Origin: Ustilago trichophora
Taxonomy: Eukaryota > Basidiomycota > Ustilaginomycetes > Ustilaginales > Ustilaginaceae
Assembly (NCBI GenBank): GCA_900323505.1
Contig: OOIN01000007.1
Location: 496,001-560,000, forward strand
DNA: 64,000 nt
Direction of reading: 5' to 3'
The position numbers and the translations under genes were made by a program. The notes below the pieces were generated by a model. That model worked only from the letters and a program-made list of their open reading frames with translations, was not told where the DNA came from and searched no databases. Below are positions 1-64,000 of this stretch, piece after piece. The stretch's first letter is position 1. Each line of letters begins with the position of its first letter.

Positions 1-872
1 CCTTCCACCAGAACGGCTGCAATGTCGAAGTTGCCCTCGTCATCTTCGCCATCCACGGCCGCGGCGATACCTCCAGCTCCCTTTTTGACGGCCTCCTCAT
101 CCAGCACCAGACCTTCCTCCACCAGCTGCTGAGCGAGGGAGAACATGGCATTCCTCAGTGCAGCGTCGTCGGTCTGGCGCCAAGATGCAGAAGATGCCTT
201 GCGGGTATATCGAAGCAGCGTCTGGATCGCCTTGACCAGACTTTGGTCACGACGCAGAAGATGGGCAAGGTAAAGAATGCAATGACGAGCCCCGACGTCG
301 GTCTTGATGTTGGCATTCGACTGCACCAAGCATTCGATGACTGGTGTGATGTCGCAGCTCTCGTAGCCGAGATCGACGACGCAAGCGTTCATAGTGCCGA
401 CGCCGTAGCAGGAGAGGAGAGGCTTTTCTGCGATCGTGATGGCGGCCGAGTTGAAGTGCTCGAAAAAGATCTGGGTGAGGTAGGCGTGTGTTGCCCGTGA
501 GATGGGTAGCGGCACACTGATGAGAACGTTTGAGTCGTTATGCGAGCGTCGGATCGGTAGAAGGTGAAAGAGGACGTAGTTCCAGAGGGCGATCACCTGC
601 TGCCAATCGCGCACATATCCTTTGCGCATAGGCCAAAAGATGGCAACATCTTCGCCTCTACGCTCAGCTTCATCGAGTGCCGATCCAACGAGGTATTGCG
701 AGTAGTCGGGAGGTGATGAGGTGGAAGAGCTGGATGCGGTGGAGCGCGAAAGACCCACACGTGCGGTGAGCGAAATGGAGGGACGCTTGAGGATCTCGTG
801 GATGCCGTAGCCAGCTGTGATGGTGTGGGAGCCAGTGACGATGATTACTGTTCTTGCTTCTCGAGCCGTCAT
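1..872 (-). CDS. Actin-related protein, ARP9-like (C-terminus cut off by window edge)
   Basis: An open minus-strand frame runs from an ATG at 872 to the window edge, giving about 290 residues with no stop, so the 3' end is missing. The N-terminus reads MTAREARTVIIVTGSHT, a divergent actin phosphate-1-like loop. Downstream there is an actin-fold core: a stretch ending in VLISVPLPISRATHAY, then FFEHFNSAAITIAEKPLLSCYGVG, and a phosphate-2-like VVDLGYESCDITPVIE strand. The tail becomes charged (GEDDEGNF), suggesting an insertion. Known of the family: ARP7/ARP9-type proteins are nuclear subunits of SWI/SNF and RSC remodelers and often have degraded nucleotide-binding loops, as here. It is divergently arranged with prohibitin-2. 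Assignment to ARP9 rather than ARP8 or ARP10 is inference from remembered resemblance to fission-yeast Arp9. Confidence 0.55.
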   Translation of the reverse strand, partial: MTAREARTVIIVTGSHTITAGYGIHEILKRPSISLTARVGLSRSTASSSSTSSPPDYSQYLVGSALDEAERRGEDVAIFWPMRKGYVRDWQQVIALWNYVLFHLLPIRRSHNDSNVLISVPLPISRATHAYLTQIFFEHFNSAAITIAEKPLLSCYGVGTMNACVVDLGYESCDITPVIECLVQSNANIKTDVGARHCILYLAHLLRRDQSLVKAIQTLLRYTRKASSASWRQTDDAALRNAMFSLAQQLVEEGLVLDEEAVKKGAGGIAAAVDGEDDEGNFDIAAVLVE

Positions 873-1434
873 TGTTGCGAGCCAGCACGAAGCCTTGAGA
901 GCGAAATATAGGAAGGATGCGGATGTGGAGCAGAGCACGGATGCAAGCAAAGTGTGTCTGTGACATGTGCTCCCAATGGTCCATCCATACTGTCTTTGCT
1001 ATCGTCCAGTACAGTACTGTACATTTGCGGGTTCAACCTTTCGCGTCTTGGAGAGCGCTTTCTTCGCGTTTCAATTTCTTTCGGGCGATAAAGTGGTGAT
1101 CGACCCTTTTTGGCTCACCTCCGCTTTGTGCGAGGAAAGCAGCTGAGCCAATCCGCGATTACTGTATGTCGATGCACGCTTTGGTCAACCTCGAGAATTT
1201 CTGGTTGCGCGGGCAGATGTTGCACTCAGCTCCAACTCGGTCGATTTCTTTGATTCGTCGACTTCATCATCATCATTCATCATCGTCACCGTCGCTCTCG
1301 ACTATCTACCTCCTGATCATTCCTACATCTCGACGACTTGGCTGGAACTGCACCTGCGAGCCTTTCACTCATCTTTGACGCACACGAGGACGACACAGCT
1401 AAGGGAAGCCAGGCATCTTGCATATCTCACCACA
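873..1434. other. Divergent intergenic region between ARP9-like gene and PHB2
   Basis: This holds both 5' leaders. It contains the perfect 14-bp palindrome GTACAGTACTGTAC at 1009-1022. No conserved protein is encoded in the short open frames here. Confidence 0.6.
1009..1022. repeat. Palindromic TACTGTAC-family motif
   Basis: GTACAGTACTGTAC equals its own reverse complement. Related copies recur only in intergenic DNA elsewhere in the window (see findings). Function is unknown. Confidence 0.7.
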
Positions 1435-2427
1435 ATGAACCGCGGATCTGGACCTCAGAACATCTTCCGAACGCTTGAGCGTTTGCGACAGCAGGCTCAG
1501 CAGGCATCACAGCAGTTTGGCAATGCAGGCAAGCCCGGTGGAAGCAGCGGCGGCAGTGGAGGTAGTGGAGGCGGAGGACGTGGAGGACCTCCCAACCTCG
1601 CCAATATTCTCGGTGGATCAGCCGGTGTTGTTGCCCTCGTAGCGCTCGGCTTTGGTATCAACATGTCGCTCTTCAATGTCGATGGTGGTCACCGTGCCAT
1701 TAAATACTCGCGTTTATCAGGTATCAAGGACACCATCTTCAACGAAGGTACTCACTTTATGATTCCCTGGTTCGAAAAGCCCATCGACTACGACGTTCGA
1801 GCCAAGCCTCGCAGCATCGCCTCGCTCACCGGTACCAAGGATCTTCAGATGGTCTCGCTCACTTGCCGTGTCCTCTCTCGCCCACGCGTCGATGCCCTCC
1901 CCACCATCTTCCGCGAGCTCGGCGTCGATTACGATGAGCGTGTGTTGCCCTCGATCGTCAACGAGGTGCTCAAGTCGGTTGTTGCTCAGTTCAACGCCTC
2001 GCAGCTCATCACTCAGCGAGAGATGGTTTCGAGATTGGTGCGTGACAACTTGACTGCCCGGGCACAGCGCTTCAATCTTGTCCTCGATGACGTCTCTATC
2101 ACCCACGTCTCCTTTTCGCCCGAGTTCACCCACGCCGTTGAGGCCAAGCAGATCGCACAGCAGGCTGCTCTCCGTGCCGCTTTCTTGGTCGACCAGGCCA
2201 TTCAGGAGAAGGCCTCCATTATCGTCAAGGCACAGGGTGAGGCTAAATCCGCTGAGCTCATCGGTGAAGCCGTCAAGAAGAACAAGGGTTTCCTCAAGCT
2301 TCGTAAGCTCGAAGCTGCCCGTGACATTGCTACCATCCTTTCCCAGGCCGGCTCCAACAACAAGGTGCTGCTGGATGCCGACACTCTTTTGCTCAACGTT
2401 GCCAACGAGGACCCCAACCACTCGTAG
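1435..2427 (+). CDS. PHB2: Prohibitin-2, mitochondrial inner-membrane scaffold
   Basis: This single-exon gene encodes 330 residues. The N-terminus has a Gln-rich segment, then a Gly/Ser-rich stretch (about residues 33-52), a hydrophobic anchor (about 58-80), the PHB/SPFH domain (FNVDGGHRAIKYSRLSGIKD onward) and a C-terminal coiled coil (AEAKQIAQQAALRAAFLVDQ region, then EAVKKNKGFLKLRKLEAARD). The motif order is diagnostic of prohibitin-2, which forms ring complexes with PHB1 in the inner mitochondrial membrane, supports cristae and chaperones membrane proteins. The ATG at 1435 is chosen because it begins the conserved MNRGSG..NIFRTLERLRQQ part. An in-frame upstream extension to 1375 lacks an ATG. 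The Gly-rich insert is longer than in yeast Phb2. A CAG microsatellite follows the stop closely. Confidence 0.95.
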   Translation: MNRGSGPQNIFRTLERLRQQAQQASQQFGNAGKPGGSSGGSGGSGGGGRGGPPNLANILGGSAGVVALVALGFGINMSLFNVDGGHRAIKYSRLSGIKDTIFNEGTHFMIPWFEKPIDYDVRAKPRSIASLTGTKDLQMVSLTCRVLSRPRVDALPTIFRELGVDYDERVLPSIVNEVLKSVVAQFNASQLITQREMVSRLVRDNLTARAQRFNLVLDDVSITHVSFSPEFTHAVEAKQIAQQAALRAAFLVDQAIQEKASIIVKAQGEAKSAELIGEAVKKNKGFLKLRKLEAARDIATILSQAGSNNKVLLDADTLLLNVANEDPNHS

Positions 2428-2441
2428 TCGTAGAACGAGCA

Positions 2442-2491
<50 letters not shown>

Positions 2492-3243
2492 CCCTTGCAT
2501 CTTTTCTGCGTCTCTTGTATTCTATCCGTATCGGTTGCGCGCTCTTGCATTCTCCACTCAAATCAACACATTGACCAACATTGCCGCTCGTGTGCTGCTG
2601 CCTGTAATGTGAGCATTCCATCTCACTTGACTCAAAAATGTTTGCTGCTGGAGCGATTCATGAATCATGCCAGGTCGAGCCAATCTCCATTGCCTGGCTG
2701 TTAGGAATGTCTTCGTGAGCGTTTGAGCGCATGAAGGCAGAAAATCCAGCAAGCTTGCGTTTGGCATTGCTCAAAGTCGGACTGGCAATTGAATGAAGAG
2801 AGACACATTGGACCAGCACAACGAGAGTGCTCACTGAACCCACCCAGGCTGCGTGCTGCAAATCGCTACGAGTCAAACACAAACGACACTCATGTTGACA
2901 CAAGCTCGGAATACGGTCAATCACACTGGCTGTATCAACAGCCTGCAAGTATCCGAAAACAGAGGGAACATCCGACACCCTATACGAGTGGCGGCAACAC
3001 CTCCAACGGCAATTTTGTATTTTGAATGGGAAAGATGAGTAGGACACAAGATTAGCTCCCCTCATCCCAAGTCGCTTTTTACGAGAGAAAAGTCGAATGG
3101 AACTGGGTGTAAGCGTGCGTAAATGCTTTGTAGGATGCAAGTGACCAAGCTGAATTCATCGAACCCAGGGAAAAGAAAGAGGCACGACCATCATGCTCAG
3201 TAGAGCACTAACAGTCGAGGCACTCCACGTGCAGGAGAACCGC
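2428..3243. other. Convergent intergenic region PHB2/uL1
   Basis: About 0.8 kb between two 3' ends. Apart from the AGC repeat, no conserved coding or RNA signal was recognised. Confidence 0.5.
2444..2489 (+). repeat. (AGC)n microsatellite in PHB2 3' UTR
   Basis: About 15 uninterrupted AGC units start 17 nt after the PHB2 stop codon. In the antisense direction it yields a spurious poly-Leu open frame. It is probably transcribed in the 3' UTR. Confidence 0.9.
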
Positions 3244-3894
3244 TTAGAAGAGACGGTAGACCTTGCCCATGGTGGACTTGACGTGGAGCGACTTGATGTT
3301 CTGCCACTGCTTCTTAAGAAGCGAGATGAGGAAGTTGATGGCAAGCATGACGTTGGCGAGGAGCTGGTCATCGGTCATCTGGACGTGGCCGACGGCAACA
3401 CCGAGGCAGAGAACCTTCTTAAGCTGGAACTTGATGGTGCTCTTGACCTCGGTGACCTTCTTCTCGAGGTCCTCGTTGTGCGAGACGGGGGTGGGGAACT
3501 TGCCGGCCTTGGAGAGACCGGGGCCCAACAGACGGGGGATCTGCTTGATGAGAGCCTCGGAGGCAAGGAAAGCGTCGTACTTCTTGGCGAGCTTCTTGAC
3601 GAGCTTCTTGTTCTTGTTGAGCTTCTTCAAGTCCTCAACAGTCATGAACTCGAGGTCGATGAGCTTGGCACGGTCGACATCGGCGGCGTCGGCAAGAATG
3701 CAGAGGCTCATGCGGGGACGGGGAACATGGGGGAGCTTGACGGTACCCGAGAAACGCTTGTCACGCTGGGGGTCGTAGTTCTTGAGGCCGATCTGGAGCT
3801 CGACGGTCTCGTTGAAGTTTCGGCGCTTGTCCTCCGAAGCCTTAATCAGCTCCTTGAGGGTGTTACGCACGCTGGACACCTGGATCTTGCTCAT
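3244..3894 (-). CDS. RPL1: 60S ribosomal protein L10a (uL1)
   Basis: A 216-residue single-exon protein starting [17 protein letters not shown]. It has the uL1 signatures [35 protein letters not shown] and a C-terminal [24 protein letters not shown]. Full family length is about 217. uL1 forms the mobile L1 stalk of the large subunit, contacting deacylated tRNA at the E site. The start codon context is AAGATGAG. Strong use of C-ending codons (for example AAG and GTC) fits a highly expressed gene. It is divergent from the amidase gene, whose chosen start is 432 nt away. Confidence 0.97.
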
Positions 3895-4326
3895 CTTGAC
3901 GTTGTCGTTGGTGATGACGGGTGAGGAGAGGAAGGAAAAAGTGTCTGAATGATTTCTGCCAAGTCTCCCTCTCTGACAGGGCCAAGCTCACAAGGGTTAG
4001 GCTCTGAATTTTTCCTCTTCCTCCCGCCACGCCAGTCAATTTCCTCTCCGTCTGTTCGAATTTTGCGGATCCGAAATGAGCTGCTGCGGCAATCCTAATC
4101 TCGCGCGGATTTTTTTTAAAAAAATCTCACATTCTAGCGTACATGGGTCCGATCGGCGATCCTCGGTATTTGAATCGGTGATAACAGCTTCGGGGAATAG
4201 GTCGGCACGACGACGAAGTACGTGGCTCGAGCAGCTTCGTACGGTCCGCAATGCTCACTTATCTATCTTGTCAGCCTCGTCTCGATCCTTCCCAACCCCG
4301 TACGCTCACAAACAGGGATCGCAACC
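3895..4326. other. Divergent promoter region uL1/amidase
   Basis: A 432-nt shared upstream region with an A/T-rich block (T8 and A7 around 4110-4126). No TATA box was singled out. Confidence 0.45.
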
Positions 4327-5448
4327 ATGTCGAGCGCACCAAGTCTCTCGCTTCAAAAGACTTCGGTCGCCCTAATCCAGCTGGGCTCCACCTCGTTCGA
4401 CAAGGCTTTCAATCTCAAGCGCGCCCGCGATGCGGTCCTACGTGCTGCCGCTACCCGACCCAGCGCATCGTCTTCCTCAATTTCAGCACCTGTCGGCATG
4501 GTAGTACTGCCCGAATGCTTCAACTCTCCCTATGGGGTTAAATACTTTGCCGAGTACGCCGAGTCCTTTGGAGGTGCCTATCAGAAAATCAAGAAGCCGC
4601 TTCCTTCGGCACTTGCTCGTATGGGCAAGGGCAAGGAAGAGATTCGATGGACCATCGACGCCTCCACTGATCCAAGTGCCGAGCCCAATTTGGCACGAGA
4701 AAAGGGCATCGGCAAGCCAGTAGAGATCGATGAGCGTATTCAGAGGCTCTCTCCCAGTCTCAAGATGTTGTCCGAGACGGCGCGCGAAGCCAAAATCGTC
4801 CTTGTCGGCGGAAGCGTTCCTGAACGCGATGATCTCACAGGCAATATCTACAACTCGTCCTGTGTCTTTAACGAGCAAGGCCAACTCATCAGTATTCACC
4901 GCAAACTTCATCTTTTCGACATTGACATTCCGGGCAAGATGACTTTCCAGGAGAGCGAAACGCTGTCTGGCGGCGATCGTGTCACCCTCTTCGACTGCAG
5001 TCTTGGACGCTTCGGCCTCGGCATCTGCTATGATTTGCGCTTCCCTGAGCCTGCCATGATCGCGGGACGTCTCGGTGCCGGGTGCATCATCTACCCTGGC
5101 GCATTCAACACCACTACCGGCCCGATCAGTTGGGAGCTCCTTCTTCGCGCGCGAGCCACAGACAACCAGGTATACGTGCTCGGCTGCAGCCCTGCACGCC
5201 CCAGTCAGGAAGCGCTTGACGGTGCACTTACCGAAAAAGATGGATGGCGTGAGGGCGAAAAGGCCTACCCTGCTTGGGGTCATTCCAGCGTCGTTGGTCC
5301 GCTCGGAGACGTCAAAAGTAAACTCAGCGAGGCGGAAGACACGCTCTTCTTCACACTCGACCCGGAAGAGGTGCAGCAGACCCGACGAAACATTCCCATC
5401 AGTACCCAGCGCAGATTTGACGTGTATCCCGATATCACATGTGGATGA
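4327..5448 (+). CDS. Nit2-type carbon-nitrogen hydrolase (omega-amidase-like)
   Basis: A 373-residue protein of the nitrilase superfamily. The catalytic triad is visible: Glu63 in VVLPECFNSPYG, Lys193 in HRKLHLFDIDIPG and Cys234 in GLGICYDLRFPE. The HLFDIDIPGKMTFQES segment is typical of the Nit2/omega-amidase branch, which hydrolyses alpha-ketoglutaramate and related omega-amides. About 45 charged residues (roughly 90-135) are inserted between the Glu and Lys motifs, making it longer than animal Nit2 (about 276 residues). The ATG at 4327 (ACCATGTCGAGC) is the first ATG giving the conserved N-terminus. The frame is open upstream to 4222 but only from GTG. Substrate is inferred. Deaminated-glutathione amidase is the main alternative. 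Confidence 0.85.
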   Translation: MSSAPSLSLQKTSVALIQLGSTSFDKAFNLKRARDAVLRAAATRPSASSSSISAPVGMVVLPECFNSPYGVKYFAEYAESFGGAYQKIKKPLPSALARMGKGKEEIRWTIDASTDPSAEPNLAREKGIGKPVEIDERIQRLSPSLKMLSETAREAKIVLVGGSVPERDDLTGNIYNSSCVFNEQGQLISIHRKLHLFDIDIPGKMTFQESETLSGGDRVTLFDCSLGRFGLGICYDLRFPEPAMIAGRLGAGCIIYPGAFNTTTGPISWELLLRARATDNQVYVLGCSPARPSQEALDGALTEKDGWREGEKAYPAWGHSSVVGPLGDVKSKLSEAEDTLFFTLDPEEVQQTRRNIPISTQRRFDVYPDITCG

Positions 5449-5545
5449 GGGTCTAGAAGCGCAATGCAAAGAGTATGAATTTATCTGTGCATCCTGCACA
5501 AGTGGAAATCAATGGTATAATGTGTGCAAGACATGTGCGGGTGTA

Positions 5546-7624
5546 TCATCGTCTAGGATGAGCTGAAGAGGAAGATAAATGAGGAGCGTCGACTTTGCGG
5601 TCGTTGGCAGCAACGATAGCCTCAAGCTCAAACTCGCCCTGTTGAGGAGCGGGGCCGGGCGAGTTGGGTCTCGTTCCGCCAGCGGGATCTTCGATTTTGC
5701 CTTCCATTCCACCGACGATGCCAATCGATCGTAAACTGGCCAGAGCGACAACGATGGAAAGGACAGAACAGGCGAAGCAGAACCACGATGCTGCCTTGTA
5801 CCCTTGCAGCAGCGCTACGGCGGGTATCACGCGCTTTTCGCCGCCTGCGGACGATCCAACAGCGGCTCGTGGTGTCAGATATGATCCTGCGAACAGCATC
5901 GAAGGATGGAGTGCGAAATCTCGTGTAGCCAGTCGAGTGGCAATGCCCGCAGACTTGGCGACAGCAGACTTGCTGACCGAGGTTGAGATTGACGAAGAAA
6001 TCGCGAGACCCAAAGAGGTGGCGAGACGGATGGTGGTGTTGAACAGCGATCCTGCCAAGGCTTGATGCTGACGTCCGACCGTTTTGGAGCTAAAGAGACT
6101 GCCAGCTGGGAAGAAGACGTCGGGTCCTACCTGAAGAATCATGACCCAAAGCATCGCCTTGTAGTAGGGCGTCTGGGGCGCAACGCCCAAAGAGAGGATG
6201 GCACAGGCAGCGGCACCCGCTGTAGCACCTCCCACGATCAACCACACTGCTGCGATCCTTCCGACCACGTAACCAGCAAAGACGTTGAGTGCGAGACCCA
6301 TAGCCACCATAGGCAAAAAATAGAGCGAAGTTCGGGTGGCCGAAACGTGCTGCACTTCTTGCAACACCAGCGTGCTAAGGTAGGACATGACGTTGAAGCT
6401 CAACCAGGCGAGGAAAATGACGAGAAGAACAGCTGCGAAGCGGGGGGCTCGCCAAATAGCGGGCGGCAGCAGAGGTGTGGTTGGTGGAGCTTTGAAGAAG
6501 GTCGCATTGCGACGCTGATGCGTTGTTGCAGCTGTTGCCGCACCCATTTCGTAGGTGCGTTGCTTGCGCTCCAAGAATCGTTCCCAAGAGAAGAAGGCAA
6601 CGAGCATTGCAATCGATGTCGGGAGCAAAGCAAGCACGTACGACGTCTTCCATCCATGAGGTGCTGTTTCGGCATCAGCGAGTGCAAAGGTGAGCATCAC
6701 CAGTCCCGAGGTCGACATGAAGGCGCCGAGCCAGTCGAAAGTCTTGAGCCGAAGGGAGCGACTCGAGGTCGCATTGCCTGCAGGTGCAAGAGGGGTACCA
6801 GTGCCGGAAGCACTCGGCAAAGTGGCCGGTAAGTCGGTACGGCTGGAAGAGGCAACCTTGTCGAGATCTTGCGGATTGAAAGTGGTCGAAGTGCGACCCT
6901 CGGGGGCCGCATTGGTGGTCAGATTGAGGACCGAAGCGGCTCTGCTGTTTGGTGCTGTTCGAATCAGTTCTTCCCCTTCGTTGGGCAGCGAAAGGAAACC
7001 GCAGATGCCAAAGCCAATCGCAGAGGCACCCAAGCACCAGAAGATGACACGCCAATTGTTTGCGAGCAGACCTCCCAAGACAAGGCCAATGATGAATCCG
7101 ACAGGCTGTGCCGCGCCGAGGAGGGCGAAACTACGGTTCTTGATCGGACCTTCGGGAATGGAGCTACCGAGGATACCCACGCCAGATGGAATCAGCATGG
7201 CAGCTGCCAATCCGAGTCCAGCACAGCAGCCAATGAGTCCTTCGCCCGTGTTCATGAAGGATGTTACAATGGAGACGGCGGCAAAAACGGCGTTGCCGAG
7301 GAGAAAGACGGTTCTTCGTCCAAAGGCGTCGGCCATGCCTCCTGCAATGAGCAAAAGAGCACCACTGACCAGCGAGAACATGGATAATGGCCAGCTGAGC
7401 AGCTCTTGCGACATGTTGATTGATTTTGCGATCGACGGAAGCGCGACGGTGAGAGCTCCGCCCAGGAACGACGTCAAGATGGTTACACCACTGATCGAGG
7501 TAAGCGAGAGGATGATTCGTGTCACCGAGGATAGCTTTGGCGGCGAAAGAATGCCAGAAAATTTCTTGGACGAGAGCATACCGCGACGCAGCTCAGTTAA
7601 GCTGCTAGATCGTGGCATGCTCAT
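5546..7624 (-). CDS. MFS multidrug:H+ antiporter-like transporter (DHA2-type)
   Basis: A 692-residue single-exon membrane protein with about 14 hydrophobic segments expected for DHA2 carriers. MFS motif A is at about 94-110 (AGGMADAFGRRTVFLLG). A motif-C-like stretch in TM5 is at about 170-187 (GAAQPVGFIIGLVLGGLL), the antiporter signature. A long polar Ser/Thr-rich loop (about 215-293) follows TM6, and the C-terminal tail is acidic. DHA2 proteins export small molecules at the plasma membrane or vacuole, and some give aminotriazole or azole tolerance. The substrate cannot be read from sequence. Its 3' end lies 97 nt from the amidase gene's 3' end, in convergent arrangement. The N-terminus MSMPRSSS has two close ATGs, and the first is taken. 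Confidence 0.85.
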   Translation of the reverse strand: MSMPRSSSLTELRRGMLSSKKFSGILSPPKLSSVTRIILSLTSISGVTILTSFLGGALTVALPSIAKSINMSQELLSWPLSMFSLVSGALLLIAGGMADAFGRRTVFLLGNAVFAAVSIVTSFMNTGEGLIGCCAGLGLAAAMLIPSGVGILGSSIPEGPIKNRSFALLGAAQPVGFIIGLVLGGLLANNWRVIFWCLGASAIGFGICGFLSLPNEGEELIRTAPNSRAASVLNLTTNAAPEGRTSTTFNPQDLDKVASSSRTDLPATLPSASGTGTPLAPAGNATSSRSLRLKTFDWLGAFMSTSGLVMLTFALADAETAPHGWKTSYVLALLPTSIAMLVAFFSWERFLERKQRTYEMGAATAATTHQRRNATFFKAPPTTPLLPPAIWRAPRFAAVLLVIFLAWLSFNVMSYLSTLVLQEVQHVSATRTSLYFLPMVAMGLALNVFAGYVVGRIAAVWLIVGGATAGAAACAILSLGVAPQTPYYKAMLWVMILQVGPDVFFPAGSLFSSKTVGRQHQALAGSLFNTTIRLATSLGLAISSSISTSVSKSAVAKSAGIATRLATRDFALHPSMLFAGSYLTPRAAVGSSAGGEKRVIPAVALLQGYKAASWFCFACSVLSIVVALASLRSIGIVGGMEGKIEDPAGGTRPNSPGPAPQQGEFELEAIVAANDRKVDAPHLSSSSAHPRR

Positions 7625-8999
7625 CTTGGCTTGTTGCTTGCGGGCAGCTACGAGAGCCAGAAGATAGTGTATTCGACCTTGCGACTAATTCTTTAAGCCA
7701 GTAGAAAGCTTGATGGAGAAGACTTGTTGCGCGAATATGAATGAGGAGTACGGTGTGAAGACTAGCGATAATGTGTTCCTTTGTTAGACGACTTGCTTTA
7801 TCACGATCTTATAAGAAGATGCTGAAACTACAGAGCTTCGATATGAAACTTACTCGTCAGTCTATCCAACATCCTCGAATAGCCGAGAGAAACCGATAAG
7901 GTAGCACGGAGAACACGATGTGTGATACTGTACCTTTTTTCGCCGTTCGAAACTTCAACAACTGTTAGACTCTTAGACAGAAACATATCTCAAACTTTCG
8001 GCCGGATTCGAGGAGTTATCCAGTACTGTACTGTACAAGATTTCCCGGCTGCCCCACGGAACAAGCGAAAACGGACATGTGAGACGAGCAGCAGTTGGGC
8101 GTCATGACGTGCTTTGCTGCAAACCTCGACAAGCAAATTCAAAGCCCGTTTGTGCTACCCGTACACAAGGATTTACCACAAGTTCCCCTTTGAAGGATGA
8201 GAGGATCCTGCCTTAGAGTTGAATGTAGAGCTATGATCTTTGAGAGCATTGACCTCTGAGAGCATTGAGAAATGGTTATACAAGCAGAAAGTGTCGAAAA
8301 AAATTGAGCAAGAGGAGTGATTCATGGTCAGGTACCTCGGCAAACTCAACTGGTTCCTCGCTTGCCTTAAGTTAATGCGCGCGTGCCATCAGATTCTTTC
8401 AGGAGCCACGTATTTGCCACCAGGTCTCGTGGCTTTGCGACCAGGCTGATGAGAGAGAGGCACATGTTGCAAATAAAGGCTGGCAAAGTGGCCACGCGGG
8501 TATATCTACTACGCTAGAAGCTTTGGGGATTCACAAGTTTGGCAAAGGATGAGGTGCTTTTGTTTGTGTGGGCGGGTGGGTCCTGAGCACGCAAGGGTTT
8601 CTGCATGCGTGCATCGAGCAAGCAAATAAATTTCATGTTCAAGCCTCCGAATCACAGCCAAACCAGTGGTAACGTGCCGCTCACTCTTCCCGCATGGAAC
8701 TCGTCTGAGACTTGATTCCGTGTCCGCGGTCTTGGCAGCTACTTTAGATCCCAATTTGTGACCCTGAAAAGCCCAAAAAGAGTTTTGACATGGCCGGTGT
8801 CGATCTTAGCGATTCGTTCTTGCATGTCGTTGATTGTCCCAATATCGTAACTACATCCTCGTTCGACCTTTCACTTTTTTTTTCTCTTCAAATACATCCT
8901 CTTTCTCTTCCAAACACATCGTCTTTACCGTCACCTCACTTCTTCAACTTCTTCTTTCTGAAGATCGCTGGCTATCCGGACTCGATTACAGCAGCCAAG
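7625..8999. other. Intergenic region between MFS exporter and amino-acid permease
   Basis: About 1.4 kb of divergent upstream DNA. It includes ACTGTAC at 7927-7933 and the motif CAGTACTGTACTGTAC at 8021-8036. The 8870-8980 part is C/T-rich and resembles a fungal 5' leader. No gene is supported. Confidence 0.55.
8021..8036. repeat. TACTGTAC-family motif, tandem form
   Basis: CAGTACTGTACTGTAC, an overlapping double version of the intergenic palindrome seen at 1009 and 13263. Confidence 0.65.
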
Positions 9000-10730
9000 A
9001 TGTCCATACCACATACCGGGCACGGTGGTGCCGACCACATCGCAACAAGTGATGCCCAGCCAGGCTCAGCGTTCAAGGATCTTTCGACCCCACATCCATC
9101 CTCTCCGGACTACGACGATGTAGAGAAGACAAGGTCCAAGGCGGCGTCGGCAGATTCCAACGAGCCTCCCGAAGAACTTCGTAGGGCGCTCCAAACTCGC
9201 CACATGGTCATGATTGCCATTGGAGGCATTATCGGTCCAGGTCTCCTCGTAGGCTCGGGGCAGGCCCTCGCGAATGCCGGGCCTGTTGGCGCACTGATTG
9301 CGTTCGCGATTACGGGTGGTATCGTCTACTTTGTTCTTCAGGCTCTGGGAGAAATGGCCACTTTGTTTGCCATCCGCGGCTCGTTTATCGAGTATGCTGG
9401 TCGTTGGGTCGACCCAGCACTCGGCTTCGTCGCCGGTTGGATTTACTGGGAGCTCTGGATCTCGGTTCTGGCAAACGAGTACAACGCAGTTGCGATTGTC
9501 ATCCGTTACTGGGATGGTGCAAGAGTCGTACCCACCGGTGCGTGGATCGCGATCTTCTGGGTTCTCTTCATGGGTCTCTCGATGCTTGGCGTTCTCGCGT
9601 ACGGAGAAGTAGAGTTTGCCCTGGCCACCATCAAGGTCATTGGAATCGTTGTCTTCTTCATTCTCAGCATCGTCATCAATGTAGGAGGCGCTGGAGGTGA
9701 TCAGGGCTATATCGGCTTCCGCTACTTCCAAAATCCTGGCCCTTTCAACGGAACTGGCATCAACGCGCTCAATGGTATCGCCAAGATCCTTGTCGTCTCG
9801 GCGACACTCTATGCCGGAACAGAAGCAACCAGTATCACCGCAGCCGAAGCTCGAAATCCAGCCAAGGCTGTACCCATTGCCATCCGCTCTGTTTTCTACC
9901 GTATTCTCGTTCTTTACCTCGGTACCATCTTTTTCATTAGCCTCAACGTCTCTCAGAACGACCCGCAGCTCGTTAGCGCCAAGAGCAAAGCCGCTGCCTC
10001 TCCCCTCACCATCGCACTCAAAAATGGCGGCATCGGTGCAGCAGCGTCGCTCATCAACGCTCTGATCATCCTCAGTGTCATCTCTGCCGGCAACTCATCT
10101 CTGTACATCGCATCTCGAACCCTGCAGTCGCTTGGTGCGACCGGTCGAGCTCCCAAGATCTTTGGCTGGACCACGCAGAAGGGCAAAGTGCCCATCCCAG
10201 CATTGGTGCTGTCCAACCTGGTCGCACTCGTATCGCTGCTTTCAATCAACTCGGGCGCGTCGACCGTCTTCACCTACATCATCAACATCAGCGGTGTCTC
10301 GACCTTTATCATCTTTGCCATCATTTGTCTTTGCCACATTCGCTTCCGACAAGCCTGGTTGCATCAGGGAAAGACCCTCGACGAATTGCCTTTCAAGGCC
10401 TGGCTTGCACCGTACGGTACTTGGGTCGCATTTATCCTCAACATCGTCCTCGTCTTCTTCCAAGGCTATACGACTTTCCTCAACCCCAGAAAGGCAGCCG
10501 ATATCATTGTGGCTTACATCGTTATCCCGGTAGCGGTGGTACTTTACTTGGGATGGAAGCTTTTCCACCGCACCAAAGTCGTCAGTCTCGACGATATCGA
10601 TCTCGACACAGGCCGACGACTCATTGAAGACTTTGAAGAGACGGATAGCTCAGCAGAGCAGGACGAGTCGTTGGAAAAGAAGCCTTGGTATAAGAACCCC
10701 AAGAAGGTGTTCAGCCGTATTCTGGCGTGA
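9000..10730 (+). CDS. Amino-acid permease (APC superfamily, YAT-type)
   Basis: A 576-residue permease with about 12 membrane segments. The first begins near residue 75 and carries GGIIGPGLLVGSGQAL, the APC TM1 substrate-binding motif. Then GGIVYFVLQALGEMATLFAI, a stretch ending in GWIYWELWISVLANEYNA, and TEATSITAAEARNP, all typical of yeast amino-acid transporters. Both termini are hydrophilic and the C-terminus has acidic and Lys-rich stretches typical of trafficking control. The ATG at 9000 (GCCAAGATGTCC) is preferred. An in-frame ATG at 8790 would add 70 residues translated from a T-rich leader. The protein moves amino acids across the plasma membrane; specificity is unknown. It is convergent with the sugar permease. 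Confidence 0.9.
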   Translation: MSIPHTGHGGADHIATSDAQPGSAFKDLSTPHPSSPDYDDVEKTRSKAASADSNEPPEELRRALQTRHMVMIAIGGIIGPGLLVGSGQALANAGPVGALIAFAITGGIVYFVLQALGEMATLFAIRGSFIEYAGRWVDPALGFVAGWIYWELWISVLANEYNAVAIVIRYWDGARVVPTGAWIAIFWVLFMGLSMLGVLAYGEVEFALATIKVIGIVVFFILSIVINVGGAGGDQGYIGFRYFQNPGPFNGTGINALNGIAKILVVSATLYAGTEATSITAAEARNPAKAVPIAIRSVFYRILVLYLGTIFFISLNVSQNDPQLVSAKSKAAASPLTIALKNGGIGAAASLINALIILSVISAGNSSLYIASRTLQSLGATGRAPKIFGWTTQKGKVPIPALVLSNLVALVSLLSINSGASTVFTYIINISGVSTFIIFAIICLCHIRFRQAWLHQGKTLDELPFKAWLAPYGTWVAFILNIVLVFFQGYTTFLNPRKAADIIVAYIVIPVAVVLYLGWKLFHRTKVVSLDDIDLDTGRRLIEDFEETDSSAEQDESLEKKPWYKNPKKVFSRILA

Positions 10731-11041
10731 ACGAATGTCATGGTGTGGCCGCTGGAGCGGCACTGTATAATGTTCTTCATGAATGGATCCCTGAAATCCA
10801 CGATAATCATGTCGCAGTCCGTTGAAACATGTACTGTACGAATTTGAGTCGCAACAACTGCATTGAACCATCGGGACGAGCCCGAAACTAGACTACAAGA
10901 ACATTTTCCTTAACCAGAAACCAAGAGCAGAAGTGAGAGTTGACACGTGAAGACGTGAGAGAGCATGTGAAGAGTAGAAGGTATCTATCTATATACTTGA
11001 AAGCTCAAGCGCATAGATTGAAAGAGTCGAAGAAATCTTTT
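10731..11041. other. Convergent intergenic region
   Basis: A 311-nt spacer between two 3' ends. It contains TACTGTAC at 10832-10839 and nothing else recognised. Confidence 0.5.
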
Positions 11042-12860
11042 TTAATGCTGGTAAGGAACCGAAGGGTAGGTTGGGCTAGCCTGACCGACCTTGACGTCCT
11101 TGTCAGAGCCGGTGTGTTCGATCTGCTCCACGTCGTAGGCGGTCTTGGTACCACCGAGTGCCATGGTAGTCTCTTTGTCGAGCTTCTTCCAGGTCCAGTG
11201 TCCCAGCTGCCTGCATCCACGCATGTGCATGTAGAGTCCATACAAAGCTACGACGATGAAGCCCGAGATGGGAACATAGAAAGAGTGACGAGTGCTTGTC
11301 TTGTCGGCAAGCGAGGCTTGGGCAGAAGGCATCCAAGCGCCTCCCGAGACACCAGCAGCAACCAGAGCGGAACCAAGCTTCTGGTTAGCACCAAGGTTTG
11401 AAGTGGCCAAGGAGAAGATGATCGGGTAGCAGATGGACTCGAAGAAGAAGATGAGCATCAAGCAGGCGATACCACCAGCACCGGGAACGACAGCAGTGAG
11501 AATCGACATGAGAGCGCAACCAAGACCGCAGATGAAGAGCATAAGGGCTGCATCAACCTTTGCCAAGACGGGAACTCCAAGGAATCGACCAATGGTGAAA
11601 ACAGCGAGGGTGACAGAGAAGAGATCGGCAGCCTTGGTGACGGTGATGTTGAGACCGGGTTGCTCGACGTAGTAGTTGATCGTAAGCGAGGCAACAGCGA
11701 CTTGAGACTGTTTTGTGTTGAGGCGCAGGAAGGGAGGGGAAAAACATGAACAATAAAATGAAATGAAGCAAAAAGGATAGGATAAGAGAAGAACGTGTAT
11801 CGTTGTCAGCATACATTCTCGTGTCTACAACATCCTCAACTTTAAAGAAGGGTCTGGAAACGTCATATACTTACACCGACGTACATGAACTCGGCGAAAG
11901 CACCGTAGAGAAGGTGCTTCTGAGTCCAGATCGAGACAGGCTTCTCTTCGACGGATGCGTCAACTTCTTGCTTGACCTCAGGAAGCTTGGCGATGAAGAA
12001 AAGAAGGTTGATCAAACAACCGAAAGCCGAGATACCGAGATACACCCATTGCAAGTGGTTGAGGGTGTGCGAGTGACCAGTCTTAAGGAAGGTTCGACCG
12101 GCGATGATGGGACCAAGTACGGAGGCGACACCGTTCCAGGACTGCGCGAAGACGAGACGGAATGCAGCCATGTCGGGAGCACCGAGTACCACAATGTAGG
12201 AGTTGGCTGCCATTTCAAGCCAAGCAAGACCAGATGCAGTGACAAAGGTGCAGACGAGGAAACCGGGGTACGAGTAGTAACTAGAGACGGCCAAATAGCA
12301 AGAGCAACGCGATGTCAGCCCTGGATTCTTCTTGTTGGTGAAAACTTCTCGGTCTTCTAAAGAGAGCCGAGACGGAATGAAATGAGAGAAACTTACACAG
12401 CGCAACTGAGAGAAAAGGATCGCAAAGATGAACAAGCACGAGAACAAGGATGAGGGGACACACGACGTCAGTTCTGAATGCTTCTCTTTCGTGAAGAGGG
12501 TCGGAAGGATGTTGAGCAAACTTACGGCCAGAACATGATAGCACCCAGAGAGAACAATCCCAAACCGGCGTGAACAGCCAGACGATATCCGAATTTGCGA
12601 GACAAGGGACCACTGATGGGTCCATTGACAAGGTAAGCACCGAAGTAACAAGCCTGAAGACCGGTGGACTGGGCCTTGGTCAGATGAAGCGAGTCCTGGA
12701 AAGTCTTGTTGAGCGAATCGAGAAGACCGTAGGAGAGACCCCAAACGAAGAAGAGGGAAGAGACGAGAGCAAAGGTAAAGTAGAGCTGACCTTTGCTGAG
12801 CGTGTCGGCGGTGACAGCACGCTCAACGGCGGCGCCTTGAGGCTTGCCAAAGCGACCCAT
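11042..12860 (-). CDS. L-fucose-permease-type MFS sugar transporter (FHS family), four exons
   Basis: Exons on the minus strand are 12526-12860, 12397-12405 (9-nt microexon), 11875-12280 and 11042-11707, giving 471 residues. All three donors are GTAAGT and all acceptors AG. Phases are 2, 2, 0. Joined, the second-helix region reads AIMFWP-CAV-YYSYPGFLVC, matching the FHS pattern in which FWP is followed by a short hydrophobic run and then a Gly-Phe. The third junction gives FMYVG-SQVAVASLTINYY, also a family pattern. The N-terminus has LVSSLFFVWGLSYGLLDSLN, a FucP TM1 hallmark, and LETAAN-like LEMAANSYIVVLG is present. About 12 TM segments are expected. It likely performs H+-coupled uptake of a hexose or deoxyhexose; the substrate is inferred. 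Introns are 120, 116 and 167 nt. Confidence 0.88.
12397..12405 (-). other. 9-nt microexon (coding)
   Basis: TTGCGCTGT is flanked by CTCAG and GTAAGT. It encodes part of P-C-A-V between FWP and YYSY. Skipping it preserves the frame but deletes three residues in a membrane helix. Confidence 0.8.
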
Positions 12861-15640
12861 ATCGAATTCTGTTTAAGGTGGTAGAAGGATAGAAGGAGGT
12901 GAAGAAGGATGAGAAAAGGTACGATGAACAGAGACGGTCATGCATTGACACAAGGTCTTTATATCTCAAGCACGTAGAAGTCTTACATGACACGAGCAGT
13001 AGCGAAAAGCGAGATGGTACACGAGGAGGCGCGTACGGGACCCCGCACTTTGGCCATGCGGTTCTTCCCCACAAAAGTAAAAAAGTTGACAGAAGCGACC
13101 GAAGGCAGTCAGCCTCCATGCGAGTCAAAGGATAGATACAGTAGCACAGTGCATCATGTTGGCATCGAAGCGTCGACTAAGCGCACCATGCGAAGCAAGT
13201 CCATTGTGATTGGTTGGCATGAAGCGGGAGGGTGAGAACCCAAAAAGGCATGCACAAACTTGTACTGTACAGTACTGTAGCGTCTCTCGGATGTGCGTGC
13301 ACTACAGCCACGCGTCAATTTGTGCCCTCCCCCTTCCCCACAACCGTGACCAGCGACTTGAGCAGTGTTTGAGAAAATGCAAATCAAAATCATTTGATTT
13401 CGATTTGCGAATCGCGTGGGCAGAACACAGTAACGCGGGGGAGCCTGCGGGCGATTTCGCCGACGGATCCTCAGCGCGGGAACTGTCGAACAAAGACAAG
13501 CAATACAAATGTGTTTTGTATTCGAGCCATCTGGGAATGAGTTGACCGGTGTACTCGTGTTGCTAAGGACCACGCAAGTGCGCTTTGGCACGAGAAGCTT
13601 CCCCGCTTGTTGTTTGTCATCCGCCGTATCCGTCGGGGTGGGGCCCCCTTTTGCTAGCTATGTGGTGTGCACAGTGGTTGATGTGCCCCCTTAGCTCGCC
13701 CGCATTTCGTTTCCACGGCGAAACTTTCCACCGAGCGCCGACGAGTATTCCGCTCCCATCTCTCACTACATCTTCTACTGTACACCCTCAATCGGACTTG
13801 GGTTGCGGTCGAACTCTGTCTACTGTACGGTGTGTAAATAAGCATGCTACAAGGTCGAGTATTTGGGTGGCGCTTGCTTCAGAAGCCAGCAGAAGAAGGG
13901 ATGCATTGCATGTCGTGCTGTAAAACAAGCTCAGCAACAGTCATGCGAATCAACGCAATGCAACAAATGTGCAAAATCGGACCACATTGTTTCTAAGCCA
14001 GAGAGGGGCGCATCCGCCTTCGTAGCAGCTAGTCACAGGGAGTCGTGACAGTACTGCACCGAGTGTGGCACAGTAAGCCAAATTACGGCTGCAAGCATAA
14101 GGATTACTGCGGCGGCAGTCCACCTTTATAAAGTATGCGGCTCTGGCCCTCTTCAAACATTGGAGTGGGGAGCACTTTAAAGAAAACCCGCACGCGAGGC
14201 CGAATAACACTCATTTTGAGCAAGCGTCCAAGCGTCGAAGCAGGCAAGTCAAAAACGGAGCCTGTTCTGTATCAAAAGGCCCAGAATGGTTGGTCATAAG
14301 GCTCCCGTATCGAGCTTTTTGCTCTGCTACACTTTGACAATTACTAAATCACATCTCAAAGCAACAGATCGCTTATGCGCGACCCATACGTCTCTCAAAG
14401 AGACGCGCTCGGCAAGAAGCTTGCGAGCCACAAAGCAGAATACAGTTTTGTATGTGAAATCCCGTCGTCGCCGGTGGTTTTGTGTAAATCTCTGACGGGA
14501 ACTGCGAATCGAGTGGCTTTTCAGACCCAGTCTGGACCGATTTTATGCCGGCCGCACCGTGCTCTTCTGGCAGTCTTGCGACAAATCAAAGAGGGAGGGA
14601 GAATAACCCCGTAACTATGGACCCCTTTCCCAATTCAGCCTCCGCTCGGTCAAATTTCGTCGACTCATCTGTCCATCAATGTACTCCATTTATGCCTCGG
14701 CACATTGTGTGACTCCATTCTCGCCGAAATTCATCCTCCAATTTCTCCTTCCGACGATGCTTGCACTCGGATATGCGGGGAGATTTAGCTTCGGGAGCAA
14801 TCACGCAGAGAGACAGTGTCAGAAAGAGATCGATGAGATCGCGATAAAGAAGTTGTTGGGAGGGCGGACATGAAAGTATGGCATGGTGATGGGAGGGAGT
14901 TGGCAATGCGAGTTGAGGTTTAGCCGAGATGGCGGGGCACTGCTGGATGATCAGTTGCGGCTCCTCTCCGCCAAAAGATTTTAAGCCTGTCAACCTCCTT
15001 GTGCGTTGTTGTTTTCTCATGGGAATCGTCGGTCAACGGACTCTTCCTCAAGATAATAGTGCTTCGCGTCGCCTCCGCATGCTCGTGCGCATCCGCAATC
15101 CCAACCGCACCTCCAGAACATGCTTCCGCAAATAGCTGTTCACCGTCGTCGCCTTTGTTGAACAGGCCTATCATGTGATTTTATCGTTCCTGAATCAAAA
15201 GCATGGATGGTATCAGACAAGCACAACCACATTTGAGCAGCATAAGCAATGCGCGGGTACGGAGCACTCGCGTCCTCGTTGCAACTTTGGAAGGTGTGCA
15301 CTTATGCTTCAATTCAAGGCATTCAAGGAGGTTTCAGGTCACTTGTTCGTACTTGCTTGCTTCCGTCTCACATCGAGTCGGCATCTGACAGACGCATCAT
15401 CTGGAACTGGAGCAAGAGAGAGAGCCAATTTGTGACATTTGACGCTATAACATGAAGCTCGCCAGAGAGACTGTAATGGCCGAAACCACGTGGGTACTCA
15501 ATTGTGGGGTAAAAATTCTCGGGATCAGGAACCGCAATTTCCCCACTTTGCCAACGTCATCTTGCCCACTTTTACCATACCTTTAAGCATCTGCATCACA
15601 CGCACGGTCAACTCAAGCTGCTACCCTGCATAGAATCAAG
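12861..15640. other. 2.8 kb gene-poor intergenic region
   Basis: No conserved protein, tRNA or rRNA was recognised. It holds a cluster of TACTGTAC-type motifs (13263-13279, 13776-13783, 13821-13828, 14048-14059). TTTATAAAG near 14125 may be a TATA-like element, but no gene follows directly. The last 150 nt form the leader of the dehydrogenase at 15641. Confidence 0.5.
13263..13279. repeat. TACTGTAC-family double palindrome
   Basis: TACTGTACAGTACTGTA contains two overlapping 10-bp palindromes (ACTGTACAGT and ACAGTACTGT). It is the longest copy seen in the window. Confidence 0.7.
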
Positions 15641-16789
15641 ATGGACGACTCGGCAGCACCAGTCACAAGCGTCAAAATTCCCAAGATCGTAACGATCTTT
15701 GAGCGACTGCCATCCCAAATCCTCGACAGGCTCTCTGCGGAGGGTCGGATCAATCTCGTCACCCCTCCACCGGGCCTGACCTTCGCAGAGCTTAACACAT
15801 GGTTGCTGAACGAGCTCGATGGGGCATCCGCTGCCATAGTCTGGCCTGTCGCTGTCTCCTTTGGTCAAGATCACCTCGCAGCAGCCAACCCAAGTCAACA
15901 TGGCGTTTTTAGAGTAGTTTCTACCTACAGCGTAGGTACCGAGGCAATCGACAAGCCAGCATGTCGTGCCGCAGGGGTCAAAGTCGGATATACTCCTTAT
16001 ATTGGCGATGATTCCATCGCAGAGTATACCATAGCTATGCTTTTGCATTTCTGTCGTCGAATCGAAAGTCTAAAGGGCACCGTTATGGAAGGTCGTTTTC
16101 CACAAGCGATGCGTGAGGTACTCCTCGACCCAACTTTAGACTGCGGCTTCAGTCCCATGGGTAAGACGATATGCTTCTATGGATTTGGGAGAATAGCTCA
16201 GAAGACGGTGGAAAAGCTGCTCCCCTTCGGCGTCGCCAAGATCCTATATACAACCTCTAAAGCGCATCCTTTCGACTCGACCAACTTTCCCCGATTACAC
16301 GCCCTTAGGGAAGCATTCTACCCGCAAATACCCATCTCTAACGAACCGTCCCTGCCAGCTCTGGCATCTGAAGCCGACATCCTGATCATCCTCTGCCCAG
16401 GCAACGCAACCACAAACTCTACCATCAACTCGTCCATCTTCTCCCAGATGAAACCTTCTTCAATCCTCATCAACGTAGCTCGAGGAACAGTAGTCGTCAA
16501 CGACGACCTTGAACGAGCCCTCCGATCAAACCAGATCGCAGCAGCTTTGTTAGACGTCGTCCAGGGAGAACCACATTTAGACAAAAACCACCCGCTCATG
16601 GCTCAAGATCTAAAGCAAAAAGTAATGATCTTGCCACACGCAGCTTCAACCGTGGTAGAGACACGAAACTTGATGGCTGACGTGGCGGCGAGGAATGTGT
16701 TAACCTGTTTGGGATTTGAGGATGATGTTCTGGGGGATGACAGGGAACGGTTGGTGAGGGAGAGGGCTTGGACGCATTTCGCAGAATAG
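15641..16789 (+). CDS. D-isomer-specific 2-hydroxyacid dehydrogenase (glyoxylate/hydroxypyruvate-reductase-like)
   Basis: A 382-residue single-exon protein. The nucleotide-binding segment ICFYGFGRIAQKTVEKLLPFG matches the GxGxxG region with the second Gly followed by Arg. The catalytic residues of the family are visible: Arg in NVARGTVVV (about 280), Glu in VVQGEPHLDKNHPL (about 309) and His in ILPHAAS (about 333). The N-terminal part has STYSVGTEAIDKPACRAAGV, the usual Gly-x-Asp-like substrate-loop region. Such enzymes reduce 2-keto acids with NAD(P)H. Glyoxylate/hydroxypyruvate is the most likely substrate class but this is inference. The start ATG (CAAGATGGAC) has a good context. Its 3' neighbour, the GH16 gene, is convergent. 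Confidence 0.9.
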   Translation: MDDSAAPVTSVKIPKIVTIFERLPSQILDRLSAEGRINLVTPPPGLTFAELNTWLLNELDGASAAIVWPVAVSFGQDHLAAANPSQHGVFRVVSTYSVGTEAIDKPACRAAGVKVGYTPYIGDDSIAEYTIAMLLHFCRRIESLKGTVMEGRFPQAMREVLLDPTLDCGFSPMGKTICFYGFGRIAQKTVEKLLPFGVAKILYTTSKAHPFDSTNFPRLHALREAFYPQIPISNEPSLPALASEADILIILCPGNATTNSTINSSIFSQMKPSSILINVARGTVVVNDDLERALRSNQIAAALLDVVQGEPHLDKNHPLMAQDLKQKVMILPHAASTVVETRNLMADVAARNVLTCLGFEDDVLGDDRERLVRERAWTHFAE

Positions 16790-17594
16790 AATTACCAATA
16801 TCATCAATACCAAGATAATTCATAGAGTAAACCATGTTGACAGCATCAGAAGGGTACCGCTTAAAATGCCGGACAAGCTTGTGTGCCGAATGGAATCGTG
16901 GCAACACGACTTGCCTGAGATACCTGAACGTGATGACGTTTGGCAACAGAGTCCTGTTTCAGCACGTCTAAAGCTTTTGAAAGGTACCAAGTGTCTCAAC
17001 AATGTAAAAAGTAGTGCAACTTTGGACAAGATCATAGACAACAAACGTAAGACGTTTGATCATGTTATGCACACCGATCCTCGGACCATCGCGTAGATTC
17101 ACCTCGAAAGCACCTGGCACCTTGTCAACACGACAATGACTCCTAGACTGTAGCACCAGCTTCTGCAAAGAGCTTATATCTTAAAGTATCAAACGTGGAG
17201 TCGTCACAGAGCAGACACAGACAAATTGAAAAAAGGTTGGTGAGCAGGCAGACTGCCCAGAGGTATGCGAATTGCAAAATGAGGGAAGGTAATGCACGGC
17301 CTCTAGTCCGGTCAGAGGATCCAGCCTCGACGACGAGCAGATTCGAGGCACCGATGCAGGTTTGGCAAGAGTGCCCCCAACTTGCTTTCCTGCTCTTTAC
17401 TCCATCAAGGATTGAAGCGCAGGAAAAGAAAGAGCGGGCCTACAAGCCTAGTGGGATGTCGCAGTGGAGTGTGCGTGTGCGTACATGTGTGTTTAACGAT
17501 TCCATAACAAAGGGTGAGATCCTAGACCAGCCAGGATCGTCACCACACCCGAAAAGAAGAGAAAAGGAGACAAGATGGATGCTTTCTTTTTTGT
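16790..17594. other. Convergent intergenic region
   Basis: 0.8 kb between dehydrogenase and glucanase 3' ends. Nothing recognised. Confidence 0.45.
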
Positions 17595-19094
17595 TCAAGA
17601 TCGACGCGAGGTCTGGTAGATCTTGAGCGAATTGATGGTCCAGTAGGCCTCGCTCATATCTGGGTTGCTGCTCAGGTAGGCCTGACACGAACCTTGACCG
17701 GTCATAGCCTGGCACGACTGCGACTGACCGTTCATGGCGTTATTCCAAACGGAGCCCGAACCGGCCCAGTCACCGCAGACAGTGTTGGTGAAGACGACCA
17801 CGTGGTTGTAAAAGTAATTGCCAATGTTGCACTGGGAAGCAGGCCAGTGAGCCATAGGCATGCCCCAGTTGGACGGGTCGGGCGAGCCAGAGGAAATGTC
17901 GCTGGGCACGGAACCCTTGGGGAAGAAGTAGGTCGAGATACCATCGGACTCGGACCAGTACATGACGTGGACACCACCGCCATTCTTGTTGTACTGAACA
18001 CCAAAGTCGCCGCCCTTTGTCGAGGTGACACCGCAGCCCTGGTTGCCGGTAGCATCCGAGGCGCAGTTGTAAGCACGGTTGTCCTGAAGAGTAAACTTGC
18101 CCGACATCTTGGGGTTGCTAGGTACAGAGCAGCCACCAGTGGTGTGGATCGAGTAGGTGTTGTACGAGTAGTCATTGACACCCTCGATAATGTCGATCTC
18201 ACCTCCGTTGGGCCAGCCTCCGGCAGGGTTGGTAGGGGTGGACCACCAAGCGGGCCAAACACCACAGCCGACGGGCATGTGCTCGGCGTCGAGGACAAAG
18301 ATACCTGTGGTGAAAGAATCCTTGGTGTTGACGCGAACCGACTGGGCCCAGCCGTTGTTGGCGGTGATCTTCATGGTGGCCTTGCCGTTGTTAGTGCCGA
18401 TGAGACCCTGGTTCTGTGCCTGACTCTTGCCAACGTACGTGATGGAGCCGTGGGTAGGATCGGCGTTGGTGAAAAAGTCCATCTCATCGAAGAACGAGGA
18501 GCCCGAGTAGTTCTTGACGAGCTTCCACTGCGAGTTCGAAGCGGAAGACGACGAGGACGAAGACGACGAAGAGCTGGACGAAGAGCCACTGTTGCCCGAG
18601 TTCGAGTTGGACGACGACGAGGAAGACGACTGCGAGTTCGAGTTCGAGTTGGAACCGTTGCCAGAGTTGGAGCTGCTGGACGAGGAGCTGGAGCTGGAGC
18701 TGGAGCCATTAGAGTCAGAGTTGGAGCTAGAGCCCGAATTGGAGTTCGAGTTAGAACCGCCCTTGACACGATAGGCGGCGGAAGTCTTGGCGGTCTTCTT
18801 TGGAGTGCAAGTGTTGCGCTTCTTGTGCGAGGCGGCGACGGCGGCGACCTCCTGGTGGTCAGCGTCCAAAGTGGCATTGTTGAACCTGCGCTCAAATTGG
18901 ACGAGTTCGTCGTCGTGGTGCTGCCTGCGCGAGTGGTGGACGTGGGAGCGAATCTTGTGGCCAGTGATGACGGAACGGACACCACGGCTGGAGCGACCCT
19001 GACCGGGAGGAATGGCGACCATAGCCTCAGGACCAGCCGAAGCGACAGAGATGGTGGCTGCGAAAGCCAGAGCGAGAGCAGAGAGGTACTTCAT
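17595..19094 (-). CDS. Secreted GH16 beta-1,3(4)-glucanase-like protein with Ser/Asn-rich linker
   Basis: A 499-residue single-exon protein. A signal peptide covers about 1-20 (MKYLSALALAFAATISVASA). A pro-region has dibasic sites (RR at about 69-70 and KKR at 91-93) that a Kex2-type protease could cut. A Ser/Asn/Gly low-complexity linker spans about 113-188. The catalytic GH16 domain follows (about 189-499), with the nucleophile/acid motif GGEIDIIEGVN and key residues Glu299, Asp301 and Glu304. Tryptophan-rich PVGCGVWPAWWS precedes it as in laminarinase-like GH16. No GPI signal is apparent at the C-terminus. It likely hydrolyses mixed-linked or beta-1,3-glucans in fungal or plant cell walls. 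GC-rich repeated codons in the linker also create long antisense open frames that are not genes. Confidence 0.93.
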   Translation of the reverse strand: MKYLSALALAFAATISVASAGPEAMVAIPPGQGRSSRGVRSVITGHKIRSHVHHSRRQHHDDELVQFERRFNNATLDADHQEVAAVAASHKKRNTCTPKKTAKTSAAYRVKGGSNSNSNSGSSSNSDSNGSSSSSSSSSSSSNSGNGSNSNSNSQSSSSSSSNSNSGNSGSSSSSSSSSSSSSSASNSQWKLVKNYSGSSFFDEMDFFTNADPTHGSITYVGKSQAQNQGLIGTNNGKATMKITANNGWAQSVRVNTKDSFTTGIFVLDAEHMPVGCGVWPAWWSTPTNPAGGWPNGGEIDIIEGVNDYSYNTYSIHTTGGCSVPSNPKMSGKFTLQDNRAYNCASDATGNQGCGVTSTKGGDFGVQYNKNGGGVHVMYWSESDGISTYFFPKGSVPSDISSGSPDPSNWGMPMAHWPASQCNIGNYFYNHVVVFTNTVCGDWAGSGSVWNNAMNGQSQSCQAMTGQGSCQAYLSSNPDMSEAYWTINSLKIYQTSRRS

Positions 19095-21956
19095 TGTGAT
19101 GATGTTGTTGATAGTTAGAGGCGCAAGGTTGAAGCGATGCTAGATGAAGAAGAGATGAGGAGAAAAATATCAAGGCCGGCTTGATCGAGATGGATGGCGA
19201 TGAATGCAGATAGCAGATAGATGCGTGGAGAGATACTTGTGCTTTGGATCAACCGGAAGCGCAAGGTTCAGAAAAAGTTGACGATGGAGGATATGCTACA
19301 GCGAGAGGTGGATAGATGGATGCGATGCGGATGATAGGAAAGGAGAAAGCGAGAACCGGCTCGTCTTGTCGGGTCGAGGAAACGCAAGATACACACAAAG
19401 AGGGGAGAGGGATGAGGAGATGGAAGAGGAAGGGAAGGAAGAGGGAAAGCGGAGCGATCAAGCAAAAGAAGGGAATGGGGAATGTGCTGCACAGCGAGTG
19501 CGAGGAGGCTTGAAAGAATCCATACTGCGCCTCTTGGCAGGCATCTCTCCCAAAGACCAGATGGACCCTATTGAGACAGACCGACAAACGCCCCGACCGA
19601 GCTGCCCTGACTCGCCAAAGCCAAGCCCGGTTGCGAGATCTATTTCCCCTAGTACTGGTACAGTGACTACTGCATCTCTGCTCTTTGATGAATTGCATAA
19701 AGGCTTCTGTCCTGTCTCAGCCCTTACTTGCTCAATGGCCGGATGGACCGTCTCTGATGACCAGCAAGCTCAAGCTTTGTGTGGTGTAGCGTATGTGATT
19801 TCATCGTGATGGTCGAGCAATCGTGACGGGTCCCTATTGCGACTTGCCAGCGATGTGGCAGTCCAGCAGCGTAAGAATCGACTGGCAGACCGGAACGCTA
19901 GCTGCCTTTGTCGGTACTGCCGAGCATGCGCTTTGGACGAGCCAAGGCGAAGAGGTGCATCTGCTCGGAAGCACTGCCGACGCGATCCAGTGAGTAGCTT
20001 GCTTGGCCTGCAGTCAGGAAACAGAGGTTCTATATCATCACCCTCGTTCCTTCTCTGCTGTCACGATTGGTCGGGCTCGGAGTGAATGGGAAGGGCAGGG
20101 CAAGGCAGCCAAGGCAAAAGTTCGCCGAGGAGGGAAACAAGGGATGCCTTCCAAGCGGATCGATTCAGGTGTAGCACATGTAGTGCCAGCGGTGAGGGTC
20201 TCTTGTGAGACTTCGCTTCGGCTGTCAAGCAAGCGAAAAAAGCAGATTGCGCATTTCGACTGCAGCAACTGCAAATGCGCACTGCTATTTCCCTACCGCG
20301 TGGTCCTCTTCATCAGTTCAAGCGACTCTAAGCTGCCAAACTGACACGCGACAGGCCAAAGAAGCCCACTGCTGGCAAACCCGACCGCTCATGTGCCGCT
20401 CCAATTTGGCAGGTGTGGGTCGAATTCGAAAATTGAAAATGAATGAAAGGGCATTTCCTCTTCTTAGCCGCCTACACTCTTTTACCGATGTCAATTCAGA
20501 TACGCGACACGCCAAACTGCTTCTCTGAACTGAGACCAACCTTGATTGGTGCTCGTTCCGACCCAGAGTCTTGGCAAGCATGGAAGATCGTATGGTTGTA
20601 CACTCACATGCCTCCGATGAAGCTGTGACTGATTGTAGAGACGAGTCAAAAGGGAGACAATGCAGTCACGATCGATCGAGTTGTGGCATTGAAAACGGAA
20701 TGGCCGAGGCAAGAAGGGGGGAAAAATCCCACTGTGCGTGTGTGGGTGGTGGACAGCGCATTGCTCGGTCAGATGCATGGAGTCCACAGCTTGGCGCATA
20801 CAAGCTTGCAATGTCCTCTCTTTGATTCCATTGCACTCCGCCACACGCCACTTTCCACTTTTTTTTTTTTTTTTTTTCCTTTCCCACCTTGAGCTGTCAT
20901 TCCGAGCCACACAGACAGCAGTGTGACGGTTCGTCGGGCCATCTTTCCATGCCGGTCAAAGCGTCAGCGTGAGATTTTGCTCCCGTTGATGCTCAATTGG
21001 GTCCACCCCTTTGTCTGTCTGCTGGCCCCTTGAATCTTGTCAAAGATCTCTTGGCGAACAGCCAAACCCTTGTTTGGTTGCAGACTGGAACGTTGCTGTT
21101 TGTTGCAACACAGCCGAGTCGGGTTGTCCGTTGAGCAGCGCTTTTCCCATGCAAAGCTTTCAAACGTGCAATGTCGCCCTTTCTCTCAGACGGTCAAATG
21201 GTAAACTTGCTCATCATTTCTCCTGTCTCATCGTAACAAATGCGCGCCTTTCTCAACATTGTTCCATCGTCCGTCGTCTGAGCCAGTGTCTAAGACAGAC
21301 GGCAGCGTATTGGGTAATATCAGTGAGTCGCCGCATCTATACGACAGGCTAAAGCTGTGCTAGGCGGGGCAAACATCAGTCTCATGTCAAGGGCTTGAGA
21401 CCAGAGAAGAGAGCGGGATGGAGGGCGCAGTGAGCGGTGATTGAAAGCAAGATCAGGTAAATGTTTCGTCCAAGCTCTATGATGGACAGTCAAACGCCAC
21501 AAGACATGCTCACAATAAGGAGGAAGCAAGGGAGAGCGTAAGGCGATTCGAACAGGAGAGCAGCGCCTTGCACCGTCCGGTTCCATCGCGATTTTTATTG
21601 CGCTCCCTTCTCTCTTCCACTTTTTTACGACTCAGGAGCGCGACAGGCTCTGGTTGCCGAAACGCGGCCCAAAATTCGACTTCCGCTCAACGCCCCGCCT
21701 TCCACCTTTAATCTTCTGCCCCATGGTCTCGCTCGCACTACCCTTTGACAGACAACCATACATTGTTCGGCGGCCCGTCTAGATTCTCTTTCGCTTTCTC
21801 CCTCTCCATTTGGGAGGGTTAAAGCCAGAGCGTTGCAAACGTGAAAGGGATCTAGGTTGCGAAACCCACGTGGTTCGTTTCATAGCATGATTGTGCGTAT
21901 CTGACATGAAAACGGAATGGAGCTGGGTAGCGGATATTCAGTTTGAGGAAAAAAGA
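19095..21956. other. 2.9 kb gene-poor intergenic region
   Basis: Upstream of the glucanase and downstream of the P-type ATPase. Short overlapping open frames lack any recognisable family. A T19 run lies at 20859-20877. No tRNA B-box with a pairing T-stem was found by eye. Confidence 0.5.
20859..20877 (+). repeat. Poly(T) run
   Basis: 19 consecutive T followed by CCTTTCCC. There is no neighbouring retroelement sequence. Confidence 0.8.
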
Positions 21957-24900
21957 CTACCAGGCCATCTTGGCAACAAATGAGCGTGGCCACTTCTGAA
22001 CGATGAACTTCCTCGCTTCTTCCAGCAGCAGCATGCCTACACCGAATGCCATGGGCAAAAAGTAATGCTCGACCGAGACACCTCTCGTCAAGAATACCTT
22101 CTGGAAAGCCGGAACGTAGCTGAGGAAGACCGCCACCAGCAATGACATTGCCATGGCTGGGAAAAGATACAGATTCTGCGTCGACTTTTTGCCCACGGGA
22201 GGCTGCTGGAAAATCGACCTCTTCTGCGTTCTCCAGCCGAGCAAGTTGAACCACTGCTGAATGACCAAGTTGAAAAAGTAGACCGCATTTGCTCGGTTGA
22301 GCACCTCGTTGAACAGGTCTGGGTTGTTTGATTGCACCTTGCCCGCTCCGTAGGTCAGCCACATGTCGGAGAAAGGAACTCCATGGCGTTCCATATACCA
22401 GAAAGCCATGGCGGCGCTGATCACGGTCAAAGGGATTCCCACAAAGAGATAGGCGTGCGTCAGAAGCCTCCAATCGGCCAAACGATCGGTCTTGACGTTT
22501 CGAGGTTTGCGCTTGAGCAAGTCGGCTTCCGGTTGCTCATGGACCAGGCTGAGCGAAGAAATGGCATCGGTACCAACGCAAACGAAAATCATTTGCAGGT
22601 TGCTCAGGATCTGAGGAAGACCAAAGAAGAAGCTGAGCAAGACGGCCCAAAGTTCGGCGATGGAGCCCGCTGGGAGGAGGTATCCTGTTGGAACGGCAAA
22701 TGGGCGTGCAGATTGGTCAGTACAATACTCTTTCTAGTAGAGATGATCGAGCAGAATGAGTGCGAAACCTACCAACCGTCTTCTTGAGATTGACAAACAC
22801 CAAACGACCGTAGAGCAAAGCATCAACGATCGACGAAAAGCTTTCCAACAGCACCATATCCGCCGCTTCCATCGCAACCGCACTTCCGCCACCCATTGCA
22901 ATTCCAATATCGGCCTGCTTGAGACTGGGTGCGTCATTGACACCATCGCCCGTCATGCCTACGCACTGATCGCGCGCCTGGAATTCTTGAACGATCCTGA
23001 GCTTCTGTTCAGGGGTAGTCCGGGAGAAAACAATCTCGTCGAATCGACAGATTTGCTCCCAATCCGCCACTTGAAGCTTCATCAGGTCTGTGCCGGAGAG
23101 GGAGAGGGCGTTTTGCGGACGGGCTTCGTTGTCTGCGTGCGTGTCGTAAATGGGTAGTTGGATCGAGTGGAGGTCGTCGTAACGGAGGACCTTTTCAGAG
23201 GTGATGATGCCACATTGACGAGCGATGGCTTCGGCGGTGAGTTGGAAATCGCCAGTAACCATAAAGAATCGGATGCCGGCGCCGCGACATGTGGCGACGA
23301 CGGAAGGGATCTCGGGTCGAGGAGGGTCGACGATTCCTACCAATCCGACAACGGTCAGATCGGTGTTGGCGGTCATGACTGCATCTTCGAGCGGCATAGT
23401 GGTGTCCAATTCTCCAGCACGGATGATCTTGCGCGCGAGCAACAGCACTCGTTGACCACGACTCGACCACATCGACTGCATCGCTACGATTGATTCCTTG
23501 ACGATGTCAGTCAGAGGTACCACCTCTCCCGATGCATCCAGAGCCGAAGAAGCGCGTTTGAGCAGTACATCTGGTCCTCCTTTTGCCAGCAGAATCTTGT
23601 CTTCGGCAGCGTTGAACTGTGCAGCTTCCTTGACGGACATGACAGAAGCAACTGTCTTCTTGGCGATTGCCGCACCTTCCTGTGCTTCTCCACGAAGACC
23701 AACGAGCTGGAGCATAAACTTGTTCTTCGAGTTAAAGTTGAGCCTGTACTCTGTATCCCAGGGCTTGTTGGTGTCCTGCACGTTGCGGATCTGTTCGGCC
23801 ATTTTCAGAACAGCCGAATCCGTCGCGTCTCCATAGACTTTCCTCTCGGTCACCGGTAGTGACATGGTAGCAGCGTCAAAGACAGCAGCGTTGCAGACGG
23901 CACCTACAAACTGGAGCTGTGCGAAAGCGTGTCCGACGGGTGCACCCGTGTTGACGTGATCCCTGGCATCGGTTGGCGTGCTCTCGAATCCCAACACGCC
24001 AACGCTGGTGGCTGTCATGCAGTTCGAAGTGAGTGTACCGGTCTTGTCTGAGCAGAGCACAGAGACAGCGCCGAGTGTTTCGCACGTTGACAGCTGCTTG
24101 CAGAGAATCTTTGCCTTGGACATCTTTTTGGCGATGACCGTGAGCGACAGTGTCACTGCAACAGGCATGCCTTCGGGGAGGAAAGCGACCATGATGGAAA
24201 CAATATTGACGAGGAGCTGCGAGACCGAGATGAAGTTTGGATGCTTGGGTCGGAGATAAGCAGCCCAGATGATGACGCAAACGACGGCAAGGAAGACGGC
24301 AATGGCTGCAATGGTGAGGACAAAGAATCGCACTTCCCGCTCGAGCGTGGTAAGTCCAGCTTTGGGGCGGTTGGTCATGGCAGCAATGCGTCCGAAAACG
24401 GTATTGTCACCAGTGGCAACGACTACACCAATCGCTGAGCCAGAAACGCAGCTGGTACCGGCAAGGGCAATGTTGCGCGTCTCGAGGTAGTTCTCGTCGG
24501 TCATATCGACGGTTCCTGCGATGGCCTCGGCTTCACCGGTCACAACACTGCGATCGAACTTTGCTTCCGAGCAAGAGATCAACCTGAGATCGGCAGCGAT
24601 CTTGTTACCGAGCGAGACAACGACAATGTCACCCTGCACGAGGTCGGGTGCTTGGATGCTGCTATGCGAGCCATCGCGGATAGCGGTGACGGCGTCGGGA
24701 AGCATTCCTGCGATCGAGTCCATGATGCGCGACGTGCTAAAATCCTGCCATGCGTTGAAGAAGGCTTGGATCACCACTACCACCAGCAGAACCACGGCAA
24801 GAGCGAGGTTGGAGGTTTGCGGATTGGGCTCACCAAGAGGCTTCCATGCGATAAAGGCGAGAATCGAACATCCGACGAGCAACGTTCCGAAGCCTCCAAA

Positions 24901-25422
24901 GACGTACCCGATAATCTTACGAAAGAGCCGCTTAGGAGGCTTGGACATGACGTTTTTACCATACTGCTTCAATCTCCTTTCCACCTGGGCGGAGTCCAAA
25001 CCGGAACCGGCCGATGTGGCAGTACGAGTTAGTGCCTCGCTGACATCAATACGATGCCAGTCGAGATCGGAGAGTTCCTTGGCGGCTTTTTGACCCTTTT
25101 CGCGCTTGTCTTTGGCATCTGCGAGTCCGCCTTGAGAAAGCTGGATGGAGAGGGTTCGAAACTCGACGGGAACCTTGGCGGAGGGTTCGATGCGAGAGGG
25201 TCCGCGGAGCGAGGCAGCGATGGAATGGGTGCGTTCGAGTCGACGCTGTTGGTTGGTGGATTCATCGAAACGAGTGGTCTGTCGTACACTGGCGAGGTTG
25301 GTGCCGAAGCTGAGAGAGTGGCCGAGCTTTTTGGAGCCAGAGGTGGGAATGTGGGTGGCTTTCTCGATATCATCCTTCTGCTCCGAGGAGCCGCTGCTGG
25401 AGGAGCGTGAGAGAGGCGCCAT
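21957..25422 (-). CDS. P-type ATPase, Na/K-ATPase alpha-like (type IIC-like)
   Basis: Two exons (22773-25422 and 21957-22684), donor GTAGGT and acceptor CAG, intron 88 nt, giving 1125 residues. The join yields NLKKTVGYLLPAGSIAELWA across TM5, as expected. Visible motifs are TGE in VVTGEAEA (about 295), PEG in TM4 (VAFLPEGMPVAV), phosphorylation Asp459 in CSDKTGTLTSN, KGGPDVLLKR in the nucleotide domain, and TGDGVNDAP (about 824). NAWQDFSTSRIMDSIAGMLP and ETRNIAL resemble animal Na/K-ATPase. The enzyme pumps cations across the plasma or an internal membrane. Two positions depart from Na/K pumps: TGES is TGEA, and TM6 reads CVGTD instead of IDLGTD. The fungal ACU-type or ENA-type alkali pump group is an alternative. 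The cytosolic N-terminus is long, about 170 residues. Confidence 0.88.
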
Positions 25423-26372
25423 CTTGCGATACCAGGGTCAGCAGATGGTGTTGCAGTCGGGCGAGCGTTTGGAAAGTCGAGGGGTGCGAAGATGAAGCTG
25501 AAGAGGTGAATCGGGTGCGTTTAAGTATGTTTCCCAATTCACTAGCAGAGGGTTATAGCTTCGCACACGTATGTTCATGAGTCCAAGATATACACACTTT
25601 CAGTGGCGCGCACCGTTAAATGAAGTGGGGCACCAGGTACAGTACATGGAACAAGGAGCGAAGCAGAAACAAGCTTGGACAGCGAGAGGTCCAAAAGCAA
25701 GGGTCTAAGCAACGACTTGGTCGCGGACAGAGGGCAAAGGATACAGGGCAGGCGAATATAGTATTGTATTGTATGCAGCAAGATCCACCTCGCTTGTGTT
25801 GTTCTCGAAGCAGTGCAAGAGGGTCAAGGGGTTCCATCCCTCTTTGGCCTTTTCTCGTGGGCAACACACAACACAGTAGCGGAAATCGCTCTACGACGGC
25901 TGTAGCTCGAGTGGGAGGAGCGCACGGTGTGTAGCGCAAAGCAAAGCTGTGTACAAGACTCTGTATGTTAGCCCACACCGCCATCAGAGTAAGCTGGGTT
26001 GAGGGCTGTGGCGCCGAGGTGAGGGAAAAGGGTTTGTTTTCTGTTTTCTATTTTCTGTTTTCCGTTTTTCGGGTCGCACAAAGAACAGCTGTCAAGCTGT
26101 GAAAATCTGGAAAATTGCATTTGACTTGCCGGCGGCTTCTAGACCCTCGACCCTCAACCCTTGCTTGCCCTTTCGCCCCCTCGCCTCGCTGTTTGCATCG
26201 CGTCCTGAGCGCCTGTCTTTATTGGTAATGCTGATTACAGTTTAGGCTGGGTTCATGTGGAAAGGCAGCAGATTGAGGCAATATGGCTCCCTTGAGGCCA
26301 TGAGGAGACTGCACAAACGTGTATAGTATTCCAAAAATTCCGATTATAATGCTTATGAAGAGAGCAGCCGAC
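25423..26372. other. Intergenic region between P-type ATPase and 5S rRNA gene
   Basis: 0.95 kb. It contains GTACAGTAC at 25637-25645 and T-rich tracts (26035-26070). No gene was recognised. Confidence 0.5.
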
Positions 26373-26490
26373 ATCTGCGGCCATAGAACCTTGAAAGCAC
26401 CGCATCCCGTCCGATCTGCGAAGTTAAGCAAGGTATCGCCTAGTCAGTACTGCGGTGGGGGACCACGCGGGAATCCTAGGTGCTGCAGTT
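26373..26490 (+). rRNA. 5S ribosomal RNA
   Basis: A 118-nt match by eye to basidiomycete 5S rRNA. The 5' end is ATCTGCGGCCATAGAACC, then CACCGCATCCCGTCCGATC, GTTAAGC, and GGGGGACCACGCGGGAATCC, ending GGTGCTGCAGTT. The first and last eight or so bases pair as helix I. The internal control region (A-box side AGTTAAGC, C-box side GTACTGCGGTGGGGG) is intact. A T9 run begins four nucleotides downstream. It stands alone between protein genes rather than in an rDNA repeat, a common fungal arrangement. Confidence 0.95.
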
Positions 26491-26794
26491 CTCTTTTTTT
26501 TTCGTTTTTTGGCCCTTTTCTTGATGTTGGCTGCGATTTTGTCGCCTCAATTGTTTTTTACCTTTTTTTTTCCGTTTTTCGTTTTTGGAATGCTGATCTT
26601 GTGGTTGGATCTGAGATTCGGCCCGATATGACGGGCGACTAAGGAAGATTTAGGGTCTGTGCGACGTTCAGGGTCCACTCTTTGTTCTTCCTAGTCATGA
26701 GATCTTCTCTGCCCCCACATCAGAGCACACACCACACAATATCCTCCCCACCTTTTGGCACCACACCACCATTGCCCGCAGTTTACTGGCAACG
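26491..26794. other. Spacer and IPK1 leader
   Basis: T-rich sequence after the 5S gene, then a C/A-rich leader to the IPK1 start. No other feature. Confidence 0.5.
26494..26502 (+). terminator. RNA polymerase III terminator of 5S gene
   Basis: Nine consecutive T residues just after the 3' end of the 5S gene, with further T runs following. Confidence 0.85.
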
Positions 26795-28270
26795 ATGCCG
26801 CCGACACCCTTCCAGCCGACGCACCAAACGCCGTTCAAGTCGACCATCTCGTCCTCTCAGCAGTCGCGTGTCCACCACACACCGTTCGAAGTGGAACCCT
26901 CTACTCAGATCTCCATCTCGGACATCGATCCTTCAGAGTGGAAGTATCACGCTGAAGGTGGAAAGAATGTCCTTCTCTCTTTTCTCCCATCTTCAGGCAA
27001 TGGCCCTTTTGTGACTTCTGCCTGCACCTATGCCTTGCGCATTCCCAAGAGCCATCCATCCGAAGCGCAACCAGAAGACGAGGACGAAGAAGCGGACCAG
27101 TTCACAAACGACATCATCATCCCGCTCCTTGGCTCCCCTCACGTCCTACCCAAATGCCTCCGAATCCCCATCCTGACGCCGAGAGACAGGGACATCATCG
27201 ACACCCTCTCAGCACGGATCGAAATGCAACGTCCAGCTTCTCGACGTGCCCACCCTGCCCGGATTCGCGCAGAATCGCTCTCCTGCATCTACGCGGTAGA
27301 GGACGTCACTGCCCCCTCGACCTCCTCTTCTACAGCAGGGGTGCTATGTGTGGAAATCAAGCCCAAATGGGGCTTCCTACCCCGCATCGATTCGATCCCA
27401 CCCAGCTCGCCAAACGTTGAAGTCAAGGCTAAATTCTCCCGCTACCGCATGCATCGCGTGCTAAAGGACGGGCACATGTCCAAGGAGAAGTTTCAAGAGC
27501 TCTACGATCCTCTGGACATATACAGTGCAGATCAGAAGCGCAAGGAAAAGGCAGTAAGGGCGCTCTGGAAGGATTGGAACGAGACCAAGGGAAAGACGAA
27601 CAATCTCAGACTGTTCTGGAATGGGGCGATTGTGAGTCCTGATGACACCGCTACGCTCAATGATGTTGCTCAATTTCTCGCGCCACAATCGGGAAAAGAT
27701 GATGAAGCACTACTGGGAGCACTTTCGAACCGACTTGTTGCAGAGCTGTCCAAAACAACCCTACCAAACGTAGCAGGAGAGCCAAATGCAGCAACCATCC
27801 TATCCCGTCTCTCTCATCTCCAAGCCTCCCTTGACCCACTGGACGTCGAAGGCCTCTCCCAACTCTGGCTGCACCGCACCCAGTCCCACACTCTCGGCCA
27901 GCTCCCTACCACAACCAATCCAGCCTCGCTTCCTGCTGCCCTCATATCCCCCCTCCCCGTCTCTCTACTCTATCCCGTCCTCGAACCGTTCCTCACATCG
28001 TCCTCAACCGCCGAGGTGAAACTGGAAGATGCTATGCAGGCATTCCTAGTATCAGCCACTTTCAAAGACTGCTCCATGCTCATCCGATTCTCCCGTAACC
28101 CAGATGAGGAAGGTGGGAAAGTTGAGGGTGAGACAAAGCTGGTCGACTTGGACAGGAAGCCATTTGAAAAGCTGGAGAGTATGCAAAAGATCGATGGCGA
28201 GGTATGCGCTGCTTTCCTTGCCTGGCTTGGGACCTTGTCTGGCGCTCCAGAGGCCTCGATTGCGCCTTAA
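26795..28270 (+). CDS. IPK1: Inositol-pentakisphosphate 2-kinase
   Basis: A 491-residue single-exon protein. The family signature [11 protein letters not shown] lies near residue 187, followed by [13 protein letters not shown] and a C-terminal [19 protein letters not shown] (about 450), which matches the catalytic Asp-x-Asp and ATP/metal-binding segment. The N-terminal lobe starts at [20 protein letters not shown], containing the GG-AN-like nucleotide loop. IPK1 makes phytate (InsP6) from InsP5 in the nucleus, supporting mRNA export and pyrophosphate-inositol signalling. The start is the ATG in AACGATGCC. Two in-frame upstream codons are non-ATG. An acidic EDEDEE stretch near residue 95 is a fungal insertion. 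Confidence 0.92.
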
Positions 28271-28465
28271 TTCAGCAATGTATGTCGTTCTTCTGAGACT
28301 GCCGTGTGATCATCGCGAGCGTGCGTGCATGCGTGCTTGTGAGTTCATTCGCAAGCGGGGGCTCGAACCAGTCATGCCAAGTGTGCGGGGACTTGTGTGT
28401 AAAAGTGGTGCTGTTCATTCGTATCTATAACAAGAGGTATCCTTCATTCGTGCGTTGAAATTATT

Positions 28466-28833
28466 TTATACTGCTTTCGAGTCTTCTGCTCCACTTCTCG
28501 CCTGCGCCAAGAAGATCTGCTTCTCCCTCTCCATCGTCTCCTCGCTCGTACTGACCCAATAACGATCGAGACAAAAAAACCTTGTCAGCATCTAACAGTC
28601 TCATTGGATGGTTCAGGAAAAGAGGCTACTTACTATACGCGCAAACATTCGCCCAAAGCCTTCTTCTGATCTCTACAGCTCCAGAGCATCGAAATGGTGC
28701 GGGTCTTGGAACATTCCACAAAGGCCTCCATCTGTTCCTTGCACTCTTTGAGCGCTTTGGCTTTTTGTTGCTTCATCAGGGTATCTGCTTCCCTGTTGGA
28801 GAGAATACGTTGTTGCTGTTGCGGAGCCGACAT
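28466..28833 (-). CDS. CMC1-like twin CX9C mitochondrial protein
   Basis: Two exons: 28634-28833 and 28466-28550, donor GTAAGT, acceptor CAG, 83-nt intron, 94 residues. The CHCH fold signature is complete: C31-x9-C41 and C53-x9-C63. The intervening CSKTRTISMLWSCR matches the CMC1/COX-assembly pattern. The tail after splicing reads RVYTSEETMEREKQIFLAQA, ending AV. Such proteins are imported by Mia40 into the mitochondrial intermembrane space and chaperone copper/COX1 assembly. A poly-Gln run near the N-terminus (MSAPQQQQ) is short. Its 3' end is convergent with IPK1, 195 nt apart. Exact CMC1 versus other CHCH member (for example CMC2/COA-type) is inferred. Confidence 0.85.
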
Positions 28834-29601
28834 CGTTGCAATGTATTCTGTTTGAGAAGGATGGAAGGTGTTGGGAGGAAGAGAGAGAGAGAGAGGTAAT
28901 GAAAGATGGTCGGTAGGAAGACGTGGTTGGCAGTTGATGCAGCAACAAACAGGGTTTAGGGAAAAAGAAAAACAAGTCGGTGTGGAGGAATGCGAAGCGA
29001 AGCGAAGAGCGGAAGATGTCGGTTTCTCGCGCGTATGCTGAGCAAAGAAATCATGTCTCATCCACAGCCATCGCCTCGCCTCAATGGCTTTCCAACGAAC
29101 CCATACTCGAGATGCCTTTCACCCACGATCCCGCTGACGGCCCTCGTATCGCACCACTATAGATGAGGGTCGTGCAAGAACAAGACATCTCGGAGCGCAT
29201 TTCGAAGCCGAGTTGCATCTCGGATGCCTCGGGCAACGATTCCATCTCTACGCCCGTTCAGAATACGTCGTCTGTTGCTTCTTGTGCTCTTCAACATCTC
29301 AGCTCACAACGCGATTGTCTCTCTCTTTCTCTCTCTCGAGCACTCAAATCACCACAAGGCAACTGGAGCCACACGCATCAAATGATTGGAGTCAATCCCT
29401 GAGATCATTGCATTTTCGAAAACAGGAGATGTTGTGCGGGGGGCATCATTGTACAGAGAAGGAACGGGTTGCTGGACAACCCCTTTTGTTTTCGACTATA
29501 AAAAAAGCCAAAAGAATATAGGTGGTGAGCTTGTGAATCCAAGCTACAATGCTAGCGGTGTGAATGAAGGATGATGATGAAGAGATTAGGATTGCGTCTA
29601 T
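28834..29601. other. Intergenic region CMC1-like to eS1
   Basis: 0.77 kb upstream of the CMC1-like gene and downstream of eS1. It has a short GA-repeat (28884-28896) and nothing else recognised. Confidence 0.45.
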
Positions 29602-31277
29602 TTAAACCGAGGTGAGGGGAGCGGGCTCCTTGAACTCGGTGTTCTTGGCCTTGACACCAGCGTCCTCGGCACCAGCGATGGCAGCACCACCGTGAACCTC
29701 GAGGAGCTTGTTAAGGTCGTCCTTGGGTGCCTTGAGAACCTTGACCTTGCGGACGTAGACGTCCTTGAGGGGGAAGATGCCCTGGGTGGCCTTCTCAACC
29801 TCGCGGCCGATAACCTCGGGGATGAGCTTGGCAACAAACTCGCGCAGGTCGCACGAGTTGGCCTCACGCTGGACAATCTCGAACATCTTCTGGCGGATGG
29901 CGCGGATGTGGGATGCCTTGGCGTAGGTGTTCTTCTTGACCTGGTTGGCACGCTTCTTGGTGAAAGCAATGACAAAGACTCGGAGGAGGTAGCCATCGGT
30001 GGTCTTGACGTCCTGGTGAGCCTCGATGAGCGACTGCCACTTGCGAACGAGCGAGCGGAGCTTGTCCGAGGTGAAGTCCATGCCGTAGAAGTTGGTGAGG
30101 CAGGTACGGCCCTGGATACCGTCGACCTTCAACTTGAACTTGCGGTAGGCCTGCTCGTCGTCCTTGTTAAGGTCGGCGAGGGAAGCCTCGACGATGCGGC
30201 CCTTGAGCGAGTCATCGGCGTTCTTGAGACCCTGGGATCGGTTGACAAAAGTCTTGCCGACGTTGCGGTTCTCGAAGAAGGTGGGTGCCTTGATGTCGTA
30301 CCAGTCCTTGCGGGTGAAGGGGTCGACAGCCCTCTTCTTCTGACCCTTGCCCTTGGAGAGCTTCTTGTTCTTTCCGACAGCTGTTTGATGTGAAACGGGA
30401 AAAAAAAAGTCAGTTACAGTGTTCGTCGGCATTGAGGGGGAATCCAAGCCAGCAATGGATGATGGTTCCGAGTTGCAGGTTTGGGTCCTGAGAATAGCAA
30501 AGCCAATCCGTATCGCATCCGTGGTGATTGACAACGGTTGGCGCGGAAGTGCTGAAAGTGTTGTCGAAAAAGTGATGCCAGGAAGGTGGAGAACGCAAAG
30601 ATGGCGGTGGAGTGGCATGGGAAGTTCGGAGGCGGTTGGACTGTCGCACCTATGTCGAAGGCAGTTGCCAGCGAATTTTGACAAAGGTGCTATCTAGGTT
30701 TGCTTGGTAGAGTTGCATACGCTGGCGAACGTGGGGAATAGACTGTCGGACGAAGCGAAGATGATCCGCAAGTGTGCTGCTGACTGATCCAAGATGGAGC
30801 GTCAAGCTCAATGTGAAGGCGAATCTCGCCATCGTCGACTTCAAGTCCAAGTGCTGGGCAAACTCTGCGTAGGCAATCCATGATGCCTGCCTTCTTGGCC
30901 AATCTCTCATATAAACCAGCTTTGCATGTCCAAGGACCTTCGATGTGTCATGATAAAGTTTAAACTTCGACTCCGACCATGTCCTCAAGGCATGAATGAA
31001 ACTTTGCCTATCGATGTCCTCCATTGCGGAGCGGGATAGATGCGATGTGGTGTCTGTCGTGAAGAGTTGTACGATTGTTGCTGCTGTGGCGAGTATCGTT
31101 GCGACCATTCTGTCACGCAAATCATTATCATCGTACTTGGTGTGCCAATGGTGCTCAATTGAGGCTGATTCGAGCTGCGGGAGTCTGCGATGATGCTGGT
31201 GTGTTGTCGTGTTGCCATTGTCATGTGTTGGATGCGGTAGGATTGGCGATTGCTGCTTGCGGTGATCACTTACCCAT
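29602..31277 (-). CDS. RPS1: 40S ribosomal protein S1 (eS1), split after ATGG by a long intron
   Basis: Exons 31274-31277 (just ATGG) and 29602-30380. The 893-nt intron has donor GTAAGT and acceptor CAG, and restores [18 protein letters not shown], the exact eS1 N-terminus. The product is 260 residues. Body motifs are [60 protein letters not shown] and a C-terminal EGPA-like tail (KEPAPLTSV). eS1 lies at the mRNA exit site of the small subunit. Start-proximal long introns are usual for ribosomal genes in several fungi and may support expression. The intron itself shows no obvious snoRNA C/D boxes by eye. It is head-to-head with eS7. Confidence 0.95.
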
Positions 31278-32884
31278 GATGAATCGATATGTCTTGAGGA
31301 AGGATGGATCGGTGAGAGAACGGACGATGTCTAGCTCGAATCTCCAAGTCGACTTGGTCTGCGTTCGTTCGTTCGTTCGTGTGTTCGTCGGTTTGCTTGG
31401 CTGGGTAAGCTGCTGGTTGAACTGTCGTGGGGCTTCACTCGAAATCTGGCTCCTGCTGTCTGGCTTTCATCTCTCAGTCGCTGAGACTGACCACGCCAAA
31501 CCCTTTTAGGCATTGAGGCACTCTCGATTTTCTGAAGGGACGCGTGATATCTATTCCTCGGCCGAGCCTCACAGTTGCACGTGAGCTTTTCTGATTTGAA
31601 TATAAATTTTTCTGAAGTCCAATCCCATCTGGCGGACTATAGGCAAACTAGGCCAATACAAATCTAGGTTTCGAATTCGAAGAAGAAGAGGACACTGGGC
31701 GCCCATTGGCCTGCCTGCCTGCTGCTTCGAGGCAGTAGCCCTCAGGGCCACAAGAGATGGCTTTAGAGAGAAAGAGACGACAGGTTGGAGACTTGGTCAA
31801 TTCCAATCAAAATCAGCGTCCCAACAGGCTCGAGACTGTCAAGCAAGCAGGCTGGCTGGCTGGCTGGCACCTCGGAAATGGCTGGAAGAGCGAGCGAGAG
31901 ACTGATGAGCAAGCCTGATTCTTGGTCGAGGTTTGGCGTGAGTGTGTGTGGGCACCTGCGAAAGCGAGGCAAGCTCGACATCGTAGAGCGAGAGCGAGGG
32001 CTACTGACTTCGACGTTGGACCTTCTACTGCCACGATACCTTTCTCCACCAGTCATCACCCGGTGTTTCATCCTCAAGGTAAGTCACGCCTCGCCAATCT
32101 CGTCACCATCGTCATCGCAAACACACGTATCAGCCGCATCATCTACACCGCCGCCGTTAGTATCAACAAAATCGACCCAGCAGTCGCATCTCAGCACCTC
32201 GTTTCACCATTCGCATTCGCACGCCGGTCACTATCGCGCAAACACATTTGTCCAAGTCATGGCACATTGATCGACAATCATCCAAAGGAGGAGCAGTACG
32301 CCGTCATTATCCTTGATTCAAAGCAGGAACGTTGTCCAGCATCATCCATGGAACAGTCTGGCTGGAAAGTCGTATACAGGGACGCTCGATACGTTGCATC
32401 AGGATCAGAGGTGGGATGCATGATGCCACCAGGTTGCAACAGAGCAGTTCTTCGACTCTTTGTGAAGTTTGTCATGGCGCGAGAGAGTCGCGTGTAGGCT
32501 GTCAATGTCGGTCGATCCGAAGACATTGCGAGGATGTCATTTGGACTTTACTGGATCGCATGCTGTCTCGATCTTTGCATTCGGATCGACCGACACAGCA
32601 GTAAATTCAAAAGACGGTGATCAGTCAGCTTCAGCAAATGCGGCACGTCCCAGTTTCAGCCAAGAGTTCGCTGCTGTTGACAATCTGGCTGTTCAAGATC
32701 CATAAAGGAGGACTAGGCATGCTCCGCTGCGACCTGGACGTCTTGATCTCTACCAACAACACTTGCGAACCTATCGATGCGATGACGATGCGTTGCCGAT
32801 TCATTCCAACAACAACAGGCCAGCCCAGCTGACTTTGATCTCTCGTTCCTATTCTCTCACAGACTCCGTCCTCATATAGTCATC
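31278..32884. other. Divergent ribosomal promoter region and eS7 leader
   Basis: 1.6 kb between the two start codons. It contains TTCG repeats (31364-31384), CTGG repeats (31848-31868), and a predicted eS7 5' UTR intron (32079-32862). It is probably a shared bidirectional promoter. Confidence 0.55.
32079..32862 (+). other. Predicted 5' UTR intron of eS7
   Basis: The donor at 32079 is AAG|GTAAGT. The acceptor before 32863 is preceded by a branch-like GCTGAC and a pyrimidine tract (CTCTCGTTCCTATTCTCTCACAG). The 784-nt span has no conserved coding. It is inferred from splice signals only. Confidence 0.6.
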
Positions 32885-33851
32885 ATGGCTTCCGTCCAGC
32901 AGAAGATCTTCCGCACGGCTAACGCCCCCACCGGCCCCGCCTCCGAGGTCGAGACCGTTGTCGCCCAGGCTCTTCTTGACCTTGAGTCCAACGTCTCTGA
33001 GCTCAAGGCCGAGCTCCGACCCCTCCAGATCTCGTGCGCCAAGGAGATCGAGGTCAAGGGCGGCAAGAAGGCTATCGTCATCTTCGTCCCCATGCCCCAG
33101 CTCAAGGCTTTCCACAAGATCCAGCAGCGGTAAGCATCCGATCCTATATTACAAACACACAGCAGCAGACGAAGGCAAGCAGTACAGAAGCAATGCAGCA
33201 GCAAAAACCAAAGATCGATGGACAAAGCTGGCAGCTGGAAAGCAAGAGCTTGCACTGCAGGCACTGGCAGGTCGGCTTGGTAGCATGGACAGAAGTACAG
33301 TAGGCCCGGATAGAGCATCGGCAAGGCGAGCTTGTGGATTCCTCGGCTTAGCTCAAGGAAGCGAGGGCCGAAGCAGTGCTGCTATCAACTTGAGAGCAAT
33401 ATTGGGATAAGGTGCTGTTGAAGCCTTCTCTGCTGCGAGTGTGGTTGCTTCATTTTCACATCGACACAGCGATACTGACTCTGCTCTCCGTTACGTTGGA
33501 TCACACAGTCTCACCCGTGAGCTCGAGAAGAAGTTCTCGGACCGCCACGTTGTGTTCGTCGGCCAGCGCCGTATCCTCGGCAAGCCCAGCCGTAAGAACC
33601 GTAACCAGCAGCCCCGTCCTCACTCGCGCACCCTCACCGCTGTGCACGAGTCGATCCTCGAGGACCTTGTCTACCCCTCCGAGATCACCGGCAAGCGCAC
33701 CCGTGTTGCCACTGACGGCAGCCGCCTGATCAAGTGCTTCCTCGACTCCAAGGACGCCACCTCGCTCGAGTACAAGCTTGACTCGTTCTCGTCGGTCTAC
33801 AAGAAGCTCACCGGCCGTGACGTCAGCTTCATGTTCTCCTCGGACAACTAA
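32885..33851 (+). CDS. RPS7: 40S ribosomal protein S7 (eS7)
   Basis: Two coding exons, 32885-33129 and 33506-33851, with donor GTAAGC and acceptor CACAG, intron 376 nt, giving 196 residues. The N-terminus is [20 protein letters not shown]. The splice restores [20 protein letters not shown]. Other motifs are [39 protein letters not shown] and a C-terminal [15 protein letters not shown]. eS7 sits at the head/platform of the small subunit. The gene sits divergently from eS1, suggesting coordinated control. A further intron is predicted in the 5' UTR. C-ending codons predominate. Confidence 0.96.
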
Positions 33852-35914
33852 GCGTGTCATTCCGACCCAAAACTTGCATCTTTCTCCTCTTTCACACATT
33901 TACGGAGCCATGTCGTAGCACCTCTTTTTCGACTGGATCATACATTTATCGCAGCTTTGCCTTCATGGTCACCGTTTGACATGGAGCATTGTTTTTCTTG
34001 ACACCACCCAAAAACTTTCCCAGAGAGTCTCGCATTTGATCGAGCTTCTCTGTGGTTTGCCATGCCTCGTGCGACTTGGCTAGCTTTGTGGCATGGCTGC
34101 TGCAGTTGCGTCATTGGCACGACTGCAGCGCGCTCTCTCTCTCTCTCCTCAAAACGTCCTGCTCTCGGGACGTTGTGTAATTGTTCTTCCCTCCCCTTCA
34201 TTCCCCCCTTTACGCACATGCGCACGCACCCAAGCGAAAAAAAAATCCAATCTTGCTTCTCTAGATATGGTTGCTGAATGTGATAGTGTGTTAAAATTGG
34301 TATTGTTGACTGCTTTTTGGACGGACCGGGAAACACTTTGTAGCAACTTCATACTGGACCAAGGTCATAGAATCGGAGTGCATGCGCGTCCGATTCCGAT
34401 CCATAGCGACAGCCTAACGAGATCTTGGTGAAAATAAATAAATAAAAAAGGTGGCGCTGATCAACTTTTGGCTTCATTGCTCCTGCGCCACACAGCGTTG
34501 GTCGAAAAAAAAGGAAAAAAAAAAAAAGAAAAAAAAAAAGAAAAAAAAAAAGAAAAAAAAAAAAGAAGAGGCTAAAATTGGATCCGGTGCTCCTCCCTCT
34601 GAAGAGCCGAAGCTGAACGTCAAGCAAGAGAGACTCGGATGAATTTCTCCGTGTTTGGTTTGGGTTTTCTGCAGTTTATGCATAGATGCGACAACAGAGA
34701 TCTCAGAGCAGCTGGGCGTGGCTTTACTTTTCCTATTCTTTTTCCTTTTCCTTTTCAACATATGATTTGGGCGGCATGGCTTTTTGGCACGCCGAACATT
34801 TTGGCGTTTGACCGGTGCTGCTGCTGACGCTGTGTGATAGCCAAATTTGGACCCCATCCTCGTCCTCGTCCTCCCTCTCTCTCTAAAGTCACACATATCA
34901 TCACACGACACTGGAAGTCCACACTGGAAGTCCAGCACACTTCCTTGTCATACATCACACACAAATAATCCCGGCATAGCTTCGTACAGTCACATACGAT
35001 CTAGCCATCACATCAACTCAGCTTGCCTTTTCGATATCCACAGGAGGTCTCGACCGATTGCGACGTTTCTTCGCCGTTCTTCATTTTCAACTCCACACTC
35101 CTTGGCAGGTACATCTCATCTGGAAGCGCCACTTCCCATCCAAACTTTGCTCTTCAGCATACACGACCATCTCATCCACTTCCGCCGCAGAAATTTGGCA
35201 GTTCTTCGCCAGTAGCTGACCAACAACGCCCGATTCAACATCATCTCTCAGGCGGCCTCTACTCCTACTCTTCATCTAGGGCGACAATCGCAACATGAAC
35301 ACATTCTGACGCTAGCGCAAAACAATGACTTCATTTGTATCCCCAAGCTTTGTGGCTTGATCGTGACCCTTTGTTTCCCAAGTGCGCACTTATACAAACA
35401 ACCGATGCCACAAACCCAACTCCAACTGCAGCAGCCGCATCCTCCGCTTTGACCGCCTTTCTCCACGCCAGCTCAGTCGAGCCTCCTGCACTATCAAAAG
35501 CCACTTCTCATCCTAATCAACCCCCAAAAGTGCTCTGTACGCAAGCACGAAGGTCGGACCTCGCACTACTGCACTCATCCAGGCCAGACAAAGCTGCTTC
35601 ACACACGTTGCCCTCCATCGGAACTCCATTGTCCGGAGCACCATTGCCCGCATATTCTCGCAATCCTCTCAATTCCTCGACCTGATCCCCCCGAAGCGTC
35701 TTGAGGCTTGCCATCAAGTGCTATCGAGCGCTGCATCTCTCGACAATCGTGCAGGCGCTGACGCCTCATGATCAGCTGCAAGTGCATCCACGGCTAGCGT
35801 GTGAATCCAGTTGGATCTCTGCTGTCAATCATCTCTCACCTCTCGACCGGATCTTCTTTCATCCCTTTGACTGTCTTGTGCAGTCCAAGGCCCACCAGCC
35901 TCCAGCAGCAAACC
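33852..35914. other. Long leader/intergenic region before the RasGAP gene
   Basis: 2.1 kb. It includes a purine tract (34504-34569) and a C/T-rich leader near 34860-35900. Many short upstream open frames lie in it. No gene is supported. Part may be a long 5' UTR of the RasGAP gene. Confidence 0.5.
34504..34569 (+). repeat. Purine (A-rich, GA9-13) tract
   Basis: About 66 nt of A runs interrupted by single G. No coding meaning. Confidence 0.85.
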
Positions 35915-38900
35915 ATGAGCGGCCCACATCCTCTCTGGCCGGACTATGCTCCGCATTCCATCGCCAGATCTCCCAACTCGGCAGTGTCGGCATCAGCATC
36001 ATCTCCGGCCGCATCTTCAGCCATATCTTCCGCCTCAACGCCTCATTCAGTCCTCCCTAGGGCTTCTACCTCGTCCCTGTCATCGTCGAGACGCATCCCT
36101 GGCAACTTGCCATCAACGCCATCATCACCCCCCTCGCACGCATTTCGGTCCACCTCTTCCAGTTCGTCTGCTTATACTGCTAGAGACGAGTTCGGTGATA
36201 GCATTGTTAGGCGGCCCAAGCGTACAAGCTTGGATCGCTCTCAGCTGCAAGCCACATCCGTCGCGGCTACCGCTGCTCATCCCATTCTGCCCACTCGCCC
36301 TACCTTGCCAAAGTCGCCCTCTGCACTGGCATCTCCAATTCCGACGACGCAGTCTCGCCATGCTGTCCTCGTTTCACAACCAACCAAACAAAGTCCCAAC
36401 GACGAGCTCCTCCCCACCTGCTCTGCTTCCTCTTCCGTTTGTCTCCCATCGTCTTCATCCTTTTCCTCTTCGTCGTCTTCTTCACCGGCCGCTGGTGGTT
36501 CAAGAGACACGGATGCGACGGCGCGCGACGACCGTGCTCTTCCCTGTCAGGCACTGCACACACATACCCTTGACGACTCTGCCTCGTCCTATACCCACGC
36601 ACAGTTGCCTACCACTTCTTCCATCTCGAGCTCACCCAGTTCCCTTCCTCATCACAATCAGCCTTTGGCCTCGAACCCGTCGCCTTCCTCTCGTTACGCC
36701 GCACCTATACCCTCGTCATCATCATCCCTAACTCTGAAGCACGCCTCCTCCTCGATCGATGCTCATATCAACACACCCAGGGCGCGCGACATGAGGTACA
36801 ACATTGCCGCCATCGACCCACCTCTTCCTCCGTCTTCCTTTGCTTCACGCCGTGACGCCAGCTTTTCACGACTTCGCTCTGGCTCTGGAAGCAACTATGG
36901 TCCTTCTCGTACAGCTCCTCCCAGCGACGCCGAAGTCTCCATCCACGTCCTCATTTGGTGGCCGTCAACCTCCAAGAGCGCATCTTCCACCTTGGCTCGG
37001 GCGCCCCTCTTCCGCGATGCTGCCAACGTCAAGCAAAAGCTCTCGATGCGTTCTTCGTCCTCGCAAAACCGTCCATCTGAACAAACTCATGATCACTTGT
37101 TCGAGCGCGCTTCGTTCGGCTTTCGCCATGGGGGAGCATCTTGGCTTCGCGAGAAACCCAGCAAAAGTCGACTCAACTCGCCTTCTTCTTCTGTCGGCCC
37201 CCTCGGTCAGTGGAAGCGCGCCATCCTCCTCTTCCGCGAAAACGGCAGTCTCTCCATCTTTGGCGAAGGCAATGCGCTCACTCACACGCTTCAATGTGGC
37301 GCACTCACCACTTCCGACGTCAGATGCGTCGACGATTCTCTCTTTGGTAGGCCGCACGTCCTGTCCATTCAACCCCGACAGAAGCGAGCTAGGACCGAAG
37401 TGTCGATCACTACACCAAAACAGGAGGCAGCCTTGCACCAAGAGCGAGCACGAAGCTCCGAACCCATCTTCATCGAGTTCAAGAGCGAAGAACATCTCCA
37501 GTATGTGCGAGCGCTGCTCCTCATCTACGTGAGACCTGAAATCTACGGCTCGCCCGTCACCATCGATCATGGCGGAACCCACCGCTTCTTCCGTCAGCTC
37601 GACATTACCATCTCGGACGCCAAAAGCATCATGCCCAAGTGGCCCACAGAGCTTGCTGAATCTACGCCTGATCCTTCCGCCACATCGCCTTCCTCTTTCA
37701 GCAATCATCCGCTCTCACACAGCCATTATCCTGCCTCACCAACGAGTGCGACGGCGGCAGGGGCGGTCCGTACATCCAGCGAAGTTCCTCGTTCCCTCTC
37801 GCATCAGCTTGCTTCTATGCGATTTGACGATCAGGACGACTCGCCAGGATCCGAAGCGCTGACAGAAGATGCCCTTTCCGGCTCCTCGCGTGCAGGTTCA
37901 CGACCTGGCTCGCGCCCTGGCTCTCGCTTGCGTCACAATGCCAAGCCATCGGTTAGCAGCATTCGCGCGCACCACGACTTTGACGAAAACGCCGGAAGCG
38001 GCTCGAGTCGACCCGCATCGCGAGCTGCGTCACACTACGACAGTCAGTCGCTAGCCGGCGACGATACGAGCTCCGTCGGCGAGCACATCTCTGGTCCTCT
38101 CAGTGGACACGCGGGTGCCAGCCGTTTTGTCAATATTCCTGCCGCAGTCAGCGAGACCGCCCCCAGCCTCAGTGCAAGTATCGGCGCGACCTCTAGCTAC
38201 GCAGCTGCTTCGCGAGCCTCGGCACAGAGACGCGATGACAAGGACCGCTTCGAGAAAGCACGCTTTGATCGCTACTGCCGCATCCGTCTCGATGGCGAGC
38301 TTGTAGCACGAACGAGCCTCTTACATTCGAGTGCCAATACCTTTGCGGTCGACAAATTTCAGCTCAAGGATATTGGCGATGTCAAGTCGCTCGTCATCGA
38401 GGTACTTCATCCAACCCAAAAGACCAGCAGCTCGTTGGCTGGCTCTCCATCGCAGTCGGCCGTCAAATACATTCTGCTCGGACTTGTCGAGATCCCCATC
38501 GAGACGCTTCGCAGGAACGATGAAATCGAAGGCCGGTTCCCGATTTGGTCCGCCTCGACCTTCCCATCACTGTCGCAGCAGCATCCATCATCGCCGACGG
38601 GAGCGGATGAAGATGACGGCAAGGTTCCGACAAGCTTTCACCGCGGTGTCGTCGGCGAGCTGAGTCTGTCGATACGCCTGCACGAAGGTGCTGTCATGCC
38701 GCTCAGTATGTACGAAGAGGTCTATCACAGGATCCACGATATCGACGCAGCCGACATAGTTCGCGAGCTTGCAACCACTATGCGAGAAGATCTGATCATC
38801 TCGCATCTCATCCGCATCTATGCTGCCTCTGGTACCGTCGCCGAGCGCATCTCTTCGCTCATCGAGTCTGAGAGTGTCAACTGGGGTGAAAAGATGGAGC

Positions 38901-41182
38901 CTGAGCTGCTCTTCCGCGCCAACACGCTCCTATCGCGTTCCGTCGACCACTTTCAGAGGCTGCTGGCTCTTTCATGGCTGGACGACTGTCTCGGACCAAC
39001 GGTGCGCAAGATCTGCCATGATCCCAATGCGCCCTCTCGTCCTGACACGGCCATGTCGAGTGGCAGCGCCGGTTCGGGTGGCGGAGAGGAGGGTCACTTT
39101 GACTTCAGCACTTCGATTCGCTCGCCTCCTTTGCTTCCAGCCAACGCGATCGACGCAATCCCAGATGGTCCGATGACGACCAACTCTCTGCGCAAGCTGA
39201 GCGAGTCAATGTGGCAGAACATCTACCGCCAACGGCACAGCTGTCCACCCGATCTGCGAACGGTGCTGCATCAGATCCGTTGCAAGGTCAATGAGCGCTA
39301 CCGTGACTCAAAATCAAAACGACCAGGCATCCAGGGTGTAGGCGCCTTTGTATTCTTGCGACTCTTCTGTGCGGCCCTCAACGCTCCACAGCTGTACGGC
39401 TTGACGCCATCGCAGCCAGGCCGAAGCGCATCACGAAAGTTGCTCTTGCTAAGCAAGGTCTTGCTCGCACTCGCCAGCAAGAAGGAGGCGTTTGACAAGG
39501 ACAAGGACTGGGAGCTGGTCCCGCTCAATGATCTTCTGCGAACATACTCCTCCGCCTACGACGACTACATCAGCGTTGTCTCGACCGAGCCACCTACAGC
39601 TGCCCCGATGCAATTGCTAGGCGTGCGAATGGACGACGATGCGGATCTGCAGGCGGCCGTGGAGCGCAAATTGAGCTCGCTCTCACCTATTCATCGCGAG
39701 TCCATCCCAACAGTTCCGTACATGCTCGATCAGCCACAGGCACTTGGCTCCTTTGTCTGCTTCATCGCCGATGCAGCCGAACAACGTGAGCAGAAGTATT
39801 CCCACTACGACGTACTCAACGGCGCTCCTTTGAGCGAAGGTCAGCATGATGATACAGCAGCAGCGTCCAGCGCAAGTGAGGGAGAAACCAGCAGAAAGCA
39901 AAGCGATGCAGAAAGGATCCGTCAGAAGACGAACGAATTCATCCAGATCTGCTGTCAGATCGAGGAAGTGGCGGGCATGTGTATTGAGCAGGCCGGCTAC
40001 GATCCTCGTCCACTTCCTTTCGAGCGATTGCAACGAGCTGCTATGCTGCGCTACGGCGGTGCTGCTGCTGCGTCCAGCTCATCACCAGCACGAGGAGGTG
40101 ATGGAGGTGCCGACACTACGGTGGCTTCCTTCTCCTCCTCTACCTCGAGCTTCGGTACCGTGATCCAAGCAGGAGGAGAGGCTGGCGATGCTTCGCCGAG
40201 ATCATCGCCAGGTCGCACGCGAAGCCGCAGAGCTACTGTCAGCAATGCCAACGCGCGTTCCAGAATGGCCGGTGCGACATCAGAGCGCGATGGACGTCAT
40301 GGAGGCGACGGCTGCGACGGCGTAGACATGGGCAGTGCATCTCCTCGAGGCGCTAGAAGGAAGAGCTTGGGCTTGCCGCGATCGGGTCGAAGGCCATCGC
40401 AGACCATGACGGACGGCAACGTTATGCCAGCATACACAAGCACAGCCAACCGGTACACCTTTACGCCGCGCAAAGACGAGGAAGATGACCATGGCTCGGA
40501 TGACGAGCTCCGTCAAGCGTACCGTATGTTACGCGCAGAGGAAGCGTCAGCTACGATGCCCTCTGGCATGGCCACCGCAGAGACGGTCAGGGTCGAGGAG
40601 CCTGAAGCCAACGAATCGCTACCAGCGCTGGGTTTGGAGCCGATGGGAGCGCTGCTGGAAGCGGAGGACGGCTCGACGTTCATGCCAGTGTACCCTCAAG
40701 GTGGCTCAGCTTCTGCCGGATCGGCGGGTCCTCCTCTGTCCCGCAGTGCACGTCAGTCGGTCGAGCTTGGACGTCCAGGGCCCGGCTACGACGCGCAGCT
40801 GGCATCCCGCAAATTGGGCTCTCGTGCGTCCTTCACCGCTGCTTCCAGCAACAACAAGCAACATAGCGTTGCGACTTCAGCAAACGACCGCTCGAACAAG
40901 TTGGATACCAGCCGACGGCATTCGTTGGATCGACCTGTGCCGCGCAACTACTCGCTGCCGCAGCCTTTGGCAGATCGCAAAAGCAGCACCCAGTACGATC
41001 ACGAGATGATGCGTGAGAGCTCCGACGGCTTCGAGTCTGTCTTGGAAGACGCGTATGCTCAGACTCGGGCTACGCTACCTCCTTCTGCCTCGATGCCCAC
41101 CGTCGCAGCAAGCACGGCAAGATATGCCAACGCAACGAGCGGCAGTGGAGAGGCAAAAAGAAAAAAGTGGTGGAAGCCGTAA
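35915..41182 (+). CDS. Large C2-RasGAP protein, BUD2/CLA2-like GTPase-activating protein
   Basis: A single-exon protein of 1755 residues from the ATG in AAACCATGAGC (35915). The frame is open to 35801 upstream but only from GTG. The N-terminal third is Ser/Pro-rich and probably disordered. A PH-like stretch (LGQWKRAILLFRENGSLSIF) appears near residue 430. A C2-like segment (YCRIRLDGELVARTSLLHSS, about 785-930) precedes the RasGAP domain (about 942-1230). The arginine finger is visible in ELLFRANTLLSRSVDHF and the second signature in GVGAFVFLRLFCAALNAP. BUD2-type GAPs act on Rsr1/Bud1 or Ras to control polarity and filamentous growth. The tail is again disordered and ends AKRKKWWKP, a basic-aromatic motif that may bind membranes. 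No split of domains or stop was seen. Confidence 0.85.
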   Translation: MSGPHPLWPDYAPHSIARSPNSAVSASASSPAASSAISSASTPHSVLPRASTSSLSSSRRIPGNLPSTPSSPPSHAFRSTSSSSSAYTARDEFGDSIVRRPKRTSLDRSQLQATSVAATAAHPILPTRPTLPKSPSALASPIPTTQSRHAVLVSQPTKQSPNDELLPTCSASSSVCLPSSSSFSSSSSSSPAAGGSRDTDATARDDRALPCQALHTHTLDDSASSYTHAQLPTTSSISSSPSSLPHHNQPLASNPSPSSRYAAPIPSSSSSLTLKHASSSIDAHINTPRARDMRYNIAAIDPPLPPSSFASRRDASFSRLRSGSGSNYGPSRTAPPSDAEVSIHVLIWWPSTSKSASSTLARAPLFRDAANVKQKLSMRSSSSQNRPSEQTHDHLFERASFGFRHGGASWLREKPSKSRLNSPSSSVGPLGQWKRAILLFRENGSLSIFGEGNALTHTLQCGALTTSDVRCVDDSLFGRPHVLSIQPRQKRARTEVSITTPKQEAALHQERARSSEPIFIEFKSEEHLQYVRALLLIYVRPEIYGSPVTIDHGGTHRFFRQLDITISDAKSIMPKWPTELAESTPDPSATSPSSFSNHPLSHSHYPASPTSATAAGAVRTSSEVPRSLSHQLASMRFDDQDDSPGSEALTEDALSGSSRAGSRPGSRPGSRLRHNAKPSVSSIRAHHDFDENAGSGSSRPASRAASHYDSQSLAGDDTSSVGEHISGPLSGHAGASRFVNIPAAVSETAPSLSASIGATSSYAAASRASAQRRDDKDRFEKARFDRYCRIRLDGELVARTSLLHSSANTFAVDKFQLKDIGDVKSLVIEVLHPTQKTSSSLAGSPSQSAVKYILLGLVEIPIETLRRNDEIEGRFPIWSASTFPSLSQQHPSSPTGADEDDGKVPTSFHRGVVGELSLSIRLHEGAVMPLSMYEEVYHRIHDIDAADIVRELATTMREDLIISHLIRIYAASGTVAERISSLIESESVNWGEKMEPELLFRANTLLSRSVDHFQRLLALSWLDDCLGPTVRKICHDPNAPSRPDTAMSSGSAGSGGGEEGHFDFSTSIRSPPLLPANAIDAIPDGPMTTNSLRKLSESMWQNIYRQRHSCPPDLRTVLHQIRCKVNERYRDSKSKRPGIQGVGAFVFLRLFCAALNAPQLYGLTPSQPGRSASRKLLLLSKVLLALASKKEAFDKDKDWELVPLNDLLRTYSSAYDDYISVVSTEPPTAAPMQLLGVRMDDDADLQAAVERKLSSLSPIHRESIPTVPYMLDQPQALGSFVCFIADAAEQREQKYSHYDVLNGAPLSEGQHDDTAAASSASEGETSRKQSDAERIRQKTNEFIQICCQIEEVAGMCIEQAGYDPRPLPFERLQRAAMLRYGGAAAASSSSPARGGDGGADTTVASFSSSTSSFGTVIQAGGEAGDASPRSSPGRTRSRRATVSNANARSRMAGATSERDGRHGGDGCDGVDMGSASPRGARRKSLGLPRSGRRPSQTMTDGNVMPAYTSTANRYTFTPRKDEEDDHGSDDELRQAYRMLRAEEASATMPSGMATAETVRVEEPEANESLPALGLEPMGALLEAEDGSTFMPVYPQGGSASAGSAGPPLSRSARQSVELGRPGPGYDAQLASRKLGSRASFTAASSNNKQHSVATSANDRSNKLDTSRRHSLDRPVPRNYSLPQPLADRKSSTQYDHEMMRESSDGFESVLEDAYAQTRATLPPSASMPTVAASTARYANATSGSGEAKRKKWWKP

Positions 41183-41472
41183 TCCCCCTCGCCTCGTATC
41201 CCTCTACAACCCATTCTCATGTAATCTTTGTCACTCGATAAGCATCAATCACATTCCCTTGGCCACAAAACATGACATTTCGCCAAACAACTCAATTCCC
41301 TTGACCATGAGATAACGTAAAGCTCAACATGTGGAATTTAATGAAGAATGGGACTGAGCCTAATTCTTCCCAATCCAGATTTGAAAGTGGATTGCTCTGG
41401 GAAGTAAATTGACGTTTCAAAGCGGTCAAAAAACGGGAAGGTGAAATGGGAGTGTTAGTGGAAGTTGGGAAT

Positions 41473-42744
41473 TTACTTGGGTTTTTGGGGAGGGTCAAGT
41501 TGGGGGGAGAGATAATTACCTATTCCATCTGGAGGAGCTGTGGGGGGTAATCTGTCTGCTGGCACTGAGTTGTTTTTGAGTATGGCATTGGTATTGCAAT
41601 GTGGATTTTTGATGGTTAGAAAAGTTGCAAATCACAGGAAAGGTGGGGGGAGGGGGGGATGTGTAGTGGATTTCTTCCAAAGTGAATAATAATAATACTT
41701 ACCGTAAATTGCCACTTCATATAGACCTTGACCATGATTTTTGATCCATTTTGTATCTTCTGGATCCTCTGCTACCTTTACCACCACTCTGATTGGTCCA
41801 ATTTTGGCGTCTGCATGATGCAAAGCAGTTGTGATATCAGCAGCTGCATCAGTGGATGGTTTTTTTCCAGGTAAAGGTGAACAAAGTATACAATGTGGAA
41901 TTTCATTTGGAACCAGTTGGAAATCCGACGTTATCAGGAGCATGTTTGGTTCAATCGGCTGATTTAACGCCAGAGAAACGTCAAGGTAGGACGTTACGGT
42001 ATCTTTCAAGTAGAGTAAGGTAAGTTCTGCTATGCCAGGCAAACAATTGGAGTGATGTGCATAGGTTGGAGGTACTCGAAGTTTTTGTGGAGTCAGATCT
42101 GCGCACCAGAAAGGGACGTGGGATCGGATGTTTCCAATGGGAAGACTTGAATTTGAGGTGTTGGGCAGGGTGGGAAAGGTGACTTTCCATTTTATATGAT
42201 CTCCAGCAGTTGTTATACGACCCCCTTCCACTGGAGCATCATACTGCAGTTGAGGTGCAACGATTTTCGTCTCTCTATCCTCAAAACCACCACCACCACC
42301 ACCACTACCACCACCATTCATGTTCTCCAACTTGCGCAATGCGCTCTCCCTCAACCGTCTTGCATTTTCATTAACACTTTCGATAATTCCATCGCTGATC
42401 CCATCCAATAGACACCAATCGATCCATCCTGGTCGACTGTTGTACCACCAGTGCTTTTTACAACGAGCTTCGAAATTGTGCTGATTCTCCGTCCCTGATG
42501 GAGGAGCAGGTTCAAATTGGATCAATTCAATATAGACCCCATTGGGGAAGATGATGAGGGCGTTGGATGTGAGTCAGTCCGCATGGGTTCCTCCTCGTAC
42601 AACTTGGAATCCAAGCTCGGAAAAGGTGAGGATGGAACGTTCAAGGGGGGAAGGGATATGAGGTGTGGAGGAAGTGAGAGGGTCGTTGACGAGGAGGATT
42701 AGGTGGTCCAGCGAGGGGATTAGGATGGGTGAGGCTGGCTGCAT
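41473..42744 (-). pseudogene. Glyoxalase-like domain protein interrupted by an in-frame TGA
   Basis: The ATG at 42744 opens MQPASPILIPSLDHLILLVN and reaches GGTHAD, where a TGA (42574-42576) stops the frame. The same frame continues LTSNALIIFPNGVYIELIQF and remains open for about 290 codons. This is the classic glyoxalase_3-like domain, with the stop replacing the conserved Gly of HADG-LT-NALI. One base (GGA to TGA) would explain it. A downstream intron (donor GTAAGT at 41702, acceptor CAG before 41564, 138 nt) would give an ending PPQKPK at 41473-41475. The continuing frame still looks functional (MLLITSDFQLVPNEIPHCILC). It could be a recent pseudogene, a sequencing error, or a stop-codon readthrough. 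A second acceptor (41554 region) is possible. The function, if any, is unknown. Confidence 0.75.
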
Positions 42745-43461
42745 TGTGCCTCAAGGAAGAGGTGTGCAGTGAAAGTAGGATTGCATGGGAGGTTGTGGTG
42801 GTGATGAAAGAAAGGCAGAGGTGGTGACGGAAAGACAGGAGAGGTGGATAGCAGACCGTGCACAGCAGTGACTCGAATCCGGAATTTAGATTAGCGCTTT
42901 GTGACGGCTTGGACCCTGAATCCGGCCCATTTTCGGCTCGCTTCAAGTTGTTCCTGACGATACTGTACCTTCTTGAACAGACCCACTTTGTTCATACTAA
43001 GAATCCGCTTCGGGTCGGGCTGGCGCAATTCTGACACTTCATACCTTGTTGCAACCGGCTCTCTTTCATAGGCGCTTAAAATTCGGTCAGGATCTGTGGC
43101 TGCTTGAAGCTTATTCGACCTGGTTACTCGTCAGGGAGGGGCAGTCTGCGCAGGGCGGATAGACGGACGCTTTGTGGACTGCACACACAAGATGCGCTGC
43201 GGAGACCTCATTCGACACAAAGCTTACAGTAGTATGCGGCTGAGGCATGGGTGGCAAGGAGCTAGATAGGTGAAGAATGGGAATGTAAAGCGCTCAATGC
43301 CGCTACTCAAAGCGTTTGGTGAGAAAGAGGAGAATCAGTCGCGACCACCATTTATCGCCCACACATATAAGCGTTCTCCCTGAGTCTTTCCCATTCTTCT
43401 CCAACCTGTATCTTTCTCTCTACCATATTTTTCAGACTTGACAGCATTCAATCCATTCAGC
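42745..43461. other. Divergent spacer upstream of glyoxalase-like gene and orphan gene
   Basis: About 0.7 kb, with TACTGTAC at 42961-42968. No other gene recognised. Confidence 0.5.
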
Positions 43462-44073
43462 ATGGGGAAAAAGAACACTCTTTTCTGCGTAGTTTGCCAG
43501 TACAGGCTGCATCGAGAACACTTTGTCGTTGGCAGAAATGTCTGTAATTTCTGCGACAAGAATGAAGTTCGCATCAAAGCGATCGGTAACAACGTCAGTA
43601 TTCTGTTGGCCTGGCATGACAAATGCGCCAACATGCTGCAGGATGTTCGAGCCGAAAATGAAAAGATCCAAGAGAACGTCGCGGCGATCAAAGGGTTGAT
43701 CGAAGCTCAGCAGAATGCTTTGGAGGCAATCGTTGCAAAGACGATCACCGAGTCGGGAATCGTTGAGATACTCAAGAGCCAAGTGAAAGACCTCAATACC
43801 GTTGTAGGAACTCTTCATACCCAGTCAACCTCTGCTCAGGATCTGGAGATCATCATCAAACAACAAGCCGATACCATCGAAGGACTGACCAAAGATCTCA
43901 GCCAGCGCGAAACGATTATCAAGCAACAAGAATATCTACTTGGACTGCCCAAATGCGATGTGGAAGAACTCCAGACTTTCGGTAACAGAATCAAGCAGCT
44001 TCTCTCCAGCGCTACTCAACCTTTTTGCTCCCCTTCTCCCTCCCCCACCCTCCCAAGCAATCCCCCCATCTAG
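43462..44073 (+). CDS. Orphan zinc-ribbon/coiled-coil protein (3' end uncertain)
   Basis: A 203-residue open frame starting MGKKNTLFCVVCQYRLHREH. C9/C12 and C28/C31 form CxxC-x15-CxxC, a likely zinc site. The middle (about 60-170) is a heptad-rich coiled coil with repeated IIKQQ motifs. I do not recognise the family. The unspliced end is low-complexity (PSPSPTLPSNPPI). An intron is likely: a donor GTAACA at 43982 followed by CTACTCAAC, a long pyrimidine tract and CATCTAG at 44071-44073. This would end the protein at 44117 (187 residues). A third acceptor at 44105 would join a 70-codon open stretch to 44317 that also looks coding. Function is unknown. Confidence 0.6.
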   Translation: MGKKNTLFCVVCQYRLHREHFVVGRNVCNFCDKNEVRIKAIGNNVSILLAWHDKCANMLQDVRAENEKIQENVAAIKGLIEAQQNALEAIVAKTITESGIVEILKSQVKDLNTVVGTLHTQSTSAQDLEIIIKQQADTIEGLTKDLSQRETIIKQQEYLLGLPKCDVEELQTFGNRIKQLLSSATQPFCSPSPSPTLPSNPPI

Positions 44074-44447
44074 CGTGGTTACCGACTGGTAAGAGCCCAA
44101 CAAAGTCGCAGTTGTAATCCCAGTCAACAAGGTCGAGGAAGCCCAGCAACGCGAAGCAGATGTTCAAGTCGTTGTCCATGTACAGCCTTTGAAAGCTGAG
44201 AAGAAAAGTCGTTCTGTATTCTTCACTTCCTATGCACTCCCTCTCTCAATCACTCCTCCTCTGAACAGACATGCTTTGTCACGTTCAAGTCTTCGGCTCA
44301 CGTCCAACGGTCACTGAGCCTCGCTACAATGCCAATAATTCAATCCATCACACAATTGAATCCGGCCTTTGGTAGGTGTATGTGCATCACATGCATCATC
44401 AGCACTTCACCGGATCTCTCTTTATCAACAGCAAACAAGGGTTGAAT
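44074..44447. other. Convergent spacer, possible 3' exon of orphan gene
   Basis: It holds an open stretch 44106-44317 (frame VAVVIPVNKVEEAQQ) that may be a last exon of the orphan gene. Otherwise nothing recognised. Confidence 0.4.
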
Positions 44448-46082
44448 TTACTTCCCGAGCGCCTGGTTGTATGCCATCCACGGATCCTTGGATCCGGCCG
44501 GTCTGAGTAAGATTCGCTCTCCACCTTCGCCAAAGTAACCTTGCTCTGCCCAACTACGCAAGTCGGCAAGACTGAATGGACCAAAGGTCTGGATTTCGGG
44601 GTCGACAGGGGTTCCTGCTTCTCGTGCTGCGGCGGCGAGGTAGGCTGGTGTCCAGCGATACTCCCATTCTCCTGCTCCTGCGTCGACTGTGGAAGTCGAA
44701 GCATCGTTGGATGCTGTTGTGGTAGCAGCAGGGGAGGGAGAAGGCGGGCGAGGATCAAACTTGCTAGCGGGGTCGAACGTCTGTCGGACGAGACCTGATT
44801 TGTGTACATCCTTCAAAAGCTGTTCGTAGGTACGGTCGTAGATGTCTAATCGACCGAATCGGGACATGAGGACTGATGATAGATGTGTCACGGTCTCAAC
44901 GTCTGCTGCTGCTTGCTTAGCGTCCGTGCCACTTGACTCTGGTTGCGCGTTGACAAAGTTTCCCTCTGCAGATTGACCTTCTGTCGAATTCAGCCCTTTC
45001 TTTGTCGCCGCCTTCTTGAGCTGCGCCAAGACCTTGCCCAACCTTTGCAAAGTCCTTTGCACCGTCTCACCACGATGCATATACTCGACCAACCTCTTCT
45101 TAACTTCATCCTCGTCTCCATCTGCTTGCTGTGCAGCATGTTCTTTATCGCGCGCCTGCTGTTCTCGTTTCTGCTGTGCCTTGCGCGCTTCGAGGATTTT
45201 GGACTTGGAATAGTTGCCAGTGAGCCAGGCATCGTGCTGTGCATGTGGATCGCGTTGGTTCTCGTGATAGTTGCCTTCGGCGTCGAATTTGCCGGTGCGC
45301 ATCTCTTCCTTCATGTTGAATCCTGTCACTTTGGGAGCTTTGAGGTGTGGGTTCTTTTTGGATTTGGGCTTGCGAGGTGCACCGCCGGGAGAGGTGGGTG
45401 GTGAACGCTCGGCGTAGGCGTTGAGGTCGACAAAGCCTTCTGGGTCTTGGTCGTCTTGATCTTCTTCGTCTTCGTCTTCGAGCTCAAGATCAGGATCGAG
45501 ATCGTCATCATCGTTATCGCCGCCTCTGAGGAGCTCAGCATCATCATCGGCAGCGTCGAGGGTGGAACGATTCTTTGAGCCAAAATCTTGGCCTTCTTCG
45601 AGCTCACCGAGATTGAGATACTTGTCTTTTGCTGTACCTTTCTGCTTCCCTTTGCCGGCTGCTGGTTTTTCGTCATCGTCCCCTACATCAAACATATCCT
45701 CATCATCATCGTCACCAGCTGCACCGGCAGCGTCCGATCTACGCTTCTTCTCCGCTCTCCGCCGATGTGACCCTGCGTCCGCTTCAGCATCGGAGTCATC
45801 CTGGTCTCCATTGAACAGGTCAGCTCCATCATCGTCCGAGTCATCACTCTCGGAAAGATCCTCGCCACGGTCATCTATACGACCAGTCTTCTGATCCTTT
45901 CGTATGCGTCGACGATCCTGCTCTTCGATCTCGGGATCGCCATCGAAAAAGTCGGTTTCTTCTCGCCTGCGTTGGCGCCGTGATGGTTCGTCGATGCGGA
46001 CGCGCTTGGACGTGGACATAGCAGTGGAGCTAGATGGACCTGCCACGGCTGATGAAGCCTTTCGCTTGTCTGTGAGCGACAT
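44448..46082 (-). CDS. LIN1: LIN1/CD2BP2-type GYF-domain protein (U5 snRNP)
   Basis: A 544-residue single-exon protein. The N-terminal half is acidic with nuclear-type basic clusters (KRVRIDEPSRRQRRREE). The CD2BP2/Lin1 signature FNMKEEMRTGKFDAEGNY and HDAWLTGNY is in the middle. The C-terminal GYF domain (about 465-530) contains WEYRWTPAYLAAAAREAG, FGPFSLADLRSWAEQGYFGE and a final GGERILLRPAGSKDPWM, although the central GYF triad itself is GYFGE-like. In yeast and humans Lin1/CD2BP2 binds Prp6/Dib1-type U5 components, linking it to splicing and PP1. The start ATG is in the AACATGTCGCTCAC context. It is divergent from GCN2. Confidence 0.85.
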   Translation of the reverse strand: MSLTDKRKASSAVAGPSSSTAMSTSKRVRIDEPSRRQRRREETDFFDGDPEIEEQDRRRIRKDQKTGRIDDRGEDLSESDDSDDDGADLFNGDQDDSDAEADAGSHRRRAEKKRRSDAAGAAGDDDDEDMFDVGDDDEKPAAGKGKQKGTAKDKYLNLGELEEGQDFGSKNRSTLDAADDDAELLRGGDNDDDDLDPDLELEDEDEEDQDDQDPEGFVDLNAYAERSPPTSPGGAPRKPKSKKNPHLKAPKVTGFNMKEEMRTGKFDAEGNYHENQRDPHAQHDAWLTGNYSKSKILEARKAQQKREQQARDKEHAAQQADGDEDEVKKRLVEYMHRGETVQRTLQRLGKVLAQLKKAATKKGLNSTEGQSAEGNFVNAQPESSGTDAKQAAADVETVTHLSSVLMSRFGRLDIYDRTYEQLLKDVHKSGLVRQTFDPASKFDPRPPSPSPAATTTASNDASTSTVDAGAGEWEYRWTPAYLAAAAREAGTPVDPEIQTFGPFSLADLRSWAEQGYFGEGGERILLRPAGSKDPWMAYNQALGK

Positions 46083-46643
46083 GTTGATGGGCTCGTGTGC
46101 GAGAATGATGAGGAGGTGTTGGTGGTCAGTGTGTTGAATGCAAAACCTTACATTTCGGAAGTCGGTGTTGATGTGTGGAGTTGCATAAATTTTACATTTT
46201 ATTTTTTTAAAATCGTCCGTGCGCTAGCCTTTCGGGTTCGCCGAAAAAAAAAAAACAAGGTTGCAAACAGCGACATTCGATGCGAGATGGTGTGATCTAT
46301 CAAGATGGTCGAAAGGGTCCGAATTGGTCCTTCTCTGATGATCACCATCACCATCACATTCGCTTGCATCTCACACAACCTCACACAATCATCTGACTCA
46401 GCTTTCAGCTCGTATCGCTAATACTCTTCTCCTATTCACATGATCGTAGATACACCACCGAGATGCCCGTCGAGACAAGCCTCTAAACAGCTCCACGCAA
46501 GTGGAGTCGAACAAGGCTACCAAGGACGTTGCTGAACAAATTTAGCTCATCAGGAACTCCTGACAGGATCGGCTATCCACATGAATGCATGCATGCATCT
46601 CCACGCACCAGATCTCAAATGATACCATCGCCATAAAGTCACC
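46083..46643. other. Divergent spacer LIN1/GCN2
   Basis: 0.56 kb, with an A/T-rich part (46190-46260, including A11). No gene was recognised. Confidence 0.5.
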
Positions 46644-49600
46644 ATGACGAGTGCCACTCCGTCGCTCACTCCACAGGAGATTGCCGAACTCCAACAGACC
46701 GAGATCGAGGCCATCGAATCCATTCTCGACCAAGACTTTGCACGCGTCGAACAAAAGGCGTGGAAAGGAGCCGCCACTTCTCGGCTTCACGAGTTTCAGG
46801 TCATCATACGTCCCGACGAGGAGCGACTCAAACCCCTCGTCTGCGCCCACGTACTGTTCCGTCTGCCCAAGAACTATCCGCTCGTCCCACCAACCATCAT
46901 CATCAAACAGAACGATGGTAGAAATAAGGGTCTCTCTGCCAACCACATCAACAAGCTCGGCGATGAGCTCGGTCGCAAAGCCAAGTCGCTGCTGGGGGCA
47001 GAGATGATTTGGGAGCTCATCACCGCAGGCCAAGACTTTATCAGCATCAACAACACCGTCCCCAAAGAAGTCAAGGATGGTGCACCATCGCTCAGCTTGG
47101 AAGAAGAGATGCAAAAGCGTGCAAAAGAGCAGCAAGAGCGTCTTATCGCAGAGCAGCAACAGGAACGTCTACGCAAACAACAGGCAGAAACAGTCCGCTC
47201 TGAACAACTGGCTCAACTCATCCAAGAGGAAGCCAACAAGAAAGCTGCTCTACTCAAGCAGGAAAAGGAGCGCAAACGCGAGAACAGCTACTTTGGTCAG
47301 CACGGCCCTCTGAGTCCGTCCAAAAGTATAAATTCGCCTGGCGCTGCTGCAGCTTCAGTTGCTGCCGCTGCCACCGCTTCCAGCTCAGACGCGTCGCGAA
47401 TCGAGACCTTCCTCGAGCCTATCGAGCACAACGGCAGAGTCACATCTGTCTTGCGTGTTGGCCCTGTCCTCAGCAACCAAGGCCTCGCAACACGTCATCT
47501 GGCAGAATCGGCTCATGAAGCTCCCACCGACTCTCGCGCTCCTTCGCACTCTTGGATCATCGAGCACTATCTGATTACATCGCCGCACTATGCATACTCG
47601 GCTGGCAAACGCAAGGTCGAAGAAGTCGAGTTTGAATTCGACAAGCTCGTCAAGGTGCGCGAGCCGGGGCTGATCAACGTTCTCGCCAGCGCAGTCACGC
47701 GTATCGCCGACCCTCAAGGCTGGAAGCTCAGTGTGGTCATTGAACGCACCGATGGCCTCTGCCTCCGCGATCTCCTCGAACAGTGTGACTCGCTTCCATG
47801 GAAACGCGTTCGTCACTATCTGCTAGCACTCCTCAAGACGCTCGACTCGCTTCACACTCGCAACCTCGTTCATCGTAGCATCGATGCCGACTCGGTCTTC
47901 ATCGAGAGTCGAACACCAGCCAGTGTTGCCCCCATCGTCCGCCTGGCTGGCGCCTGCTACGCTCGTCGATTGAAAGACATGCACAAGTCCAACCCACTCA
48001 ATGACCTTGTCGGTCCAATCGACGATGATGTGCGTCCCGATGCGTGGAAGTCGCCGGAATCCATCGACCAGCCTCTATCATACAGCCGCAAACGCGATAT
48101 ATGGGACCTCGGTGTCTGTGCCTGCCACATGCTTTTCGGTTTGGATTGCGCCATTGAATACGACTTGCCGGAGCATCTCGTCCGCAGCAGCAAGACACTT
48201 GCTCCACATGCGCAAGCCTTCTTGCTACTGATGCTCGAGCGCTCGTCCAAGAAGCGTCCCACTGCCGCCGCACTCGTCTCCCGCCTCGAAGAGCTGATCC
48301 TATACGAAGATACTGAGCTCTCCGAAAGTTCAAGCACAAAGATTCCAGCTCAGCCAGCTACACCGGCAACTGGTACCTCCGCTTTGGCAATCAAGGCTAC
48401 TCCTCGACCAGGTACGGCTCGTCAGCAGAGCGACCCAACCAAGATGGGCTTCATCTCACCCACTTCCAAGATCGGAACTCCACTCGATGCAGACGGTTTC
48501 CAGCCCTTCAGTTCTCTGTGGCCTTTCCGTGCGCCATCTGGCACGGGCGGCCCACACGCCGCAACCACATCTCGCTATCTCTCCGACTTTGAAGAGGTCG
48601 AGTTCCTCGGCAAGGGTGCTTTCGGCAGTGTCGTCAAGGCTCGCAACCGTCTCGATGGCCGTTTCTATGCGGTCAAGAAAATCAAGCTGTCTAGCTCACC
48701 CGATGAGGATGAAAGGACTCTGCGCGAGATTAGCGCGCTAAGTCGTCTCGACCATCCTCACATTGTGCGATACTCGACGTGCTGGATCGAAGAAACTCAT
48801 ATGCCCATCACTGGTCTAGCTGGTAGTGACACCAGTGGCTTTACCTCCAGTCAGACGCTCGAGACCAACACTACCACCAGCAAGACGCACGCCTCTGGCC
48901 CTAATCTGTCCATGTCGGCGTTTGGCAACGGCTTCCAGCGGCCAGCCAACGCCAACAAGCCTACACCGCGCCGTGATGACTCTTTCAGAGCGGTTCCAGA
49001 TTTTGACGATGATGACGACGATGTCTTCGCATCAGGTGCAAGCTCGTCGCATCTGACAGGAAGCTACAGCGACATTCGCTTTGCAGAGGACGACGATGAC
49101 AGCCAGGATCAGCGCAATGCCGGCACTTCATCTCGAGCCAAAGCGGAAACCTCATTCAAGGGCGGCCTGCTGGCACTGCGAACACCTTCCGATGGTAGCA
49201 GTGACGACAGCGACGATTCTGAAGACGACGACGATGACTCGGACGAATCAAGCTCAGATGACGAGTTTGGTGGCGACGATGACGATTTCAGTCGCATCCG
49301 TCTGTCGTCACGTAGAGCTTCTAGAGCCGGCCGTTCCATGTCGAGAAGTGTCAGTGTGGCTCGACCTGCCGGAACCATCCCAGTGCAACGCGTCCTCTAC
49401 ATCCAAATGGAATTTGTCGAGAACCGCACACTGCGCGAGGCGATCGAGAAGGGCCTGACGGAAGACGAAGCTTGGCGTATTCTGCGTCAAATGGTGGAGG
49501 CGCTCGCCCATATCAGCAGTCTCGGCATCATCCACCGTGACCTCAAGCCTTCGAACGTGCTCATGTATGCTAACGGCGATGTCAAGATCGGCGACTTTGG

Positions 49601-52184
49601 TCTAGCCACCAACGCCCTCCAAATCGCTGATGGCAATGCTGGCCATCTAGGCGGCACCGCTGAGCTGGCCGAAAGCACCGATCTCACCGGTGATCTTGGC
49701 ACTTTCCTGTACACCGCGCCCGAGCTGCGCGCCAAAGGTGGAACCAAATACAACTTTAAGGTCGACGTCTACTCGCTCGGCATTATCTTCTTCGAGATGC
49801 TGGCGAGTCAGCGCGTTTACCGCACAGGCATGGAGCGTATCTTGCTCATCCGCGAACTGCGAAATCGAGGTGTGGGTCTGCCTGCTGTGTGGCCGCACAG
49901 CAAACTCGAGAAGCAGACAGCACTCATTCGACAGATGCTCGATCACGATCCAGATCGACGACCATCGCCACTTGAGATCCTCAAGAGCGATCTACTACCG
50001 CCCAAGATGGAAGACGACTACATCGAGGAATGTCTGCGTCTCATGGCCAACCCTACTAGCGCTTACAACCACCAGCTCATGGATGCGCTCTTCAGCCGAA
50101 CCGCTGCTGATCTTGTGCGTGACTTCACTTTCGACACAGGCGCAGAGACGGATCGCGACACATCCTTGACTACCGTGGTCTGCGACTTGATCCGCAATGC
50201 GGCTCGCAGGCATGGTGCCGTCGAGTTCACGGCACCACTCATCGTACCACCCAACGGCCTGTACACGGCCAACGAGAAGATCGTGCAGATGCTCGACCGC
50301 ACCGGAAGAGTGGTGCATCTGCCTTATGACCTCACAGTGCCATTCGCGCGTGTTTTCGCACGCAGCAGCAACCAGCGTTTCAAACGATACGAGATTAGCA
50401 ACGTCTATCGCGAGAACGTTGTGGCCGGTGGTCAGCCTCGAGCAGTGCTGGCTGCTTCGTTCGACATTGTGTCGCCTGAAAAGTCCGCCGCGGCGGAAGC
50501 AGAGGCTTTGGCATTGGTGGAAGAAGTACTGGATGAGATCCCAGGGGTCGCCAGCGAGAATTGGGTGATCCACATCAACCACGAGGTGGTGTTGTCGATG
50601 ATTCTCGAGCGCATCCCTGCCAAGCATCACACTGCCGTGCTTGGCGTCGTTGCTCTACTGGCAGGATCAAAGACAATCCAGAGTGCCCGTACGCAATTGC
50701 TTCAGCTCGGCTTGCCACGCTCTACGATCGAGGAGCTCGAAGCATTCAATCTCGACGACGAGGTCAGTGCTGTGTATCGACGTTTGGAACGACTCTTCCC
50801 GCTCGATCAACGAACGAGGCTGGCGAAAGCGGTATCGCAGATCTCGGACGTCGTGGCGACAGCGAAGTTCTTTGGCGTACAGCGTCGCTTCCTGTTTTCG
50901 CCACTGCTGGCACAGTCCAACAGCCTGTACAAGGGCGGTGTGCTGTTCACAGTGGTTAGAGCAGGCAAGCGGCGTGATGTGGTTGCTGCAGGTGGACGAT
51001 ACGATGGACTCCTCAAACACTTTGCCAATCCTTCAGCAGCTTCATCGGCCCCATTGCACGGCGTTGGAGTTCAAATCGCTGTCGGCAAGCTGACGCTCGG
51101 ACTGTCAAAGCATCAAGAAGTGCAAGTGCCGAAACTGCTGTCAAGGACGGAAGAGGAACGCAGCTTTGGTCTCTACACGCCCCGACGATGCGATGTCTAC
51201 GTTGCATCTACACCAGGTCTGCTCGAAACACGAATGGAGATCTGCCGCGAGCTGTGGGCGCACAACATCGCAGCTGATCTGCAGTATGAGCATGCTACCT
51301 ATGACACGCCCGAATCTGCAGCTGCTACGTGTCGTGCAGAAGGTATTTTGCTGTTGGTATTCGCCAAAGCACGCTCTCCCGTGCTCAAAGTCAAAGTGGT
51401 GCTACAGCGCGCAGAATACGAAGTTGCGCGTCACGAGTTGGTCGGATTCGTGCAGGATCGCATTGCCAAGCAGAGGAGCGTCGATGTGCAAGTGGCTGGT
51501 TCTGCAGGTGGGTCTGCTAACGTGGGCCGATTTGGACCAGCTGGGTTTGACGCTGCAGCCATGAGAGCTGCAACGGCAGCATCCGGTGCACCTGGCTCGC
51601 TCGGCGGCATGCACCATCACCACCATCATCACCCGCACGGCGGCTTCTCACGTACATACAGCGGCAACGAAGTCATGCCCTCGGCCACGATTGCCGTCCG
51701 CGAACGCGAGATGCTGTTGCCAGAGCGACCGATCGAACGTTCCAAAAAGGGCGACAAATCCCAGCAAAACCGACCCAAACCATCCTCACGCCAACTGGTA
51801 CTCGACAAAGCCTCGCGGCAAGTATCCAAATTCGCCGATCAGCTGCAATCCGGCAACGTGCCCATCCTCGCCGTCGATTTCACGGGAGCCAATTTCGACC
51901 GTCTCGCTGCAGCTCTCACTGCCTGTCTTGGAAGTCATGGCGAACGAGGATACACCGGAGGAGAAGGAGGGATGGACGAAGATGAAGGAGCATACATGTT
52001 CCGTGCGTTTTTGGAGACGCTGTCTGCGGATGAGAGAGAATATGCGAGATTGATCAAGGGGAGAGCGATCGCGTTTGCTTTCCCCGATGCGAGCAATTCG
52101 GCGGGCAACGTGGTCGGTTGTGGAAGAGTGTTTTTGTATTCACTGCGGGAGGATCGGACCGCTTTGATTGGGTGCGGGCGCTAG
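46644..52184 (+). CDS. GCN2: eIF2-alpha kinase GCN2
   Basis: A 1846-residue single-exon protein with the complete Gcn2 order. RWD domain at about 10-130 (EIAELQQTEIEAIESILDQD), coiled charged linker, degenerate pseudokinase (about 300-570), active kinase starting at FLGKGAFGSVVKARN (about 653), a Ser/Asp-rich insert (about 720-900), HRDLKPSNVLMYANGDVKIG (about 966) and DFGLATN (about 984), then a HisRS-like domain (about 1150-1620), and a C-terminal ribosome/dimer region. Uncharged tRNA binding to the HisRS-like domain activates phosphorylation of eIF2-alpha, reducing general translation. A run of seven His (MHHHHHHHPHGG, about 1654-1662) is low-complexity. The start is in CACCATGACG. The family usual length is about 1650, so the acidic insert and tail add to it. 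Confidence 0.96.
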   Translation: MTSATPSLTPQEIAELQQTEIEAIESILDQDFARVEQKAWKGAATSRLHEFQVIIRPDEERLKPLVCAHVLFRLPKNYPLVPPTIIIKQNDGRNKGLSANHINKLGDELGRKAKSLLGAEMIWELITAGQDFISINNTVPKEVKDGAPSLSLEEEMQKRAKEQQERLIAEQQQERLRKQQAETVRSEQLAQLIQEEANKKAALLKQEKERKRENSYFGQHGPLSPSKSINSPGAAAASVAAAATASSSDASRIETFLEPIEHNGRVTSVLRVGPVLSNQGLATRHLAESAHEAPTDSRAPSHSWIIEHYLITSPHYAYSAGKRKVEEVEFEFDKLVKVREPGLINVLASAVTRIADPQGWKLSVVIERTDGLCLRDLLEQCDSLPWKRVRHYLLALLKTLDSLHTRNLVHRSIDADSVFIESRTPASVAPIVRLAGACYARRLKDMHKSNPLNDLVGPIDDDVRPDAWKSPESIDQPLSYSRKRDIWDLGVCACHMLFGLDCAIEYDLPEHLVRSSKTLAPHAQAFLLLMLERSSKKRPTAAALVSRLEELILYEDTELSESSSTKIPAQPATPATGTSALAIKATPRPGTARQQSDPTKMGFISPTSKIGTPLDADGFQPFSSLWPFRAPSGTGGPHAATTSRYLSDFEEVEFLGKGAFGSVVKARNRLDGRFYAVKKIKLSSSPDEDERTLREISALSRLDHPHIVRYSTCWIEETHMPITGLAGSDTSGFTSSQTLETNTTTSKTHASGPNLSMSAFGNGFQRPANANKPTPRRDDSFRAVPDFDDDDDDVFASGASSSHLTGSYSDIRFAEDDDDSQDQRNAGTSSRAKAETSFKGGLLALRTPSDGSSDDSDDSEDDDDDSDESSSDDEFGGDDDDFSRIRLSSRRASRAGRSMSRSVSVARPAGTIPVQRVLYIQMEFVENRTLREAIEKGLTEDEAWRILRQMVEALAHISSLGIIHRDLKPSNVLMYANGDVKIGDFGLATNALQIADGNAGHLGGTAELAESTDLTGDLGTFLYTAPELRAKGGTKYNFKVDVYSLGIIFFEMLASQRVYRTGMERILLIRELRNRGVGLPAVWPHSKLEKQTALIRQMLDHDPDRRPSPLEILKSDLLPPKMEDDYIEECLRLMANPTSAYNHQLMDALFSRTAADLVRDFTFDTGAETDRDTSLTTVVCDLIRNAARRHGAVEFTAPLIVPPNGLYTANEKIVQMLDRTGRVVHLPYDLTVPFARVFARSSNQRFKRYEISNVYRENVVAGGQPRAVLAASFDIVSPEKSAAAEAEALALVEEVLDEIPGVASENWVIHINHEVVLSMILERIPAKHHTAVLGVVALLAGSKTIQSARTQLLQLGLPRSTIEELEAFNLDDEVSAVYRRLERLFPLDQRTRLAKAVSQISDVVATAKFFGVQRRFLFSPLLAQSNSLYKGGVLFTVVRAGKRRDVVAAGGRYDGLLKHFANPSAASSAPLHGVGVQIAVGKLTLGLSKHQEVQVPKLLSRTEEERSFGLYTPRRCDVYVASTPGLLETRMEICRELWAHNIAADLQYEHATYDTPESAAATCRAEGILLLVFAKARSPVLKVKVVLQRAEYEVARHELVGFVQDRIAKQRSVDVQVAGSAGGSANVGRFGPAGFDAAAMRAATAASGAPGSLGGMHHHHHHHPHGGFSRTYSGNEVMPSATIAVREREMLLPERPIERSKKGDKSQQNRPKPSSRQLVLDKASRQVSKFADQLQSGNVPILAVDFTGANFDRLAAALTACLGSHGERGYTGGEGGMDEDEGAYMFRAFLETLSADEREYARLIKGRAIAFAFPDASNSAGNVVGCGRVFLYSLREDRTALIGCGR

Positions 52185-53736
52185 ACCAACGCATACTCTG
52201 TATATATTGCATATCATGGACGAAGTGGAAGGAATCGTAAATCAAGTTACACTAGTTGGTCCTGGGCTGAAGGGGTGCAAGCTCGAGTGAAAGGGCTGAA
52301 CGATATCAAAGTGAGATGTGAACGAGACGATTCGATCGGGGACGTCTGTCTTGTGATGCTTAGTAGATAGATTATCGAGCCCTTCCCTTGTCTGTTCTTG
52401 ACGGTGGCTCTTGCCTCTCGTTTCAAGATGGCGTCTTTGTAACGCGTTTCGAAAGCGTAATAGTGTAAAAGCGAAAGACGAGATGTTGTAACTTTACCGG
52501 CGGAACGATTCCTCTGACACGCGCGCATAACCGTTGGTTGAGATATGTCAACTTTTTTATTATTATTTTTTTTATCTAGAAAAAAGGAACAAACAAACAA
52601 AGAAACATCTGTCAACCCTTCTCTCGCAGCTACATATCTTCGATCAACCCAGAGCATCGCTGAGATTTTATTGTTCTGCGTCACAATGGTGGGTTTCGAC
52701 GTGGACAAGTGTGAGAAAGTAAAAGCAAGAGGCTCGTTCGCGGGCGCAGTTCAAGGATGTTTGGGGGTATTGGGTGTTGCCAGCAAAAAAAAAAAGAGAA
52801 TCAAATCGCGTCTTGACTAACTACAGTAGTCCGGCGGTGGCGGGACCTCCTTGCATACCTCTGCCCCTACTTTTGGGGAAGCTGTGATGTGCTCGGTTCG
52901 CTTCACTTCTTCTTCATCCAGTGAGAGCATTTTGATTGGTGCTGTGTGAGCGAGTTACAAATTGAGATTGAGGAGGGCTCAAAGTTGGGATGAAGGCAGG
53001 ATCACTTAGAGGGGCAAATGAGATGGAATGGTTCGAAGGGATCCAAAAAAAGAGAACAATGGTACAGTATGAGGCGATATACGGCGAGCGGTCGCGATGT
53101 GCGATGTGCGATGTGCGATATTCGGGAATCACGCACCCGTTGCGCGGCTTACAGCTTCTCACGGCTCCCTTCTCCTTCCCTTGCTAAACTTTATGCAACC
53201 TGTCATGCAGCAGTTGTGAGGGGATATAGTCCATCCACAGTACCCCTTGAAATGCACAGTTATTGTTTATTTTTACCCTCGTCTTCGACATTTAATGGCG
53301 GCAGTGACGTGGGGAATGTTTTGACCTTCCTTCCAGCTGCTGCACTCCTATGTTGCTGTGCTGTCAATTGGAAAAACGAGGTTCAATTGCAAGGCAGAGT
53401 GAGTTGATTGACTTTCCTCCTCAGGTTTGATTGTGTATGGTGGGTGAAAGTGGATGTACCGGCGGGTGTATGTTGTGGTTGTTTTGGTGCGTGTGGCTTT
53501 TCGTTTCTGTGGATATATACTCCCTTGCGTTTCTATGGGATTGATTACGGGGCTCGCTTCTTTCTCTCTCCCTTTCTCTCACACGCACAATCACCTTCAA
53601 GAACCTCGTCAAGACCCAACCTCCTCAACATCTTCTTCACCATCACCACCAACTTGATCTTTGTCATTAACAGCAAGCGCAACACTCTTGGCATTCTCAT
53701 TGACTCCAACTCCTTTCCCATATTTACAATCACAAG
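52185..53736. other. Intergenic region between GCN2 and secreted protein gene
   Basis: 1.55 kb. It has a tandem GATGTGC repeat around 53095-53116 and a CT-rich leader at 53520-53730. No supported gene. Confidence 0.5.
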
Positions 53737-54255
53737 ATGCAGACCAAGCTCACGCTCCTTCTAGGAGTGGCATTGGCGCTCCTCATCACCCTGACATCCG
53801 CCGAAAAACTCATCCTTCCTTCGCCTGAACACATTGGCACCCCTGAACCCCATCTCTCTGACACGCTCGCCTCGTTCGCCTCGCCCCGCATTCCCGAGTC
53901 GGCCGAGCAGCCACACATCGAAAAACGTCGACACCATACCAAACCTCGCTCGAGAACCATCTCGAATGGCAAAATCACCTACTACTTCGGCAATCAACTT
54001 CTCAATCCTGCCTGTCCTGGTGCACCCACCCCCCACGATGGAAGCATGACCGCCGCCATCTCGTTTGATTCGCCTTTCCAGTGTGGAGACAAGATCAAGA
54101 TTTCCGATTCCAAGGGCAAACATACAACGGTGACCGTGGTAGATAGGTGCGCCGGCTGCACGTATAACTGGATCGATGTTACCAAGGGAGTCTTCAAGGT
54201 GTTTAGCGATCTAGATGCGGGTGTGTTGAGAGATGTCAGCTTTAGCAAACAGTAA
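53737..54255 (+). CDS. Small secreted double-psi beta-barrel (barwin/expansin-like) protein
   Basis: A 172-residue protein with a signal peptide (about 1-22, MQTKLTLLLGVALALLITLTSA). A pro-region follows, ending in IEKRRHH, a Kex2-like site near residue 63. The mature domain begins GKITYYFGNQ and has the rare-lipoprotein-A/barwin pattern: PACPGAPTPHDGSMTAAISF, then CGDKIKISDSKGKHTTVTVVDRCAGC, YNWIDVTKGVFKVF and a final LRDVSFSKQ. Such small secreted DPBB proteins in plant-associated fungi may bind or loosen polysaccharides. No enzymatic residue is established here. The gene is single-exon, with a good CAAGATGCAG start. Confidence 0.85.
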   Translation: MQTKLTLLLGVALALLITLTSAEKLILPSPEHIGTPEPHLSDTLASFASPRIPESAEQPHIEKRRHHTKPRSRTISNGKITYYFGNQLLNPACPGAPTPHDGSMTAAISFDSPFQCGDKIKISDSKGKHTTVTVVDRCAGCTYNWIDVTKGVFKVFSDLDAGVLRDVSFSKQ

Positions 54256-55050
54256 AGTGAACGGAAGCATAGGGGTTGTCCGAGCGAGAAGCTACTGCAT
54301 GATGTAGGCTCCAACCCCACCACACCTTTACGTTAAACACTACAATAAAGCATGCTTGCAAATAGCATATATCAAATAGATGCGCACAAAGTCACCTAAA
54401 ATGTCTCGAAACCTCTCTTGTTCTCTTTGTCTTTTTTTCGTCATCGTTATTGCTTCCACTCTCGGCCCGCTGTGGATTCGCTTGACAAGGCTGATTGCGT
54501 CGCTGGCATTGTATGTGATGGGACAGAGTCAGACGAGGTGTCTACGAAGTGTGTATATTGTTGATATGACATAAGCTGTCACAAAGCGCGCGCGTCGACG
54601 CTGAAAAGTCTAGAATTCGCGCGCTTTGACCATGTCCTCCTCCTCCACTTTTCTTACTCACATACCTATAGTACAGTCATGAGTGGATCTGGTCAGTGTC
54701 AGCATTCTCGCTTTATCCACCTACAGTCACCTTGAGCTCGTCTCTGTGTGAAGCATACACGCATACATAGTCAAAAGTGTCCCCGTAGACAAAGCGAAAG
54801 AGGCTCGAGGAAGGGAGAGCGGATATAAATGTCACCCTTCCAACCACCTTTGACGACTTTGGCGCTTCTTGGCCGAGCTGCAACCGCTAGCGTCACTTCT
54901 ACTCGACCGACAGTTCTGATTCTATCGTCCACACTTGTAACCCTGTCGCTGCTCAATGGCAAACATCGACCTTTCTCGTCGACTTTACTATCATTTCAAC
55001 GTCATCGACAACTACAACTCGGCCATCTGCACACCACAGCATCAACCAAA
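54256..55050. other. Intergenic region and leader of AflY-like gene
   Basis: 0.8 kb. It has a TATAAA at 54824-54829, which overlaps the first in-frame ATG of the next gene. Nothing else recognised. Confidence 0.45.
54824..54829 (+). promoter_or_regulatory. Possible TATA box
   Basis: TATAAA lies 222 nt upstream of the preferred ATG at 55051. It overlaps the earlier ATG at 54829, arguing against that ATG as the start. Weak evidence alone. Confidence 0.35.
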
Positions 55051-56697
55051 ATGACCGCAACAGCCACTCCATCAACCTCTTCCCCTTCCTGCATCTCTAC
55101 CTTCCCCGAATTCGACAAACTTACCCGTCCCGAATCTAGTCAAGCCCTCTCCGCCCTCCTTGACGACAATCACGCCAAACATCACTGCTTCTTCAACACT
55201 CGCGGCATGCACAACCATTCTGCCCATCAACTCATCGCCGCTCTCACCCTCGGCGCTTCCCCCGAAACGCTTTCCAAGCACTACTCTTACCAAATTGACC
55301 ACTATCTTGGCGAATTCAACCTCAACGATCGAAACAAATACGATCCCTACGTCTCTTCTGAAACCACTGCTGACCGAGGCGGCAAGCCCATCGAGAAGAT
55401 CTCAGAGAACAACTGGACGCAGCATCTGGGCAATGCTCGCTACTATTGGAGCTATCTACACTTTTTCGACTCTCTGCTTGTGGACGCCAACCAGAAGACT
55501 ATAGAGAGGGTGCTGGAAAAGTATGTTTTCAGCAAAGAGGCAAATGACCAAGGTGGAAATGGGAAAGGAGGCATGTTGGCCAGATTTTACGGCGGAGTGT
55601 TGCATAGCCTGATACACGTCGGGTACGGGTTGGAGCTTCGAGATACGAGGTTGATGGCGGAAGGATTGGCTATGGCTACAGCTACGAGTGCATCGCATGG
55701 ATGGTTGTTTGATGACGACTGGTTGTTCAAAGTTGTGCCAGAGGATGGTGGGAAAGGAAAATTGGGACTTTTGCAGTTGGTCAAAGAGTTGCAGCATGAT
55801 CCGAGACTCAGCGTTGACAATTTGAAGTTGAGGGAGCAGGAATCTTCGCTTCCGGATGAACCATTTGAAAAGCCGGGAGCGCCAGGCTACGGGGTGATTC
55901 AGGAGTACGTCGATCGATGGTCGGCCATAGGGGTGGAAGCAAAGGTGAATGAGAAGCAGGCCTTGACAGAGTTGGCGGTCTTTTCGGCACTTTTATTGGG
56001 TGCGGTACCGAAGCAGAAGGATGGTATAGCGTATAGGCATGATTTCTTCTTGTAAGCACACCAGTTCAAGTTTACCCTTTGCTCTATAAGCTCGTATAAC
56101 ATTCACTCACTCACTCACTCACTCACTCACTCACTCACTCGCTCACACAATCTTACAAACTTTGCTCCATCTCCTTTCTTCAACACTACGCGCAGGATGC
56201 ATCTGAACAACGCCCATCTCTTCACGTCTCAATACCTCGACGTCCTCCCCTCACACCTGCACCTTGCCTTTCTACGAGGACTTGTAAGCCAATTCTTCTA
56301 CTACTATATCTCTCGTGGTCTTCCACCTTTTCAACTGATCCACTTTACCCATCAACAAACCACCACCACCTCCTCCTCTACCGATGCTATCTCGTGGCAA
56401 GACTGTTTTCAAACTGCACGCGAATCCGTAGATGAACATCTGCCTAAAGCGGTTCGATCTCTTTACGTCTATCACAAACGATATGGTCCTTCTGTATCAT
56501 CACATGTTTCAACTCTTGAAGATGAAAATAGCGGAGATTGGGAAAAGGGGGATATTTTTAAATTGACAGCAAAACAATTGGTGCAAATGCATAAAGGTCA
56601 ATTGCAAAAGAGTAAATATGATTCTTTGGAGGCGAGAGGAAAAGGGGAGAGTGTAGGCGCTCATCAGGAATTTTGGTCTTTTGAACCGTTTTTTTGA
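55051..56697 (+). CDS. Questin oxidase/AflY-like oxidoreductase
   Basis: Two exons, 55051-56051 and 56196-56697, donor GTAAGC, acceptor CGCAG, intron 144 nt, giving 500 residues. The intron is filled with an ACTC microsatellite. Splicing restores HDFFLMHLNNAHLFTSQYL. Family signs are DNHAKHHCFFNTRGMHNHSAHQL at the start, ARFYGGVLHSLIHVGYGLEL in the middle, and VSQFFYYYISRGLPPF after the junction. These are the His-rich and hydrophobic segments of DUF4243 questin oxidases, such as AflY (ring cleavage in polyketide pathways). No polyketide cluster neighbours it, so the substrate is unknown. An in-frame ATG at 54829 would add 74 residues without Asp or Glu that resemble a mitochondrial presequence but lie on a TATA box. 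Confidence 0.85.
56103..56145 (+). repeat. (ACTC)n microsatellite inside an intron
   Basis: About ten CACT units between the donor and acceptor of the AflY-like gene. Confidence 0.9.
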
Positions 56698-57094
56698 CAC
56701 AAAAACTCATCAAGTTTCAAGCTAACTGTACATACAGTACTGTGCATCATTAGGTTTGCGTTTTCTGTTGTGATTTTGGGTTGGTAACATCTCAATTGTA
56801 CGTAGTGGTTCTTTTTTGGGTTGAAAAAAAAAAGAAGAAGAAAAATATTTGAGATTGGTTAGGATGAGTGGGTTAAAAAGACAATGTTCAAGTGCTGCGA
56901 AAGCGCTTTTTTCAATGCCAGTCCTCCTTCTTGCCGCATTGAGGTGAAGAGGTGAGCTATGATTAGGCTTTGAGAGGATCATGTCCCCAGTCTGATCAGC
57001 ATCGAGAAATAAAGCAACTTTAGATGTCAGCAATCTTTCCATCACTAGGCGCTATTACTGCAAGGACCATAGCAAAGAATCAAAGGACCACGAC

Positions 57095-57132
<38 letters not shown>

Positions 57133-57501
57133 GGGTATAAAAAAAGCGGGGGAGCTTGCAACAAGAATACGAGAAGACAATAAAGAAAAAAAGTGCGTCA
57201 AATATTGACATGAAGGACCAATTTGGTGTCCGAGCCACGATTCCATGGGCAAGCAAAACGTTTAGGTGGTGGGACGGGCCAGATGATGGGCTGATCTTTG
57301 GCGCGAGTTGTGGCCAGTCCATGGGAGGGAGGCGGAGGGTGTTTGCCTTGACTGTGCAGTCCGTGGAAAGACGGCTGAGTAGTGACACTGTCAAAGAGGC
57401 TAGATGGCGCCCCATCTGCAAGGCCGAATTGTCGTCATGCGAGCATTGCAAAAGAGCAAAAAAAGAGATTCGAGATCATTGTGGAACCCCATCAAAGCTC
57501 A
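56698..57501. other. Convergent spacer AflY-like/MED22
   Basis: 0.8 kb. It contains TACAGTACTGT at 56733-56743, a poly(A) run (57096-57128), and no supported gene. Confidence 0.5.
57096..57128 (+). repeat. Poly(A) run
   Basis: 33 consecutive A. There is no adjacent reverse-transcribed gene or target duplication seen. Confidence 0.85.
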
Positions 57502-58460
57502 TTAACCCGAAGGAACATCTTCCATCTCGTCATCCTCCAATTCCTCCTCTGCTGCCGCCTCCATCCCTTCATCTTCACCGTCTCCCTCCCCTTTCACTCC
57601 ATCGCCATCGCCATCGCTTGTAGCTGTAGCTGTCTTGCCCGCCTCCCCACCATTCTCCTCCTCGTTGATGTTGTCGACGTTCGTCCTCGAATCGACATAG
57701 GAACGATCCATATCATCCACCAAATCCTTGGCTTTCCCCACTTCCAATCCCATAATTTCACCCAGCAACAAAGCACAGCGCAATTTTTCGGCCTCGGTAC
57801 TCTCGATCAGCTGCATCGCTTCATCGTTGAGCGACGGGTCGGGTGTTTTGCTGAGCAATAGAGATAGTTTGAGGGCTTCCGAGAGAAGGGAGAGTGTTTG
57901 CGCCGATCGAACCTGCACCATTGCAAACACACGTTATACCGAAGCGCAAGCCGAGGCAGATAAGAAAAGAAACATGTCAGTGGAAACAAATCTCGGTGAG
58001 GGGGCAAAAGGGCGAGTGAGGAGCGGTCAACGTACCATAATGTCCGCCCGAGCTTCGGTCTGAAACGCCTCTTGGGCAACTCGAAACTTGTCCTTGTCCG
58101 CAATCTGGAGCGTAGCACGCCAAATCAGAAGCCAAATTTGTCAGTTACATCTCTCGTTGCCGACCCTTTTTTCTTTTTCCTCGTGTGGGGTGTGGATCGC
58201 ACTTACAGTGGCCAAAGAGATCAACTCCTTGAAACTCGAGAGCAGAGTCTCGATCTCGGCATCAATGGTCTTGTTGACGCCTTCCTCGAGCGAGTCGAGA
58301 TACTCGGCAGAGTTGAGTTGTGGGTTGGCGGATGAAAGAGATGAGGCGGCGGCGGTGGATGCGGTGGTGGCCGAGGTACCGATTTTGCCCAGATTCAAGG
58401 CGGTAGGTAGGGCGACGTCGGAACGGAACGATGTTGTTGCTGAAGAGTCGGATTGGCCGT
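57502..58460 (-). CDS. MED22: Mediator subunit MED22 (5' end not resolved)
   Basis: Three exons are supported: 58207-58460 (5' end inferred from acceptor CAACAG), 58036-58104 and 57502-57912. Donors are GTAAGT and GTACGT, with phases 0 and 0. The joined core reads EYLDSLEEGVNKTIDAEIET, SSFKELISLAT-IADKDKFRV, EARADIM-VRSAQTLSLLSE, the MED22/Surf5 helical pattern. The C-terminal tail is acidic (EEELEDDEMEDVPSG). MED22 is in the head module of Mediator and connects regulators to RNA polymerase II. No ATG exists in the open frame upstream to a TGA at 58522-58524, so the start lies in a further exon. It follows the DUF3140 gene on the same strand. Confidence 0.8.
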
Positions 58461-58795
58461 CTGTTGTCGAGTAAGGTGATGAATGTTTGGTATAGGCGGT
58501 GATGGAAAATCGGGGTTGATGTCAGAAACGATGTTGTTGGCATTGTGCAAGTCCAGTTACGTAGCGTTTCGTGGCCGGTTCTTCGGTTGGTTGGCTTATG
58601 CTGACTATGTACTGCAGCGAATGTGCTGATTTGTGCTGGTATCACGGCTGAGATATGCTCCAATGCAGTAGGCCATAGCTGCAAAGAATCACATCACCAC
58701 ACCTTGAACAACTCCTACAACATTAAACGAAAGGGGAGGAAACGAGCCAAGTAGAAACGAAAGGGGGGGATGGAAATCGGGAAGCGTATACTCAC

Positions 58796-59138
58796 TCTTC
58801 AAGCTCTTGTAGCTCTTGGTCTTTTGCAATTCCTCCTTGGACTTTTTCTCCTTGAGATGCTGTTCCTGGGCCAAGTGTCGCTTGTTGTAACTGACGACTT
58901 TGCGCATGTGCTTGAGGTCCTCTTCGGTATACTTGTCTTTCTTCTTGTCCGGGTTCCGCTTGAGGATGTCGACGATCTTGGTGCCAGAGTTGTGTCCGAC
59001 GGTCTCGCCTCCAGAGTTACCGTTGGTCCAACCGGAGCTCGTGGAATCGTCGGATTTGAGCCATTTCTCGAGCTCCGAGGCTGTCATGTTGACCAGCTCG
59101 TTGAACTCTTTGATCACGTCTGCGTCGGATTTGACCAT
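58796..59138 (-). CDS. DUF3140 small protein (3' exon not resolved)
   Basis: The first exon is 114 codons plus one base: MVKSDADVIKEFNELVNMTA, ELEKWLKSDDSTSSGW, HNSGTKIVDILKRNP, HMRKVVSYNKRHLAQEQ and KSYKSLK. This is the DUF3140 pattern shared by bacteria and fungi, whose role is unknown. The exon ends with donor GTGAGT at 58795, phase 1. The expected family ending NWGHD-like tail was not found in the following 335 nt. The last exon is therefore unresolved. Possible endings are a stop soon after an acceptor around 58730 or 58690, or splicing into MED22. The start ATG at 59138 follows a C/A-rich leader. Confidence 0.75.
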
Positions 59139-59457
59139 CTTGGGCGATTGTAGTGGTTGTTGCAGATGGTGGTGGGTATAGGTGTTTGGGGTGACTTCAA
59201 TGTTGAGAGTTGACTGAGAAAGTGTGTGTTGAAAATGGTCAAGGTGAGAGGTGTTGGTGAAGGAGGGACGGAAGGATGTGGAGGAAGACGAGGAACAAAG
59301 AGTGCAGCAGACGGATTGATGAAGCGTGAACCTCAAGCACGCTCGGCTAAGGGTCCAATCAAGGTGCTGATTGATGCATTCCACGCCGTCGACCGCCAGA
59401 CTAGACGATTATAACCTGCGCTGGTTCAGAATTGATTGATCGATGAAAGATGATGAC

Positions 59458-59508
<51 letters not shown>

Positions 59509-59763
59509 GAGCGTCTTTCGGCATTTGGAAGCGGGCGTTGAGTCAGCGGTGCCGTCATATTCGCTCTCCGCATTTGTCGCACCTTTTTTGATATGTTTGA
59601 TCGTCATTCTCGTACAATTCTGCATGATCTAACCCCGGAACTCGGAACATGCGCTGCAAGGATTGAGCGCTAAATTTCACATTTCTGTTTTGCGCTTCTT
59701 CTTGACACGCTCGACGCTTTCCTAACCACATCCTGTACGCCCCATTCAACGACAAACGGCACC
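59139..59763. other. Divergent spacer DUF3140/RRP8
   Basis: 0.6 kb with an (AG)n microsatellite at 59462-59504. No other feature recognised. Confidence 0.55.
59462..59504 (+). repeat. (AG)n microsatellite
   Basis: About 21 AG units. Confidence 0.9.
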
Positions 59764-61511
59764 ATGTCAGGCCTCGATCTGGACCAGCTTCAAGCACAAC
59801 TCGAGCTCAAACGCTCAGCTTTGGCAGACAGCATCCTCTCCAAGCTCCCCGGTCTAGGCGCTTCCTCTTCATCCGAGTCCGTCCCCACGTCGACGAACAC
59901 TCGCCCTCGTCAAGCCAATCTCGGCGTCGGAGCCACACCGAAACAGACAGCGAGCGAGACGAGCAGTAACGGAAAGCCGCGCAGTGCAGCTGATCTTCGA
60001 CTCAAAGGCGCCCTCACCTCAAAGCGCAAACGGTGGCAGGATGACGAGCCCAAGCCGCAAGCCGAGTCGGATTCCGATGATGATGTGGGCAGGGCCGATA
60101 CGATTACCAAGAAGGCCAAGCAAGCGAATGGAAGTGCGACAGCAAGTGGAAGTGCAGGTAAGGATGCAAAGGCGGCGAAGAAAGATCCCTTTGCAGTAAA
60201 GGGGATCGAAGCGCAAAAGGCGGCTCAGAGCCAGCCTAAAATTGTCATTGTGGATGGTGAGACGATCGATCTGTCCAAACTCAGCAAGACACAGCGCAAG
60301 AAGATTAACAAGCAGCTTAGGGCTCAGCAGCAATCCTCCACCAACACTACTGATAACGATGATCAAGCCAAACCAACAACAACTTCGACACCTGCTTCGC
60401 CAGCAAAAGCTTCCACCTCAACCACCTCTCCCATAAAGATCGCCGCCCATCCCTCCACCAGTAATACCGGGAGCGGGGCACTGACGGCACTCCAAGCTCA
60501 AATGCTCTCCAAACTCTCCGGCTCCCGTTTCCGCACCATCAACGAAAAGCTTTACACAACTGCCTCCGAGGAAGCTGTTCGCATGATCGACGCTGCCCCT
60601 GCCATGTTCGACGAGTATCACCAAGGCTTCCGTGAACAAGTCAGGTCTTGGCCCAAGAACCCGCTCGATCGTATCGCTGCTCTGTTCGATGCGTCTTCCA
60701 CCTCTGCTGCTCCCACAAAGGGCAAGGGCAAGTCCCAAGCATCATCGACCGGAGGAACCGTATCAAAGTTCACCAAAGTCGCCAAAGCTCGGTTCAACCC
60801 AGCGCCACTCGTAATAGATCTTGGTGCGGGTGAAGGTGGATTGGCCAAAAAGTTGTGTCCTAAGGGGGTCAAAGTTCTCTGCTATGATTTGGTGACAACA
60901 AAAGACGGTTGGGTGAGAAAGCAAGATACTGCCGCTATTGGTGGTTTACCACTGCCCGGTTATTTCGACGATTCAGACCCGCTTGGGTTGCAAATACAGC
61001 CGGATGGAATGGCGCAAGGTGTAGCAGACGTTGCTGTATTTTGTTTAAGTTTGATGGGTACAAATTGGATTCATATGTTGTTGGAGGCTAAGAGAGTTTT
61101 GCGTATTGGGTAAGTCTATTTTATCATATCTTTTTTTTTTTTTTTTTTTTATCGTTTGTTGGAAGATTGCTTTTATATTCTGACCTTGCTCTCTTTTCTA
61201 CTTTTTGACCTTGGGAAAACAGAGGCGAACTTATTATAGCCGAAGTATCAAGTCGATTCGAAAACGGGTTTGATTCCTTCATTCAAATCGTTCAAATGCT
61301 TGGTTTCGGTCTTGAGTATAAGGATCAGAGCAATTCCCATTTCGTACTTTTTGAATTCACTAAACTTTCCTACTCGCAACATATCTCTTCCCTTTCCAAT
61401 TCAAGTCCAGATGGATCTAGCATTGGGATGAATCCACATGGTGCAACGTTGGATCAACTTGCCACTTATGGAAAGATGTTATTGAAGCCATGTATTTATA
61501 AGCGTCGCTAG
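59764..61511 (+). CDS. RRP8: Ribosomal RNA-processing protein 8 (rRNA methyltransferase)
   Basis: Two exons, 59764-61109 and 61223-61511, donor GTAAGT, acceptor ACAG, intron 113 nt containing a T20 run, giving 544 residues. The splice restores RVLRIGGELIIAEVSSRFE. The C-terminal half is a Rossmann methyltransferase: PLVIDLGAGEGGLAKKL (SAM motif I), DVAVFCLSLMGTNW and SNSHFVLFEFTKL, all diagnostic of Rrp8. The conserved fold-entry GSRFRTINEKLYTTAS is at about 260. The N-terminus is basic and nucleolar-like. Rrp8 makes m1A in 25S/28S rRNA. Here the SAM motif is GAGEGG rather than the usual GCGD-type sequence. The start is in the CACCATGTCAGG context. Confidence 0.93.
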
Positions 61512-61828
61512 GGTTTACATTGATGAAAGAAGGAAGAAGGAGATTGGTTTTCCTCATTTCGATCAAGAAGAGGAACTTTTAAGGATTCACCAATCCGGAT
61601 TTTCGGATTTGTGCGTGGGTGTATGAAAGGTGTCAAGTTCGTGTGATTGCATGCTATGATGAAGTGAGTCATATGAGTGTCATGGTATGAGAATGGAGCG
61701 GAAGTCTTGCTATTTGAACCGGATGCTGTATCATTTCCTCCTTTCTAGATCGATCTATGGTATCTTTTCCCTTCCCTTTCCCGACTATTTTCCATTCAGC
61801 TCCTCCGCAATGCGACTGCGGACCTCGT
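61512..61828. other. Convergent spacer RRP8/CDT1-like
   Basis: A 317-nt spacer between two 3' ends. Nothing recognised. Confidence 0.45.
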
Positions 61829-64000
61829 TCAACCGCCACAGAGCACCCGTGTTTGCATTATTGCCCAGCCGAACATACTCCTTTCCTCCCCCCCTCCTCC
61901 TCCTCCTGCGCCACCATCACTTGGTCTGATCACCACAATGAACCCCGGTGCAATTCTCTGTAGCACCTCCAAGCTTGACCTACACTCCCGCGGGCTCAGT
62001 TGGATCTTGACACTTTTGCCCAACTTGAGCAGCAAATCATGCATCGGAATAGTCGGACTTCGAGTGATACCCGTTGAAGAGAGGGTGGTTCCGTTGGAGA
62101 AGAGCATAAAGAGGATACTGCATAGCTCTGGGAGACGGGAGACTAGGGCACGTTGGGACAAGGCTTGCATAGGGGTAAGTTGGGAAGATGTGGAAGAGGA
62201 AGAGGAAGACGAGCAGGGGATCGAAAAGGAGGGGAGGGACGATGTGCGACGTAATTGTTCTTTTGCTGCTATGCGCTCACGGAGAGACATTCCTGCTGTG
62301 TTGGGGGCGGTAGGGGTGGAAGCGGTGGTCAGGGCGGTGGAGGTGGTAAACTTGTGCGCTTTCTGAGGCGTGAGGAGCGGATCGAGAAGGGACGGTCTGT
62401 CTTTGTTGTGCCGTGGGGTGGTTAGAGGTGCAGTGAGGGAGGGTAGGGTGGCAAGTGGGATCGGTTTTACCACTCGAGGGTTATCCAGCGGAAAGTCGGG
62501 GTGCCACGACTTCAGCTCTCCGCCTTCTGCCGGAACTTCTCCTTCCACATAGGAGGTGGCAGAGAGTTGAGGCATCGACTTGGAGCTACGCAAAACGCTT
62601 CCCGAGACCTCATCGATGAGCGACTGCTTTCCCTGCTCCCGCTTGAGGAGGTGAATAGGGATCGTATCATCATCGTCGTCTTCGTCGCCAGAGGAAAGAC
62701 CGGCACGCTCGAGCTCGGAAGGATCCATATGAAAAATACGCTTGCCGACTCTGTGACCTCCAGAACGGGTTGCTGAAGGGGTGAGGAGACCACCTGCTCC
62801 CATGACCACTTCCCTCGGCGGAGGCGGGAGACCATCCCCTCTCTCTGCTCCTCCCTCTGCGTTGCGATCTTCCGTCGCGATACCCAGCCCGACTATTCGG
62901 GTACGAGAAGGCGTAGCCAACACATCTTGCTCCTCATGATCCACCTTCACCGGCGACACATTGACAGAAGAAGAAAGAGGAGGAGGAATCGAAATCCCAG
63001 TCTCATCCAACCACAATTGATGATACCTCGCACATCTCTCCCTCAACCTCCTCCCCACTTCCGCCTTTCTCGTCTCCAGCCCGTTGTTCCACATGGCAAC
63101 CACCGACATCCCCTCCCTGGCCTTTGCTGCACCTGTACTGCTCCTTACCTTGGGCGAACTCGGGGTGGGAGATGTCACCCTTGTCTTTCTGCGTGGTGAT
63201 GAGAGTAGAGGTGACGAAGTCTGTGTGTAGGGTGATACTTTTGCCACCAATTTCCTTTCCGAGCTCGGCGGAGGCGTGGTGAAGCGGGTGCGCATCTTGG
63301 GTGTGCCTTGTAAAGTCTCATCGAATGCCTCTGTGGCGGACTGGGGTAGGATCGGAGAGGATTGCACTTCGACACCGCCAAAGTTGACCTGGGTGGGAGG
63401 GGTACGCTCGCGAATGGTACGCTTGATTTCAAGCTCGATCCCGATTCCCCAATCGAGAGCTCTACGTCCCGTGCGAGGGTCCATGCTGCGAGTCTTGGTG
63501 ATGATGAAACCCAGACCTCGCACTTCCTCCTCCTCCTCCTCTGCTGGAGCAAAATTAGGCTTAGATGAGGTACGGTGGAAATCGACCCAGACACTAGCCA
63601 AACGTCGCAATTCCGTCGGTCCCAAACGGCGGCCACCAGAACGCTCGACGAGCGGGCGAAGTGCGGTGTACGAGATCAAATTGGGCAGGCGTACCGTTTT
63701 AGTCTTCTTGCGAGGAGTGAGATCCGAGTCGGAATCCGAATCGGACGAGGTCGAGGAGGAAGACTGCAACGTTGCGCTGGAGCAGCCTGCCGTAGCGAGA
63801 TGCACCACAAGTGCGTGCTCCAGTGCCACGTGCAGTGTCATCAAGCTCGAATAGAAGGATGGCAATGGAAGATCTGCTGACAAGGTGTGTTTGAGTGCTG
63901 GCAAATCGACCTCTTCCGCAGTTGTTCCTTCACTATCGACCTCGGTGTGCGACAATCCATTCGAAGGCAGGCCCGAAGTGGCGTGCGGTTCTTCAACTTT
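61829..64000 (-). CDS. CDT1-like DNA replication licensing factor (N-terminus cut by window edge)
   Basis: The open frame runs from the stop at 61829 to the right edge with no ATG at its visible start (it begins KVEEPHATSG), so the 5' end lies outside. 724 residues are visible. The N-terminal third has LPSFYSSLMTLHVALEHALV, SYTALRPLVERSGGRRL and GFIITKTRSMD, resembling the CDT1 geminin-binding fold. The middle is Ser/Pro-rich with many TP/SP sites that could be CDK sites. The C-terminal winged helix reads SRLPELCSILFMLFSNGTTL, LLLKLGKSVKIQLSPRECRS, LEVLQRIAPGFIVVI, the MCM-binding region. CDT1 loads MCM2-7 at origins in G1. Identity is from this layout. A Gly-rich tail follows. Confidence 0.7.
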   Translation of the reverse strand, partial: KVEEPHATSGLPSNGLSHTEVDSEGTTAEEVDLPALKHTLSADLPLPSFYSSLMTLHVALEHALVVHLATAGCSSATLQSSSSTSSDSDSDSDLTPRKKTKTVRLPNLISYTALRPLVERSGGRRLGPTELRRLASVWVDFHRTSSKPNFAPAEEEEEEVRGLGFIITKTRSMDPRTGRRALDWGIGIELEIKRTIRERTPPTQVNFGGVEVQSSPILPQSATEAFDETLQGTPKMRTRFTTPPPSSERKLVAKVSPYTQTSSPLLSSPRRKTRVTSPTPSSPKVRSSTGAAKAREGMSVVAMWNNGLETRKAEVGRRLRERCARYHQLWLDETGISIPPPLSSSVNVSPVKVDHEEQDVLATPSRTRIVGLGIATEDRNAEGGAERGDGLPPPPREVVMGAGGLLTPSATRSGGHRVGKRIFHMDPSELERAGLSSGDEDDDDDTIPIHLLKREQGKQSLIDEVSGSVLRSSKSMPQLSATSYVEGEVPAEGGELKSWHPDFPLDNPRVVKPIPLATLPSLTAPLTTPRHNKDRPSLLDPLLTPQKAHKFTTSTALTTASTPTAPNTAGMSLRERIAAKEQLRRTSSLPSFSIPCSSSSSSSTSSQLTPMQALSQRALVSRLPELCSILFMLFSNGTTLSSTGITRSPTIPMHDLLLKLGKSVKIQLSPRECRSSLEVLQRIAPGFIVVIRPSDGGAGGGGGGEERSMFGWAIMQTRVLCGG

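Follow-up and report, generated by a model that had tools for sequence, protein, structure and literature searches.

A glyoxalase-like gene of Ustilago trichophora is interrupted by an in-frame TGA and is very probably a redundant homeologue that has become a nonsense pseudogene, or almost one, in an apparently hybrid smut. The gene lies on the minus strand of the window, the 64,000-nucleotide stretch of contig C7 that was analysed, and its intact counterpart lies on contig C6. The stop looks like the ordinary loss of a spare gene, with no new decoding trick.

The assembly consisted of 38.8 Mb in 45 contigs. Positions 988,147-1,049,219 of C6 formed an inverted, collinear counterpart of the window with 82-88% nucleotide identity and a single order and orientation, and the aligned blocks to C6 spanned 60,437 of the 64,000 window bases. 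Three DNA queries taken from the window each had one full-length second place, on C6, with one query also giving an 83-base partial match on C6. Genomes of 20.7 Mb are reported for two other strains, U. trichophora NBRC 100157 (PMC8951962) and RK089 (PMC4966473). Due to the collinear counterpart on C6 and the size of 38.8 Mb compared to 20.7 Mb in these two strains, the assembly looks like that of an allodiploid hybrid with two diverged parental sets. Among the literature titles listed on U. trichophora and smut hybrids, none presents this assembly as a hybrid. A 2.5-kb stretch of the window without a C6 counterpart contained a questin-oxidase-like gene (PF14027; 54829-56697) spread over two open frames, with a probable intron between them. 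This gene had a single place in the assembly and is, on sequence comparison, a further homeologue difference near the glyoxalase gene.

The Glyoxalase_3 (PF13468) gene of the window (42744-41338, minus strand) has three exons, and its frame, opened by the ATG at 42744, reads GGTHAD-TGA-LTSNALIIFPNGVYIELI, with the TGA at codon 57 (Table 1). The first-pass annotation had described an in-frame TGA in a glyoxalase-like domain with about 290 intact codons and a plausible intron behind it. The stop is present in the assembly, 290 codons of exon 1 remain downstream of it, and exons 2 and 3 stay in frame to a TAA; the GT..AG intron was also found in frame, but as two introns (138 and 123 nt) and not one. 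The piece downstream of the stop matched profile positions 37-160 of the 176 of PF13468 (E 1.2e-9) and scored 38.9 bits against a gathering cut-off of 25.1, with the C6 homeologue scoring 71 bits. The TGA therefore sits inside a conserved Pfam domain, where the stop of a nonsense pseudogene would be expected. A protein search of the assembly itself with the glyoxalase likewise returned one TGA in the window copy. In the homeologue alignment the flanks of the stop were identical at 15 of 15 and 14 of 15 residues, and these near-identical flanks, together with the splitting of the domain, place the TGA beyond chance. No second stop, frameshift or broken splice site was found when the three-exon model was checked, which is compatible with a recent stop. 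As far as stops, reading frame and splice sites are concerned, the earlier statement that there was no other disabling change holds; the window copy does, however, have several replacements at invariant columns.

Table 1. Coordinates of the glyoxalase-like gene of the window, its CpG-depleted block and the DNA-methylase (PF00145) matches of the assembly.
Feature	Position	Strand	Remark
Exon 1, start ATG 42744, TGA inside	41703..42744	-	gene model; PF13468 downstream piece
In-frame TGA, codon 57	42574..42576	-	next bases CTCACA
Intron 1, 138 nt, GTAAGT..CAG	41565..41702	-	position matches the homeologue's 86-nt intron
Exon 2	41520..41564	-	gene model, GT..AG borders
Intron 2, 123 nt, GTAATT..CAG	41397..41519	-	acceptor shifted compared to the homeologue (80-nt intron), frame retained
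Exon 3, terminal TAA	41338..41396	-	C-terminal IRLSPILH shared with several homologues
CpG-depleted block, o/e about 0.5	41183..42744	strand-less	strongest near the gene's 3' end
PF00145 place	C32:29661-31105		
PF00145 place	C38:435416-436854		
PF00145 place	C24:65006-65530		
PF00145 place	C19:552348-552869		

The C6 homeologue is open and annotated, encodes 376 aa, and its spliced translation equals the database protein P0001. Its introns (86 and 80 nt) are located at the same two places as those of the window copy. The closest database protein, UTRI_10141 from U. trichophora, has a 100% identity to the C6 copy. At the position of the stop the C6 copy has a glycine codon, so a single-base difference decides between sense and stop. 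These two homeologues, about 83% alike, were the only copies of the glyoxalase locus found in the assembly. Gly occupied the stop column in 104 of the 120 best of 156 homologue matches, with N, L, D, Q, E, R or H in the other 16; Thecaphora frezii had N and Pseudozyma flocculosa had D. All of the 16 closest homologues (including the C6 copy; the seven named ones are all smuts) had Gly. The conserved Gly described earlier is thus borne out among close relatives, although it is not invariant. The orthologue alignment that had been proposed as a check gave no support for a conserved stop in its context, as these 16 homologues have Gly there; a relative with a stop at codon 57 might be absent from the protein database used. 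The window-copy protein was not among the best 120 of 156 matches to the C6 protein in a search over lengths of 188-598 aa (a shorter model would escape this range). The window-encoded proteins of both control genes introduced below were listed in that same database.

Amino-acid differences between the two copies were polarised with 13 close homologues as outgroups (six named smuts among them), without the aligned rows P0015 and P0016. Two further genes of the window, a GYF-domain gene and an inositol-pentakisphosphate 2-kinase, were used as controls with 13 outgroups each, and the GYF outgroups excluded P0122, whose identity with the two GYF copies is 93% and 92%. Derived changes in the glyoxalase numbered 20 in the window copy and 3 in the C6 copy (23 of 50 differences polarised, 27 not; P = 5e-4). 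Tests with single outgroups, which are mutually non-independent, gave the same direction in 13 of 13 cases, with P < 0.05 in 11. The window:C6 ratio was 14:5 for the GYF-domain gene (26 not polarised; P = 0.06) and 18:15 for the kinase (37 not polarised; P = 0.73). Changes at invariant columns were divided 11:1 between window and C6 in the glyoxalase (168 columns), compared to 1:0 in the GYF-domain gene (231 columns) and 2:0 in the kinase (175 columns). With the two controls alongside, both glyoxalase ratios display the relaxed selection of a nonsense pseudogene, although the contrast of 20:3 with the pooled controls is modest (P = 0.03). A generally faster C7 subgenome was considered and set aside: the control ratios allow a mild lean to the window side, and the glyoxalase stands apart at the invariant columns.

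Ka/Ks between the two glyoxalase copies was 0.117 over the whole gene and 0.120 downstream of the stop, and these low values indicate that selection acted on the frame during most of the time the copies diverged. Neutrality of all 17 excess changes would predict about 3.4 frameshifts, with a probability of 0.03 of finding none. Six of the window-side changes (D90N, R95C, E138K, P193L, R220Q, R285C) fell at CpG sites of the homeologue; without them about 2.2 frameshifts would be expected and the probability of none rises to about 0.11, by arithmetic from the first estimate. The stop is possibly recent, since the window copy has no frameshift, and the relaxation is not brand new, given the excess of replacements at invariant sites and the strong CpG loss. 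From these comparisons, relaxation of the window copy probably goes back some time, with the TGA perhaps as its latest event. The description as a very young pseudogene therefore fits the pseudogene itself and perhaps the age of its stop, but not the relaxation, which is older.

The coding sequence of the window copy retained 34 CpGs (o/e 0.54) compared to 66 in the homeologue (o/e 0.95), and 19 other gene segments of the window had CpG o/e of 0.79-1.10. Within exon 1, 25 of the 60 homeologue CpGs were TpG or CpA in the window copy, with 6 of 34 in the reverse comparison, a directional C-to-T loss at this dinucleotide. Upstream of the gene (42745-43437) the loss was 10 of 33 vs 7 of 34, with no clear direction. 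Across 635 bins of 600 bp, the seven with the lowest CpG o/e started at 41101-41701 and went down to 0.25 (mean 0.96, sd 0.16 in the window). The block listed in Table 1 was the most CpG-depleted of the window, and the homeologue displayed no such depletion (C6 bins across it, 0.72-1.05). TCG sites had changed at 15 of 46 compared to 86 of 765 in noncoding sequence, but this context was picked from 16 after looking and its P values are optimistic; the CpG o/e ranking does not depend on the choice. Among 95 ORFs of at least 300 aa (from the window, the matching part of C6 and a further 195 kb of that contig, with overlapping frames retained), CpG o/e had a mean of 0.98 (sd 0.09), and the lowest value (0.56) belonged to a DDE transposase. 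This DDE_Tnp_4 frame is located on C6 (L024:8008-9213), and CpG-poor bins were observed around it in L024 and also in L025. No repeat or transposon was found at the 3' end of the glyoxalase gene, where the homeologue was the sole match in the assembly. The TGA itself is not a CpG transition.

The DNA-methylase family PF00145 had six matches at four places in the assembly, which look like two homeologous pairs (C32/C38 and C24/C19). The C24/C19 matches fell within open frames some 2,500 aa long, which would be DNMT5-like by their size. The CpG-depleted block and the two apparent DNA-methylase pairs suggest a possible methylation-linked decay of the window copy, and part of the CpG loss could stem from relaxed codon choice or some other effect of the lineage. 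As a tentative reading, rather doubtful on present evidence, one homeologue of a single-copy gene would have been CpG-methylated like a transposon, silenced and mutated at its CpGs, with the nonsense codon arising late in an already silent copy. If true, hybrids could lose genes by way of methylation-driven marking, and this in the genus of the model species U. maydis, for which an absence of DNA methyltransferases is reported (PMC7862722, PMC13297926); PMC7862722 also tabulates a value of 2.26% methylation for U. maydis from an old HPLC study.

Mechanically defined open frames of the window and of C6 were compared both ways, giving 48 aligned homeologue segments on the window side and 47 on the C6 side, with 31 on each side of at least 100 residues. 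Among segments of at least 100 aa and at least 85% identity (21 + 21), the partner carried stops in 3 and 2 respectively, all no more than 20 residues from the segment end. Between 70 and 85% identity (7 + 7 segments of at least 100 residues) partner stops were present in 1 and 3, these four cases being the glyoxalase, one near a segment end, and window stretches at about 57464-57982 and 58181-58537. Below 70% identity (3 + 3 segments, at least 100 residues) the numbers were 3 and 2. Segments shorter than 100 residues had stops in 5 of 17 and 4 of 16, including one with 83% identity at about 2909-3052. The glyoxalase thus appears, among the frames compared, to be the clearest interrupted homeologue pair of the window, not provably the sole one. 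The stretches 57464-57982 (77% identity) and 58181-58537 (73%) have stops in the window copy with fairly conserved flanks; since both overlap other frames, they could be further interrupted copies or no genes at all. Ka/Ks across the 31 window-side segments was 0.03 to 0.65, with the glyoxalase segment mid-range at 0.14. Two pairs displayed very low Ks, 3154-3921 (0.04; no Pfam match) and 29605-30408 (0.07; ribosomal protein S3Ae), most pairs having 0.2-0.9, and gene conversion or strong codon constraint may lie behind these. Beside the glyoxalase, the frame 43438-44067 evolved fast between homeologues (Ka/Ks 0.45, 73% identity) and had no Pfam match above the curated cut-off.

A leaky stop, at which a near-cognate residue would be inserted at a mostly-Gly position to give some full-length window-copy protein, perhaps at low dose, is improbable. 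The context had been described as close to UGA-CUA, and CTC does follow the TGA, but Stiebler et al. (2014, PMC4207609) report that in U. maydis UGA needs no more than a following CU to be read through efficiently; A at +3 added to this in their human-cell tests. The core context of a readthrough gene is therefore present (TGA CTC), which makes some leak at this stop plausible, and the UGA-CU context of the window copy could leak. The intact frame past the TGA and the 16 non-Gly residues at the stop column among the best 120 of 156 matches also fit. However, the C6 copy carries identical bases after codon 57 and 107 of those 120 homologues have Leu at position 58, so the CTC context looks inherited and need not have been selected; codons starting with CT made up 6-9% of the three frames checked. 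The 11 changes at invariant columns, several of which a full-length product would carry, speak against a requirement for that product. The window copy is also CpG-decayed, and C6 has an intact copy. The cases described in PMC4207609 extend a complete enzyme at its C-terminus, whereas the window-copy stop truncates a domain. The proposal of a readthrough switch is thus not upheld, given the context shared with the homeologue, the invariant-site changes and the intact C6 copy.

A base-calling or assembly error at one position is somewhat less likely again, even with a single base separating the stop from the sense codon of the homeologue. Errors in a long-read assembly would mostly be indels, and the frame around the TGA is intact. 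The independent signs of decay (replacements and CpG loss) make an error unnecessary, and the absence of the window-copy protein among the best 120 of 156 matches (188-598 aa) also speaks against it. Removal of the TGA inside a cryptic intron is very unlikely. Eight frame-keeping GT..AG combinations of 50-200 nt are available and the stop region reads CTGAC, presumably a branch-site-like pentamer, but the best donor agrees with GTAAGT at four of six positions, the distance from the branch-like sites to the acceptors is 80-121 nt, and all eight combinations would remove the conserved H54-E73. We therefore rejected such an intron on its weak donors and the loss of the domain core. The least credible reading is selenocysteine or another recoding element, for which the sole point is that the codon is UGA; the stop column is mostly Gly, fungi are described as without the selenocysteine machinery (PMC4207609), and a comparison of 41000-43500 with Rfam gave no match up to an E value of 1, which brings selenocysteine or a known RNA element close to exclusion.

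Under the nonsense-pseudogene reading, selection on the window copy would have relaxed, the function being covered by the C6 copy. The window copy would then have gathered substitutions, CpG transitions among them, and the TGA would have been fixed in the course of this decay. Translation would stop after 56 residues, ahead of most of the domain, and we assume the message to be a probable target of nonsense-mediated decay. Several features would fit this reading less well, namely the lack of a frameshift or second stop, the low Ka/Ks, the P of 0.03 against the pooled controls, and the lean of the controls to the window side. The setting is more useful than the stop, as two collinear, diverged gene sets let homeologue loss be traced gene by gene, and the strong CpG decay confined to one copy offers a testable link from epigenetic marking to gene loss.

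The UGA-CU(A) readthrough described for U. maydis and animals (PMC4207609) shares with the window copy the stop and the first two downstream bases, and one of its hosts is a related fungus. It differs in that the readthrough described there adds a peroxisomal signal to a complete enzyme, whereas the TGA of the window copy cuts a domain, has C and not A at +3, and displays no sign of selection for the stop. RIP signatures are reported for LTR elements of U. hordei (PMC5811872). With RIP and methylation-linked decay of fungal repeats the glyoxalase shares the shift from CpG to TpG or CpA within one block, and a DDE transposase was the other long ORF found to be CpG-poor. RIP takes repeated sequence as its target, whereas the glyoxalase locus is non-repeat, with only two copies found in the assembly, about 83% alike, and only one of them CpG-poor. 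Nonsense pseudogenes among homeologues are known in fungal hybrids and allopolyploids. Like them, this locus combines an intact and an interrupted copy at collinear positions with relaxed replacements in the interrupted one; it differs from them in that the decaying glyoxalase copy is also strongly CpG-depleted, while its partner is not.
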